The position numbers and the translations under genes were made by a program. DNA of 64,000 bases from Chrysoperla carnea (Eukaryota; Arthropoda; Insecta; Neuroptera; Chrysopidae), in the NCBI RefSeq assembly GCF_905475395.1, contig NC_058340.1:65450181-65514180 (forward strand), written 5' to 3'. Shown one piece after another: positions 1-64,000 of this stretch (the stretch's first letter is position 1; each line of letters opens with the position of its first letter). Below the pieces are notes generated by a model. It saw only the letters and a list, made by a program, of their open reading frames with translations, made no database searches and was not told the DNA's origin.

Positions 1-53
1 TTGCAAACTAAAAATAGTGTTGATGTTGTTCTAACCATTATTGTTGTCAAACA

Positions 54-96
54 ATGGCAAATGAAAAGAAAATTGTCTGGGGAAAAACAGATGATA
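54..96 (+). CDS. GNAT-like gene, coding exon 1
   Basis: Encodes the first 14 residues and one extra base (phase 1). The donor GTAAGT follows position 96. Confidence 0.6.
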
Positions 97-3032
97 GTAA
101 GTGAAAATATTTCTATTTTTATTTTTTATTTTTATCTGAAATTTTATTTCTTATCAAAGTTTTTGCTTCGTATTCTGCAAAATAACACTCTGATAAGTAA
201 ATAAATTAATTCAAATTATCTAATATTTCAAAAATCTTTTCTTAAAGAATGCTCAATAACAGCTCGGATTTTGACGATTTTTCAAGTTCAAGTTCAGTTA
301 AAATATATTTTTTGTGGAAACCCATGACGCAAAAGTCATTTTTTGATATAAGTTGCAAATATATTGTTTAAACAATATAAATATCTAGCAGTTATCCACG
401 TTATAGCCTTCAATTCTCTTAGATTCCCTTTTGTTCACTATTTAATGGATTTTAACTGTTATTGCGAATCCCTAATTACTTTGAAAAGAAATACGGCCAT
501 GACACTTGCTGATAATGTAGCATTTAATAGATGAAAAAAATTTTTAAAATCGGTTACGTAGTGAACTCGAAAATGACGGCTTTCATCCCCTATTTCACCC
601 TTTTAGGGTATGAATTTCGAAAAATTCTTTCTTAAATGACATCTACAGTATAAAATCAATATCCTCTCGAAATTTCAAACTTCTATCATTAGCAATTTAG
701 GATTGGCATCGATATATCAATCGCGGCATTGTCTGTTCCTCCTCCAGATTATTTCCCTTCTTCTGATTTTAAACAATATACAAAAATAATCATTTTGAAA
801 AAAAAAATTATCCAAATCGGAGCTATTATTGAGGACTTTCGAGTAAAAACATTCATTGATGCGACTAATGTCAAAGAAACATAATTTTTCCATATTTTTA
901 TCTCAAATTTTCAAAGACGTTATTATATTCGACAGAATATTATTGTATTTATGAAATGCAGCGTGCGTAAAGCAGTAATTACCGCCAACCTACGATAAAT
1001 AATTTTTGTACTATTACTAATTATATTATCGTTACTAAAATTACTTCTTATATTATAATTATTTATTTATTTATTTACAAAACTGTAATTAACATATTTT
1101 AAAACAAATTTTATATATATTTTCAGATCTATTTGAATTTGTTACACTTTTGACGACTGGTGATGATGCTCCAAATGATTTATTGAATCAAGCACTTGAT
1201 TTAACTAGAAATACATTTTGTCAAGATGAAACGATCTCAATTTGTTCTGGTGTTTCAATTAATCCAGCGGCTGCAGAAGAATTAGTTGAATTATCACGAG
1301 TTACAGCAAACGATGGTCTTACAATTGTGGCAATTGAAAAAGCTACAGGAAAAGTTGCTTCAGTTTTGTTTAATAAGCTTCAAGTAAGAATGAATCACTT
1401 AATAATCTTTTTTGGAAGATTCTATATACTTAAAAAAATGTTTTTGGTGACATCTTCCAGCCAAACCTTAGGGAACCTAGTTACAGGTACATTGTCCCTT
1501 CCGGTTTATCTATTTTCCCTTAAATTACTTTTTGCAAAATATCAGCAATATAGCATAAAGTAATTGCTGCAAAGTTAATTAATCCAAACAAACTTTTCTG
1601 GTCTTCGAGAAAAATCGAGCCTAAGCTTATCTTCCTGTAGCTCTCAAATCTTTGGATCGAGTTTTAAACAATGCATTGTAGAAAAAGCATAAAAAACGGG
1701 ATGATTCTAGGAAGTTTGAAGAGCGGTGAGAAATTTCTGTGCCGACTATCCAGAAACAGTATTTCAGACAAGAAACTTTAGCGAATACACTCGCATCTTA
1801 AATCTGTAATCAAATCCTGCAAGTTTAGCAGTTAATCCACTTTCCGGTTGCCGATTTAGATGAAGTATGGTTTGTTTTTTTATAAGGAACATTTTTTACA
1901 TTTAATTTAACTATTGTTCTATCTCTAACGGTTTACCAGATGGGTCCTACGGACTTAAGACCCAATTGACCTATGTTGCTCATTTACGAACTTAGCATCA
2001 CTTTTTACGTCCTGAGCACGCTATAATTTCAGATTTATATCTCTTTTCGTTTTTGAGTTATCGTGCCCACAGATGGACAGACAGATGAACAGCGACGACA
2101 ACCGACAGACAGACAACCGAAAAAGGACTAATTAGGTGATTTTATGAACACATATGCCAAAATTTTTGTTCATAGCACTAATATTGTTTCGCCTTACAAA
2201 CTTGGAACTAAATTTAGTGTACCTTGGTCCTTGATATATTTCATATATACATGGTATAATAATTTTTAATGGCCAAGCTTTTTATTGTACTAAAAAGTAT
2301 AAAATAATTTTTTCTATGAGTCACCCATACACGACTATTGGTAAAATCTTGAGACACTTCGCTTTTACAAATAGGCTGGTGAGTGACTCATAGAAAAAAT
2401 TATTTCTACTTTTTAGTACAATAAAAGCATGTGTTTTAAAAAGAATTTGTTTTTGTTGAGTTTACTCTTAGACGCACAAAATTTATAAATACTTATTTTA
2501 TCGAAAATGATTAATGTCGAAGCGAATTTTTCTTTTTTCTTCATATTAATTCGAGTTTTTTTTTTTGTAGGTAAAGCCCGCACCCAATGAAATACCGTTT
2601 TACACAGCATTCATACAATCAATAAAACAAAAACCCGCCATAGACCTAATAAATTTTATGCTAGAAGTGGATGAAAAAATTAACTTATACGAACATTACA
2701 AGACTGATTGTTTATTAGAAAATATGTTTCTAATAACACATAAAAATTATCGTGGAAAAAATTTAGCTGGAGGAGTTACAGAAGCTACATTACGTTTAGC
2801 ACAAGCTATCAATAATCGAGAATATGATGTTGAAAAATATAAAAATATTACAATTGGTGCTGCAAATGCAATAGCTACCGGAAATTTATCAAGACATGTT
2901 TTTGTGGATAAAGTTAAATATGATTGTTTATTAGATGTGAATTCAAGTGAATTTGTATTTAATGGAAACAAAATAACAGATATTTTACCAGAACAAAAAC
3001 TTATTTCTGTTGTTGCGAAAAGAATTGAATAA
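54..3032 (+). CDS. GNAT-family N-acetyltransferase-like protein, three exons, complete
   Basis: Exons 54-96, 1127-1383 and 2571-3032 join in frame across GT-AG introns into 253 residues. The product looks like an insect GNAT acyl-CoA N-acyltransferase, the superfamily that includes the arylalkylamine N-acetyltransferases. The best visible signature is in the last exon, where YRGKNLAGGVTEATLRLAQ fits the acetyl-CoA-binding motif A (R/Q-x-x-G-x-G/A) followed by a helix. The middle exon has the family-like layout of an acidic N-terminal helix and a short strand (TIVAIEKATGKVASVLFNKLQ). The length is typical of insect AANAT-like proteins. There is no signal peptide or membrane segment, so it is probably cytosolic. 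The start at 54 is the first ATG in frame and gives MANEKKIVWGKTDD. Upstream 5' UTR or extra exons may lie left of the window. The acyl acceptor cannot be deduced. GNAT assignment rests on motif recognition, not a search. Confidence 0.72.
97..1126 (+). other. GNAT-like gene intron 1
   Basis: AT-rich intron of about 1.0 kb. I see no repeat family, RNA gene or other exon in it. Confidence 0.6.
1127..1383 (+). CDS. GNAT-like gene, coding exon 2
   Basis: The acceptor TTTTCAG ends at 1126 and the donor GTAAGA starts at 1384. The exon restores the split Asn codon and ends in phase 0 at Leu-Gln. Reading past the donor quickly turns into intron-like sequence. Confidence 0.72.
1868..2265 (+). repeat. 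R1 dispersed repeat, copy in GNAT intron 2
   Basis: Shares an ordered block of sequence with seven other places in the window: a segment reading CTATGTTGCTCATTTACG, a run of GACAGACAGAC-type units, TTATGAACAC, TTACAAACTTGG and an end at CATGGTATAA. No protein is encoded. This copy lacks the outer 5' part seen at 8932-9600. Confidence 0.75.
2277..2428. mobile_element. Palindromic MITE-like element in GNAT intron 2
   Basis: Two arms of about 46 bp (2277-2323 and 2383-2428) are inverted copies with only a few differences, around a 59-bp centre. The outer ends read GCTTTTATTGTAC. A single-arm relative occurs near 48510-48545. Flanking target duplications are not clear. Confidence 0.65.
2571..3032 (+). 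CDS. GNAT-like gene, coding exon 3 with acetyl-CoA-binding motif
   Basis: A T-rich tract and TTGTAG precede 2571. The exon opens with VKPAPNEIPFYTAFIQSIKQ, so it begins 87 bases before its first internal ATG at 2658. It contains the RGKNLA motif and ends at a TAA at 3030-3032. Confidence 0.75.
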   Translation, partial: VKPAPNEIPFYTAFIQSIKQKPAIDLINFMLEVDEKINLYEHYKTDCLLENMFLITHKNYRGKNLAGGVTEATLRLAQAINNREYDVEKYKNITIGAANAIATGNLSRHVFVDKVKYDCLLDVNSSEFVFNGNKITDILPEQKLISVVAKRIE

Positions 3033-3636
3033 ATTGGATCATTTAATGTACTTTGTTTTTTAATCAATTTTTTTTTCCATAGTATTTAAAAACAATATTA
3101 AAGATTGTCGTTTTCTAAAAATTCAATGAAACTCAAAAATTTGCTGATTAAATACCATTTCCAATTAGTACGAGGTACGGCGGAAGCAATTTAAGATCCA
3201 GAAAACTTATAGTAGGGGGAAATATGTAATTAAATTTGGTTTATTTTGTTAAATTTGACTTTTGGGAAGTTTCTGCGATTACTTCCACTGAAATTTCTCC
3301 GTGATATCGCCATTCAAATTCGATTTTGGCCTGTATTTATGAAACTTCTCGTTCAATCGTCAAAGTGATCCAATTTTTGCATTCTTTTGGGTCAAAAATA
3401 CTCTAGAAATTGATTTTCATCCAAATTGGAATACAAAAATTAGATTTATTTAACGATAGGGTCACTAGTTTTTAAGATATCATCTAAAATTGTGTACGAA
3501 ACGTGTTATTTCGGAACGTTTTATTTCGGAAACGATTTATTTCGGAAAATACCCAAATCATTTTCAAATAAGCTAGATTTGTTGATTTTACGATTAAGCG
3601 ACAATTGACTAAAGTTATTGCTCAGGAAGATCAACA

Positions 3637-3923
3637 TTAGCATGATTAGATTGGAAAATGGCTGTCTGTGAAACTTTTTCAAACCATTCCCAAAATGTTC
3701 TTCGGATCGTTCTGATCAAAAACTCTCACCTCCACAAAATTTTTACGAGCAGTCTCAAACGTCCACAAATGGAGTTTTTGAGGTACTGACGATCAAAGTC
3801 CATAGCTCGAAAACTGTTTGTAGAAAAATTTTGTGGCCATAAGAACTTTTGATCAAAACAACATTTTGGGGCAGTTTAAAAAAGTTTCACATAAAGCCAT
3901 TTTCCTATCTAATCGTGCGGTCT
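3637..3923. mobile_element. Palindromic MITE-like element
   Basis: The left end (GATTAGATTGGAAAATGGC, then GTGAAACTTTTTCAAA and CCAAAATGTT) is repeated in inverted order at the right end, finishing in GCCATTTTCCTATCTAATC. Arms are about 65 bp with scattered substitutions. There is no ORF. Confidence 0.65.
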
Positions 3924-6900
3924 CCTTGTTTGTACTCTATCAGAAACTACTCTGAAACCTCAGAAACCACTTAAAATGAATACAATAATTCAACTATTCC
4001 ATGTAATTACTTACTTTAACTTTATTTTATGTTTCGGAGCAAATTTCGCGATGACCTTTCACTCGATTCGTACTTGCAAGATCTCATGAGATACAATCAA
4101 TTGAAATTAATAAAATTCGATTTCGATATCTGAAATAAGTAACACGAAAAGGACAGTTAAATAAAACCATTTACAAAGTCTAACCTAATAAAAGTATGTT
4201 AATTAACAATAAATTTCGCACTTTTATTACGTTCGTTTCTAAAAATATATGAAATTTTAGAAAACAAAACGATTTGTTGATTTACATTTTTTTTTCTAGC
4301 TTGGATTTATTAAAATAAATACAATTTTATTTAGTGAGAGATACAAAACATTAATTTTACGATCGTAAAATCCTACAATATATTTTAACAATTTTAATAT
4401 GGTACAGCATTGACGAAAATCTTTATTATTTTTACGGGAACGCGTTATTAAAATCGCTTTTTTTATTTTAAATTTTAATCGTTATAGATCAAGAATCAGA
4501 CGAAGTATTTGACAGTCATTTCAGAACGAATTTTCATAGTCGAAGAATTCTCTTTTAGATTAAATTTTAGTTAGGAGTAAATTATAAGATCTTTTGTACT
4601 GCGATCAGTTTGATCATTTCGTCCCAATTGGTGGTGTCGTTTGAGAGGGAGTGTGTGTTCCTGTTTCCTACTCTTCAACATAAAATCTACAGAGATATTT
4701 CCCTGTGTGATTGATTTTAGGCATATGCTCATTGGCTTTACTCCTAAGTATTCTCAGATAATTTTTCCTCAGTTTTAAAAGCTCTGAAGCTTTTTTAATT
4801 CGCCTTATTAGCTTGGTATGTATCCACTTATCTATGTTGCGAACTCTTTGAACGTGATTTTCATTTTTCCCTCACTTCAAAACGTCGAATTGAATTGAAA
4901 TTTCTCAAGGTTTTCAAGGGCCGCTGGCAGTATAATAATTTGTCCGATTTTCCTGATCAGGATCTTCCTAATTAAGGATTAACTAAAAAATATTTGATGG
5001 TGGAAGCGCAGATAACATTCCAGAATATGAATTAAAAAAATATCAATGATTTATTCATAAATTTGAAGGCCCGTCAAAATTGAAGTCCCCGGCAATGAAA
5101 ATTTTCGTAGGGGAAAAATACGTTTGATACGATCTTGACAACAGTGTCTCAAATTTCTTGATGTTCTGAAATAATTATCAAATGCTACGCCTGCAACTAA
5201 ACCTTTTATTAGTTATTTACAAAATAAAAACACAATATTTTTTTAATATCATTTTTCAAACCAAAAATATATGAAATTATAAAACTTTTTTTTATATAAT
5301 TAATGACTATGGTCCATCCCTTTTCGTTAACCTAGTTAACAGTGTGAGGTCATTATTTGAAACCGTCTGGATATTAATTTTATTATTTAATATCAAAAAT
5401 ATATTATAAAACAACATTTTCTCCATAAATTATAAAACAAATGCCAAATATTTGAAAGACGCATTAATTTTTTTGATAATATAAATAGGTAGTGTTTTCA
5501 AAAATTTATATATTATTTTGATATTTGTTTTTTGAATATTTATTTATTATATATAGCACCTACTCAATTTTTATTTTGTTTTTCCAGTTAATAATATGTC
5601 TCAAAGAAAATAGGACTCATTCGCGCAAACTTAAAAATTCAATATGAATTCCCGATAGTTTACAGTAATCATAGCCGAAATTCTATGTAGTAAATAGCAT
5701 TTTTGGGGGGAAGCCCAGCTCCTTGGCTACTGTTAGGATGGTCAACGATAAGTTTAAATTTGAAAAGGCGGGATACTACCCCTTCTGAAAAGACCGCCAT
5801 CTTGGTTTAACGAAAAAAGTACCGAGAGAACTTTGAACAGAGAATAAAACTTTCTACAAAAAAGGTCCTGTACTTTTAAACAATCTACTGGAAAATTATT
5901 GCAAAATTTTAAACAAATAATTTTGAAAATTTACGATGCTTACATTGCATTGTATTTATGTTTTAGAGGCGCATAAGCTGCTTTTAAATTGCGCAACTTT
6001 GGCGACCTCTGGCGTGAGAACAACGAGTCATAGTAAACAATTGTTTAGACAAATGTTATTGCCCGTTATGCCTGTTTCACATCCAATAAATCGATATTTA
6101 GAGTAAAAAGTGGTTCAGGACTCTATACTAGACAAAAATCAAATATATTCGGGAACGGTTTGTGGGTTTTTATATACTTTTCGGTAGTGAGCTAAGTAAA
6201 GGAAATTCCTGATCTTTGTACCTTTGTTATAATTCGTTTAGAATTATCCATTGAAGGAACCCCAACAGTCAATATAAGCCAATTTTTGGGATAAATAATT
6301 TGGGATAAGTTTTTAGACTACTAGGCCTGATATAGGTCTGCGCTTAGCAAGTATTAAGCCTGAAATAAACTCTTTAGATCGAGATTCGAAGTGAAATAGA
6401 CTAGAGGGATACATAACAAAATCGAATTTTAAACCAATTAAATTCTTGAATGCAGATTCTAGAATGTAGTGAGATGTGCTTATAGTATTTATGAAAAAAT
6501 TGCAATTTTATCGCTTTCAGGGATAATTCTTTTATGTTTATTTCTAAGTTTGTGCGTTCAGCAGTTGTTTTATAAAAGGTTGAATAAAATGTGAAAATTA
6601 CTGCTCGGTACCTAAGCAAATTACATTTTTTTCTTCTTAGCACTTTCAATTTTTAGTATGTCAATCAAGTGTTAAAGTTTTTGATTATTTTTTCTAATAA
6701 AAAATAATTTGTAGGATTATTTATGAGTAGGCTGAAAAAGCCTGTATAAAAGATAATAAGATTTATTACAATATATATATCTACAATATATATATATACG
6801 AATATAAAATATTTTAAATTGAAAATGAGTTTAAAAAAATTTCCGTAGCACTAAATCCGTATACAACATCGTTTGTGATTTATTGATATAAATTTGTATT

Positions 6901-7311
6901 AATATTCATTTTGGCAAACATTAAAAACTTGATGGCATAGCTTCCAAACTTTATAATCATCATTAAATAAAATGATATGTATATTAACAATACCTCCTTA
7001 TTCATGGCCATCATCTCACTCAAATCGTTTTATCAAAATCAGTCGTCAATCATTAGGAAAGAAATTTGTTTTTTTATTTTTTTTAAATTTTAAATTCGTG
7101 TCCTCGTTATGATAAATAGATATAACTATGGATGTATTAATTATTTTGCTTACGTTATTACGATCTTAATTCTATCGTCATACGAAATCTTAATTCTATT
7201 GACACGGAAAAAGCCGTAATATACGCTTTTTATTTGATGCAATTTATCATAAGAAGTTTATTAAAAAAAACTATGTAGTTTTATGTATAGGTATATCGAA
7301 AAAATTATACT

Positions 7312-7445
7312 TTTAAATGTCCTAGCGCTTAAACGGATGAACTGATTTTAATTTTTTTGGTTTTATTTGAAAGGTAATTTAACGGAGTGTGTTCTTAGCT
7401 ATGTTTCAAGTGCAAGTTTAGGGTTACATACCCGAAAAAAAAAAA
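7312..7445 (+). repeat. R2 dispersed repeat, copy 1
   Basis: Contains an ordered set of blocks (AAACGGATGAACTGATTT, AAGGTAATTTAACGGAG, GTGTTCTTAGCTATGTTTCAA) also seen at about 31970-32170 and, inverted, at about 53395-53590. Non-coding. Confidence 0.6.
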
Positions 7446-7749
7446 TAAAAATTGGCGATGATCTTCAAAATAAATTCAGTTTGGAAAAGGCATGACATAT
7501 AATTTTAACATATAAATAATTAATATGGAAATGAATGGTCAAATAAAAATGACTCAATTCATTTCGAAAAGTGAAATGGTAAAATAATTAGGTAATTCAA
7601 AAAAACAAACTCAACTCAAATATTTCAATTTTAATTAAAATATTTCCAAAAATTGGTCCCAAAAAATGATAGCTCTCTAAGCATCCTTTTCATTTCATTT
7701 GAAGTCCTTGATCATCACTTTGATATTGATTTAAGAAGGAGTGTTATAA

Positions 7750-7870
7750 GTTTAAAATGTTTATCTGTGCGTCTATGTTTCTGAGTGGCATCGTAGCCCG
7801 TAAACGGTCGAACTGACTTGATTGAGAACATTTTATAGTCAAGTTTACAAAAATCGGTTTACAAGAATTA
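7750..7870 (+). repeat. R2-related repeat fragment
   Basis: Has the typical block TGTGCGTCTATGTTTCTGAG followed by GTAAACGGTCGAACTGA, a diverged version of the R2 core. Weaker match than the other copies. Confidence 0.4.
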
Positions 7871-8931
7871 AATCGGGGGTTTTTTTAATTTTGTAAATTT
7901 TACTTGTTATTAACTTTATTTTTAACATCATATTTTATTTTTATTTTCTACACGAGCTAAAAGCGTTTCTAAAATCGAGCTTTTCTAAAAGAGCTAAAAA
8001 TTTTCAAACACCTAATGTGATTATCATTAAATACCTAAGAGCTATCCGCAAACAAATGATCTTCATTTTAAACTTTCTTAAAAATTTAACGAAATTTCTA
8101 TTATATACTAATTTAATCTATATTGTTTTGACCTATAATTTAAAATTTTTAGGTAAAGCAAAACTGCGAACGAAACAATTTCATGCATCATTAAAAAAAA
8201 CACCATCCATCATAAATCAAAATTCTACACGCAAAATATTATTTATTAAAATGGCTGTGAATGTGATGTAGATAGTTTTAATTGTAAAGATACTTAAAAA
8301 TATCTTAAATAAATCAAATAAACGAATAATTGTTATTGAAAACAATAAACAACATAGAAGTGTCTGTCTACGTGGTTGTTCGGTGTGCTTTCTATATGTT
8401 TTATAATTGAGAATAATTTTCTTTTGCAACGTTGAACACGCATTAAACAACGATGCCAATATATTAATTAATTATCGTATACAAAACTTTTGAAACATTC
8501 TCTTGATATATTCAAAATAACAAAATATATTATTGCACTGAAATATTTATATTACAGAATGTTACAAGTGCAACGCAACGAATGTAATGCACCTTTTTAT
8601 GCGAATTGCCGAAGGAAATTAAGCTATTCCTTTTGTACTGATGATAGAAGTTTGAACAAATTTCTTCAAATGTTCATCGATCCTACCTAATAGATGTCAA
8701 AAATGTTCCAGTCGCAATTGAAGTCTGATTTGAATAAAATTTGGTATCAAGAAGGGTTTTGGTATTTAAAAGATCAAGATCGTTAATGAGAAAAATCGAG
8801 AAATAAACAAGGTTGTGGAAAAAATTTATTTTCTACTTTTCAATTCGTTTAAGTCTAGGTACTTTCTAATCTATTTGATACATAAAAGCTTTTTATTTAT
8901 TACCACTTCTTCATATAGATACCGCCATGTA

Positions 8932-9600
8932 AAAAGGGCTTTTTTTAATAATTAATATGTCGTAAACCCTACAGAGAATTGACTTGAAATTTATACAGAA
9001 GGCGTATTAAATACTCATTAATTGACACACAAAAGTCTCAGGTTGTTGTAACACGTTTTGGTATCGAAACGCCTTAAAGTTGATTTTATACCATGCATAT
9101 ATGTAATATGCAAGGTATACTAAGTTTAGTCCCAAGTTTGTAACGCTTAGAAATATTGATGCTACCAACAAAATTTTGGTATAGGTGTTCATAAAATCAC
9201 CTAATTAGTCCATTTCCGGTTGTCCGTCCGTCGGTCCGTCCGCCCGTCTGTGAGCACGATAACTCAAAAACGAAAAAAGATATCAAGCTAAAATTTTACA
9301 GCGTAAAATCGTCAATTGGGTCTTTGCCTATGGGTCAGTAGGACCCATCTTGTAAACCGTTAGAGAAAGAACAAAAGTTTAAATGTAAAAAATGTTCCTT
9401 ATAAAAAAATAAACAACTTTTGTTCGAAACATTTTTTCGTAAACATCACTGTTTACCCGTGAGAGCGCAAATTAGGCGTAAGCAGTGTAGTATGTAATTG
9501 TATATGTATGTGCAATGTGATAGAGTAATCAACACTATTTATGCTTGGTATTTCAACAATTAACTCAGTCAATTGTTTGTTTTCACTTGTTATGATTAAA
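8932..9600 (-). repeat. R1 dispersed repeat, longest copy
   Basis: The most complete R1 copy. In element orientation it runs from CAATTGACTGAGTTAATTG through CCTAATTTGCGCTCTCACGG, the AACATTTTT block, GGACGGAC-type simple runs, TTATGAACACC and the CATGGTATAA block, to GTTTCGATACCAAAACGTG and TGACACACAAAAG (inverted). About 670 bp. The small ORF across it at 9007-9192 is not conserved as protein between copies. Confidence 0.75.
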
Positions 9601-10308
9601 ATTAATCGAACTTCCAAACGATTCCACAATTTATATTATTCATGCCGCTGCAACTTATGATTCTATATCATAGATTTTTTTCAAAGCAATACGTTAGCGG
9701 GAAAGTGCTCATACTTTTGTTTTAGGAATATTACTATCCAAAATTGTTGTTTTGGTAGACTACATATCGTTTGTAACACTCTGTACCTAAAAAAAATAAA
9801 CTACTAAACAATATCATTCTAAAAAAACATTGTTTTATCTACATGAACGGTTGGATGACCAACGTATGTACTAAAACACAATTTTCATATTATTTATCAG
9901 GATTTTTCATTTTATTTTTTCAAATTTCTATTAGAAATTTATTATTTTCGCCCCGAAAATTGCAATCAATAACTTTATATTAACGTGTTAATAACGTCTT
10001 AAAAAATAAACTTTTCTTGTATTTATTTTCGGTCTCATATTTTCAGAAATATTTGCAAAATTTTAGAGACAATACTTCAAGGGAAATGAGAGAAAACTGA
10101 GGAAGGGATTAATATTTATACCAAAACCATATTCAGAGAAGTTAACCAGCTAAAGGTACAAAAACAGAATTACCTCGAGTATCGCCTTAGTTTAAATATC
10201 TCGAAGTTGTGGATGCTAAAAATCAATTTAAGACAGCTCAATCGTGAAAAGGCTTTTCTTAGGAATTCAATAAAATTGAAGTGTAATATTAAAACAATCC
10301 AAGACTAA

Positions 10309-10575
10309 AGTGACCTATGTTGCTCCTTTACGAACTCGGCCTCACTTTTTACGCCCTGAACACGCTATTAATATTTCAGCTTGATATCTCTTTTTGAGTT
10401 ATCGTAGCGACAGTCAGGCAGACAGACAGACATTCAGAAGGACAATCGCTCAAATGGATTTTGTGAACACCTATATACCAAAATTTTGTTCTTAGTATCA
10501 ATATTTTTAAGCGTTACAAACTTGGGACTAAACTTAGTATACCTTGATATATTTCATATATACATGGTATAAAAA
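10309..10575 (+). repeat. R1 dispersed repeat, internal fragment
   Basis: Starts at GACCTATGTTGCTCCTTTACG, includes the GACAGACAGACA run and the TTACAAACTTGGGACTAAAC block, and ends at CATGGTATAA. Confidence 0.72.
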
Positions 10576-11931
10576 CCATTTACAAATTTGCAATTGTATG
10601 TGTGTGTTGAGATGACAATGTCTTAGTATTGTATACTGTTATCACAAATAGTGCAAGAATATAAGAGCATATTTTTATAGACTTGGTATAACTATAAGAG
10701 TGAAATACCTTAAAGAATGATATTTACGATGAAGGGTTGGAAATCAAAAATTCGAGGTAGAAAGCCCAGGGAAGCCCTTTTAAGTGAAGCAAAAGTCCTT
10801 CACAGGTCGTAGACCCAAAGATCTATTTATCTATATTTGCTACAAATATAAGATCAAAAATAATTCAAGCACTTTTTGATCTGACTAGGAAAAGTCTTAT
10901 CCATGCATTGTCTTAACTTTTTATTTTTTTTTTTTTCTTTAATTTTATTTTAACATTAAAATAATGATTCCTTTTGGTTTGTTGCACAGATCGTCCGTCC
11001 GTCGGTATATATCTACCTATATAATTTGTATATGAAAAGAGAAGAAGTTTTTCTTTGGCATAAAGCCATCATCATACAAACTTAGAATAGAATCTAACTA
11101 ATCTGATGTCGCCTATGTAATCACAATCATTTAATCTTCGACCTAAGAGTATTGTGACCTTTTCGTCATTCCAAATGTAAAATTAATGTTAAAATGTTTA
11201 AATAATACATGTATATAATATAAAACAAAGGAGACAGTAATTCAACTGCCTGACACTATTACTTAAAATATTTTTATGTTTAATTTATATAATATTATTT
11301 TTTTTGGTACTTAAATGTTTGTCGTTGTTGAGATCAAAAATTTGGGCACATACTTTATTGAAAACAATTTGTCTTTATGTTGATTGGTAATTTGTAAAAA
11401 TCATTGGTATCGCCAAGAAGAATAGATATAACTGACAATATACTTCTGATTTCGAAATTCCTCATTTTAGTTTTTGTGTTTCCTTTTGCATATTTTTAGT
11501 GTGTAGGTAAACGTATGTTTATTATTGGAGAGTACAGAGGTGGATTAAAAAATTTTGCACCCGTGGACAGTTTAAAAAAAATAGCGCTCTCCGTAATTAA
11601 AATCTATCGATAAATCTCGTTTTTTTTTTTTTAATTCTATAGTTTCAAGTTTTTTTTTTTAGAATATGTAAAACCGTGTTGGTTGGCCGAGGCTGTTCAC
11701 GGATTCGAGTTGTCGTTTGAAATAAGATCGTAGATGGATATATTCGCCCAAAAATACTTTTGTAAATCAACAGAATTCATCGTTACTATATAACATACTC
11801 CCTCTATTTTGAACTTCTTCGAGTGTTCAAATTAATCAAACTAATTTTATTAAAAAATTTGAGATGATTTCGCAATGATTTATGATTAAATTTTTGATGA
11901 ACGAGTCCATTCTTTAATATAATATATAGCT

Positions 11932-12070
11932 GAATGTTCGATTTACATCTAGGCATATAAATATCAATTTCATATAACACCTATAATACCTCTTACTTAG
12001 ATGCATTGCTTAATGCATGTATTCTGTAATACTCGTGATATTTATATGCCTAGATGTAAATCGAACATTC
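11932..12070. repeat. Perfect 35-bp inverted repeat with 69-bp spacer
   Basis: The arms 11932-11966 and 12036-12070 are exact reverse complements over 35 bases; outer ends read GAATGTTCGATTTACATC. Everything nearby is diverged, so exact identity suggests recent origin or selection. It may be a young MITE or snap-back element. The transcript would form a long hairpin. Confidence 0.85.
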
Positions 12071-13275
12071 TGTATACATTTAAATATAAAATATATTTAT
12101 TGTTAGCAGAGATTTTTTAATTTACTTTGATCGTTATTTTAATTACTATGAAACAATCTTTTAAATGCGTATCCACTTTTAAAAAGAGTAAATAAAAAAA
12201 AAAGTTTGAAAAGTTGATTAATTAGTTTCATATTTATATGTCTAATATTATGTCGAAAAATTTTTTCACACAAATTTTTCATGCATAGAAAATAATTTAA
12301 TTTATATATTTCAAACTCAATCGAATGACTATGAAAAAATAAATTTTAGATTTGATATAAATTTGCATTAAAAGAAGTATTTCGCCTTTTTTTCCTAAGA
12401 AATCATTCTAGTCCATAATCATATTCCAGAACTATTGATACAAGCTTTTTTTAATTAACTTGGTCTGTACATGAGAAAAAAATTTACAATTCGTTCTACG
12501 AAATAGAAATTTTGGTGGAAGCGGTGGGAAAAATATATTGAAGTAAGCGCTAATTAATTTTAAGGTGATTGTAAATCTACAGTATTGTTAAAATTTATTG
12601 GTTTATTGCACGGTACATTCATATAAACCAAATACATGCTTTGTAGTCAAGTAATGCGTTACTTTTGGTTTTATAATACACGCAACTACAAAAATATATA
12701 ATATATTGTGTGCAATTGATGCATATAAATTTGATAATATAGATATCACTCTTCAATCATCAATACTATAGTCGTATCTGTTCATCAAATGATGGATTTT
12801 CGATGAACTCACAATTAAATTAAAATTTTGTTTTTATATCATCAACAACCTTATATTTTTATGGTATTATTATAAACTACAAGATTGTCTAAATATTTTA
12901 GATAGTTTTTTTATCACACTCTCTAGATTTTTTGATATAGAAATATCCAATTGAAAAGGATAACTTAGCCAACTTTGAACGATAAATAATAATAAAAAGC
13001 CCGATGACCAACGAATTTTTTTATGACTTTTGGAAACTGTATTTATAATGTTGTTAATCAAAAAATGTATTTATAAAGTTTTATTGAAATCCCTAGTATT
13101 ATTCAATCCTTGCATATTTCCTTAATCAGTTTGCATTCAAATGAATCTATCTTTATATACTTAAAACGTTTTGTATAATGACATTTTATATGATCGGACG
13201 TTTTGCTAAAACAATATTCTTATTAAACGACTAAAAATTAAGAAAAATACTTTTAAAAATATAAAATCGACTTAC

Positions 13276-13467
13276 AATTAATTTATTTGTAACATTTGAT
13301 GAAAAATCACAGTTTGTATGATGTATTGTTGAAGATGTACCATTTTGTAACATTTCGCCTAAACATTCAATATATTCAATTGCACTACGTAATATTTCAA
13401 CTTTTGGTAAACGTTGACCGGGATTTGCACAAGTTCGTTTCTTTAATAATTCAAATGCTTCGTTCAC
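13276..13467 (-). CDS. nau: nautilus coding exon 2 (helix-loop-helix)
   Basis: 64 residues in phase 0, from Val-Asn-Glu-Ala-Phe to Asn-Lys-Leu-Ile. The acceptor TTTGCAG ends at 13468 and the donor GTAAGT begins at 13275. Confidence 0.9.
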
Positions 13468-16225
13468 CTGCAAAAAAAAAATTGTTATAAACTGTCATAA
13501 ACAAAACAAAAAGTTATTATGATCTCTACGACGCGAGTTACATCAACAAAATTGCTGGCAAAAAGTAAGTTTAGTGAGAAGTGAAAACTAAAGATTCTGG
13601 GTACTTAATTTAAGATAAGATAAAGAATTCCTAATAAATTTAAGCGAAACCAATTCGTGTAATCAATTTTCTCGTCGTGTATGAAGACTTAGGGGAAAGG
13701 GAAGGGGTTATATCCAGTTGCGAGCGCAAAAAAAATGTTTTATGGGAGTTTTTTTTTTGGGAATACCATTTATTTTACATAAATATAAAATACGTATACA
13801 TATAGGACATTTGTTTAATTTTAAAAATTTGATATGGTATTGCTCCTGTAGACGATCTTCTGAATGAAAGTCCCCCAAAAAAAGGTGTCTAGCGATGAGC
13901 GCCATATCTCTGGCTTAGATTATCCAAAATGAAAAAATAAAAAAAATTTCTTTAGTCGATAGATGAATTCAGGTATTAATATGAAAGAACAGTCGAAATT
14001 ATGATTTTTGACAAAATGACGGCTTCCAAGAAAAAAAATTCCCAACTTTAAATAGGTCTAAAACAACGAAATAATTTTCAGAAATCTTATTCTTTCGATT
14101 AAAACCATGGGACAATATCTAAGAAAATTGCGTAAAAATTCGAAAAAGGTCGAAGCCGTTTCGGAGAAAACATGCTCGCCAACTTTGAAAATGCTGTTTC
14201 GAGAAAAACACATTTAAAGTTCAAAAGACGTTAACACTCAGTTAAAAATTTTGTTGCTTATGTTATTATTTGCAATTTTTAAAAATAAAAATCAATTTTG
14301 TTTATTTCACTCATATAGCTAAAATTAATTTCCAAGAATTAATTCGCATATAAATTAATCGCAAAAAAGCTTAGCTCAAAATTTATGTATACAATATTGT
14401 CATGCAAACATAATCCAAATTTCATATTAAAAATTTTTTTTTTAAAACTAATAAATATTAAATAATTGATTTTTATCAACGAAAACAAACAGATTAAGTT
14501 CATTTAAAATAGCTATTAACACGACCACAAAATTACTGTTGAGGTTTTTCTTGATTTTCAAAAAAATAAAAAACTAGAGTCGAAAATCTATTAATCTGTC
14601 AAAAAATTAATTTATTGATTTTTTATTTATTTTATTGAATTTTATTCTATTTTAGTGAAAGATCCAAAACTTTATGTATTGTTCTTTTGATTTTATTTCT
14701 CGGCAATTAAAATTTAAAAAAAAATGCAAATTAATTAATAAAAATTTCAAACATTTCCCTGATTTAAAGAGGATAACTTTAAAGATTTATCTGGGGAATA
14801 ATAATACAATGTCAACTTGTACATATTAATTTAAAATTTACATATTCTTTGCCGACGGCCGCGGGTGTAAAATAATAGATTTTTCAATTTTCAGATTTTA
14901 AAGAAAAGTTCTTAAATTGAAAATTTTAAGCAGTTATTTGTCTACTTAAGCACGTTTTCTCAATAGACGCAGCTACTCCATTCTTGTTTTGAGATTTAAA
15001 ATAATAGTAATTTATAATTTTCTCTGGCAAAAAATTTCTTAAAAATATGGTAAAATTTGAAACAACGCCTAACTATTTTTAAAAATTTCCTTGTAGAACG
15101 ATAAAAAAACAATTTTATCTATAAACAAGATGCGCTAGGAAATAATAAATTTTAAAACATAGAAATTTCAATAATTTATTCTTTTCAGCTCTTCCAAATT
15201 TTATATCATTCATTAAATTTCTAGCAATTTTGAAACGCTTAACCGGGTCAAACACAACTACAAACCCGATGATTGAAGCCTTGAGGAAAAACCACATTGA
15301 AATTTACTAACGCATTTGGAAACTTTGATACCATATACAGACAGGCGGTTTAAAGTTATATCAAACCTTTTTATCGGGGATTTAAATTAAAGGACCTCAT
15401 CAGGCGTGGATCTAGAATTAAATTTAGACTAAAAACAGGATTTATAGTGCCAGAAAACATTTATTTGTCTTCGTAAATAAGCCTGGGTCCCCCAACGGGA
15501 GTCCTTTGATCAAAAATTTGTCTGCTTCCTTCTACTATTCGTCTTTTTTTTTTGTCTTCGTAATCTACCTAGGGTGCTAGATCCGCGCTTTGGATTAATT
15601 ACGAATGTCTTAAAAAAGCAAAGTTTTTCTTGATTTAAACTTATTTATTTTTTTAGGAAATTTTTTTTAGCACGCGCCTTACTTAATTTATCGGAAGAAA
15701 CATTTAGCAGAAATTTAATTATTTAGCTGCGCCTGAGAAGGTGTAATCTATATTTCAGATCTCAAAATGTAAACGTATAAAATTTTTAAGTTAACACCTT
15801 TAAACGACCTCTTGACATTGCATAGTCTTCTTAAATCCAGAAAAAATATACATATTTACCTTTCTCAATCTTCGACGCTCACGTAAAGTAGCCGCACGTC
15901 GCCGATCAACCGATATATTTTTCTTTTTACAAGCCTTACAAGCCCATGTCAAACATTTTCTCACATTTTCATTATTATTATTAAAATTATGAAAATTATT
16001 ATTTTTTAACGCCGAAGGTTCGAGTATATGATTAACCGACGCATTATTACAATTATTATTTTCCGATTTTTTATGAAATTTTTTATCATTCACGGATATA
16101 TTTAATTTTTGAAATTGTTTTTCCGTCATATTTTCCTCATTAACTTTCCGTTGCCATAATAATTGTTGCTGTTCATTTTGATAAAATTTCTCGTTACCAC
16201 AATTAGTTTCACTTTTGAAATTCAT
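13276..16225 (-). CDS. nau: Myogenic bHLH transcription factor, nautilus/MyoD homologue, 3' partial
   Basis: Exons 16225-15860 and 13467-13276 join in phase 0 into 186 residues. Exon 1 holds an Asn-rich N-terminus, then the myogenic Cys-rich motif [12 protein letters not shown] (residues 90-101), whose Trp is known in vertebrate MyoD to contact Pbx/Meis cofactors. The basic region follows, [15 protein letters not shown], with the Ala-Thr pair and junction Lys that define myogenic specificity. Exon 2 continues with helix 1-loop-helix 2, [20 protein letters not shown] then [16 protein letters not shown]. Family knowledge predicts E-box (CANNTG) binding as a heterodimer with Daughterless and a role in muscle founder identity. 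The start ATG is at 16225. The frame runs into a GTAAGT donor after 13276. Family members usually have a further C-terminal region, so one or more downstream exons are missing from this annotation. Confidence 0.9.
13468..15859 (-). other. nautilus intron 1
   Basis: 2.4-kb AT-rich intron. The only structure I see is at 15403-15590, where GCGTGGATCTAG and CTAGATCCGCGC form a short inverted pair around GGGTCCCCCAACGGGAG, probably an old transposon remnant. Confidence 0.6.
15860..16225 (-). CDS. nau: nautilus coding exon 1 (Cys-rich and basic regions)
   Basis: 122 residues, ATG at 16225, ending in phase 0 after Arg-Leu-Arg-Lys with donor GTAAAT. The intron falls exactly between the basic region and helix 1. 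Confidence 0.9.
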
Positions 16226-16929
16226 GTTTTTTAACGGAATTGTTCCCGAATTAACAAGAATTTAGGTCGAATATCAATAAACACTTCACACACTAATAAC
16301 AATAAGGATTCGAAATTGGTCATAGTAAAAAAAATTTAAGTACGTTAATTATCAAAAATTTGGGACCATTTTGAGATATGTCAAGCGTCGTTTTGTAGCT
16401 GAGCGTCGGTTCAAAAAAACTGTTTCAAACATAAAACTTAGAAAAAAAAAATTAAAGACTTTAAGAGATTCACAGTTTTATGTGACATGTGTCCCATAAT
16501 ATAAGGTATCGTTCGGCGTTTTCATTAAGACCACATGTAAAATGTCGTCGCACGCAAAAAATATAGTGGGGGAACTCGAATACAATATAATTTAAGATTT
16601 ATGAATATTAATTACTATATTTAAGTAAATCCCATTAATTTAGTTAAAAGTAAATATGAATATATCTTTTTTTTTATTTTTTTTTTTATTATAAATGTAT
16701 TTTTTATTTTTCGAAATATAAAATATTTTTAAGGCAAATTTTTTGTTTTATTATCATGATCTATTTTGTTTTTTTTTTTGTAAAAATTTCATTTTAATTA
16801 TTAAATTTTTCAATAAATTTTCTTTTTAATTGAACGTGTTAAACTTTACAAAAAAAAACTTTATTTAGCAAAATCAAAAATATGTTTTTTTTTCTTATTT
16901 TCAATTTTTTTGGATGAAAGAGATTAAAA

Positions 16930-17240
16930 CAAATGAAAACAAACAATTAACTGAGTTAATTGTTGAAATACCCTGTATAGAAGGTGTTGAATGTCAGTGT
17001 TTGCATTAATTTTGTTGAATTAGAAAAGCATTAAAAACCAACATAATTACAAATGGTAGCCGAAAATTTATAATATTTTCGAAATAATTTTCTAGAATTT
17101 TTTTTTCGTTTTTCGAGAGTCTTTCATAAGGCTACTAGTTAGAGCTACCTGCAAATTTTTAAGTCCTTATCTTTAATAGTTTTTGAGAAAATCGAACCAA
17201 AATATTGTCCTAATTTGCGTGCTCACGGTTAAACAATCAA
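16930..17240 (+). repeat. R1 dispersed repeat, 5' fragment
   Basis: Begins with CAATTAACTGAGTTAATTG and GAAATACCCTGTATAG and ends at CCTAATTTGCGTGCTCACGG followed by TTAAACA. These are the 5' blocks of the long copy at 8932-9600 in the opposite orientation. Confidence 0.6.
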
Positions 17241-17387
17241 CCCAGTGGCGCGGGGGCTATAAAGGGATAATTTTCTGAAGCCAATGCAAAAAACCGCAGG
17301 TCAATACATCCATCAAAAAATGTAAAACGTTTTTCGTAAGTAAAACGTATTTATATTACATTAGATTGCTATTATGTTAAAGATAGA

Positions 17388-17465
17388 GTAGTGGTTAGCT
17401 CAGACACCTTCTGTTACGGAGTACCTCGGTTCGTATCTGGCATTGTCCCGATTAATTTATTAATT
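17388..17465 (+). repeat. tRNA-like SINE head
   Basis: Contains TGGTTAGCTCAGACACC (resembling RNA polymerase III box A) and GGTTCGTATCTGG (box B) about 30 bp apart. The arms do not fold into a proper tRNA acceptor stem, so it is a tRNA-derived element rather than a tRNA gene. Confidence 0.45.
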
Positions 17466-17568
17466 AAATAGTCAAGATAAAGTCTTTTTTTTAGATAATT
17501 GTAGATTGTAAGAACCAAAAGCGACAAATAAGTAAGAGAGGGAGGTATATTTTATGTTATTTTAATTC

Positions 17569-18085
17569 CCACCCCCTGACAGAAGATTGATTTATGACAT
17601 AAATAGGAAGGTGGTACTAACATAATTAATTTTTTTTTTTTTTTTTTTTGAAATAACATATTCTCCTTTTACAAAATCTTATAAAATTTCATTTAACAAC
17701 AATAAATTTTTAGCATGTACAACAAAAAAGCAACTTATTATTTTTTCAGCAAGTATTTTTTTAATATTTTGTAATAGGCGAATATGTTATAAAAAAGTGG
17801 GATAAAATATAAGCCATGTTCTCCTATCACAAAATTTCAAATTTTAGTCGCAACAAACTTCTATTTTTATTTTATAATTACAAAATTTAATATTTTGTAA
17901 TAGGAGAATATGAGTGAGATAAACTATATGACATGTTCTCCTATTAAAAAGTTTCAAATTTTAGCATAACCAAGCCATTTGTATAAATTTTTAGTATTTT
18001 GTAGCAGGAGAATATGATTTAAAAGAGTGAGATATACTTAAATTCTCACCTCCTGACAGAATAGTGATTTATGGCATATGCATAA
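17569..18085. repeat. Array of small palindromic units
   Basis: The block TTTTGTAATAGGAGAATATG recurs near 17768, 17892 and 17996, and between copies its inverse (CATGTTCTCCTATNACAAAA-like) occurs. The array is flanked by near-direct repeats of CCTGACAGAA-GATTGATTTATG at about 17575 and 18050. Spacing is 104-124 bp. Confidence 0.55.
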
Positions 18086-18130
18086 CTGACGTTATTTATG
18101 ACAAGAGGGCGGGGTATGTAAATAATTTAA

Positions 18131-18410
18131 ATAAACTATAAAAAGAGTGGAAAATTTTTAACATCAGGAAAAATGCATTTAATATAAAAGTAAAAATTAT
18201 AGCACCACCATGATACGAACCAGCGTACCTCGGTGTCACAGACAAGTGCTATACCCACACAGCTACCCGACTTATTTAAAATCATATAATTAACTTAATA
18301 CTTACCTTCAAAAATAATTAATTAGTTAATAATTTTGTTTTGAAAGGAAAAATGAGATACAAAAAAATCAAACAAAATTTAAAATATGTAACGATTTTAT
18401 TTATTTATAT
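18131..18410 (-). repeat. tRNA-derived SINE, copy A
   Basis: On the minus strand, GTAGCTGTGTGGGTA (box A-like) is followed by GGTTCGTATCATGG (box B-like). The flanking tail matches copy B at 18588-18865 along about 270 bp, including AAACTATAAAAAG and TTTAAAATATGTAACGATTT. Confidence 0.6.
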
Positions 18411-18587
18411 TAATTTTTATTAATTTAGAAAAAATGAAAAATTTGTTATCCCGAAAATTGATTTTATACTGAATTAAATAACTATTATTATTCATTCATA
18501 TTTTTTTATGTGAAATATGTACATATATATATAATAAATTATCCTTTTTATCAATTTTTCTTAATTATTAATATTATACCTACCGTT

Positions 18588-18865
18588 AAACTATAAAAAG
18601 AAAAAATTTTAGCATCAGTAAAAATTCATTTAATTTAAAAGTAAAATTATTAACCACACCAGGATTCGAACCAGCGTACCGTGGTTTCATAGGTAATTGT
18701 TTTACCCACACAGCCACCCAGCTTATTTAATAAATAATTAATTTAATACTTACGTTTGCTAAATAATTAATTAATTGATAATTCTGTTCTGAAAGAAAAA
18801 CTAGGATAGAAAATTTTAAAAATAAAACAAAATTTAAAATATATAACGATTTTTAGTTATTTATA
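18588..18865 (-). repeat. tRNA-derived SINE, copy B
   Basis: Direct repeat of copy A, offset by about 457 bp and same orientation, with GTGGCTGTGTGGGTAAAAC and box B GGTTCGAATCCTGG. A T-arm can be drawn only partly and the acceptor stem fails, so it is not called as a tRNA. Confidence 0.6.
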
Positions 18866-18991
18866 ACAAAAAAAATTTTATATTTTCATAAAACAAATTT
18901 ACAGAGATTCATTCTTATTTTCTTATTAAAGTTCTTATACAAAATAAGTAAAATTCTATCACTTTTATATAATAATAATAATTATATTAAT

Positions 18992-19054
18992 AAAGGATGT
19001 ACCAAAATTAACGCCTGATTCGAACTTCTTGCGTTAATTTTGGAACACTCCTTT
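18992..19054. repeat. Short inverted repeat, collapsed transposon ends
   Basis: AAAGGATGTACCAAAATTAACGC-like left arm (18993-19013) and its near-exact inverse at 19031-19053, separated by only 17 bp. It looks like two transposon termini brought together by internal deletion. Confidence 0.5.
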
Positions 19055-19528
19055 ATAAAACACAATATATACTTTCTTATAAATACTACTAACTAAACCA
19101 TAGAGATATGAAGATAGCGAACGCTAGCCTGTTAGCGGATGAGCCAAGCGAGAGAGAAGACTGCCAGTAAGTTCCCCTGTGTCCTTGTCTGATACGTAAG
19201 AATTCTGGACGTACCGATTCTATTATTATTATTATCACGCGTAAATGCGCACTGGCTCGCGAATGTTGTATTCAATTAAATTAAATATAAAATATTCATT
19301 TATTTATTTAAAATTAGTTGTAATAAAAAGAAATGGGAAGGTGTGTTTCATACACACACTAATAAATTCAGATCATAGTTCTCTTTTCTGGCACTGGCTG
19401 CTCAAGAATTCAGGACGTACCTGTCAACTAAATTGAGACCATTCATTCAAAATTACGTTCAGGCTCCTTGTACCTATACTTCGTATTACTTACCTATTGT
19501 TGTCAACGATTTTGTTCGTTTTGTACAC

Positions 19529-20176
19529 TTAAGGATGTATGAGCATGACAACAATGTTTGATTTAAAGGCTCAAAATTTGTTTGTAGGTAGTTTTTTACT
19601 CAAAGAATATGTGGTTAAAATTTCAGCTTATGTAACCGGGCAAATTTTTAAGAAAAAAGTCATTAAAAATCGATATAAAATACATTGGCTCTTATGGAGG
19701 AATCTCAAAAAACGACATATTTTGGAAATTTTTGATAATTTTCATTTGGAATGAATGAAAACAAAATTAAAAAAAACTTTTTAATAGAAAGTAAACATAT
19801 TAGCAATGAATTAGAAAAGAAAAATACTAAGTGTCACCGTCCATATAAGGGATGTAAGAGCAGGGTAGATTAAGGGTTGAAATTATTTTTATCTTATTTT
19901 CAACTTTGATGATGAATTTTGTTATAACTTCATGAATGTAGACGAAAAATAAGAATAAAATTTTTCGATATGTGTCTTGGTTTTCGAAATATCGAAAGCT
20001 AAAATAATTAAACAAAATTTTCAATTTTCGATATTTTGAAAATTAAGCCAGATATCGAAAAATTTTATTCTTACTTTTCGTCTTATATCGTCAAGTAATA
20101 ATATAAATTTATCATCAAAATTGAAAATATCTATTTTTAAATTTTTACCCCCACGCCCTCGCTCATACATCCTTAA
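19529..20176. mobile_element. TTAA-flanked MITE with GGATGTATGAGC ends
   Basis: A 640-bp unit between two TTAA sites (19529-19532 and 20173-20176). Its 12-bp termini, GGATGTATGAGC and GCTCATACATCC, are exact inverted repeats. An inner palindrome around 19935-20100 pairs AATAAAATTTTTCGATAT with its inverse. TTAA target choice is a hallmark of piggyBac-type transposases; no transposase is encoded here. Confidence 0.75.
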
Positions 20177-23100
20177 AGCGCTTATTATAAAATATATTAT
20201 TCATTTGTACTTTTACACAAAATTTTGTTGAGAAAATCGTTTTTCAACATGAACAAGCATTTCTTTTTACGACCCTAAAAGCGTTAAGCATCCAAAACGT
20301 ACAAATTCTATGACAAGTCTCCTACCTGTTATCTCTATTCATACACCTAACTTATTGTCTGAAAATAAAAGCTTTATTTTAAATAAAAACACCAAGTAAT
20401 TTTTTAAATTATCTTTTTTTTTTATTTTATTTTATTTTCTTTTAAAATATTTATATTGGAATAATAATAACATTATAAAATTAAATTATACACAACAAGC
20501 TTGAAATATTATTTACTAACCTGTTCAAAAACTAAATGTTTTTTTTTTTAATATAATTATATAAAATCAAAAAATATACAAACGTATATACAACTTATAA
20601 TAGTACACAGTTTATTTTATTTTTTTTAAATTCATTTTATTTAAAAATTAATATTTTCTGTAAATAAAATCATTTTGATTGTTTAAAAATAATGAGAAAA
20701 CAAAACAAACATTTAAAAACTAAAAAATATGATTAAATGAAAATTGAGAAAAAATAATACATTAAAAAAAAGTATAGGATGTAATGTTGATTTGTTTTTT
20801 GTTTTTTTTTTTTTTATAAAAGTCTTGTGTATTTTGGATCCATCTTTTGTTTTAAATAAATGATTATATAAATAATAAGTTCAAATTTTTTACTAAAAAT
20901 ATTTTACCTAAAATATAAAATTGATAAATTTTTCATCGATTTTTCAGTTAAAAATATTCGCCTTCTAATACGCAAGTCACTACGTTTTTAATTACAAACC
21001 GACCAAAAACCTTTAAAAACTGACTCTTCTAAATAGAAGAAAACTTTAAATTAAGTAAAAATATTTACCTTTGGATGTTCTACCGCCTTTTAAAAAGTAT
21101 ATTCTATAATTCAAGCCGTCTGGCATTATTTGTCGAGAATCGGATGTCAAATTTGACGTATTCAAAAATGGCACATGCATCTGACATCCGTCAACGACAT
21201 ACCAGTTCAACTGTCAATTTTGTCATTTAAAAAGGACCTCGTATGATTATGTTCCTTTCTTTTTCAAGACAAATCGGATAATATAGACATTCATTCTTTA
21301 AAAAATATAGGAATGATTCAACTAGAAATAATCGTCAATGCCTGTGCTAATTTTATTATAAAATTTCACAGTTTGCATAATATTTCGAGTCAGTCATCAC
21401 GTAGTCCGTTTTAACGGTATCGTAAATTTTTTTTGATACCTCTAATTGCATAGAGAGCACTTTAAGTCACTAAATCGGTAAAAAGTCAAATTTAAATTAA
21501 AAAATTTTTCATCAAATGTTTAAAAACAATACACTTAAAAAATATACCTAAAACTATCTATACAAAATATTTTACAAAATTTTTCCACTTTATGTTCGTG
21601 AAGCATAATTAAAGTGGAAGACAATTGAGTGTCTAATTATAAAGCGTTACGAATTTTATTCAAAAAAACTATGGGTTGTCCAAAAATTTATTTAATATAA
21701 AAGTCGCATAACTCTGAAGAGGAACCAATTAAGCGGTTATAAGAGCTACCTTATTTTCCGCCTTCAAGTCATGCAAATTTTAAATAAATGAATTTTTTCT
21801 GCAGCCAATAGTTTTTTTGATAAAAGTTTGCTAAATACCGAGAATGAATTAAGTAGTAAAAAACACTTGTACTCTGAAACAGCGTTATAAAAATTAATTC
21901 GTTGAACAATTTTAAAAATTGACAAACGAAAATTGTGACTATAGTAAAAAAAAAAAAAAAAACCTTTTAAAAATTACGACCCTCTTGAAAAATTCTGCTA
22001 GTTTTTTAAATAACAGATAACAATCATTAAATCAAAGACGTTAATTACTTATATAATCATTTCAGAAAAAATTTCTTGCTAATTTTTCAGTCAAAAATTA
22101 AAAACATAATAAAACACAAAAAATAATAGAAAGATATTTTTGAAAAAAACAATTATTTTTTTCGAAAGAAAAATTCTTTAAGGTTGTTTAAAAGAAAATA
22201 AATAGGTTGTATCTAGGAAAAAGATTAAATTATTATCATAAACTCTTGTTGAATCCACAAATGAAAAATATCTAAATTAGTCAACCTACGTAATATATCA
22301 AAACAGATGCGGTAGTGCCATTTTTGGTCTAAAATCATTTAACATTAGATAAATTTTCAATTAAAACGTATTTCTCATTTTCATCAATTTTTTTTAAACA
22401 TAGGCATGAGTTTTATATTAACTTCGGGTATATTTAATAGATTCGACATATGCCAAAGCGATTACTTAAAAAGAAATGCTGTATCAAAATTTAGCCGCAT
22501 TAAATTAGCGCAAGGTATAAAATTATACAAATAACATTTATTAATATGCGAACTTTCTCTATCTCACGTCATTTGTCTCCGTCTGTCTCAAACAAATCGT
22601 TTCCACACCAAAAATCAAAAAGCAAGCATGCAGCAATCGGTTACTTATGACGGCGTATGCTTTCAAAATAATTTCATGTTATTTGCAAGCTCCGCACTTT
22701 CTTTAAGCTTTTTAAGTCTTCATGAGAAAAATAATAGTAAGGGAGCCCAAGAGGGGATTTGTGTAGTTATTCGAGCGCGTCATATTAAGACATGGGGGTT
22801 TCTTGGACCTTCCTCAGTACCTCCATCAAATATTTGCCCTAAATATGGGGGGGCCCGCATAGGGCAGCCACTTTTAGCGTTTTAATTTCAATTTTGAAAA
22901 CACTCTTTGTTTTAAATTCAGTGTTTTTTTAACATTAAAGTTTTGATATATTAAGTAAATTGAACTTTCTTTTTAATTAACAACACAATGATACCATTAA
23001 ATATGAAAAATATATCCTCTATTATATAATATTATTCGATTTAATAATTATTAAACACAATTTGTTTGTTTGTTTTGAAAATAATTAATTACATTTGATA

Positions 23101-23652
23101 TTATTAAATCAACCTAATTAATTATCAATAATTTATTTACGTTCCTAATGAAAAATACTTTTACCTTTCTTATGTGTATCGCTTTCTTTTTTTTTTTATA
23201 AAAAAAAAACTTTATACATCAAAAATTGGAAAAAGAAATGAACTCTCGAACAGTGATGAAAATACGTTGCGATGTAGTTTTCTGTGTTTTCAGGATATTT
23301 TCGTTGACGCTTTTATATTTTTAATTTTGTCGATGAAATTTTTCATGTGGTCGTTTTTTTTTGTAGTTGGATATAGGAAGAAGTTTTTACGATATTTTAT
23401 TTATAATTTTTTTAATAAATTGATGAATTTTCTTCACACCTATATTGTGATACAAAATAAATTTAATGTTAGCTTGTGCGTTGTAAAATTACTTTTCGTT
23501 GCCTTATAAAGTAATATTTTCTAAGTTGATACCATCACATTTCATTCATCATTTCTCATACCATCAATTTTTGAAACCCATACCTTTCTGTTTGTTTTGA
23601 ACATTTGTATTTGTACAATTTTTGTTTGTTTACGAACATTCACGAGCTTTGA

Positions 23653-23801
23653 ACATAGTGAGACAAATTTAGTTGGCTTACATTTTAAAAATTTTTACAT
23701 ATTATTTTGGAAAAAAATACATTTATTGAAAGTTTCAGAAAATTTATTTGAATTGATTCGTTTCGAATTGAATTGAATGAATTGATTCGTCTCACTATGT
23801 C
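23653..23801. mobile_element. Small MITE with CATAGTGAGAC ends
   Basis: ACATAGTGAGACAAAT at the left and ATTCGTCTCACTATGT at the right are inverted repeats with one difference, bounding about 149 bp without an ORF. Confidence 0.6.
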
Positions 23802-24724
23802 CTACACATCTTAAACATATGTATGATATTTAAAAATAAATAGTATTTATAATAATTTAGAAATTTCTAAATAAAATAACATAAAGTTTATTTTGAAGAA
23901 ATATTTATAATCTAAGATATAAAGTTAGAAATGGTATCGAAATTTTTACAGTATGGCATTTGAAACATATAAACACGAATTATTATATATAGAAAATAAC
24001 CGCCCTGTAGAAATAAATTGGTATAGAAAATATAAATTCCTTAAGAGTTATAAAATTTTTCGCATGAACATAATTGAATCCCTCCCACTCCACTATGTAT
24101 ATTCGACGCCATTTGCACATCATAGTATGTTGTGTGTATTACTAATAAGTTTTTCCCAGTAACTGAAGAAATGGAATATTTTCCTGAGAAATAAAGCTTA
24201 TGTTATCCTCCGGCTCATCAAGTAGCAAAAAGTTAGATCGAACTATTATTCCATTATGACGTGAAAGATGGACAAATAAGCACACTTTTGAATTTATATT
24301 ATATAATAAGTAGATTACCAAACGGTAAAAATTTCGATACCTTTCTCTACTTCATCTCTTAGAATAAAATTCCATCTTAAACATATATAAAATTTTATGT
24401 TATTTATAATATTTTAATAATACTTAATCTACAATGTCTTAAATTTTATTATTGCAAGAAATTGCAAGGAATAATACTTATTTCATCGATATTCAAAATA
24501 ATAAGATTGCAAACCCACTGAAAACTTCAGAGAATTTTTTATTTGACAGGCAGGAATTTTTCCACTATGAAATAGAATAATGACTCGAAAAAGACAGCAA
24601 TTTCAGAGTTATGTTTACCAGTTAAACAGTGCATTGACCATAGTTTTAAAAAAAAATTTGTATTAATAATACATTAATTTTTGAATTCACTTTTATTCCA
24701 CTCTTGTTTCATGCAAAATATAAG

Positions 24725-25133
24725 TTAAGGTAGTATAGCAGAATAGAGGATCACAGTTAACCACTATTTTTTAAAAATTTTATTCAAAAGAACAAAAATA
24801 CACGACCTCTTATGATTTTCTTGTTTAATTTTTACGGAAATGGTTTATGCATGGAAAATTGAAACAGTTCATATGTAAAAGCATCTTGGTGTATTAAATT
24901 ATAAATAGCACTAAAAAAGTATTTGTTGTTGATATTTCAACATGATTTACCACACACTTTGTTGAACTTTGTCTTTGTTTTTCCGTTAGCAGTCATATTT
25001 AAGACAAGGCCAAATTATCATTAAAAAATGTTTTTTAAATGTCATTGAATTTTTTTTGAATTTTTGTAGCTAAAAGTAATCATTGCTGATTTGAATAGAT
25101 TGGTATGACTACGATACTGCCATACTACCTTAA
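24725..25133. mobile_element. TTAA-flanked MITE with GGTAGTAT ends
   Basis: TTAA at 24725-24728 and 25130-25133 bound a 401-bp unit whose termini, GGTAGTATAGCAG and CTGCCATACTACC, are inverted repeats with one mismatch. Similar class to the element at 19529-20176, but with different internal sequence. Confidence 0.7.
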
Positions 25134-26164
25134 TATTTTTTGTTTAGAAAAAGTTTGATCTCAACTTTTAAACCTATCTTTAGTAGGAGTTCGTGACATA
25201 AAATATCCAACTAGAATTTAAAAAGTACTTTTACCTAATTTTTCTTAAGTTCAAAAAAAACCTTATTTGACATCACGAACTTCTTCCGGTAATGAAAGGA
25301 GGGAATTTTTACTCTCGACATTTTTTTAGTGTGCTTTTTTTAAATTATTTGTAAATATGTATATAAAATATAAAAAATTTTAAAGAATAGAAAGAGTTTC
25401 ATAACAAAATCAGCATACAATTTTGTACAACTATTCTAATTTTCCTCTAGAAATATTTTTTATTACTTATTTATCCACCAAAACAAAGATTTCTCTCAAA
25501 GATAAAAATTAATAGAAAATGCATGCATTAATTTAAAGGGAGGCGGAGTTTTAGACCTGTTTATTATAAATGAATATTCCCAATAACTAATTTTGATGTG
25601 ACATAAATATAGATTATTACATGAATGTGTGAAGGATAATTTAATGATACATTTATTTCAATAACAATAAAAATACCCAAAAATATAAAATTGATAAAGT
25701 ATACAATTGAGATTTTGAGAGATTTCTTATTTTACAGACTTAAAATTTTATGTCAATTTGAAAATATCACAGTTAATATAATTTAATAATAATTGACAAA
25801 TTTTTAATATAGGTTCTCAAAATATCACATATTTAAATCTGACTTTTAATTAAAAAAATAGTAATTAGTATCAGATCTTTTAAAATCACAGAAGTTGAAC
25901 TTTAAATATCTCAGCTTTGACTTTGAATAAATATCTTTGGCAGATTTGTGAAACAAAAGGATAAAATCTAACAAATATTTTTACAAAAACAATATAATTA
26001 GATGTTTCCTAGCATCAATAAGAAAGATAATTATAATTTAATAAGATTTGCATTAAGTAATGGAGCTAATGATGTTTTGAAGCAAGAAGTTCTTAAAACC
26101 GTTAAAATAGTTGTTGCAAAAGATATGATACATCTCACGAAGCTATTACTTTCAAACTTGCATC

Positions 26165-26447
26165 TACATATACTGCCCCGAGAAAAAAAAGTGACGCACT
26201 TAAAAAACTTTTAAATTTTCTCGAAATTTCAATTAGGTATATCTTGGCGAAAAATGGTTGGATCTGAATAATATATATGATCCGAAAATATTTGAGATTC
26301 TGATTCAAAAACTGTAAATTACAAGCTATCGGATCATATATTTTCCATTCAAATCCAATTATTTTCCGCTGAAATATACTTGTTTGAAATTTCCAGAAAA
26401 TTTAAAATTTTTTTAAGTGCTCCACTTTTTTTGCGGGACAATATGTA
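26165..26447. mobile_element. Palindromic MITE, 283 bp
   Basis: The left arm (TACATATACTGCCCCG, then AAAAAAGTG, GCACTTAAAAAA, TTTTAAATTTTCT) is repeated inverted to the right end (CGGGACAATATGTA). The arms are about 75 bp. A second inner pair (TGATCCGAAAATAT / CGGATCATATATTT) extends the fold. Confidence 0.7.
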
Positions 26448-26789
26448 AAGTTCATACCCGCCTACTGTGCCTATCTCCACCAACAAAGGTGGACAGATTT
26501 TCTTAGTCTAAGCTTCTAAGTATGTTTTTAAGTGTTAGGTAAAGAAAACATGACGACAGACAATGGCTAATGAAATATGCTTGAACTACGATAAACTCAC
26601 GAAGGAAAATCGATTGATCCGTTCGATCTGCAGTCGATTGAGAGAGATACCCTTTTTAATAATTATATAAATAGTGTCCAAATTTATAAAATAAAAACTA
26701 GCTATTAAAAAATATAAAAAGGCCTTAAAAATTAAAAAGAAATATATTTTCGTAAATATATAAATGAACTCTGAAATAAAATACTGTAC

Positions 26790-27058
26790 CTGTAAACCAA
26801 ACATTCGTTTTTTCCGTCCTTTATAAGGTAATTCCGTCCTCTGTAATCTGGATGTTGATGATTTATTTTTAATAATTGATTTTAATTCATTGCATGATTG
26901 ACTAAATTCATCATCACTATCATTTTCATCGTCATCACTATCATTTTCATCTGATTCCTTGTGTCTTGATCGTGACGATAATGGTTCATCTTCTGTTTTA
27001 CATGTTTTACCCAAACGCATATGTATTGGTAATTTTCCTATTCGTTCTTTTTTCAAAC
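26790..27058 (-). CDS. SR-rich gene, exon 4
   Basis: Acceptor CGTATAG, 269 bases, ends in phase 0 at Phe-Gly-Leu-Gln with donor GTACAG. Contains KLPIHMRLGK and an acidic DENDSDDDENDSDDE stretch. Reading beyond the donor gives hydrophobic, intron-like sequence. Confidence 0.72.
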
Positions 27059-30000
27059 CTATACGAAAAATAAATTTAATTATTTTGGTTTTCTTAAGAT
27101 TAAAATATTACTATTCATTGAAGAAAGGAATTACTATTCCTTAAGGAAAAGACAATTTTATTTTAAATTAGTTAATCAGTCAAGCGTATAAACATTAAGG
27201 TTGTTTGAAAATGCAAGAGAGTTTCATTATCCCTCTCACTCTGTCCCATGCAAAATGTGAAGTATCAGCTGCCAACTATAAATAAACAAATTTTTTGTAT
27301 TTGAAGATAGTATAATTATTTTATTCTTGAATTTTTTATATTTAAATTTATAAATTAAAACTACAGTCAAACCTGGATAAGCGAGAATTCATGGGAGCAC
27401 AATCTCATTCTCGCTTATAGAGGTTTCTCCCTAACCCGAGTTTCTCGTTAATGCAGGTACATGGGTGACGTTTCTCCCTTATAGAGGTGCGCAGCAATAG
27501 CAAGTCACAGCAAGTACGAATGTAGTAAATATGTAATATGATTGTAGCGGTTCGTTGTGTGCGTAGTCATGGTAGGGATAATAAAATCGATGCCAGCGCT
27601 TTAAGTGAAAAATTTTGGAGATAAAGGAGGCTGTTATGACTAATTTGCAATTCTTTACATGTTAATGATATAGAAACTGTCAAATTAAAATGATTGAAAA
27701 ACACTAATTAATTAAACTTAATGCATTAAAAATTGTAAAAATAAGAAATCAAATTGTACAAATATTATTTTTCAAATGTAAATTATCATAATTATTTATT
27801 TAAATTTGTGAAACAAGAATATTAAATTTTAAATGTAAGTTTTCAATGCAATCCATACAATTCTATATGCATCCATACAATTCTATAATTAAAGTAGTGT
27901 ATCGTTGTCATGGAAACGAAATTCACGCACGAAGCGAATAGTTCCCCCTAAATAATATAAATAAATAAAGCTTGACTGTCGCTTATAGAGGTATTCGTTG
28001 TGTGCGTAGTCATGGTAGGGACAATAAAATCGATGCCAGCGCTTTAAGTGAAAAATTTTGGGGTTAAAGGGGGCTGTTATGACTAATTTGCAATTCTTTA
28101 CATGTTAATGTAATAGAAATGTCAAATTAAAATTATTGAAAAACACTATTTAATTAAACTTAATGCATTCAAAATTGTGAAAATAAGAAATCAAATTGAA
28201 CAAATATTATTTTTCAAATGTAAATTATCATAATTATTTATTTAAATTTGTGAGACAAGAATATTAAATTTTAAATGTAAGTCTTAAATGCAATCCATAC
28301 AATTATATATGCATCCATACAATTCTATAAAGTAGTGTATCGTTACCATGGAAACGAAACTCACGCACGGAGCGAATAGATAAGTAGCAGTCTCACTTAC
28401 GGAGGTCCATGAGGGAAAAACTACTCTCTCTTACAGAGCTTTCTGTTTCTCGCTAATAGAGGTTTTGGGAGCTTAAAATGACGGGTCCTGGCTATTACTC
28501 TCACTTACAGAGTTTTCTCACTTATCCAGTTCTCACTTACCCAGGTTTGACGGTATATCATTATTTAATAAAATTATTTTTTGACAATACAATGACATAT
28601 CTTCAACACATGTGCTACGTTGCCAAGCGTAATAGAATTATATTTTTCATACATTTCATTTTTCATTTGTCATAATTTTTGTTAATCAAGATAAGATACC
28701 ATACCTTTACTGGATTTCTGAAATGCTGATAATGATGTAAGTGACTTCTTCGACATTTCTTGAAATGCATTTCGTAATAATCGTGTTGGTGGACCAGATT
28801 TTAAAGAACCATGGTGATGATGGTGTGATTGAGACGAAAGTGTTTTTCTTTCAGCTCGTCGCCTACTTAATTCTGTTCTGAGATCTATAATAAATTGAAA
28901 GAAAATCTAAAAAAAATTCTTCTTTTTCAAGAATATACTGTGGGTAATAATCTGTTCGAAAGCAAATTCTGTCAATAATTACTTTTTATAAAATTGGGAA
29001 AACTATGACCTAAATGTTTCATGAAATAGGATTTGAATTTTCGTAGACTCGTCAAGAGGAAACCACTCACAAAGTTTCAAGTATGTATTCATTATTTAAA
29101 AAACAACCGTGGTGTCACGGTCTATTAACTAAGTTTGTAAGCTAGTGTGCTATACAGATAGCGCTAAATTTACTTAAAATTATAAAATCGAGAACTTACC
29201 ATCTGAATTTTGTGTTGCTTCTGTTGTATTTGTTTCCTCATTTTCATTATCGTAAACAATTTCTGGTTCAAAGCTATCGTTACTCTCTTCTTTAACATTC
29301 TTCTCCTCCTTAACAGTCTTAACAACCTTCGAAGATGGTTGTTGGGGTGGGGGCGGTGATGACGATGCCGTCGTTATCACTTCAGTTACTTTACGATTTT
29401 CTTTAATATTTATCGTTGGTTTTTCACTTATCACAATACGCATATTATTTGTTGATTTTACATCAACAGTCGGTGCTACCGCTGGAGTCGAATCACTGGA
29501 TTTCTTACTATCGTTTTGTTCAACCACTCGACTACTTAATTTCTCTTTCGAGTCCTTAACTATAAATTTTTTATGAACTACTTCATCGTTTGATGATTTA
29601 TGAATTTTACGTTTACGTGAATCAATATGGCGTCGTCGGGTATCACTAGTTTTATCACGTGTCTCACGACTTTTAATACTTAATGGACCTGATTTTTCTA
29701 ACGATACCGTCCTATTCACTGTTCGTATTGGTCTTACAATATTAGAATTTGTAGATTGTGTTTTAAATCGACCTTCATTTTCATTATCACTTTCGTCGGT
29801 CGACCATAAATCTGCTAATCCCGTGTTACTATTTTCTTCTTCAAAGAGATCCTCTGTTTCACTAATCATCTCATTTTCATTTTCTATTTCATTTAAATTT
29901 TCAATTTCATTTTCCTTTTCAACGGGTGATTTGTTAAGTTTAATTTTAATAACGCCGTCTCCAGGAACTTCAATTGGTTTATTACTTTCAAATTTACGCC

Positions 30001-33000
30001 GCCTTGCTTCGAGAACAGGATCTGTAAATGTTTTCGGTGAAGCTTCTTTTGGTTCCACCGGAGCAGACACTTTTTCTGTTGAATTATTTCTTGGAGAATC
30101 ATTTCTTGGCGGAAGTTTCTTCTCATATTTTGGTGGAGGTTTAGAGCCCTTGTAACCCAATCGATTATAAACGTTAAACTTATTCGATGGAGATGAAATT
30201 TTCCCACCTTTTGGCGAATTTGATCTCTTTTTAACAATTCTTCGAGCGGGAGATGGACTACGTCCAAATGGTCGCGGTGAAAATGATCGACGTTTATAAT
30301 TTCGATCATTGCTGGGTGGTGTACGTGATCTTCGCCGTAAATCACTTCGTTGTGGAGATATTGATCTTCGCCGAGGAGGAGGGCTATATCGCCTAGGAGG
30401 CGGGGAATATGTAAATCGTGGCCGTGAATATGGTGATATTGAACGTTTACGAAGTGGGCTTCGATACGGCGACGAAGATGAGGTACTTGAAGAGGATGAA
30501 ATTGATCGACGAGACGGTGATAGTTTTCGTTTTGCAAGAATTTCACGATTTTGTAAAACAAACGCTGCAGATCTTGGTGATAAAGGTGCCATTGTTATTG
30601 TATTTAGTACTTCTGTGTTGATTCGCAAAGGAGATAAAGGTGGTGCTGGTCGTTTTGGAGAAGGTCCTCGTCGGTATAATGGACTTTTTGGCCGATATAA
30701 ATTACGTGGTGGTGACCCTCTACGTAGTGGTGATGTCTTACGTAGGGGTGACGTCTTACGTAAAGGTGACCCCATACGTACAGGTGACATTTTACGTGGA
30801 GGTGGGGATTTACGCGGAGGGGGCGTGCGTCTTTTAGCAGCGTCTTTAAACTCTTCTTCGTTAGGTAATTTTTCCTCTGCTGGAGACACTTTGGTAATTT
30901 TATCATTTGGAGGTTTTTCATCAATTGCTTTCTTTTCTAATGGTTTTTTATCTACAGTTTCAGTTTTCACTGAGGGTTCTTCAATTTTCTTAACTTTTGC
31001 ATCGCTCTTTTCGGAATTTGGCAAACTTTTCGGCGAAGTCTTTTCATTCTTGTCTGTTGGAGACTTATTATCTAATTTTTTTACAGTTTTGGCAGTTTTT
31101 GGTTTGTCCTTAGCTTTAGGTTCTGCTTGAGGATTATCGAGTATTTTTTCATTACCAGCGATTTCATTCTCTAATTCATCCAATAGCCGGTCCAGACTGT
31201 CACCGCGCTCTGAACGATCTTTAACTGATTCATTATCGGATGAATTTGATTTATCATTGGTTTCAGATTCGCTTTCAGATTGATCAGAATGATCGTAGCG
31301 ATTAAATTTTGAATTGTTTTCTTCTTTCGAATCTGTTGTGGTATCTACTTTACTTTCGGTTGGCACTGAATTTGATGTGCTATCGGCCGCTATTGGGATA
31401 GCAATTAAATTTGTATTGACTCGAGGATTTGAATTGTTCTGAAAATAATAATACGAATTACAATTTTTCAATTGCAGCAAAATGTTTATGTTTTGCGCAA
31501 CAATGGAGACAACAAAATAAAAATTTGTGCCTTTATCATTATAAAAACTGCAGGGTCCTTTTAACTAACAGCGGAATAGTCACATTAAACCGATTTATAT
31601 AAAAATTGTAAAGAATTTTCTAGGCTATTAGTTTATATACACGACTTCGTGCGCGAATTGCAAACCGTGGCTCTTATGGATAGAAAGTATTGTCCCTACG
31701 ACCCCCAATTCATTCTCCTAGCATTCCTTCTGTGATCTTACTGTCATTATATGTAGATTAAAATAATCATCGAATTAAATGAAGAGAATATAGAAAAAAA
31801 AAATACTACACAATAAACAAATTTTACCTCCTACACTCGATTATCTAATTCTATATATAACACACAGTATAAATGCAGTCTCTTTAATGTATAACATACA
31901 ACTAGATGTATTTATAATAAGTTACATAAATAATTAAAGATGCTATGTTTATAAAAATCAATTTTTAAACCCCGACGCAAAAAGAAGGGTGTGATGAAGT
32001 TTGACCGCTATGTGTGTGTGTGTGTAACTCTTGAACTGATGAACCGATTTCGATTTTTGTTTCGATGGCAATTTAATGGAGAGTGTTCTCAGGTATATTT
32101 CAATAAAATTGGTTCAATTTGGGTAGAGCTACAAGGAAAAATCTGTTTTTTTAATTTTTAATTTTGTTAATTTTGATAAAATTCAGAACCACGCATCAAA
32201 CTTACGTACAGCTTTGTTCAATACAAATGATCCATACGAAATCGAAACAAAAATTTCATTTAAACAACTTTTACTTAGTAACCGAAACTACAGGACGGTA
32301 TATTTTTGGGGTAGCCTGTTATTAAACTTCACTTAAATCACTTCTGAGAATAGATAACTAAAATGCATAGAATTAACAAACAATAACTTTTCTTTATTGA
32401 ATGGAACTAATCAACGAAGTATGAGACCAATGCCTTCAAAGATCAGTAATATTTTTATTACCCAATTGATCTCTAGGCGAAGATATAACTGTTTAATTGC
32501 TTCATCTTGTAGCCTATGGCTAATATATAATTTTTTGAAAATGTATTTGGCCGCCATTAGCTGCCATTTTGGACCTAGGCGATTTTTATTAGTTTGAAAT
32601 AAACTTAAGACGTAAATAAAAATAATAAATTTACTTATGGCGAAGATAATGATTAGCTATACCAATTATTATAACAAAGAAGATCGATTAATAAATAATG
32701 AATGTTAATATTTCACAATTTTTTACATGTTGGAACATTTTTTTTCGGATCTGACTGTACATAATTAAAACGTAACGAAATTTGAGACGAAAAGATAAAC
32801 ATAAATATTTTATATACACAAATATAGATTGTTTATTAAAATAAAATTACAATACAAATTAAATAAAATGTGATTATAAACTTACATTTCTATTGATGCC
32901 CCCACGACCAACTCGATGTCCCTTCAATGTTTTATTACGTTTGAAATTTTTATTATTTCCATCATATTTTTTATATGAATTATTTTGTATTGTTACAGAT

Positions 33001-33089
33001 CCAGCTGTATTGCAGTTTTCCAATTTTCGTTTCCGTGATTTTAATGCTGCTAATCGTAAAAATTCTAAATCTTCATCGTCTGAACCCAT
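26790..33089 (-). CDS. Large SR-rich nuclear protein, identity unresolved, 3' partial
   Basis: Four exons (33089-32886, 31438-29200, 28884-28705, 27058-26790) join with consistent phases into 964 residues without a stop. The N-terminus is SDDEDLEFLRLAALKSRKRK. Residues about 110-270 are acidic and Ser/Lys-rich. An RS/SP-rich domain spans about 271-475, with hexapeptide repeats of the type TSPLRK and blocks such as SPPPRRYSPPPRRRSISP. Short R-L-G motifs follow (VYNRLGYKG near 495; KLPIHMRLGK in exon 4), then acidic runs with Asp-Asp-Glu. Such composition is known from splicing and RNA-export factors and from nuclear-speckle proteins, so nuclear RNA processing is inferred. No RRM, CCCH finger or other folded domain is visible. 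The first ATG directly follows an AG acceptor, so an upstream exon exists. The C-terminal exon was not found. I cannot name the gene. Confidence 0.75.
27364..28553. mobile_element. pogo/Tigger-like non-autonomous element in SR gene intron 3
   Basis: TA sites flank a 1,190-bp unit whose ends, CAGTCAAACCTGGATAAG and CTTACCCAGGTTTGACGG, are inverted repeats. CAGT...-type ends with TA duplication are typical of pogo/Tigger and other Tc1-mariner elements. Further copies of the CTCRCTTATAGAGGTTT block lie just inside each end, probably transposase sites. No transposase ORF is present. Confidence 0.75.
27551..28400 (+). repeat. 443-bp tandem duplication inside the pogo-like element
   Basis: The block starting TTCGTTGTGTGCGTAGTCAT at 27551 recurs at 27994, and the two units stay alignable to CATGGAAACGAA and beyond with few substitutions and small indels. 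Confidence 0.8.
28705..28884 (-). CDS. SR-rich gene, exon 3
   Basis: 180 bases, phase 1 at both ends, between TTATAG and GTATGG. Encodes DLRTELSRRRAERKTL, a run of five His, then TRLLRNAFQEMSKKSLTSL. Too short to stand alone, but the frame and both splice sites agree with its neighbours. Confidence 0.75.
29200..31438 (-). CDS. SR-rich gene, large central exon
   Basis: 2,239 bases. The acceptor TTTTCAG ends at 31439, and the exon ends in phase 1 with donor GTAAGT at 29199. It holds the whole RS/SP-rich domain. Long ORFs on the opposite strand are shadows of this low-complexity coding. Confidence 0.85.
31439..32885 (-). other. SR-rich gene intron 1
   Basis: 1.45-kb intron with one R2 repeat copy (31970-32170). 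The rest is AT-rich without recognisable structure. Confidence 0.6.
31970..32170 (+). repeat. R2 dispersed repeat, copy in SR gene intron 1
   Basis: Starts with CCCCGACGCAAAAAGAAGGG, contains a (TG)n run and GAACTGATGAACCGATTTCG, and continues to GGAGAGTGTTCTCAGG. Confidence 0.6.
32886..33089 (-). CDS. SR-rich gene, first recognised coding exon
   Basis: 68 residues ending in phase 0 with donor GTAAGT. TTTCAG immediately precedes the ATG, so either a 5' UTR exon or further coding sequence lies upstream. Confidence 0.7.
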
Positions 33090-35413
33090 CTGAAACGGGA
33101 AACATAATAAAATGTTTTAAATCTCTAAAACGTAGTGAAATACTCAAAAAAATTTTTTATTGTAATTGGTTAAAAGTTATTTAATAATGTAATACTTACT
33201 TTCTTGAATATTCAAGACAATTTTTCTTAAAAGATGGATGTCAAAATATTAAAAATATTTTAACTGTGACATACCATTACACCATACATACACCAATACA
33301 CATATGTTAAACAAATAAAGGTTGGAATAGTTCTTTATAGCATTCATTTATAGAGAATAAACTCTATTATTGCTTCAATAATAAAGCCTAGCACACATGT
33401 TCGTTTTACAAGGTATTGGCGAACGAAATTACCTAGAGATGGCTCTGGTGTGAATGCAATATGGCCGATATAGAGGATTTTCGTTCAAGTTGTCAAAATA
33501 AATTTTTGCATTTTTTTTTTGTTTATTTGTTTTTTTAACATGGAGAAAGCCCTGGATATTAATATTGGTGATATATTTTATCTACTTGGTGGATCAGTAA
33601 GGCCGTTGATGGAAGGAGAGGCGCTTTCTCGTTCCAAAAACTTGTTTTTCTGTGGTATCCAATCGAAGCAAAATAATTGTTTATTAATCAAATCTTCATG
33701 TTTGCAAACGTCGAACATCACCGAGAAACCTCATGAGATCTAAATCAAAGTGTTTGTAGCCAATGACAACAAAAAAATCGAATGCTATTGTTCTTGCAAA
33801 GCGGGCGCGGGAAGCAAGTGCAAGCATGTTTTTGCGACATTGTGCGACAACTGACGCCTGTAGATCTTGTTTTCCCACACTGGGGAACACCACAACGTTT
33901 TTCATTTTTGATAATTTCCATCTCAACAACAAAAACATTCAGCACTTGTGTAGCTGTCAAAACTCAAAATCCTCTATAATAGTTTCACTAATCCTCGCTG
34001 CGCGGCGCCACCGTATCTTGCGATCGCGAATAATAATAATAAAAGCTGCGTTTAGCCGAAGTGAATTAATTTACTGAGCGGTAGCTAAAAAATTACTAAG
34101 CACCCCATTTAAAATAATCCTTTTTTTGGCGAGATAAGATGTGAATATCTTTTCGCTCAGTATGGCTCAAATCGATTGATCGCATCCAATATAATAGTTC
34201 AGCAATAATTATTTGGCGGTTCTATTCAGATTTTGCAGTATTACTAAACGCCTACTTCATATAAGCGATTAGTAATTATTTTATTATATTAGTAGACCAT
34301 ACTCAGAAAACAATTTCTAAATTTACTATAGTCGCTAAATACGCCCTGCTAGCTGATTTAGAAACCATCATTTTTAATCAACAAATTAAGAAAAGATGTA
34401 GCTTTTTTTTCACCAAACATGACGCAGTAATTATAACTTTCTATATCGTGTCAACATTCTACTTATAGATATGAATATATTAGAAACTTAATACTTTTCT
34501 GAAATTTGCTATAGAAACTTTTACTCTCCAATTTTGACTGAAACCAAATTTTATATAACTTAATGCAGGTAGGTATTATTTGCGACACTTTCCACTTTTG
34601 TCAATCATCAAAATTATATTATCTACTAAGAATATAGGTCACTCACTTATGCTCGAAATCTTGTCCCTTTTTGAGCATGAGCCTTAATTAAAAGCAGTGA
34701 ATAAATTTTACAATTATTTTGTGCAAATAAAAATATGTACACGTTTACACTTGAAATTGAAAAACTGAAATTGGTTCATGTTAATCCTTTTAAGAGATAA
34801 GAAATATTTCCCAACACCCAATTATTTCAACGTGGAATGGTTTAATATAAGTTCTTCGCAAATACTTTCTACAATGAAATTCGACACGTTGTAAAAGAGC
34901 TACGATTATTTTCGCTCACTCTCAAAATTTTTAGTTCTAATGTGTTTCTTGAGAATTTGAATTTCGGCGTTTATTACATTACATACGCACTTTTACAACG
35001 ATTTAATTAAAAATAATTCGTTCATTTTTCTTATTTTGTATGCAACAATTTTCATGTGATCTCAATAGACGACCATGAGTTTAGTGGGGTAAGATGGGGA
35101 AAACAATAACATGAAGTTTTGAACATTTGACAGTACATTTTTTGGTGTGACATATTTTTGACATTTCATGTGAATAATGATGGTAATTTGATTCGTAATT
35201 TGTTAATTCGTATTTGTTTAAGATAAAAACTTATGGTAATTTCCATTTTTCTTTAGATTTTTAGATAAAATTTATGCAAAAATGATTAAAAAAAAAGATA
35301 ATCTAATTTTTGTTTCAGAAGTATATTAACAGAATTAAGTATTAGTCATCACTATTTTTAATTTTTATCCTTAAAAAGACCAAAAAAACTTAAAAATATT
35401 AAATAAATAAAAA
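33090..35413. other. Divergent intergenic region between the SR-rich gene and CHMP2A
   Basis: 2.3 kb that should contain both promoters. A SWIM-domain pseudogene occupies 33540-33920. A TTTGTTTCAG at 35310-35319 could be the acceptor of a CHMP2A 5' UTR exon, since the ATG lies 94 bp downstream. No core promoter motif could be assigned with confidence. Confidence 0.5.
33540..33920 (+). pseudogene. Decayed SWIM zinc-finger protein fragment
   Basis: The reading frame from the ATG at 33540 gives MEKALDINIGDIFYLLGG and about 68 residues, then an in-frame TAA at 33741-33743. The same frame continues with CYCSCKAGAGSKCKH (about 33784-33828), a clear SWIM zinc finger (CxCx(n)CxH). It stops again at 33850-33852. 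In another frame LTPVDLVFPHWGTPQ follows, which resembles the segment after the SWIM finger in repetitive insect SWIM proteins. One stop plus one frameshift suggests a dead transposon-related or retrocopied fragment. Splicing around the stop cannot be excluded, but no good splice sites were seen. Confidence 0.6.
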
Positions 35414-35581
35414 ATGGAGTGGTTATTTGGGAAAAAAGTTACACCCGAAGAAATGCTCCGGAAAAATCAACGGGCGTTAAATAAGGCAATGAGAGACTTA
35501 GATAGGGAAAAAGCAAGAATGGAACAACAAGAGAAGAAAATTATAGCTGATATTAAGAAAATGGCTAAAGATGGCCAAATG
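35414..35581 (+). CDS. CHMP2A: CHMP2A exon 1
   Basis: 56 codons, phase 0, ending Asp-Gly-Gln-Met with donor GTAAGT at 35582. Confidence 0.95.
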
Positions 35582-38214
35582 GTAAGTTTTATATCTTGAA
35601 ATTAAATAATTAGAAAACTTTCAACATAATTTTAACGTATTGACTATTTAATCATTCGAAAAGAAATTTTTAACTTTTTAAATTTGGAACTAATCTGTCC
35701 CATTCTGTCCATAATTTTTCATTATCTGATAACTTATTAGAAGACTTTCCCTGTTATTAATTAAACAATTTTTCTGAAAAAATTTTGAAGAAAACTCAAT
35801 GAACAGAATATTAAAAAAACATTATTATCCAGTCAAATTAGTCCATAAAATATAAGTAAGGTTATAAAAATTCCCATGGAGCTGAAAATTGGTATGAATG
35901 TTCAGAATACTATTATAAATGAAGTCCCCATCAATCTCCCTTGTGCAAAAAATTTTATTGAGGGGTGAAGTTTGCAAAAATAGGCTTTTCGCGTTTTTCA
36001 GCAAAACGATGAATTTAACAGCAAAAATAGTTCACACAAAAATTGTAGACCATTTAATTTGCTACAAAATCTGTCTATGCACCTTTGTTCATAAGTGCTG
36101 CCATTTTCATGATGTAGCGGTTCACAGAATTGAAAAAATTATTTTATTCGTTTATATAAATTTCTGAACCGTTATACGAGTAAAAATATGAGTCCCTATA
36201 TCTTATACATACAAATTTTAAATTTTTTTAAATATAAATCAAAGCCAAGAACTCCGTCCCTATTTTTGTTTAGTAGCATGGCCTGAGTACCATCTGTCTT
36301 CCATTCAATTGTCAGCGTGGTGATGCTCATATACCTGTCTGATTTCAAAGGTCTCATACTCCACAAAATACTGTTAGTCGTAAGTATTGAAAGAGGTGGT
36401 AAATTTTCGGAGTACCTGAAAGACCAGACGTCTGTAAAAATTCATGTGCAGTGTCGAAAAAATTATACTCGAAAGAGTAGCATTGATGCTGTTAAAAGAG
36501 GAAGCTGGTTAATCAAAAATAAGTCCTCATATTTTTACTCGTATAACGGTTCAAAAATATATTACGAAAAAAATAATTTGTTCAATTCTTTGAACCGCTA
36601 TATCACGAAAATGGCAATACTTATGAAACAAGATGTAGAGACACTTTTGGTAGAGAATCGGATTAACTATAATTTTTGCTATGAAATTCATCGTTTTGCT
36701 GAAAAACGCGAAAAGCCTATTTTTGCAAACTTCACCCCTCAATAAAATTTTTTGCACAAGGGAGATTGATGGGGACTTTTCACAATTTATTTATAATAGT
36801 ATTCTGAACATTCATACCAATTTTTAGCTCTATGGGAATTTTTGTAACCTTCAAAGTGTAATTTGACTGGATAATTAATTAATTGTTTGTATATAGGATG
36901 CAGTAAAAATAATGGCAAAAGATTTAGTACGAACACGAAAATATGTGAAAAAATTTATGTTAATGAAAGCAAATATACAAGCGGTTTCATTAAAAATACA
37001 AACGTTACGATCACAAAATGCAATGGCAACAGCGATGCGTGGTGTTACAAAAGCAATGGCTAGTATGAATCGACAAATGAATATGCCACAAATCCAACGA
37101 ATATTACAAGAATTTGAGAAACAATCGGAAATTATGGATATGAAAGAGGAAATGATGAATGATGCTATTGATGATGCAATGGGTGAAGATGATGATGAAG
37201 AAGAAACGTATGTATCTGAAAACTTCAGTGAAGCATTAATCTTTATTAGACAGTATCAAAATAGAAATTATACAGAGAAATCAGGAATAAAGGGCATTTC
37301 GATTGGAATACCATCCAATTTTGTAGACTAGATAATAGGGAATATTCATGAAATTTAAATTTGGTTCAAATATTTTTCTTCCGTAATTTTAATGACTGGA
37401 AATTTCAACTAAACCATTATTTTAGTAATTATTATCTTTTTAATTACTTAAAATTAATTAATAAAAGTACAAATTCAGTGAGGGCATTTAACAATTTCTA
37501 AAACGGAAATTAAAATTTTTATACGGACGTGACATCATATTACGGGCTTGTCAAATTTGTTGACATACTGTATGATATTTAATTACTTACATTTTATAAG
37601 GTATTTCATTAAATTATACTATTCTACGGCTTTTTATTAGAAAACTTAATAATAACGAGTGTAAATTCATTTTTTTAAGTGTAAATTATACATTGAACTG
37701 TCAAAAATTGACAGATCACGTACTTATACGTCATCAACAGAGAGCGTCAAAAAAATGCGTTTAAATATCTCAAAATTATAATGTATTTTAAATATTTTTT
37801 TACACTTAAATACAGCATTTTTAAGCAGTATTTATATTTTTTACTTTGTTATAACGGTGTAAACAATGAATTAAAAATATAAAAAAAATACATGAATATT
37901 CCCTATTTAATGACCGTGGAATATATTTCCTAACCTAAAAATCTAACATTTAAATAATTATATTAACATTTTTATTTGTTTTTTTTTTCAGCGATACCGT
38001 TGTGACTCAAGTATTAGATGAATTAGGATTACAATTAAACGATCAATTATCTGGATTACCACAAGCCGGTGGTGCTCTTACAACTGGTGGTGCCAAGACA
38101 CCAGTGGCTGTGGGTGCTGGTGCTGGTGGTGGGGCCAGCGGTGGGAATTCATCTCCACTATCCGATGCTGATGCTGATTTACAAGCACGTCTTGATAATT
38201 TACGTAGAGAATAA
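35414..38214 (+). CDS. CHMP2A: Charged multivesicular body protein 2a (Vps2), ESCRT-III subunit
   Basis: Exons 35414-35581, 36897-37207 and 37992-38214 join into a complete 233-residue protein. The N-terminus MEWLFGKKVTPEEMLRKNQR and the following basic helices are the Snf7/Vps2 core. Exon 2 carries the next helices (RTRKYVKKFMLMKANIQAVS, MNMPQIQRILQEFEKQSEIM) and an acidic segment. Exon 3 ends with the MIM1 motif DLQARLDNLRRE, known to bind the MIT domain of Vps4. ESCRT-III polymers of CHMP2A with CHMP3 and CHMP4 remodel membranes in multivesicular-body sorting, cytokinesis and envelope sealing. The protein is slightly longer than vertebrate CHMP2A because of a Gly/Ala-rich linker (residues about 180-210). 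Start: first ATG of the conserved N-terminus. Intron 1 hosts a 1-kb fold-back transposon. Confidence 0.95.
35829..36870. mobile_element. Fold-back transposon in CHMP2A intron 1
   Basis: Arms of about 350 bp (35829-36192 and 36526-36870) are inverted copies at roughly 85 percent identity by eye. The outer ends are CCAGTCAAATTA and TAATTTGACTGG. The 333-bp centre holds part of an ORF (36317-36745) reading GGKFSEYLKDQTSVKIHVQC then RKNYTRKSSIDAVKR, which resembles the N-terminal Cys/Arg-rich segment of repetitive, transposon-linked arthropod proteins. No full transposase. Confidence 0.75.
36897..37207 (+). CDS. CHMP2A: CHMP2A exon 2
   Basis: Acceptor TATATAG ends at 36896. 311 bases ending two bases into a Thr codon, donor GTATGT. 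Reading on into the intron runs to a stop at 37329-37331. Confidence 0.93.
37208..37991 (+). other. CHMP2A intron 2
   Basis: 784-bp AT-rich intron; no structure seen. Confidence 0.6.
37992..38214 (+). CDS. CHMP2A: CHMP2A exon 3 with MIM1 motif
   Basis: The T-rich acceptor TTTTTCAG ends at 37991. The exon completes Thr, then DTVVTQVLDELGLQLNDQLS, the Gly/Ala linker and the C-terminal MIM1 helix. Stop TAA at 38212-38214. Confidence 0.95.
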
Positions 38215-38383
38215 CAGATTTTTATGATCGATATTTATTTTATAAAATTTATTGTTTTTATAATTATAATAGGATTTAATTAATTATATTTTTTAATTAC
38301 AAATATAAAAGTTTGCTTACACAAAACTGTTTATAAAAAATCATTATTTTGTTTTTAAAGATCATAAAGATCCTTATTTTTAG

Positions 38384-38389
38384 AATAAA
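38384..38389 (+). terminator. Candidate polyadenylation signal of CHMP2A
   Basis: AATAAA 170 bp after the stop codon, the nearest canonical hexamer downstream. Confidence 0.4.
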
Positions 38390-38421
38390 GTAATACATTT
38401 TTAATTAAATCTGTAAATGTC

Positions 38422-38456
38422 AAAGATCATAAGACTGGTAAGATCTTATGATCTTT
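38422..38456. repeat. Short perfect hairpin downstream of CHMP2A
   Basis: AAAGATCATAAGA and TCTTATGATCTTT form a 13-bp perfect stem with a 9-base loop. A partial copy of the arm lies at about 38357-38374. Confidence 0.6.
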
Positions 38457-41400
38457 ATGGTAAGGTGGTGATGAGTTGTTCAAAAGCGCTGTTCTTAGAA
38501 ACGTAAGAACAAACACGAAGACGGGGGAAATTGGCATACCTGGGAGCGAAAAAAATCGTTCGAAAATGAAGAAGGGAGAAGAAAATGAATCGTTTGAAAA
38601 TGAAGAACCAGCCGGGCAAATCCCCAGAACGCTTAAATTCTAAGACAGACTAACATATTTTAAAGTGGTGTTGTTTTATAATTTATCTTAACGCTGTCTC
38701 CTAAGAAATGAAGTCACTTCGAAAGGGAGAAGAAGAAATACTTAAATAGGAAAGAAGGAACCAAATATCTCAAAATGTACCAATTTTAAATTTAGAACAT
38801 GAACAAATTCTCTCGAACTTTATTACAGATTTTACATTTTTGAACTAGCAACTCTTTTTCTTCCGTTTATGCTTGACACAAATGTGGATATAAGTAATTA
38901 GTTCCAGTAGTTTGTACTTTGTATATAAAATATTTTTGGGGGAATTTTAAAGGACGCTACTGTCCAGTAAGTCATAAAGTATAAATTTCAAAGTTAAGTA
39001 TCTTCAATCTTGTAGTCTAGAATTGTTAACAATAGGACTAAGGCATTACTAAATCACAAGGAGAAATTAATCTGGACATTCACAGATATAATCACAGGAA
39101 ATTGAGCTTTCGGGATGAAGCCTGTAAATGAAGGAAAATAAATAATTATTGCAGGGAATGAAATGAAAGTTAAGAGAACCATTGCTTTGATATTTTGGAG
39201 CAAGATTTTTTGGACAAACTGGAACTGGCAGCTTTGCTGAAAACTGAAAATGCTATAAAGCTAATTTGATATCATTGGGTTGATGTTAAGAAGACTATTG
39301 AGCTAAGTCATGATTCTCCCGAAATTCTCTACGAATAAAATTCCACTTTGCGTTAAATTATTCGATTGTCTTCACACTATAATCAGAAAAAATATAACTG
39401 AATTCCATTTTCTATAAAATTCTCATCTATATAACCTGCAATTCGTATTCAAAATAAAGGTATATGTAATAGAAAAGAATCAATATATTACAGTTTTATT
39501 CGAAAAATGAATCGAATTTTATGATTTTCGAATCACCTTAATTTTATTATCGACATATATAGAATGAAATGTACGTATAGATATTTCGACTCGTAACGTA
39601 TTAAAAAAGGAAGTATCAAGCAACATGCGGAAGTTCAACCAAATCGATTATCTTTATTTCTTTCGATGTATCAATATTAGTCAGAAAAGGACGAAATATA
39701 TAGGAAGGACATCCGTGGAGGTTAGTAGTATTACAACAAGGATAGAAACTTTATTAGAAGATTCATTCAATATATAGTGTGTATACATCGTTTATGTGTT
39801 GTAATTTTGCTTACTACGAAACTACGAAGATTTTCGGATATATGCTGTCATACATCATATCTTTTAGTAACGACGTCATAACTATTGGATAAGTAAACAA
39901 TCAATATTGGTCTCGATGGACTAAACCAAATCTACTAAATTCCTTATTTCAAATCATTGGCTGAGTTTCGCCGATGTGAGCCCTATAATGTCATACATGG
40001 GGTGCCGCTACTAGCGCTTAGTTTAGTTAAAATCGTTCTTATCCGCGGAAAAAGGAAAATTTGGTGTACAATAATAAATATTCTCCAATTCCAGCTTTTT
40101 ACGTTTTTTGACGCGGGTATAAAGCTGAGCCCTTACATTGGACTTGTTCAGCAGACATAGGCCGTACATTATAATATTTTTTGTCTAGCAAAAGTAGCAC
40201 GTTTCTCTTTTATAAAACATAATAACGAACATGCTTTTATCTAGCTTTTATGCGATCATACAAAATATTTTGTATCGTATAAAAGCGATTACGTATTAAA
40301 TCGCCTATTTTTGCTGAGCAAGCCTATTGCAAGCATTGTTTGTTTTGAATGTAACTACGAAATGCTGTGTGATAAAAAGCTTTTTGCTTTAAATGTACAG
40401 CCGCCACTGTGTAGTATTCACAATTTACATCGAAATGAACTGTACATCGATGTTATTACCAGACTATGACGTCGATAAATATGGCGCAAGGTCTGTGTTA
40501 ATACCCGCGTGTTTCAAATTATATTTATTTGATTTTAATTTTTGAAATAAAAGTTAAATTTTGAATTTTTGCTTTTTTTAAAAACAATTATTAAAAAATA
40601 TTTAAGTTACTCGATGTTTGTCCCTATTCCAGATTTTCTTTCTCGAATCATATAAAACACTAGCAGGAATTAGGAATAAAAATATTTGTAAATATGAATC
40701 ATACGCACACGATGGTCGTATTTTTATGAATAAAAAGTTACGCGTGATAATAATGAATGATAGATTAAAAAAATGAAAAAGTTTTTCCACTATTATGAAA
40801 ACGATATTATATTGATTTACAGCTAAAAATAGAAAATCAAATTTTTTTGGGATAAAATATTTAATATTGATATTGTTGTATTAGAACAAGAAGTAACATT
40901 TACAATATTTTAATAAAACACATTTTAGGTATGTATGTACTATTGAATAAAACAATCGATTACAATTATACGGTAAATAAATTAATTAGATGAAAATAAA
41001 TGGTGTAACGTATAATAGGTGACACGATTGACTAGTTGTAATAAATATATAAAATTGCCATCAATATACACGGAGAAATTTTCTTCGAGCAGGTTTCAAA
41101 TATTATTCGCTTAGGGTCGAAACAAAATTTAGAGCCATCTCTCAGAAATATTTAAAGCTTTATACCATAGTCAATTATTTATTAGGGAATTATTATTATA
41201 GTTTATGACTCATTACTAGTTTATTATTTAAATAGGATTTGTAAGATTTTTTCTATGTATTATTAACTGTAATTTTTACGCGTTAGGTTTTAAATTTTTA
41301 GAACTGTGGTGCTTTGAAAGCCATAATTCAAAAACTAATTTTAACCGACGTCATTGTTTTTGTGAGTTTTGTGAAATTGTTGACATTAGAGCATTAAAAA

Positions 41401-43094
41401 CATGCTTAGGAAGTAGCTTCTTCATTTATTAACAACTAGAACGAGAATTAAACGACATTAATCGAAATTTTGACCTATATTCGAGTATAGGAGCAAAACG
41501 AAGACGTTACTTTTTTTAAATTGATTAATAAGCGTTAAATTTTACATTTTAATTAATGAAATACACAATATTCGTTGATTTACTTCATTATGATTTGTTT
41601 ATTTTTAATAATCATAAGTTTTTATTAAAATATTAATTTGCAAGGAGTAAAAAAGATGACGTGTAGGTATTCGCTGTTTTTTGGCACATAACAACTCAGA
41701 ACCGATAATATTTATACATTTTTGAAAGCATATAAGTAGAAAATGAATTTTTTAAGAAATCTTCGTAGAAAAAAGTAATATGCGAAAAGGAATAACTAAT
41801 TCGTTAGCTATCAGGCAAAAGTTTTTGAACTACATGCCCGTTTTAGTAAAGTATGAAAATGTTAAAAAACGTGCCTATTCGAATGCCGTTCATTGTCGAT
41901 ATCCGGTTTATTGGTCAATTATGTTACAAATAAGCTCTAGTACAACACCCTAACACCCTGTCTAGAGATTATGTAATGCAAGTTTAAGCTGTGGTTATAA
42001 TCTATTTTAAATTGAAGTAAACAGTTCTAAGAATTGTTCAAAGAAAAACTTCACCGTATAATCCGTATAAAACATTGTAAATTGTAAAGTCACCCCCAAT
42101 ATGCGAGGGTGTATGTCGGTATTGTATTATACTATACACATTTTCATATTATGATCAATGATGCTATCCTTATTCTACTCGTGTTTTCCCGGTCTGTGAC
42201 GCCCACATATCATGGCCCCACAGTATACCAGGACGAGCTTTTCATTGATCAGTTGTAGGCAGAGTGGAGTCGCGCAAGGCACCGGGAGGCCGTCGTCGTC
42301 TGCTAACCATCGTTACCGAACGCACAAACATATATTATTAAAAAAAGGTTCTGCCACCATCTCGATTTTGTGTTCATTAAATAAACGAAACGAAACGTTC
42401 AAATTTGAAGTGAAATTTTTCTCATTTTTTTCTGTTTTCTTCTTTTTTCTATAAAAATTTTATTTTTTTTGAGTTTTTCTTTACCATTTCCTGTCAACTC
42501 TGAATATAGATCTGTAAGTGTAGTTGCAAACCCGGAAATAATCTCAATAAATGAAGGAATCAAGTCAGAAATGCATTATGGGTGTTATAGTAAACTCTAA
42601 TGTTGTAAGTCGAATGATGACCTATTTCGAAGAGTCGCTACAAAATTACTAGAGCATATTATTTTTTTAGTTAAATGGTGCCTGATTTTTTTAATTTTAT
42701 TATTTTTATAATTTATTAATTTTTTTAAGAAATAAAAAGTTCGAATAATATTTAAATTTGTGTGTTTTCTAGTAAGTAATTTCTTGTATGCGTCGCGTTT
42801 TGGATTTCGTTTTTATATTAAATTCGAACGAAGTAACTTGATATAAAAAATGTTTCCGAAAGAGTGATTAAAATAAACAAGTGATTTTTTTTTTAAATCC
42901 AAAAATTTTTCTTACGTTAAGTAAAAATTTCTTTGGAATAGCCTAAGGGGCATTTTGACCCTATTTTTTCAATGATTATCTGGAAAGCATGATCGTTGTA
43001 TCTGGTTGGAAGGGTGGAAAAGTCGGCCACCGTGAATTGAGGCAGAAGCAGCAACTGAAGCAGCGGAAGTGTATATTATTGAGAAAACGGTGAA

Positions 43095-43910
43095 ATGTCC
43101 CGCGATCCCTATGGTAGTTCCAGTATTGGTGGTGGTGGAAATCGATCTCCACGTAGTGTTCGTCGAATCGCTGAACTTCCAACTGTAGATCGTTCACCGT
43201 CACGCAGTTATCCTGCAACAACAGGAGGACGCGGTAGTCCATTAGGTAGAAAATCAGCTGTTAGACAAACTCGTTCAGGAAATAATTCTCCAGATCATAC
43301 AGGTTACGGTTCATCATATCATCATCAAACAATGGGGAGTCCATATTACAGTCGTGAGGATGACCTTGCCAGTCCGGTGCTGTTAGACGAGCGTGGCCGA
43401 TCAACAGGGCCAGGAAGTCATCATAGATCACGTAGTGCGACACGACCCACGGGCGTAGGTCCAATGAATGTACGATATCAATCGTTGGACCGGGCAACCG
43501 GAATCTTGAGCGATTCGGCTCATGAACGTGAATTCATGCCAATCAGAGAGCCACGTGAACGATCGCTGGATCGGGGTGGTCGTGATCGTAGTTTGGAGCG
43601 TGGTTTATATTTGGAGGAAGAATTATATGGGGGATCAGCAAGATCAGCACGTCAATCACCAAATCCACATTTATCATCACGCGAACCATTCATTGGAGAA
43701 TTACAACATCAAAATAATGATTTACAACGCGAGCTTGGTAATTTGAAAAAAGAATTAGAATTAACAAATCAAAAATTAGGCTCCAGTATGCACAGCATTA
43801 AAACATTTTGGAGTCCAGAATTGAAAAAAGAACGTGCGTTGCGTAAAGAAGAATCCGCTAAATACAGTTTAATTAACGATCAACTGAAATTGTTAAATAA
43901 TGAAAATCAG
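43095..43910 (+). CDS. brp: bruchpilot exon with start codon and N-terminal region
   Basis: 272 codons, phase 0, ending Glu-Asn-Gln with donor GTAATT. Includes the low-complexity N-terminus and the first coiled-coil heptads. Confidence 0.92.
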
Positions 43911-46900
43911 GTAATTACTCATTTCATTTTATTCGTAGTAATAGTATTTATAGTAGTGGGGGAAAGAGTAGGGGGAATTTTACTGATTAGTTTGTTCATC
44001 TGTCAACAACCATAGGCAGATGTCTCTCAGATCTCACGATAGATGAACAATCATTATATTAGGTTAATGCACGACCTTTGGCACTATTTTTAAAAGGGCA
44101 ACAAACATTACTTTTATGAAAACTTTAATTAATGTTAATGCTGATATCTTAAGATATTTATAATATTCAATAAACATTTTTGTAGAATCGATATTAAATC
44201 GGTTAATGTCCGCCATATTGATGGTATCTGAATATCTAAATTCACTGATATTTCTCGGTCCAGTAAAAAAAGGTAATGAGTATAATAAAATGAAATAATT
44301 TTACCCATTCCCTATTTTTAGGTAATAAGGTAAAAATTATAGTTTTTTTTTTTTTTTTGACAACTATTACTTTAACAATATAATTAGATAAGAGATAAGA
44401 TCTTTATATTTCATTTCGAAATTTGATATTAAAATCAGATAAGCAAATGACACTTTAATTTCCTTTTGTTTCGGTAATAGATTTTAGCATTTCCGTATAT
44501 AATAGTTTAAAATTTATAGCCTAATATTTACCAAATAGTTAGGCGAATATTTATTGCAAGATTTTCCTTGAAAGTTTTTTAGTAAAATTATTGCGAAAAT
44601 GTAACTACATTTTTCAATATTCAATTAAATTCAAAATTGAAATTATTTTCGAATTCACCTAAATCTTCTTTAAAGTGAAATTTGTTGCAGTCAACTTTTC
44701 TAAAATGCCCTTTATGAATATTTAGGTTTTCAAAATTTTCGGTTTAAATTCCATTTCCTTATAGAGACAAAATATATCGAATTACGCATAAGGTATATAC
44801 AAAATAAAATTTATTTTGAAAATTTATTTATTAAGAAAATGATCTTGGAAATTTTTCGAAAGAGAATTAAAGTCGAGGTGCCAATCTATTGATTTTTTAG
44901 AAAAGTAGAGAAAATGAAATAAATATTTAGGGTAGTTGGGAATTTTACAGACTTTTATTTAACTTGCAATGTTCGTAAATGTAGATTTTTCATCAACGTC
45001 TTTCTTTTCGGCTGTGATAAGTTTTGCCACCGATGACAATATAAAACTATAAAGTTATTTTTTTGATGAAAAAGAATTATGGTGGAAGCGATTTGAAGAG
45101 TATATATAAAATATAATATGAATATGGTAGAGGCCATAAAAAGCTAATTCATTTAAGTCTTAAATTAATGGGCCGTTAGTTTACAATCAAGGAAGAATTT
45201 CATGATTTGTTTTACCATTATTTTTGAAGGATTGATAAAGAAAAGTTTGGTAATAAAGAAAATTGATAATTTTCGCTTTGCAACCTTTTCGATAGTTACA
45301 AATTTCCTATCATTTTTATTAATTTAGATTTACGAAAATAGAAAACTCGATTTTTATTAATTTAGTCATATTACATACCTTCTTTTCTCAATTTTTCAAA
45401 AAGCAGATGAGCTTAACAAAAAGTGTATTCATTTTTTTTATACACTGAGTCCATATAAAGATGACTCAAAAGCCATAAAAATTTAGTCTCTACTTTAAGA
45501 GTTGAACAAAAATTTCATGACAAAAATAATTTTTCAAAAAAGAAGCTTTAATCGTCATGAGCTTTAAATTAGAAAATTAATGTTTTACTTGAATCTCGCA
45601 CACTTTAAATAAAAGCTTGAGACGCTTATGACAACGAAGATCGTAATCCTCATAAAGGGATACCCTGTACATATGAATATATATCAAGGTATACTACCCA
45701 AGTTTGTAACGCTTAAAGAAGTGTCCACAAAAGCACCTACTTAGTCCATTTTCAATTGTCCGCCTGTCAGTCTGCCTGAACACTATAACCCAAAAACGAA
45801 AAGAGATATCAAGTCGAAATTTTTATAGCGTGCTCAGGACGTAAAAAGTGAATTGGGGTTCATAAATAAGACCCGCCTTGTAAATCACTAAAATTTACCT
45901 TTGAAATTTTCGAAAAACAAATAAATAAGGCCCGAAAGGCCGTCATAATTGTGTTGGCTTTTTAAACTCTTCTAATTTATAAAAAATAATGCAAGCACTG
46001 ACATTCTACACTTTTTATACAGGGTATTACAATAATAAACTCAGTAAATTGTTTTTTTTCAGTTGGTTTACTTAAAAAATATATTTTTCACCACAACACT
46101 CATCTGGAGGGAGTTCGTTCTTTTATAATAATTATCTTTTATTTTTTTCTAAAAATTTATTATGACAGAATAATCATAGACTAAATTAATTATTCAATTC
46201 ATTAAAAAAGATTGCATACAGTGCTGGTTTGACTCGGAGATGCTTCTTCGGTTTTTTGTAAAAAGGAAATATTGTTATTTTTAATAAGTAGGACACAGGA
46301 AGCCATAGAGTATATCTTCTACTATACACTATAACGGTCTATTATAATGAACGGTTGTCTTTGTCATTCCCATTGACAGGATATAATAAAAATAATAATG
46401 AGATCCTGTAATTATCCCATGTGATTTGAGTCTATATTCATATATAGAGTAGTGAGTACACACATCACAGTCAAATGGATGTAAAATTTCCCTATTTTTG
46501 CTAATTTTTTTTTTTTAGGTCAGTATGTTATCTACTATGCATTTTGTACTGTTTTATATGTGCAGCAACTAGTTCATTGATCCGAAGTTCTGCTCCGTAT
46601 CTCTTTTAATCTGATGAGATTCACAGCTCCTACATATACACTGTCTGTATAGACTATACAGGGTGTCCCGTGATTCGATGATCATAGCTTAAGAGTGTAT
46701 TCTCTGAAAAATTTTAAGTCGGAAATGCCTTTTGAACTTTTGTCCAAAACTCATTAGTTCAGGAGTTATGGGAACTATTAAATTTAACCACTAAAATAAA
46801 GAACAAAAAGCTTAGCTGATGTATACAAAATTGCATACAAAAGCTTACCTGATGTAATTCTGTACATTTTTGATTTTTATTCAAGTTTCTAGGATCGAAA

Positions 46901-49900
46901 ATGGCTGGTTTTATTTTTAAATTTAAACTTTTGTTCTATTTCTAACGGTATTCAAGATGGGTCCTACGGACACAAGACCCAATTAACCTATGTTGCTCAT
47001 TTACGAACTTAGCCTCACTTTTTACGTCCTGAGTGCGCTACAAAAGTTTCAGGTTGATATCTCATTTCGTTTTTGAGTTATCGTTATCATAGACAGACGG
47101 ACAATCGGAAATGGACTAATGAGGTGAATTTATGAACACGTATACCGTTATATTTAATAATAAGATAAAATAAAACTCTGGAAATATCCCATTTTTTGTC
47201 CACCCTTTTCCCACCTATGTAATTTGTATTAAAAAGTTTACCCAAAAAGACAACATTTTTTTATTCTATTAAATAATTAATGTATTAAAAAAGGAAAATT
47301 GTCCTTTATTGAATTTATAGGGTCAATATCTTGTTTACACTTTATTCATAATAAATGTATATCTACAATTCTACATACCTATATGGGCAATGTACCTGTA
47401 AGGTACAGATCATACAAGGTCCACTTAAGTCGTTTCGATACCAAAACGAAAGTGTTACCAAAACTATGAAATTTTGTGTGTCAATTAATGAGTATTTAAT
47501 ACGTCTTCTGTATTTTCAAGTCGATTCTCTGTACGATTTACGAAACATTAATTATTGAAAACAGTCCTTTTTTCATGGTAGTATATATACATACTTTTCA
47601 TATTTGTGGAATCCTGATCTCGGAATTAAGCACATAAGTGATAACTAGCGAAAAACTGGCATCACAGCTTAAAAGAATGAAAAGAATGGGTTTCAAAAAA
47701 GATTTTAATAAGATCTGATCAAATTTGCCTGTGTTATAAAAAAAACGAATTTTTTAGCTTTATGACGTCATCAAAATCCAAAAAATTAAATTTTGCTCTA
47801 TCACATCCAAATTTTATCCAATTTTGATAAACCAAGTATGCAATCCTACTAAATTTGGTTCATATTTTTCAAATTTGTAATAAAAATTAACCTAGCTCTC
47901 TTAGGTTTCAAGAATATGGTGTCCTGGTCCCGGAATTAAGCAAATAATTTATAGGTAGCGCAAAACTGACATCACAGCTGAAATGAATGACCCAAAATTA
48001 GTGGGTTTCAAAAAAAATTCCAATATGATGGGACCAAATTTGCTTGTGATATCAAAAAAATCGATTTTTTTAACTCGATGACGTCTTCAGAATCCAAAAA
48101 ATTTAATGTTGCTCTATCACATTCAAATTTTATCCAATTTTGATAAACCAAGTATGTAATCTTACTTAATTTGGGCCATTCTTTTCAAATTTGTGATCAA
48201 AATTAACCTAGCTCTAATTTGTTTCAAGAAAGTCTTGGTCCCGGAATTAAGCACAGAAGCGATAGCTAGCGAAAAATTGAAATCACAGCTGAAAAGAATG
48301 GCCCAAAATTAGTGGGTTTCAAAAAAAATTCCAATAAGATCGGATCAAATTTGCTTCTGCTATCAAAAAATCGATTTTTTTAACTTAATGAGGTCATCAG
48401 AATCCAAAAAATTTAATTTTGCTCGATCACATCCAAATTTTATCCAATTTTGATAAACCAAGTATGCAATCCTACTAAATTTGGGCCATTCTTTTCAAAT
48501 TTGAAATAACTATTTTCTACTTTGAAGTACAATAAAAGCTTGTCCTTTAAAAAGTATTTTTTATTTAAATTTTTTTAGAAACACACCGGTTTAATAAAAT
48601 TTTTGATAACATAAACTTTTTTTTTTAAAAAGGAAGCTGTAAGAGATTATGACTTTCATCATAAAAATAGATCCCTTGATAAAACCTTTTGAAGTAGGTA
48701 GTTATAATCTTTAAAAACCTACGCATACATTTTAATAAAAATTAAATATATATTCCTTTTCCTACGCGATAGCGATAGATATTCAAGTTAAAAATTAAAT
48801 ATTTATTAGTTGATTTCATATAGAATAATTACACACCCAATTAGCGTTTTAGGGTTGAATAAATATATATTTGTGGATATATTTTATACAAATGTAGGTA
48901 TTATATAATTCATAATTAAATCGAATAACCATACATACATAAATTTAATTATGCAACTACCTATGACTCTGACTATATAGGTACAAAAAGTTTGTATAAT
49001 ATATAAAATAAAATCAATAAAAAATATATTAAAAATTCATTAAGAATAAATAATTTATTATTATTTGTAACAATAATAATAATTATTATTATAATAATAT
49101 TATTGTTAAAGTGAAGTACTATAGTCTAAGAGCTAGTGAAAAAATAACAGTTTTAAACAAGGCCTACTTATATTTTGGCCAATAACTCTCTTGTTCATGA
49201 AATGACAAGAAATGAGCGTCCACATTTTTATAAGTGGATAAATCTTACGTTATCACGGAATCACACTAGCAGGGCGAAAAATTTCGAATGAATTTTACGT
49301 AATGACTAATGTTTAGGACTGCTTAATTTCGGATTTTCTATTCCTTGTTGAATTAAAGTAGGGATGAAACAAGACATTCTGTCGGAATTACATTCTTTAA
49401 TTATAAAACTACATCATACTACCTAGACCCGTGCTAAATTCCGCATTGGCGTGGCTAAAAACAGGCTAAAAAAATAATCTATTAGTGATAAATATCAACA
49501 CTAATTTACTTTCTTTTTATTTATAGGCAATTTTATTGCAAATATGATATACGAATTGCATACTGAACAAAATTAAATCTTAATATAATTTCTCTAGCCT
49601 ATTTTTTTTTTTAATGGTTTGTTTTTAGACCATGAGCCTATTTTTCGTCATTAGTCAGCACGATAAGCTTTAAAAAGAAGATAAAACAGAAAAATTTATA
49701 GAGGAATAAGCAAGATCTCTCGATGTGACAAAAAAAACAAGCTATAGAAATAATATATAAGATTAAAATTACAGTCACACTATAATTATTTGAAAACGTG
49801 GTTTTTAAATTGTTAGAATATTGTTAAAATCAGAATCTGGAATATTATTAAAATTAGAAATTTTCCGGGGATTTTTCCAGAATGCGCATTCGTAAATGCA

Positions 49901-52900
49901 GTAAACGGAATCTTCCCAGGTGCCAGGCGTACTTCATACCTAAAAGTTCAATAAGAAAAGAATTATCTAAAATCCAACCATCCAACCGTCTTATCCAAAA
50001 TCCAACCGTCTTGATAGTGTGAGACTTTAGGATATACTCTATTATTATAAAGAAAAATAACAGTCAAAAACGCCTAAAACGGTTCCAAGTCCGCACATTA
50101 AAGCAAAGCACGGTCACTATAACGTTAAACTCGTTCGAAATTTTACGTTTTTCTAATATGTATGTGACTGACTTTATTCATTTGACTGACTCGATAAATA
50201 CCAAAGATTAGAAAATGAATCCCTAATTTATATTCGGCGAGTATTAGAGTGTAATTGACCAAAATATATTTAAGTTTGGTTAAAAAAAAAAACACTGTAA
50301 TAAGTTTACCAAATCACTGGCTCTCAGACCAATCGAATCACACAGAATTTATGTCAAATATTATAAAAATACGTATATTGATTTTTATTTTATTATTTCT
50401 CGTTTATGTAATAGAAGCTTTTTTGTTTTTAACTTTTATATATAAAAATAAATACAAGAGATAGTTTTTCAGGAAATTTATTTTCAAATATTAATGCTTT
50501 TACACAGAAGTGATTCATAAACTTTGATAAAATATAAAAGTGATTCATAAAATATTCCCCAATGACCTATCATTTTTATGTATTTAGCTAGGAATTCAAA
50601 ATGAGTTTGAATATAGATGTATATACAAACAAACAATATCATTTTCGTTTGATTGGTAGAGAGTTGTATAGGAAGTACGGGCGGGCGAAAAGTGTTTCGA
50701 TTACTGATCGTTTCTGATTATCGAGACTCTGATAAACAATCCTAAAAAAATTGGCCATATGTCCTCCTTGGATTTGAATTTATCATTGATTCAATTGACA
50801 AAGAATGTGTTTGTGATAAAATTTTGTTAAATTTTAAGAATTTTTTATCCAAAAGCAGCTTTTTAGACTAAAAATTCCTGTTTCGCCTTCTTTCTCTCTT
50901 GGACCAAAAGATGGATATGATGCCCATAGAGTCTATATATGAGTTTAATCCTAAGGGTAATATAGGTAGAGAAGAACTTATAAATTAATAGGCTGAACGC
51001 CTTAGAATATTTAAAAGATACATATTTCGAAAGTGAAGCCAAGTCCAACACAAGGGCTAGTTCTGGTTTAAGCTACATTTAAAACTAACAGGCTTTAATG
51101 TTTAAATATTCTGAATAAACAAAAGTTATTTGATTTTTCAAAATAAAAGCTTTTTTTATTTTATTTTTCCTATTTCTTTTTAAAAGATAGATTATAGCAG
51201 AGCCTATAGACCAATTTTAAGAATTCTTGAACTTATATCTTTAAAATTTTGAGTACGTATTCTTGGGTATTAGTTGAAATGAACTACCTTCATTTGGTGA
51301 AAAAAATTGATTTGTTTTTATTAATATTCCAACCGTTATTAGACGTTATAGTCTAAACTTATAATATCCTGTATAAAATAATCAATTCTAAAAAATTTAT
51401 TTATTTTATAAGAATTAGCGAGAGGACGGTTTAAACATTAGCTCAGAACATATCATTAAACAGCATAGAAAGTGAATTTCTACTTAATGGCCTACGAACT
51501 AGTGTTGTGAATGATTAGAAAAAGAGATTATATGTTCTATGTTTATACCCTCGTCAACTGCCATTAAAGAACTCTCTATATTCTCTTAGAATTGCGAATA
51601 ATTACAAAATTATTTTTGTATTTACCAATGACATTCAAAGATATATAATAAATGTATATAAAAAATGGTGGAAACGCAAGGAAGAAGTATAATCAATGTT
51701 AGACATATATCAATAATACAATTCATTGCGCTTCCACCATTAAATACAATATTTTATAAAAACAATAATAATGTTACACGACATATCGTGTAAATGAAAC
51801 CATTACAGAACGAAGGATAATCAATAATAAGGTTACGATATATAATATAGCGAAAATATCACTAAAAGTGTGTTGTTATTCTGAGCTCATGAATTTGATT
51901 TTTCAAGCCATAAAATATAAAAATTTGAGAATTTAACTATACCATTATACGCGAGAACAACATTTTAAGTCTAGATCAAAAAGATGAGTACTTAAAAGCG
52001 GCCCACTGGAAAATTATAAAAAGGTCGATCCGATGAGCAAAAAAAGAAAAATGGAACGACTTTATTGTGTAGCTTTTTTATTGGTAAAGTATGAAAGTGT
52101 GCTTTTTATGGTGATTAAATATTATATACATGATAGACTACAGTCTTTAATTATAGGGATTTTTCGTTTACACAACGTTGGGCCTCAGTTTCGAGGTAGA
52201 AAAACGGCTTACGCTTGAAATATATAGTGAATCGCTGGCAGATATTTTCCATTGCTACCCGTTTTCCATTTCTGAAGCCACTGGCCCGTCGGGAATTTTC
52301 CCGTATGACCAGTCCGCCTCTGCTTAAAAACTTTTGCTTGAAAGTTTGAAAGTCTACAAGTTTCAAGAATCTGATAAAAAGCAAGTTTCAATCGAACATT
52401 GCAAGTTAAATAATCTAGACATTGTTATTGGAACAATCATTTTTCCATGAGACAATAGTTTAAAATAGAAATACGATAACAGGCTTAATCTGGGTTTCTG
52501 CAGTTATTGGATAAAGATAGGTATATATTAAGAAACCATAGTAATTTGTCGCAATACTGTTCAAATTTATGAATGAATTATCTAATTAAAATACCCTTAT
52601 CTTTCAATAGCAGTCACTGCTATTTACAATTTAAATTATGACTGTCATATTGACAGCTTGACATCATAAGTCATTTTCCCTCGGAAGAATTTACAGTTAG
52701 TCAGGGACAAGGTTAAAAAATTCGGCTTGGCAAGATTGGTGTCAAGTTTGATCTTAGTTAGATGAGTGACAACGAGTGAAAGAAAGTGTTAAAATTATTC
52801 TTTTCATTTGTTTCAGAAACAAGCAATGCTAGTGCGTCAACTAGAAGAAGAATTACGTATGAGAATGCGTGCACCAAGTATTGAAATGCAACAACAAATG

Positions 52901-55900
52901 GAAGTATTATTTAGCGAAAATGAACATTTAACAAGAGAAATTGCCATATTGCGTGATACGATTAAAGTGAGTATTATATATGTGTTCATATTTTATTTTT
53001 TATATTTTTATGTATTACATTAGGTTTGTGTAAACAGGGTTGGATTGTCCCGTGGGACGATAACTCTTCAAGGTTTTATAATAATTTTAAAGTTATTTGA
53101 TAATTTGATGATAAATGGTGTTAAAAATCTGGAAAATACTTATAAATTAAAATTATCCTCTTTTAAGTATTTATGAAATAAAATTTCATCCAGGAATTGG
53201 GAATATTTAATAAAAGAAAGCCATCAGTCCAGGAAGTCTCAGAATGATCGTTTTTGTAACTTATCGAGTTATTAACATCTCAACGATCAAATATTCATTA
53301 AGGAATTTTTGTAGTTTCTAAAAAAATTGATCCCGCATTGACTTTGTTAGCTTAAAGAATTCGAAAATTCTATTCCATTTTATTGCCTGAGAAATTTTAC
53401 GAAAACGGAGCTCTAATCTTGCACTTGAAACGTATCTAAGAACACTTCCCGTTAAATTACCTTTCAAACGAAACAAAAAAATCCAAATCGATTCATCCGT
53501 TTAGGCGCTACGATACCATAGACAGACACACAGACACACATAGCTGTCAAACTTTCAACATCCCTTTTTTTGATTCGGAGGTTAAAAATAGTTAAAATTA
53601 ATAGTAATTAGGATCATTTTCATGCGGGTTTCTCCCAAATATTCTGTTAATTATATCAGCTTTTGCAAAAATTTCATATATCTACTCTCGAAAGCAGAAA
53701 TTCATGAATAAAATCTATCACATAGAAATCTTAGTCTATGATGCAATTTCAATGATTAAATTGTTTTTTCTCAAATTAAAATCATTTTCCTAAAAACATT
53801 TGGCCTATATTTCGATCTTATTCAAATATTTTTCTGCACAATTTATGTAAATTGAAGTTTTGAGCCAAGCATAAAGCAATAAGAATCGTGTGGTTTTATT
53901 TTATATTTTTTATTATTTTTTTTTGAAATTAACCTCGAACTACCTCGAACAAATAATCTTTTATATGTCACCGGGTTAGTGTAAAAGTCGTTAGTTTATA
54001 ATAAATCTAGAAAGATTGTAAATAAACAACAATTTCCCATAGAACTACAAAATTTTTTATGAATTATATATTTATTTGTCTAAAGCCTTGACAAAGTTTA
54101 AAAATAAATATTTATTTAACTAAAGTCTGAAAATAAAATGTGATAATAACTTGATTATTTGACGTAATAAAAAATGAAACATATGTATGTTTGCATTTAT
54201 TTATTGACACTAAATAAAACGATATGAAATTCACTTGAAGAAATGACCTTTTTTACCCCGACTATACAATGGCGAATATGGCAATATTCATCTGTTCGCA
54301 CCTACTTCCAAACTACTTATCATAATTTGACAAATGAGATATCGTCATATTACATTGAATATGGCGCTTTCTAGAGGACATAAAGTTATGATCGAAAAAC
54401 AAATTATAATTTAACGATACCGTGTTGAAAGGGCGTAATTAGTACTTTTCGAATATATTTTGTAATACTTTAATACAAAACTATAACAGCAAAATAGTCT
54501 AAATAAAATGAAAGTTCAAAAACTAAAACCCCGACTCTCTTACAAAATCTTGCTTTTAAAAGTATGAAAACAAGAAAATATTTTCATCTGGAATTGCTAT
54601 GATCAGTAAAATCGTCAATACACTCGGGGAACCTCTTTTACGTACTGTAGAAAACTGTTTAATCTTAGAGATCCCCCGACTGTAATGACGATTTTATTGA
54701 TCATAATAATTTCAGCTGAACATGAGTCGGGGCTTTAGTTTTCGAACTTTATTTTATTTATTTTGTAATTTGAGTAAGTAATTTGATTTGTTTACTATGT
54801 GGTACTAGAAATGACACAATAATATGTCAATACATTTATTTATTTTTTAAATTTTATTTTCATAAATTTAGCATATTCCGTAGTCAATCTCTCAAACTAT
54901 TTATTTTGATTTGATTCACTTTAGACTCAAAGCACTTAAGCACTTGTGTAATAAACTATAATAATATACACTAAGCAGTGATTGAACGATAGCGTGCATA
55001 TTAGTTTATAAACTAACGACTGAAAATCGTTAAATTATAAACTAGTAGTTAGCTATTGTTAGTTTATAACCCTACGAAAAAAAAAAAAAAAACCGTTAGA
55101 TTGCAAATCTTATTATTCGTGCATAATCTCGGTTCACAATCATACTAGATCGATTATAAAGGGGTCTATCGATGGTTTACAATTATACTAGATCTATTAT
55201 AAACTAACGATTCTTACTACAATCGACGTATTCACACAGTTTCACCACAATTTTATCAAACACGAATGAATAAATAAAGATAGAGATATATTTGTATAAT
55301 GTATATAACGGAGGAAATACTTAGAATATGAGAAATAGAGTGTTAGAAGAGTTGTGAATTTAAATATGTGAATTATTCAAAAGACGCACAATCTTATTTC
55401 GAAACTATGTGATGATAACTTACATAGTCATATGGGGTGGTCCTTTGACAAAGCAAAATAATACGCATAACTTTATAGGAAACACATCTAAAATGTTTTG
55501 GTAAAATCAAAACTGTACACCTAAAAACTGAATAAAGTATGCATCAATTGCAGTAAAAAAAATTCGTTTTCTTTACTTATTTAGAATAAGTATGTATTAT
55601 TTTTGTTTGTTTACTAAACTCTTGTATACAAATTTATTAATCATCAAAGTCTCTCGATTATAATTGACGTTTTAATTATGATATAAAAGGCGTAAACAAT
55701 TCTCTTTAATTCAAATAAGTACTCTCTTCTTGCACTGTTTTTTGTGTGACTAATCCCGAACTGTACAAAAAAAAATATTGTGTGAAACTCGTGCGGATTT
55801 TCTCTTTAAAAGTACAGATCAGTTAGCCGGAGCCTCAATACAGTAGAGCCTCAAAAATCGGAACACTCAACACTTTTCGCACTTCCGCACTTTCCACACT

Positions 55901-58900
55901 AATCTCTACCAATCACTCAAAAATAATATTGTTTGTTTGTATAAAGATCTAATATGATTCATTGTTATTATTCTAAAAACACAATAGCATTACAATTACA
56001 CTCGTTAATTCTGTGTGTACAGTCTCGCTAAAATACATACAATTCCTTTAAAAGGATATTTCTAATGAATTTCTCCCTACCTTCCCAGTGATCGGAACAT
56101 TCCTGATTTTATTGAGTTCGATTTATCGAGGCTCTACTGTAATTTCAAGAGAAAAATGTGAAATTCCAGTTATCGAGATTCTACTGTAGTATAGTGTTAT
56201 GGGATACAAAACATGAACGATAAGAATATAAAAATGTCTTCCATATATTGGGAAGTTTGAAAAGTTTCATGTATAATAGTTTATTGTTTGCAAACTGTGC
56301 CCGCGGCTTCAATGGTGTGGTTTACAGAATCATTATTTAAGTTTTATTTTAAATAAAGTTGAATTTTTTTATGTAAGTTGTAAGAAGATAAGCAATCAGC
56401 GTCACTCGTATCAATATTGTTAGAATGTCTTCTTGTTAGAATGTCTTCTAAAACATTTATGTCCTACTCCGATAATTTTCATTATTTTTACTTCGAAATA
56501 CAACGATAAAATTTTTTCATTTCTTTACCCTCTAGGCGAAAGTACAGTGCAACAATTTCAAAAATTATTAAGAACGACTATAAAAAGACCCATCTTTCGG
56601 ACAAGAAACATGACTAAGTAATTATTCGCTCTCCCACTGGAATGTTTGAGATAGACAGAAAAAAGTTGAATTTTCATTAAATTTATAATACCCTGCGTAT
56701 CTTTTTCGCTGGAGCAATCTATATAGATACATACGTACATACATTCTTACAGACGAACATAGAAGAATTGTATGCGTTATTGACTTTTTTATAGTCAAAG
56801 TGGCGACTGTCAAAAGACTGACGCCATATCATCTTGAGATGTTCTATTATAGTATAGTATACTGAGAATAGACTTTTTACACATAGTCTGTACACACAGA
56901 AAAATATTGTCAAGGTTAGACTAGCCGCATTGTCTAGATTGTTTGGTAATTTCCATTATTGTGAATTACCAATAAAATGAGCGTGGTAGTATCAATATCA
57001 TACATTTCGTAAGCGTAGGCGGAATGAAAAAAAGGGAATATTATTATTCTTATCTAAGAGAGAAGTGGTTGACATCTGTTTTTTGTTTTCCATTTCTATT
57101 TTATTTATATTTTTTCATTTATTTGTGATATGGCCGAATAGTTCCTAGGCAAAAGCCTAAAGCCTTGCTATATACATTCGTTTTTCCCTTGCGGACATTG
57201 TTAAACATTATATTCGTGAAACTTGCTTAGATGTAAATAATTTATAGTTTAAAGAACTAAAAAACTCGCTTTATTGCAATAAAAAGTGGTGAATAGTTTT
57301 AATTGTACCTAATGTAAAATTCAAGGCGTGGGGTGCTCACTACATTCATTCTTTAAATTAGCTAATTGATGACAGATATCGACCATTCCACGCTTTGAAT
57401 TGTGTCGCATTTATGATGAAGACACCTTCATCTTTTCGTTATTTATAGGAATATCGATTTGAAATTCTGCACAAGCATACAGGGTGATCGATTTCCTTCT
57501 ATAAATTGGCAAATAAGCTCATTCTTAATATTTAACTTAGAACTATGATCATATTTCAAGGTACCGAATATCAAATGGAAAAATGATTTTTCCAATAATG
57601 AAAGCTACTTATCTTTAACAGTAAAAATATCAATATTTTGTATTGTAGCGTATGAACTAAGTGTCTATGTACGTGTAAGTAGATATATTGTACATACAAT
57701 ACTATATACCTTTACTCATTCATAGACAATAGATTAAGTGCCTCTTATTGATTGTTATTACAATTCGTACTACCGTGAAAGGTCAAAAGCTCATATTGAC
57801 TTTCCTCTTTCTAAATATATAAAGGTTTATATTAAATTACAGTACAGGAAATGTATTTAAGAGCGTATATAGTAAACTTTTCTTTTCTTGATTAAACGAA
57901 CAATTTATTGAACTTTTTCAATATTTTATGAAATTAATTTTTTATGTAATTTGGACTGTGATTGATCATGATGGAAACATTTGAAGCAAAAGTCAAACTT
58001 TGTACAAATGGCAAGAAATATAAATATCTAATTATTCTATTATACAAAGGCAATAGGATCAATATCTTTCTGTATCATGCTATCTTCTGCCACATGTCAA
58101 AATGATGCAGTTTCAGAATCGAGTTTGAACTTTTTTTGAGTGTACCGTAATTTTTTCATGCCAGTATGAAAATATCATTTTCCAAAACCCAATCAAACAA
58201 AAATTTTATTGACAGAACTACTTATATTGAAATGTGAATGAAATATTGCTTTAATATAAGTGGAGAAAATGTTTAATAACTTCAAAACTGTTCATTATTT
58301 TTCTTTTCGATGCTTAGAACAAAAACAAGTCGAAAATTCAGTTAATTTAGCTGGAAGAAAGCTATAAATTATGAATTAGTGTGTATCCTCCTATAGCCTT
58401 AAAGTTTTACAAGTGTACTATCCGATTTTTCCAATATATTCATTTTATAAAACATACTAAAATTTTGTATTTCTTTTTTACAGGAATTAGAACTTCGTAT
58501 TGAAACGCAAAAACAAACATTACAAGCCCGCGATGAAAGTATCAAAAAATTATTGGAAATGTTGCAAAATAAGGGAATGGGTAAGTAATTTTTTTAACTC
58601 TATTTTCCTGCTCTAAGATTTTATTAGTAGGTGTTGAATATTTGTTATCAAAGTTCAAAAATAAAATTAATTTCTTATAATGGAAGAGCCAAGCCAATAA
58701 AAATTCTCTGAATTTTCTAAAGCATTTGAGGATTGATTATAGTAGTTGTGCACACACACATACTGCGGTCAATCAAGCAAACGATAGAACAGGGGTCAGA
58801 TATATGCTATCAAAATTGTTATGATTGCCGTAATTCAATCCCCAAAATCCGCATAGATTTAGGCCCCGTAGATTTAGACACTTAATATCCTATCAAGAAA

Positions 58901-58992
58901 TATGAAAGTTCCATGTAAGTTATTTTTATGTTTTAGGTAAAGAAGAAGAACGTCAAATGTTTCAACAGATGCAGGCAATGGCGCAAAAACAG
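43095..58992 (+). CDS. brp: Bruchpilot / ELKS-CAST active-zone scaffold, 5' exons only
   Basis: Four exons (43095-43910, 52817-52966, 58484-58580, 58937-58992) join into the first 373 residues; the rest lies beyond the window. The N-terminus is Ser/Arg/Gly-rich and low-complexity (SPRSVRRIAELPTVDRSPSR, then RERSLDRGGRDRSLERG). Coiled coil starts near residue 200 (FIGELQHQNNDLQRELGNLK) and continues through MLVRQLEEELRMRMRAPSIE, RIETQKQTLQARDESIKKLL and EMLQNKG, which are diagnostic ELKS/ERC/CAST segments. In flies the protein clusters calcium channels and tethers vesicles at presynaptic active zones; ELKS proteins also bind Rab6. The ATG at 43095 begins MSRDPYGSSS, as expected for the family. 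Introns here are 8.9, 5.5, 0.36 and over 5 kb. Confidence 0.93.
45665..46075 (-). repeat. R1 dispersed repeat copy
   Basis: Inverted R1 blocks in order: CAAGGTATACT, CCCAAGTTTGTAACGCTTAA, CCTGTCAGTCTGCC, ACGTAAAAAGTGAATTGG and, at the far end, ACAGGGTATTACAA with AACTCAGTAAATTG. Confidence 0.7.
46660..46890 (+). mobile_element. Transposon end fragment with ACAGGGTGTCCCG
   Basis: TATACAGGGTGTCCCGTGAT begins a block of the kind seen at the ends of many insect mariner-like and related repeats. Only one end is recognisable. Confidence 0.35.
46920..47160 (+). repeat. R1 dispersed repeat copy
   Basis: From TTTTGTTCTATTTCTAACGG to TTTATGAACACGTATACC, same order as the copy at 1868. Confidence 0.72.
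47385..47595 (+). repeat. R1 dispersed repeat, 3' fragment
   Basis: CGTTTCGATACCAAAACG, GTGTGTCAATTAATGAGTAT and GTCGATTCTCTGTACGATTT match, inverted, the part of the 8932-9600 copy beyond the CATGGTATAA block. Confidence 0.65.
47600..48515 (+). repeat. Three tandem copies of a 310-bp unit
   Basis: The anchor CGGAATTAAGCA occurs at 47621, 47931 and 48242. Each unit also carries CATCACAGCT, GGGTTTCAAAAAA, ATGACGTCATCAAAATCC and ATTTTGATAAACCAAGTATG. Copies are about 85-90 percent alike by eye. Non-coding, satellite-like. Confidence 0.85.
51665..51744. repeat. Small inverted repeat with GGTGGAAACGCAA ends
   Basis: AATGGTGGAAACGCAA and TTGCGCTTCCACCATT form inverted ends of an 80-bp unit. Confidence 0.5.
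52817..52966 (+). CDS. brp: bruchpilot coiled-coil exon
   Basis: Acceptor TTTCAG, 50 codons in phase 0, donor GTGAGT. Encodes KQAMLVRQLEEELRMRMRAP to LRDTIK. Confidence 0.92.
53395..53590 (-). repeat. R2 dispersed repeat copy
   Basis: Inverted R2 blocks: TTGCACTTGAAACGTATCTA, AAATTACCTTTCAAACG, TTCATCCGTTTAGGCGC and the GACAGACACACAGACACACA run. Confidence 0.6.
53981..55217. mobile_element. Long terminal-inverted-repeat element in a brp intron
   Basis: 42-bp ends, each with TCGTTAGTTTATAATA and ATCTAG, are inverted with about seven differences. Extra internal copies of GTTAGTTTATAA lie at about 55000-55070. No transposase ORF. It encloses the MITE at 54500-54761. Confidence 0.6.
54500..54761. 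mobile_element. Nested palindromic MITE
   Basis: The ends TAAATAAAATGAAAGTTC and GAACTTTATTTTATTTA, and the inner CTAAAACCCCGACTC / GAGTCGGGGCTTTAG and GATCAGTAAAATCGTC / GACGATTTTATTGATC pairs, are inverted. About 262 bp. Confidence 0.7.
55841..56139. mobile_element. Short pogo/Tigger-like MITE
   Basis: TA-flanked, with ends CAGTAGAGCCTC and GAGGCTCTACTG as exact 12-bp inverted repeats around 299 bp. A second diverged right end (TATCGAGATTCTACTGTAG) follows at about 56169-56188. Confidence 0.75.
58484..58580 (+). CDS. brp: bruchpilot coiled-coil exon
   Basis: Acceptor TTTTTTACAG, 97 bases ending in phase 1, donor GTAAGT. Encodes ELELRIETQKQTLQARDESI, strongly conserved in ELKS proteins. 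Confidence 0.93.
58581..58936 (+). other. bruchpilot short intron
   Basis: 356-bp intron; nothing recognised inside. Confidence 0.7.
58937..58992 (+). CDS. brp: bruchpilot short coiled-coil exon
   Basis: Acceptor TTTTAG, 56 bases, encodes GKEEERQMFQQMQAMAQKQ. The donor GTGGTT is weak. If not spliced, translation would end three codons later at GTG-GTT-TAA. Confidence 0.8.
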
Positions 58993-59222
58993 GTGGTTTA
59001 ACTAATTCATTTCTTTTAATATGAATTATTTTTTTAGTTATATTAATTTTCATTTCTACTTAAAAATCATATTAATTAATTTATTATATAAAATGTTGTT
59101 TAATTGCGTTTAAAACTTGTGTGAATGTCTCTTTTTTTTGGATATTTTTAAATTGAGTAATTTAATTAAATTAGTAAATACATTTATTAATTAGTTTTAA
59201 ATATACGTAGTAAATCATATAT

Positions 59223-59585
59223 ACAGGGTATTTAAAAAGTATCGGAACCACTTTAATATAGAGAACTAAAAATAGAGAATAATTTGGAAATTGAGAGACG
59301 GAAGTTATTCTTTATAAAAAAAACCGATCAGTTTTAAATTCGTGCCACAACTAAAAGCTTAAACTTCTTGAATACTAAACTCACCCTTATCAATCTTTTA
59401 AAAGTCAGATAAAAAGAATAATGGGATTTTAAAAAAATCATTTCTGACAGTAAATTTTATAAGGAATAACTTAAAACCACAAAGATTAAAGATGTTCTCC
59501 CTTGGAACAAAATAATCTTGATCAACTTTTACTAATGCCCTTAATTTCTGAGATCTGATGAGGTTCGATACTTTTTGAAAATCCA
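59223..59585. mobile_element. Mariner-like remnant with AAAAAGTATCG ends
   Basis: ACAGGGTATTTAAAAAGTAT-CGGAACC at the left and GGTTCGATACTTTTTGAAAA at the right are imperfect inverted repeats around about 360 bp. No intact transposase frame. Confidence 0.5.
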
Positions 59586-61395
59586 TCGTAATATTATCAT
59601 TGCAATATTTAATTAACTTTATTTATTGTTATTATTATTTATTTTTATTTATTTATTTATTTCTTTTATGTTCATCGTTTTTCATTTTCAAAAGTATTTT
59701 AAAATCCATTTTAAAGCGTATAAACTTTGAAATAATTTTTATGTTTATATTTTCTATAAAAGTTTTCAAATTAAATTACAAGTAAATTTATTGTAGATCT
59801 AAATCTAATAAAATTAATGAATTAAATTTGTACAACGCGTCCGAGTAATAGATTTTATTATAGTAAGATCGTCAATTATGAATTTGTGTTAAAAAATAGA
59901 TCTGGTTTAAATTCTGACTGGCGCAAGATGAATATTACTTGCAGTTTCAATGCCTTACAACTTTTTGACTCAACTAATTCTTATACAATTTCGATACCAA
60001 AAATATCATGGCAAATCATTCTTCAGGTAGCCGTGATACGCGTATAGAGTTAAATAATGAAATCATATTACAGAGATTTTCTATGGTTCATTAAAATAAA
60101 AAACACGTGTTATCGAGGTTTGATTTTGAGCGGTAATTCATTTCTTTAAAACCTAATTATAATCAGTCAAAATACTCAAACTAAATAAAAAATGGCAACG
60201 TTCGTTTTGCGCCTATTTCCGTCTTGATATCGAAATATTTTCGCATGCTATAATCATAAAAGTAATAATTGATAATCATTTAGCGTTTAATTTTCATAAA
60301 ATAGATACCACTTTTAAATTAAGAAATGATTATCCTGGCACATCTTGTACCATTATTCACATAATAATTTATCGTTAAATTAACTGACGAAAAACATACT
60401 TCTTAATTTAGCATGAACACATTAAGTAATATTGATTCATTTTATGTAATGACACTCGAAAATTCCCATAGTAAACTTAGAACAAACCTTTTCTTAGAAA
60501 AGCTATTTAGGAGGGGCTGGGTATCAATTTTTTTTTTAAATTGGATAAAAATTATTATTTGAAAAATAAAAGTGATTCATGTTTTAAATCGACCGTAAGC
60601 AAAATGCTCATAGTGCGAGTGCTGACAAGTTAAAATATGAATTCTATAAAGATCCAAAATTTATTATATAATTCTTAGAAATAAAAAAAAATCATGCTCA
60701 AAATGAACTTCAATTTTTTCGTGAAAATCCGTGTATGCGGATATGACACATGCGGCATTTTATAGTAATCTACGATTATTTCTATCAATGGACAATCTTT
60801 TAGGTAAATATTTAGATTTGTTTGAAAAAACATTTGCTAATCAACTAGTTGCCAAAATAATATTTTCAACAAGTGTTGCTGTTGCATATATCACTATTTA
60901 TGCATATAGGTGACATTATTATTTAGTATTTAGTAAATACACACGTCATAATAGAGTAAATAAAACTTCACTGCCAAAACTAATTCAATTAAAGCGTATT
61001 TATTTTATCCAAATATAGTACGTTTAGATAAACACTAAACCGAAATGTAAATACTAGCAATAGCAAGCATATTAAGGTTTTACAGTGGTCAAACATTTAT
61101 ATCTTTCTCGTATTACGATGTCCTTGAAAATATGTATCAAATTTCAATCGATAAAAATACTATCTAATCCCATTAACCCCTGGCCTTGAAATTAAATAAC
61201 GAATTTCTACCAACTATTTCATTCATTCAAATCTCTATGACGAATTAAGAATATTTTTAGAATTCAATTAAGAATCGATCATTTCTGGGTCTCTTTGGAA
61301 GTACAAATGAAAATAGATTTTCATTGCAGATATTGCTTCGCACACTGCAAAAATCTGCAGAAACTATCTGCCCCACTGTACTGTTTATACAATCA

Positions 61396-62026
61396 CTAGC
61401 TGTTAAACCCGCTTCGCTGGGTTGTTTTTGCACATTTAAATATCAAAATTGTTAAATGAAAGATTTTTTTTTAATTCTCTCTGTGTGTACGGAACAGTAA
61501 GATTTTTTTGCCCGATCCCAATATTATGTCTACACTCTCTGTGTGTACGGAAAAGTAAGGGAAAGATCGATAGAAACCCATGGAACATTCCAGATTGTTC
61601 GAGAAAGTTTGATAAAATTCAATAAAAATCCATACAACATTCGAGAATATTCGAGAAAGTTCTAGAAAATTCGATAGAAATCCATAGAACATTCCAGAAT
61701 GTTCGAGAAAATTCTAGAAAATTCGATAGAAATCCATGGAACATTCCAGAATTTTCGAGAAAAATCGAAAGACATTTGCGCCAGTAGCGCCATCTAGTGA
61801 AAATTGTACTATTGACAGTGGGGCCTATTGTACTATTAGAACTATTTTTTTAATCTATTTTCTATGAATTTCTAGATCATTTTTAATTCCACCCCCACCA
61901 AACTCCCTTATTCACAATGGGAGCCTAAGGGCTACCCAATGACATAATCCCCTACCGAAGGTCAATGGTTAGTTTTAGGGAAAATCGGGGACATACAAAC
62001 AAACACTCTCTTTTTATATATATAGA
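61396..62026 (-). mobile_element. Non-autonomous Helitron-like element
   Basis: On the minus strand it begins TCTATATATATAAAAAG, directly after an A, and ends CTAG directly before a T. A hairpin AACCC-AGCGAAGC-GGGTT sits six bases before CTAG. TC start, 3' hairpin, CTAG end and insertion between A and T are the accepted Helitron signature. 631 bp, no Rep/helicase. It carries a tandem array of heat-shock-element-like sequence (61571-61770). Confidence 0.7.
61571..61770. promoter_or_regulatory. Tandem heat-shock-element array inside the Helitron
   Basis: Four units with an exact 52-bp period (starts 61571, 61623, 61675, 61727). The third unit contains, from 61686 to 61725, eight consecutive pentamers that alternate nGAAn and nTTCn without a break. 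The second unit has seven, the fourth five, the first about six with interruptions. Three such pentamers already form a heat shock factor trimer site in known genes. Function here is inferred. Confidence 0.55.
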
Positions 62027-63504
62027 TTCGCGGCTGACATTGCTTCGATTACCAGAAAAAGAATATTTCTACTATAGAAGTCTTGCCAGGAACGAAATAT
62101 CTTGCCAGGAACGGCACTGATATTGAATTACATTCAAAGAATATTTTTATTTATAAAAAATATTGAAATAATTAACAAGTTTCAATCAATGAAAAAGTTT
62201 GGTAGTCATATATTTCTTCATGATTACTTTTAAAACGAGAATAAAATTTCAACTATCCGATCAAAATTTTAAAATGCTTTTTTCCGTGACTTTTTGCCGA
62301 AAATAACATCTTATTATTAATATACACCTTAAAAAAAACGAGAGGTATCGTAGAATGCCCGGTAGGAACTATGTTCCTTTAGTACCTTCGTAGGCCACCT
62401 TACTACCTAGGCCGATCGATTTATGGTGTCGTTTTTTTTGTTACCTTTTTTTTTTTGGCCAGAATCAGAACAATAATTTGCGTTCCAAAAATACAAGAGT
62501 CTTTGCTGTAAACAATGCTTAGAAAAACTGCAAAAAATATTTGATTTATTCTAAAAAGCCAACTCAACGTGTAGACTTTATAAAACTAATTTTACTTCTT
62601 AAAAACTTTTATATAAGAATGATGATAGAAAATTGAATTCTATCTCATGATCTTAGATAAGATAGTAATAATAAAATATTTATTAAATAATTGGAAAAAG
62701 GCGGAAAAACAAATTGATATTGTGAGTTATAATGATAGAATTTCTATTATCTTTCTATTCAAGGAAAAACTCAACAAAATTTAAAGAAAAAATTGAAGAG
62801 ATTTAGTAAAAATGTCAAAAAGCTAAATTATATTATTCTGTTAAACACTCAATATGTCTAAATATAATATCTAAAAGTCATAGATAAATTATTTGTCAAA
62901 TTGATTTGGTATACTTACCTATTTTGAGCGCTCTCAAATCGACCATACATTATCTTTATTTATAAACATGTACAGAGTGCTCTATAAGCAACGAAAGACA
63001 AAAAACATCTAAGAAGTCTGGACTTCTTCGTATAGATTTACCCTTCGTCTCTGGATATGAAACATTTACAGTTTCGAGTTAAATCTATTATCGTCTTGAC
63101 TTCTATTTTCGCTGCTTTCTCTGTGACACTTTAAAAACGATTGACTGTGTTTGTTTTCAATTGTATAGTTTGTTCTCTCAAGTTTTTATAATGAACGTAT
63201 TGGTGTGAGTGATTACCCCTAATGCGCAACTTCATGTGACTGTCTCCGGGAACCCAGGCAGGATTGACTTCTCTTTACTCAATCGGATTCTCACTTTTCT
63301 TTATTAGTCTAATTGTCTACTTATTTACTAGAAGAACCATTTATTTTCTACTCTTCACTTCCAGACCCCTGTGTGAACAAAATCTTGTCTTTAAAACAAC
63401 TATAACAGATGAAAATTTGTAGATAGTTTTAACTAGAAATTATTTTCTAGAAGTTACCTCGAAAACTAGAATAATTGACAGCTAGAAATTCAACACTATC
63501 TATA

Positions 63505-63560
63505 TTGGGTATTTCACTTAACTCAGTCAATTGTTTTCACTTGGTTCTGTGTGTACTCTT
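63505..63560 (-). repeat. R1 end fragment
   Basis: GGGTATTTCACTTAACTCAG and TCAATTGTTTTCACTTGG match the outermost end of the long R1 copy near 9550-9595. Confidence 0.5.
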
Positions 63561-64000
63561 CGCGTCGTTTTCACCAAAATTCAATTTTCTAATGTGTCAT
63601 ATGAAATATTTTAAAGCTATAACTCAATTAAAATCTTTTTTATTATCTTTTTTAAGACTTTCGATAATTTCTGTTAGAAACGAATCAAAATTCCAAAGAA
63701 AATTAAAAAAAGGTCAAAACAGCATCCATGAATATGGGGTATATGAAACATTCGGTCATATATCCTACATTTTTGTCAGTACAAATTGTAACATTCTTGT
63801 ACATACCTAATATAAAGTACTTTTCAATATACGGTTATAAATATAGCTCTCCTGTGACCTACAAAAAGCTCATGTACCTTCATATACAACATTTATATAA
63901 AAGCATAACACACTCGTACGGTGGTTGTACGCTAAAGCTTGCTAGAATACATTTACAGAGCCTTTCTCTTTATTATGTACAATACATATGTATGTATGTA

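What the first reader, a model, noticed from the sequence alone, without database searches (positions are those of the whole stretch)
61571..61770. Four tandem 52-bp units built from perfect heat-shock-factor pentamers
The sequence shows up to eight contiguous alternating nGAAn/nTTCn pentamers (61686-61725) and more than twenty in all. Chance runs of this length are very unlikely, even in AT-rich DNA. HSF binds three or more such units cooperatively, so this could be a very strong heat-inducible enhancer within a bruchpilot intron. Other copies of the element could spread the site around the genome. HSF sites in Helitrons have precedent in Caenorhabditis.
Basis: partly seen in the sequence, partly recalled or inferred. 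Interest (0 to 1): 0.78.

Follow-up and report, generated by a model that had tools for sequence, protein, structure and literature searches.

The report
Heat-shock-site array in insect Helitron
A small jumping element of about 300 copies in an insect genome carries dense arrays of perfect binding sites for the heat-shock factor, and a full-size element in the same genome has such a site beside its promoter, so heat shock may drive these elements and spread its own switches.

Summary
Window 61567-61762 holds 3.8 units of 52 bp with runs of 7, 8 and 5 perfect alternating nGAAn/nTTCn pentamers; 200 simulated windows gave no run above 4. The array lies in a 631-bp non-autonomous Helitron (minus strand, 61396-62026), in an inferred bruchpilot/ERC intron. 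The 559-Mb genome has about 294 copies. A 7-pentamer pattern matches 1,828 times, reversed control 0; the places listed belong to this family. An autonomous RepHel Helitron (12 of 12 copies read) has a perfect 4-pentamer heat-shock element 18 nt before a TATATAAG box, upstream of its transposase frame. Host hsp70 promoters have a similar layout but no run above 3.

Best reading: HSF binds these arrays and heat drives or drove the Helitrons; the brp position is probably incidental. Binding and expression were not testable. Inserted copies do not protect the register, and constraint on source elements is undecided (p 0.01 to 0.30 by counting rule). Such Helitrons are known in Caenorhabditis, whose study found no enrichment in other animals examined. 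This is a new member of that kind, in an insect.

The parts
61396..62026 (-). Non-autonomous Helitron, 631 bp, inserted A^TC...CTAG^T; about 294 copies in the genome
   Evidence: Ends read directly. 23 of 23 full-length copies extracted have the A/T flanks, with 23 different flank pairs (the T beyond the TC end was required by the extraction rule, the base beyond CTAG was free). Copy number from the 3' end pattern with up to 3 mismatches, 147+147, control 0.
61567..61762 (.). 52-bp tandem array built of heat-shock-element pentamers (unit types E-D-A-C of the family)
61639..61673 (.). Run of 7 contiguous perfect pentamers
61686..61725 (.). Run of 8 contiguous perfect pentamers
61738..61762 (.). 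Run of 5 contiguous perfect pentamers
61787..61800 (-). CTCF-like motif TCACTAGATGGCGC, 1 mismatch to CCASYAGRKGGCRS; the only match with up to 1 mismatch in the window
   Evidence: shuffle mean 0.05; 5 of 100 shuffles had a match. The consensus is printed as the human ChIP-chip consensus in PMC6746451 (passage). Motif kept in 23 of 23 full-length copies extracted.
61406..61423 (-). 3' hairpin AACCCAGCGAAGCGGGTT, 6 nt before the terminal CTAG
   Evidence: -4.4 kcal/mol, z -0.61, so not exceptional by energy. It has the most G-C pairs of the stems scored before 360 CTRRT sites in the window.
61477..61501 (.). 25-bp direct repeat, copy 1 (96% identical to copy 2)
61535..61559 (.). 25-bp direct repeat, copy 2
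43095..43913 (+). First exon found of the host gene, ERC/bruchpilot (Cast domain)
   Evidence: PF10174 E 2.4e-23; tblastn
52814..53008 (+). Second exon found of the ERC/bruchpilot gene
58454..58585 (+). Third exon found of the ERC/bruchpilot gene; the Helitron lies about 2.8 kb further on, antisense to the gene

Best explanation
A heat-shock-element-loaded Helitron family. Shown: the feature is one of about 294 copies of a non-autonomous Helitron whose 52-bp units are composite heat-shock elements (19-36 pentamers in runs of 3 or more in each of 23 full-length copies). An autonomous RepHel Helitron with an intact frame, in the same genome, has a perfect 4-pentamer element next to a TATA box. 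Inferred: (1) heat-activated HSF trimers bind the arrays cooperatively; (2) in the autonomous element HSF drives the transposase after heat; (3) the short element carries the same kind of site, amplified by tandem duplication, because it raised transcription or accessibility and hence mobilisation of the source copies; (4) after insertion each copy decays neutrally, but while young it can lend heat-responsiveness to nearby genes. The brp intron copy, with a decayed first unit, is probably an incidental landing.
For: Runs of 7, 8 and 5 against none above 4 in 200 simulations. Genome-wide 7-pentamer pattern 914+914, reversed control 0+0; 5-pentamer pattern 2239+2245, control 3+0, with 99 of the 100 places listed in this family. 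In the 8-run the spacers are scrambled (39% identity) while 24 of 24 core letters stand; all 20 control runs of 8 or more from prokaryote and viral contigs have spacer identity of 0.56 or more, 10 of them 1.0. Given a decamer repeat already in this register, neutral decay gives the contrast with joint probability at most 4.5e-4 over the eight divergences tried. Autonomous Helitron L099: Rep and PIF1 domains, HSE at 1053-1072, TATATAAG at 1091, ATG at 1531; same HSE in 11 of 11 further copies of that subfamily; five diverged promoters keep 3 pentamers despite a 12-bp insertion. In three divergent hsp70 pairs of the host, each of the six hsp70-facing TATATAAG boxes has a pentamer pair within 100 nt upstream. 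An HSF DNA-binding exon is present.
Against: No binding or expression data. Inserted copies do not protect the core letters: private changes core 37 in 24 sites, spacer 17 in 16, other 11 in 12. Core sites of the array diverge about twice as fast as the element body (1.8% against 0.9%). Between the four units of the window copy there is no core/spacer difference (Fisher p=1.0; 14 of 52 rotations as good). Unit types D and E have lost core letters and still multiplied, and the terminal type C has lost four. The source-level contrast depends on the counting: core 4 to other 10 between types, p=0.077; with the terminal columns of type C, 8 to 11, p=0.30; with the 13 recurrent changes added, p=0.011, or 0.052 with both. 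The link between the short and the autonomous element is weak: the 15-of-16 match of the 5' ends has E 0.81 and is no better than A+T-rich matches inside the element; otherwise CAGCTAG and the motif. The 12 autonomous promoters are near-identical, so their agreement shows recent spread, not selection. Four RepHel loci outside that subfamily have no run of 3 or more in the stretch examined (0 of 4). One of 12 shorter control runs is as scrambled as the window's.
Confidence: 0.66

Rival explanations
1. A neutral minisatellite inside a Helitron. The 52-mer grew from a decamer that happens to read TTCnnGAAnn; HSF plays no part in the element's life, and the arrays are at most weak decoys.
For: Tandem repeats inside Helitron-like elements are ordinary (passages of PMC4067079 and PMC4344730). 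0.7% of window decamers would read as perfect heat-shock elements if repeated. Runs of 8 or more exist in prokaryotes, which have no HSF: 17 stretches. Inserted copies drift without core protection, and the four units of the window copy show no core constraint. Types C, D and E spread with core letters lost.
Against: Scrambled spacers with intact cores, unlike all 20 control runs of 8 or more (one of 12 shorter control runs, with 6 pentamers, was as scrambled). Perfect HSE at the TATA box of the autonomous Helitron. The commonest units, A and B (100 of 177), differ at 4 non-core and 0 core positions.
Confidence: 0.2
2. The array is a set of repeated sites for another factor or for the element's own replication (host DNA-binding protein, RepHel, or chromatin), with HSF resemblance as a by-product; the adjacent CTCF-like motif hints at a chromatin role.
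For: CTCF-like motif kept in 23 of 23 full-length copies extracted. A related GGCGCCATCT motif occurs twice just upstream of the HSE in the autonomous element.
Against: The pentamer register matches the HSF consensus, and pentamer pairs of the same kind stand before the TATA boxes of the host's divergent hsp70 genes. CTCF binding in this species is untested, and the consensus used is human.
Confidence: 0.1
3. A specific intronic heat-shock enhancer of bruchpilot kept by selection at this locus.
For: Position about 2.8 kb after the third exon found.
Against: The element is one of about 294 dispersed copies, lies antisense, and lacks the B-type first unit that most copies read have; its first unit is the decayed type E (unit order E-D-A-C). 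No orthologous locus was available.
Confidence: 0.04

Closest known systems
Caenorhabditis Helitrons with HSF-1 sites (HelitronY1_CE, HelitronY4_CE and others; Garrigues et al. 2019, PMC6927752; abstract, the sections on HSE content, features and other species, the discussion, and passages seen)
   Same: Helitrons hold most dense heat-shock-element clusters of the genome, tandem elements overlap one another, autonomous copies are included, and the authors propose a selfish heat-driven origin.
   Different: Insect host; a defined 52-bp composite unit of up to 8 contiguous pentamers; a CTCF-like motif beside it; HSE plus TATA box in front of RepHel. Their survey of UCSC metazoan genomes found enrichment only in Caenorhabditis. 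No sequence comparison with Caenorhabditis elements was made here.
Lepidopteran Hel-2 and Lep1 non-autonomous Helitrons (PMC4344730, passages; PMC4038834, search listing only)
   Same: Short non-autonomous insect Helitrons; for Hel-2, TC and CTAG ends, A/T flanks, 3' hairpin and internal tandem repeats.
   Different: Hel-2 carries a (CTGT)n microsatellite; the term heat shock does not occur in the main text of PMC4344730.
DINE-1/Helentron elements with central tandem repeats (PMC4067079, passages)
   Same: Non-autonomous rolling-circle elements with internal repeats.
   Different: They have subterminal inverted repeats and prefer TT targets; here the ends are those of canonical Helitrons.
ONSEN of Arabidopsis (named in passages of PMC9032817; mechanism recalled) and human satellite III (passages of PMC9032817; HSF1 binding recalled)
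   Same: Mobile or repeated DNA activated by heat-shock factors.
   Different: A retrotransposon and a pericentromeric satellite, not Helitrons.

Membership tests
Canonical Helitron (non-autonomous) | 5' TC and 3' CTRR ends, inserted between A and T | tested here: met
   23 of 23 full-length copies extracted, 23 distinct flank pairs (the T beyond the TC end was imposed by the extraction pattern; one of 24 loci, L055, lacked an end)
Canonical Helitron (non-autonomous) | Hairpin a few bases before the 3' end | tested here: met
   Stem with 5 G-C pairs, top of 360 CTRRT sites by my scoring; folding energy not exceptional, z -0.61
Canonical Helitron (non-autonomous) | Dispersed multi-copy family with unrelated flanks | tested here: met
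   147+147 3' ends; different flanks at each of 23 full-length copies
Canonical Helitron (non-autonomous) | An autonomous partner with Rep and Pif1-like helicase that shares its ends | tested here: inconclusive
   64 Helitron_like_N matches, Rep plus PIF1 in L099; shared ends are only 15 of 16 bases (E 0.81) plus CAGCTAG
HSE-loaded Helitron (Caenorhabditis type) | Dense heat-shock-element clusters inside Helitrons, strongly enriched over the genome | tested here: met
   914+914 seven-pentamer matches, control 0; 0 runs of 4 or more in 69,015 bp of flanks of 23 copies
HSE-loaded Helitron (Caenorhabditis type) | HSF occupancy and heat induction of nearby genes | not testable with these tools
   No ChIP or RNA data held
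HSE-loaded Helitron (Caenorhabditis type) | Sequence homology with the Caenorhabditis elements | not tested
Helentron / DINE-1 | Subterminal inverted repeats near both ends | tested here: not met
   No perfect inverted repeat of 7-14 bases links the first 60 bases to the first 150 or last 130 bases; imperfect repeats were not sought there

The most novel reading that the evidence does not exclude
An insect lineage has evolved, independently of Caenorhabditis, a heat-driven Helitron system: an autonomous RepHel element under a promoter laid out like the host's hsp70, and a short non-autonomous family that turned that kind of site into arrays of up to dozens of pentamers paired with a CTCF-like motif, planting about 300 portable heat-responsive, possibly insulating, cassettes across the genome.
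Probability: 0.32. Interest if true: 0.8.

Novelty: new member of a known kind. Interest (0 to 1): 0.62.

Why it matters
The idea that Helitrons adopt the heat-shock response to drive their own spread rests, in the papers I found, on one nematode genus, and the published survey found no enrichment in the other animals it examined (PMC6927752). A second, distant case would make it a testable, repeatable strategy. With near-identical autonomous copies and about 294 arrays of known position, it can be asked directly whether heat mobilises a transposon and rewires nearby genes in an insect.

Tried and rejected
Chance point mutation: rejected by the run lengths. Simple decamer repeat: disfavoured by scrambled spacers. 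Selection on inserted copies: not seen. Constraint between the four units of the window copy: not seen. Recent capture from a host hsp70 promoter: the autonomous promoter showed no match to six hsp70 flanks beyond short pieces (best E 0.33); the short element's best match there was 29 bp, E 0.001, to L119, a flank without a run of 3 or more pentamers. Relatives in viral contigs: the three matches to the 3' end share only 17-19 bp and two other patterns found nothing. Frames read across the array (two, of 76 and 80 aa) found no protein relative. Rfam and tRNA scans of the window were empty. Literature searches for Helitron or transposable elements with heat-shock terms listed no insect Helitron with heat-shock elements by title or abstract; subscription papers are not held.

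Full report
Observation. In 200 simulated windows of the same dinucleotide make-up no run exceeded 4. Of 18 perfect three-pentamer sites in the window, 14 lie in the array; the rest of the element has no site with 8 or more of 9 core letters.

What it sits in. The array is part of a 631-bp element on the minus strand, 61396-62026, with the signs of a canonical Helitron: it begins TC after an A, ends CTAG before a T, and has a hairpin 6 nt before CTAG (folding energy not exceptional, z -0.61) with the most G-C pairs of the stems scored before 360 CTRRT sites in the window. The window has no second copy. Nothing recognisable is encoded by the frames tried or found by the RNA scans. It lies about 2.8 kb after the third exon found of an ERC/bruchpilot gene (exons 43095-43913, 52814-53008, 58454-58585), on the opposite strand. 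That it is an intron is inferred, since no later exon was found in the window.

The family. When the genome service answered, the window proved to lie in a 559-Mb genome with 56 matches to the element, some of them pieces of one copy (40 of 322 candidates scored). The 3' end pattern, allowing 3 mismatches, occurs 147+147 times, control 0. From the 24 loci L039-L062, 23 full-length copies were extracted (L055 lacked an end). In 23 of 23 the base beyond CTAG fits, and all 23 flank pairs differ (the T beyond the TC end was imposed by the extraction). Each of the 30 copies fetched has at least three runs of 4 or more pentamers. The 23 full-length copies hold 19 to 36 pentamers in runs of 3 or more, median 28; the stretches fetched for the expanded copies L063-L068 hold 42 to 63; and 69,015 bp of flanks of the 23 copies hold no run of 4 or more.

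Genome-wide load. The 7-pentamer pattern matches 914 times on each strand, and the same pattern read backwards never does. The 5-pentamer pattern matches 2239+2245 times, control 3+0. Listings show only the first 100 places, all on contig C1. For the 7-pentamer pattern they form 17 clusters, 15 with a 3' end of the family nearby and one more in the BLAST list; for the 5-pentamer pattern 99 of 100 places are this family by sequence. One side of the unit, in its main forms, accounts for 956 of the 1,828 seven-pentamer matches (475+481), about the half expected if nearly all come from this unit. For scale, the collection of prokaryote genomes (257 billion bases by its description) holds 17 stretches with 8 contiguous pentamers.

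Is the register kept? Three answers, not all in favour. First, in the window's 8-run the spacers share only 39% of letters while all 24 core letters stand. I compared 32 distinct control runs of 6 or more from 35 prokaryote or viral loci (four loci with duplicate arrays dropped). Every one of the 20 runs of 8 or more has spacer identity of at least 0.56, 10 of them 1.0; one of the 12 shorter runs (L009, 0.25) is as scrambled. Given a decamer repeat already in this register, a neutral decay model gives such a contrast with joint probability of at most 4.5e-4. Second, after insertion the letters are not protected: across 35 copies and 177 units, private changes number 37 in 24 core sites, 17 in 16 spacer sites and 11 in 12 other sites, and over the 23 aligned copies the core letters of the array diverge 1.8% against 0.9% for the element body, spacers 4.8%, other array sites 2.9%. 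Third, between the unit types that the family multiplied, changes number 4 in core and 10 elsewhere (MK-like p=0.077 against private changes). That tally leaves out columns 42-52 of the terminal type C, where four core letters are lost, and 13 changes seen in two or more copies (core 3, spacer 5, other 5). With the type C columns the tally is 8 to 11, p=0.30; with the recurrent changes instead 7 to 20, p=0.011; with both 11 to 21, p=0.052. The two commonest types, A and B (100 of 177 units), differ at four non-core and no core positions, but types D and E have lost core letters and still spread, and within the window copy alone there is no core/spacer difference. Constraint on source elements is therefore possible but undecided.

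The autonomous relative. The genome holds 64 matches to Helitron_like_N, of which 16 loci were read. L099 contains an intact 1,462-aa frame with Rep, PIF1 and Pif1_2B domains, a 5' end TCTATATATATAATAA (15 of 16 bases as in the short element, E 0.81, and A+T-rich matches inside the element are as good) and a 3' end with a stem and CAGCTAG before T. At 1053-1072 it has a perfect four-pentamer heat-shock element; TATATAAG begins at 1091 and the ATG at 1531. All 11 further copies of this subfamily in the list were read upstream and have the same run. The module matches 22 places; the five diverged ones read have different sequence just upstream and a 12-bp insertion that splits the run, but keep three contiguous pentamers. 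The four other RepHel loci read (L100, L112-L114) have no run of 3 or more over the stretches examined. Positive control: of six hsp70 5' flanks (L115-L120), four hold a run of 3 and none a longer one. In the three divergent pairs (L115-L117) each of the six gene-facing TATATAAG boxes has a pentamer pair within 100 nt upstream, most often the pair TTCTAGAA 23 nt before it; in L117 a run of 3 ends 44 nt before the box. L115 also has TATATAAG without a pair, and L118-L120 show no pair before a TATATAAG box. One exon of an HSF DNA-binding domain was found. So the autonomous Helitron has the layout of a heat-shock promoter, and the short elements carry denser arrays than the hsp70 flanks read.

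How it most likely works. HSF binds extended elements cooperatively (nematode HSF-1 DNA-binding domain, passages of PMC9148306). I infer that heat activates the autonomous promoter through HSF, and that the short family's arrays are amplified HSF platforms that helped its source copies to be transcribed or accessible when transposase was present. That the autonomous subfamily read here mobilises this short family is a guess: their ends are at most similar. Effects on neighbouring genes, brp included, are possible but unshown.

Compared with what is known. Helitrons hold most heat-shock elements of C. elegans, are bound by HSF-1 there and lie near genes raised by heat shock; the authors found no such enrichment in the non-Caenorhabditis UCSC animal genomes examined and suggested restriction to Caenorhabditis (PMC6927752; abstract and sections; passages). 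My four literature searches listed no insect case by title or abstract. This is therefore a new member of a known kind, in a distant host. Whether by convergence or transfer was not tested.

Noticed in passing
61787-61800 (minus); L099 921-955 and 993-1027: A CTCF-like motif (1 mismatch to the human consensus) is kept in 23 of 23 full-length short Helitrons extracted; the autonomous element has GGCGCCATCTGTTATCGAA twice just upstream of its heat-shock element.
   Followed up: partly
G000 C3:3767553-3809834: Seven Helitron_like_N matches, five of six gaps about 5,813 bp: a head-to-tail tandem array of another autonomous Helitron, as rolling-circle concatemers might leave.
   Followed up: no
L121-L125 against L099: A second promoter subfamily has a nearly identical HSE-TATA-5' UTR module but different sequence just upstream; its GGCGCCATCT motif pair lies some 330 and 740 bp upstream instead of next to the module, so DNA seems to have been inserted between.
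   Followed up: partly
L063-L068: Copies whose array has grown to 7-10 units, in orders such as BAAEDAC, suggesting block duplication of unit groups.
   Followed up: partly
47612-48509: A 310-bp tandem repeat, 2.9 copies, 85% matches, between the first two exons found of the same gene.
   Followed up: no
L004, L014, L020: Three viral contigs share a 7-pentamer TTC/GAA array; in L004 and L014 the same small frame follows it. An HSF-like pattern in presumed viruses, origin unknown.
   Followed up: no
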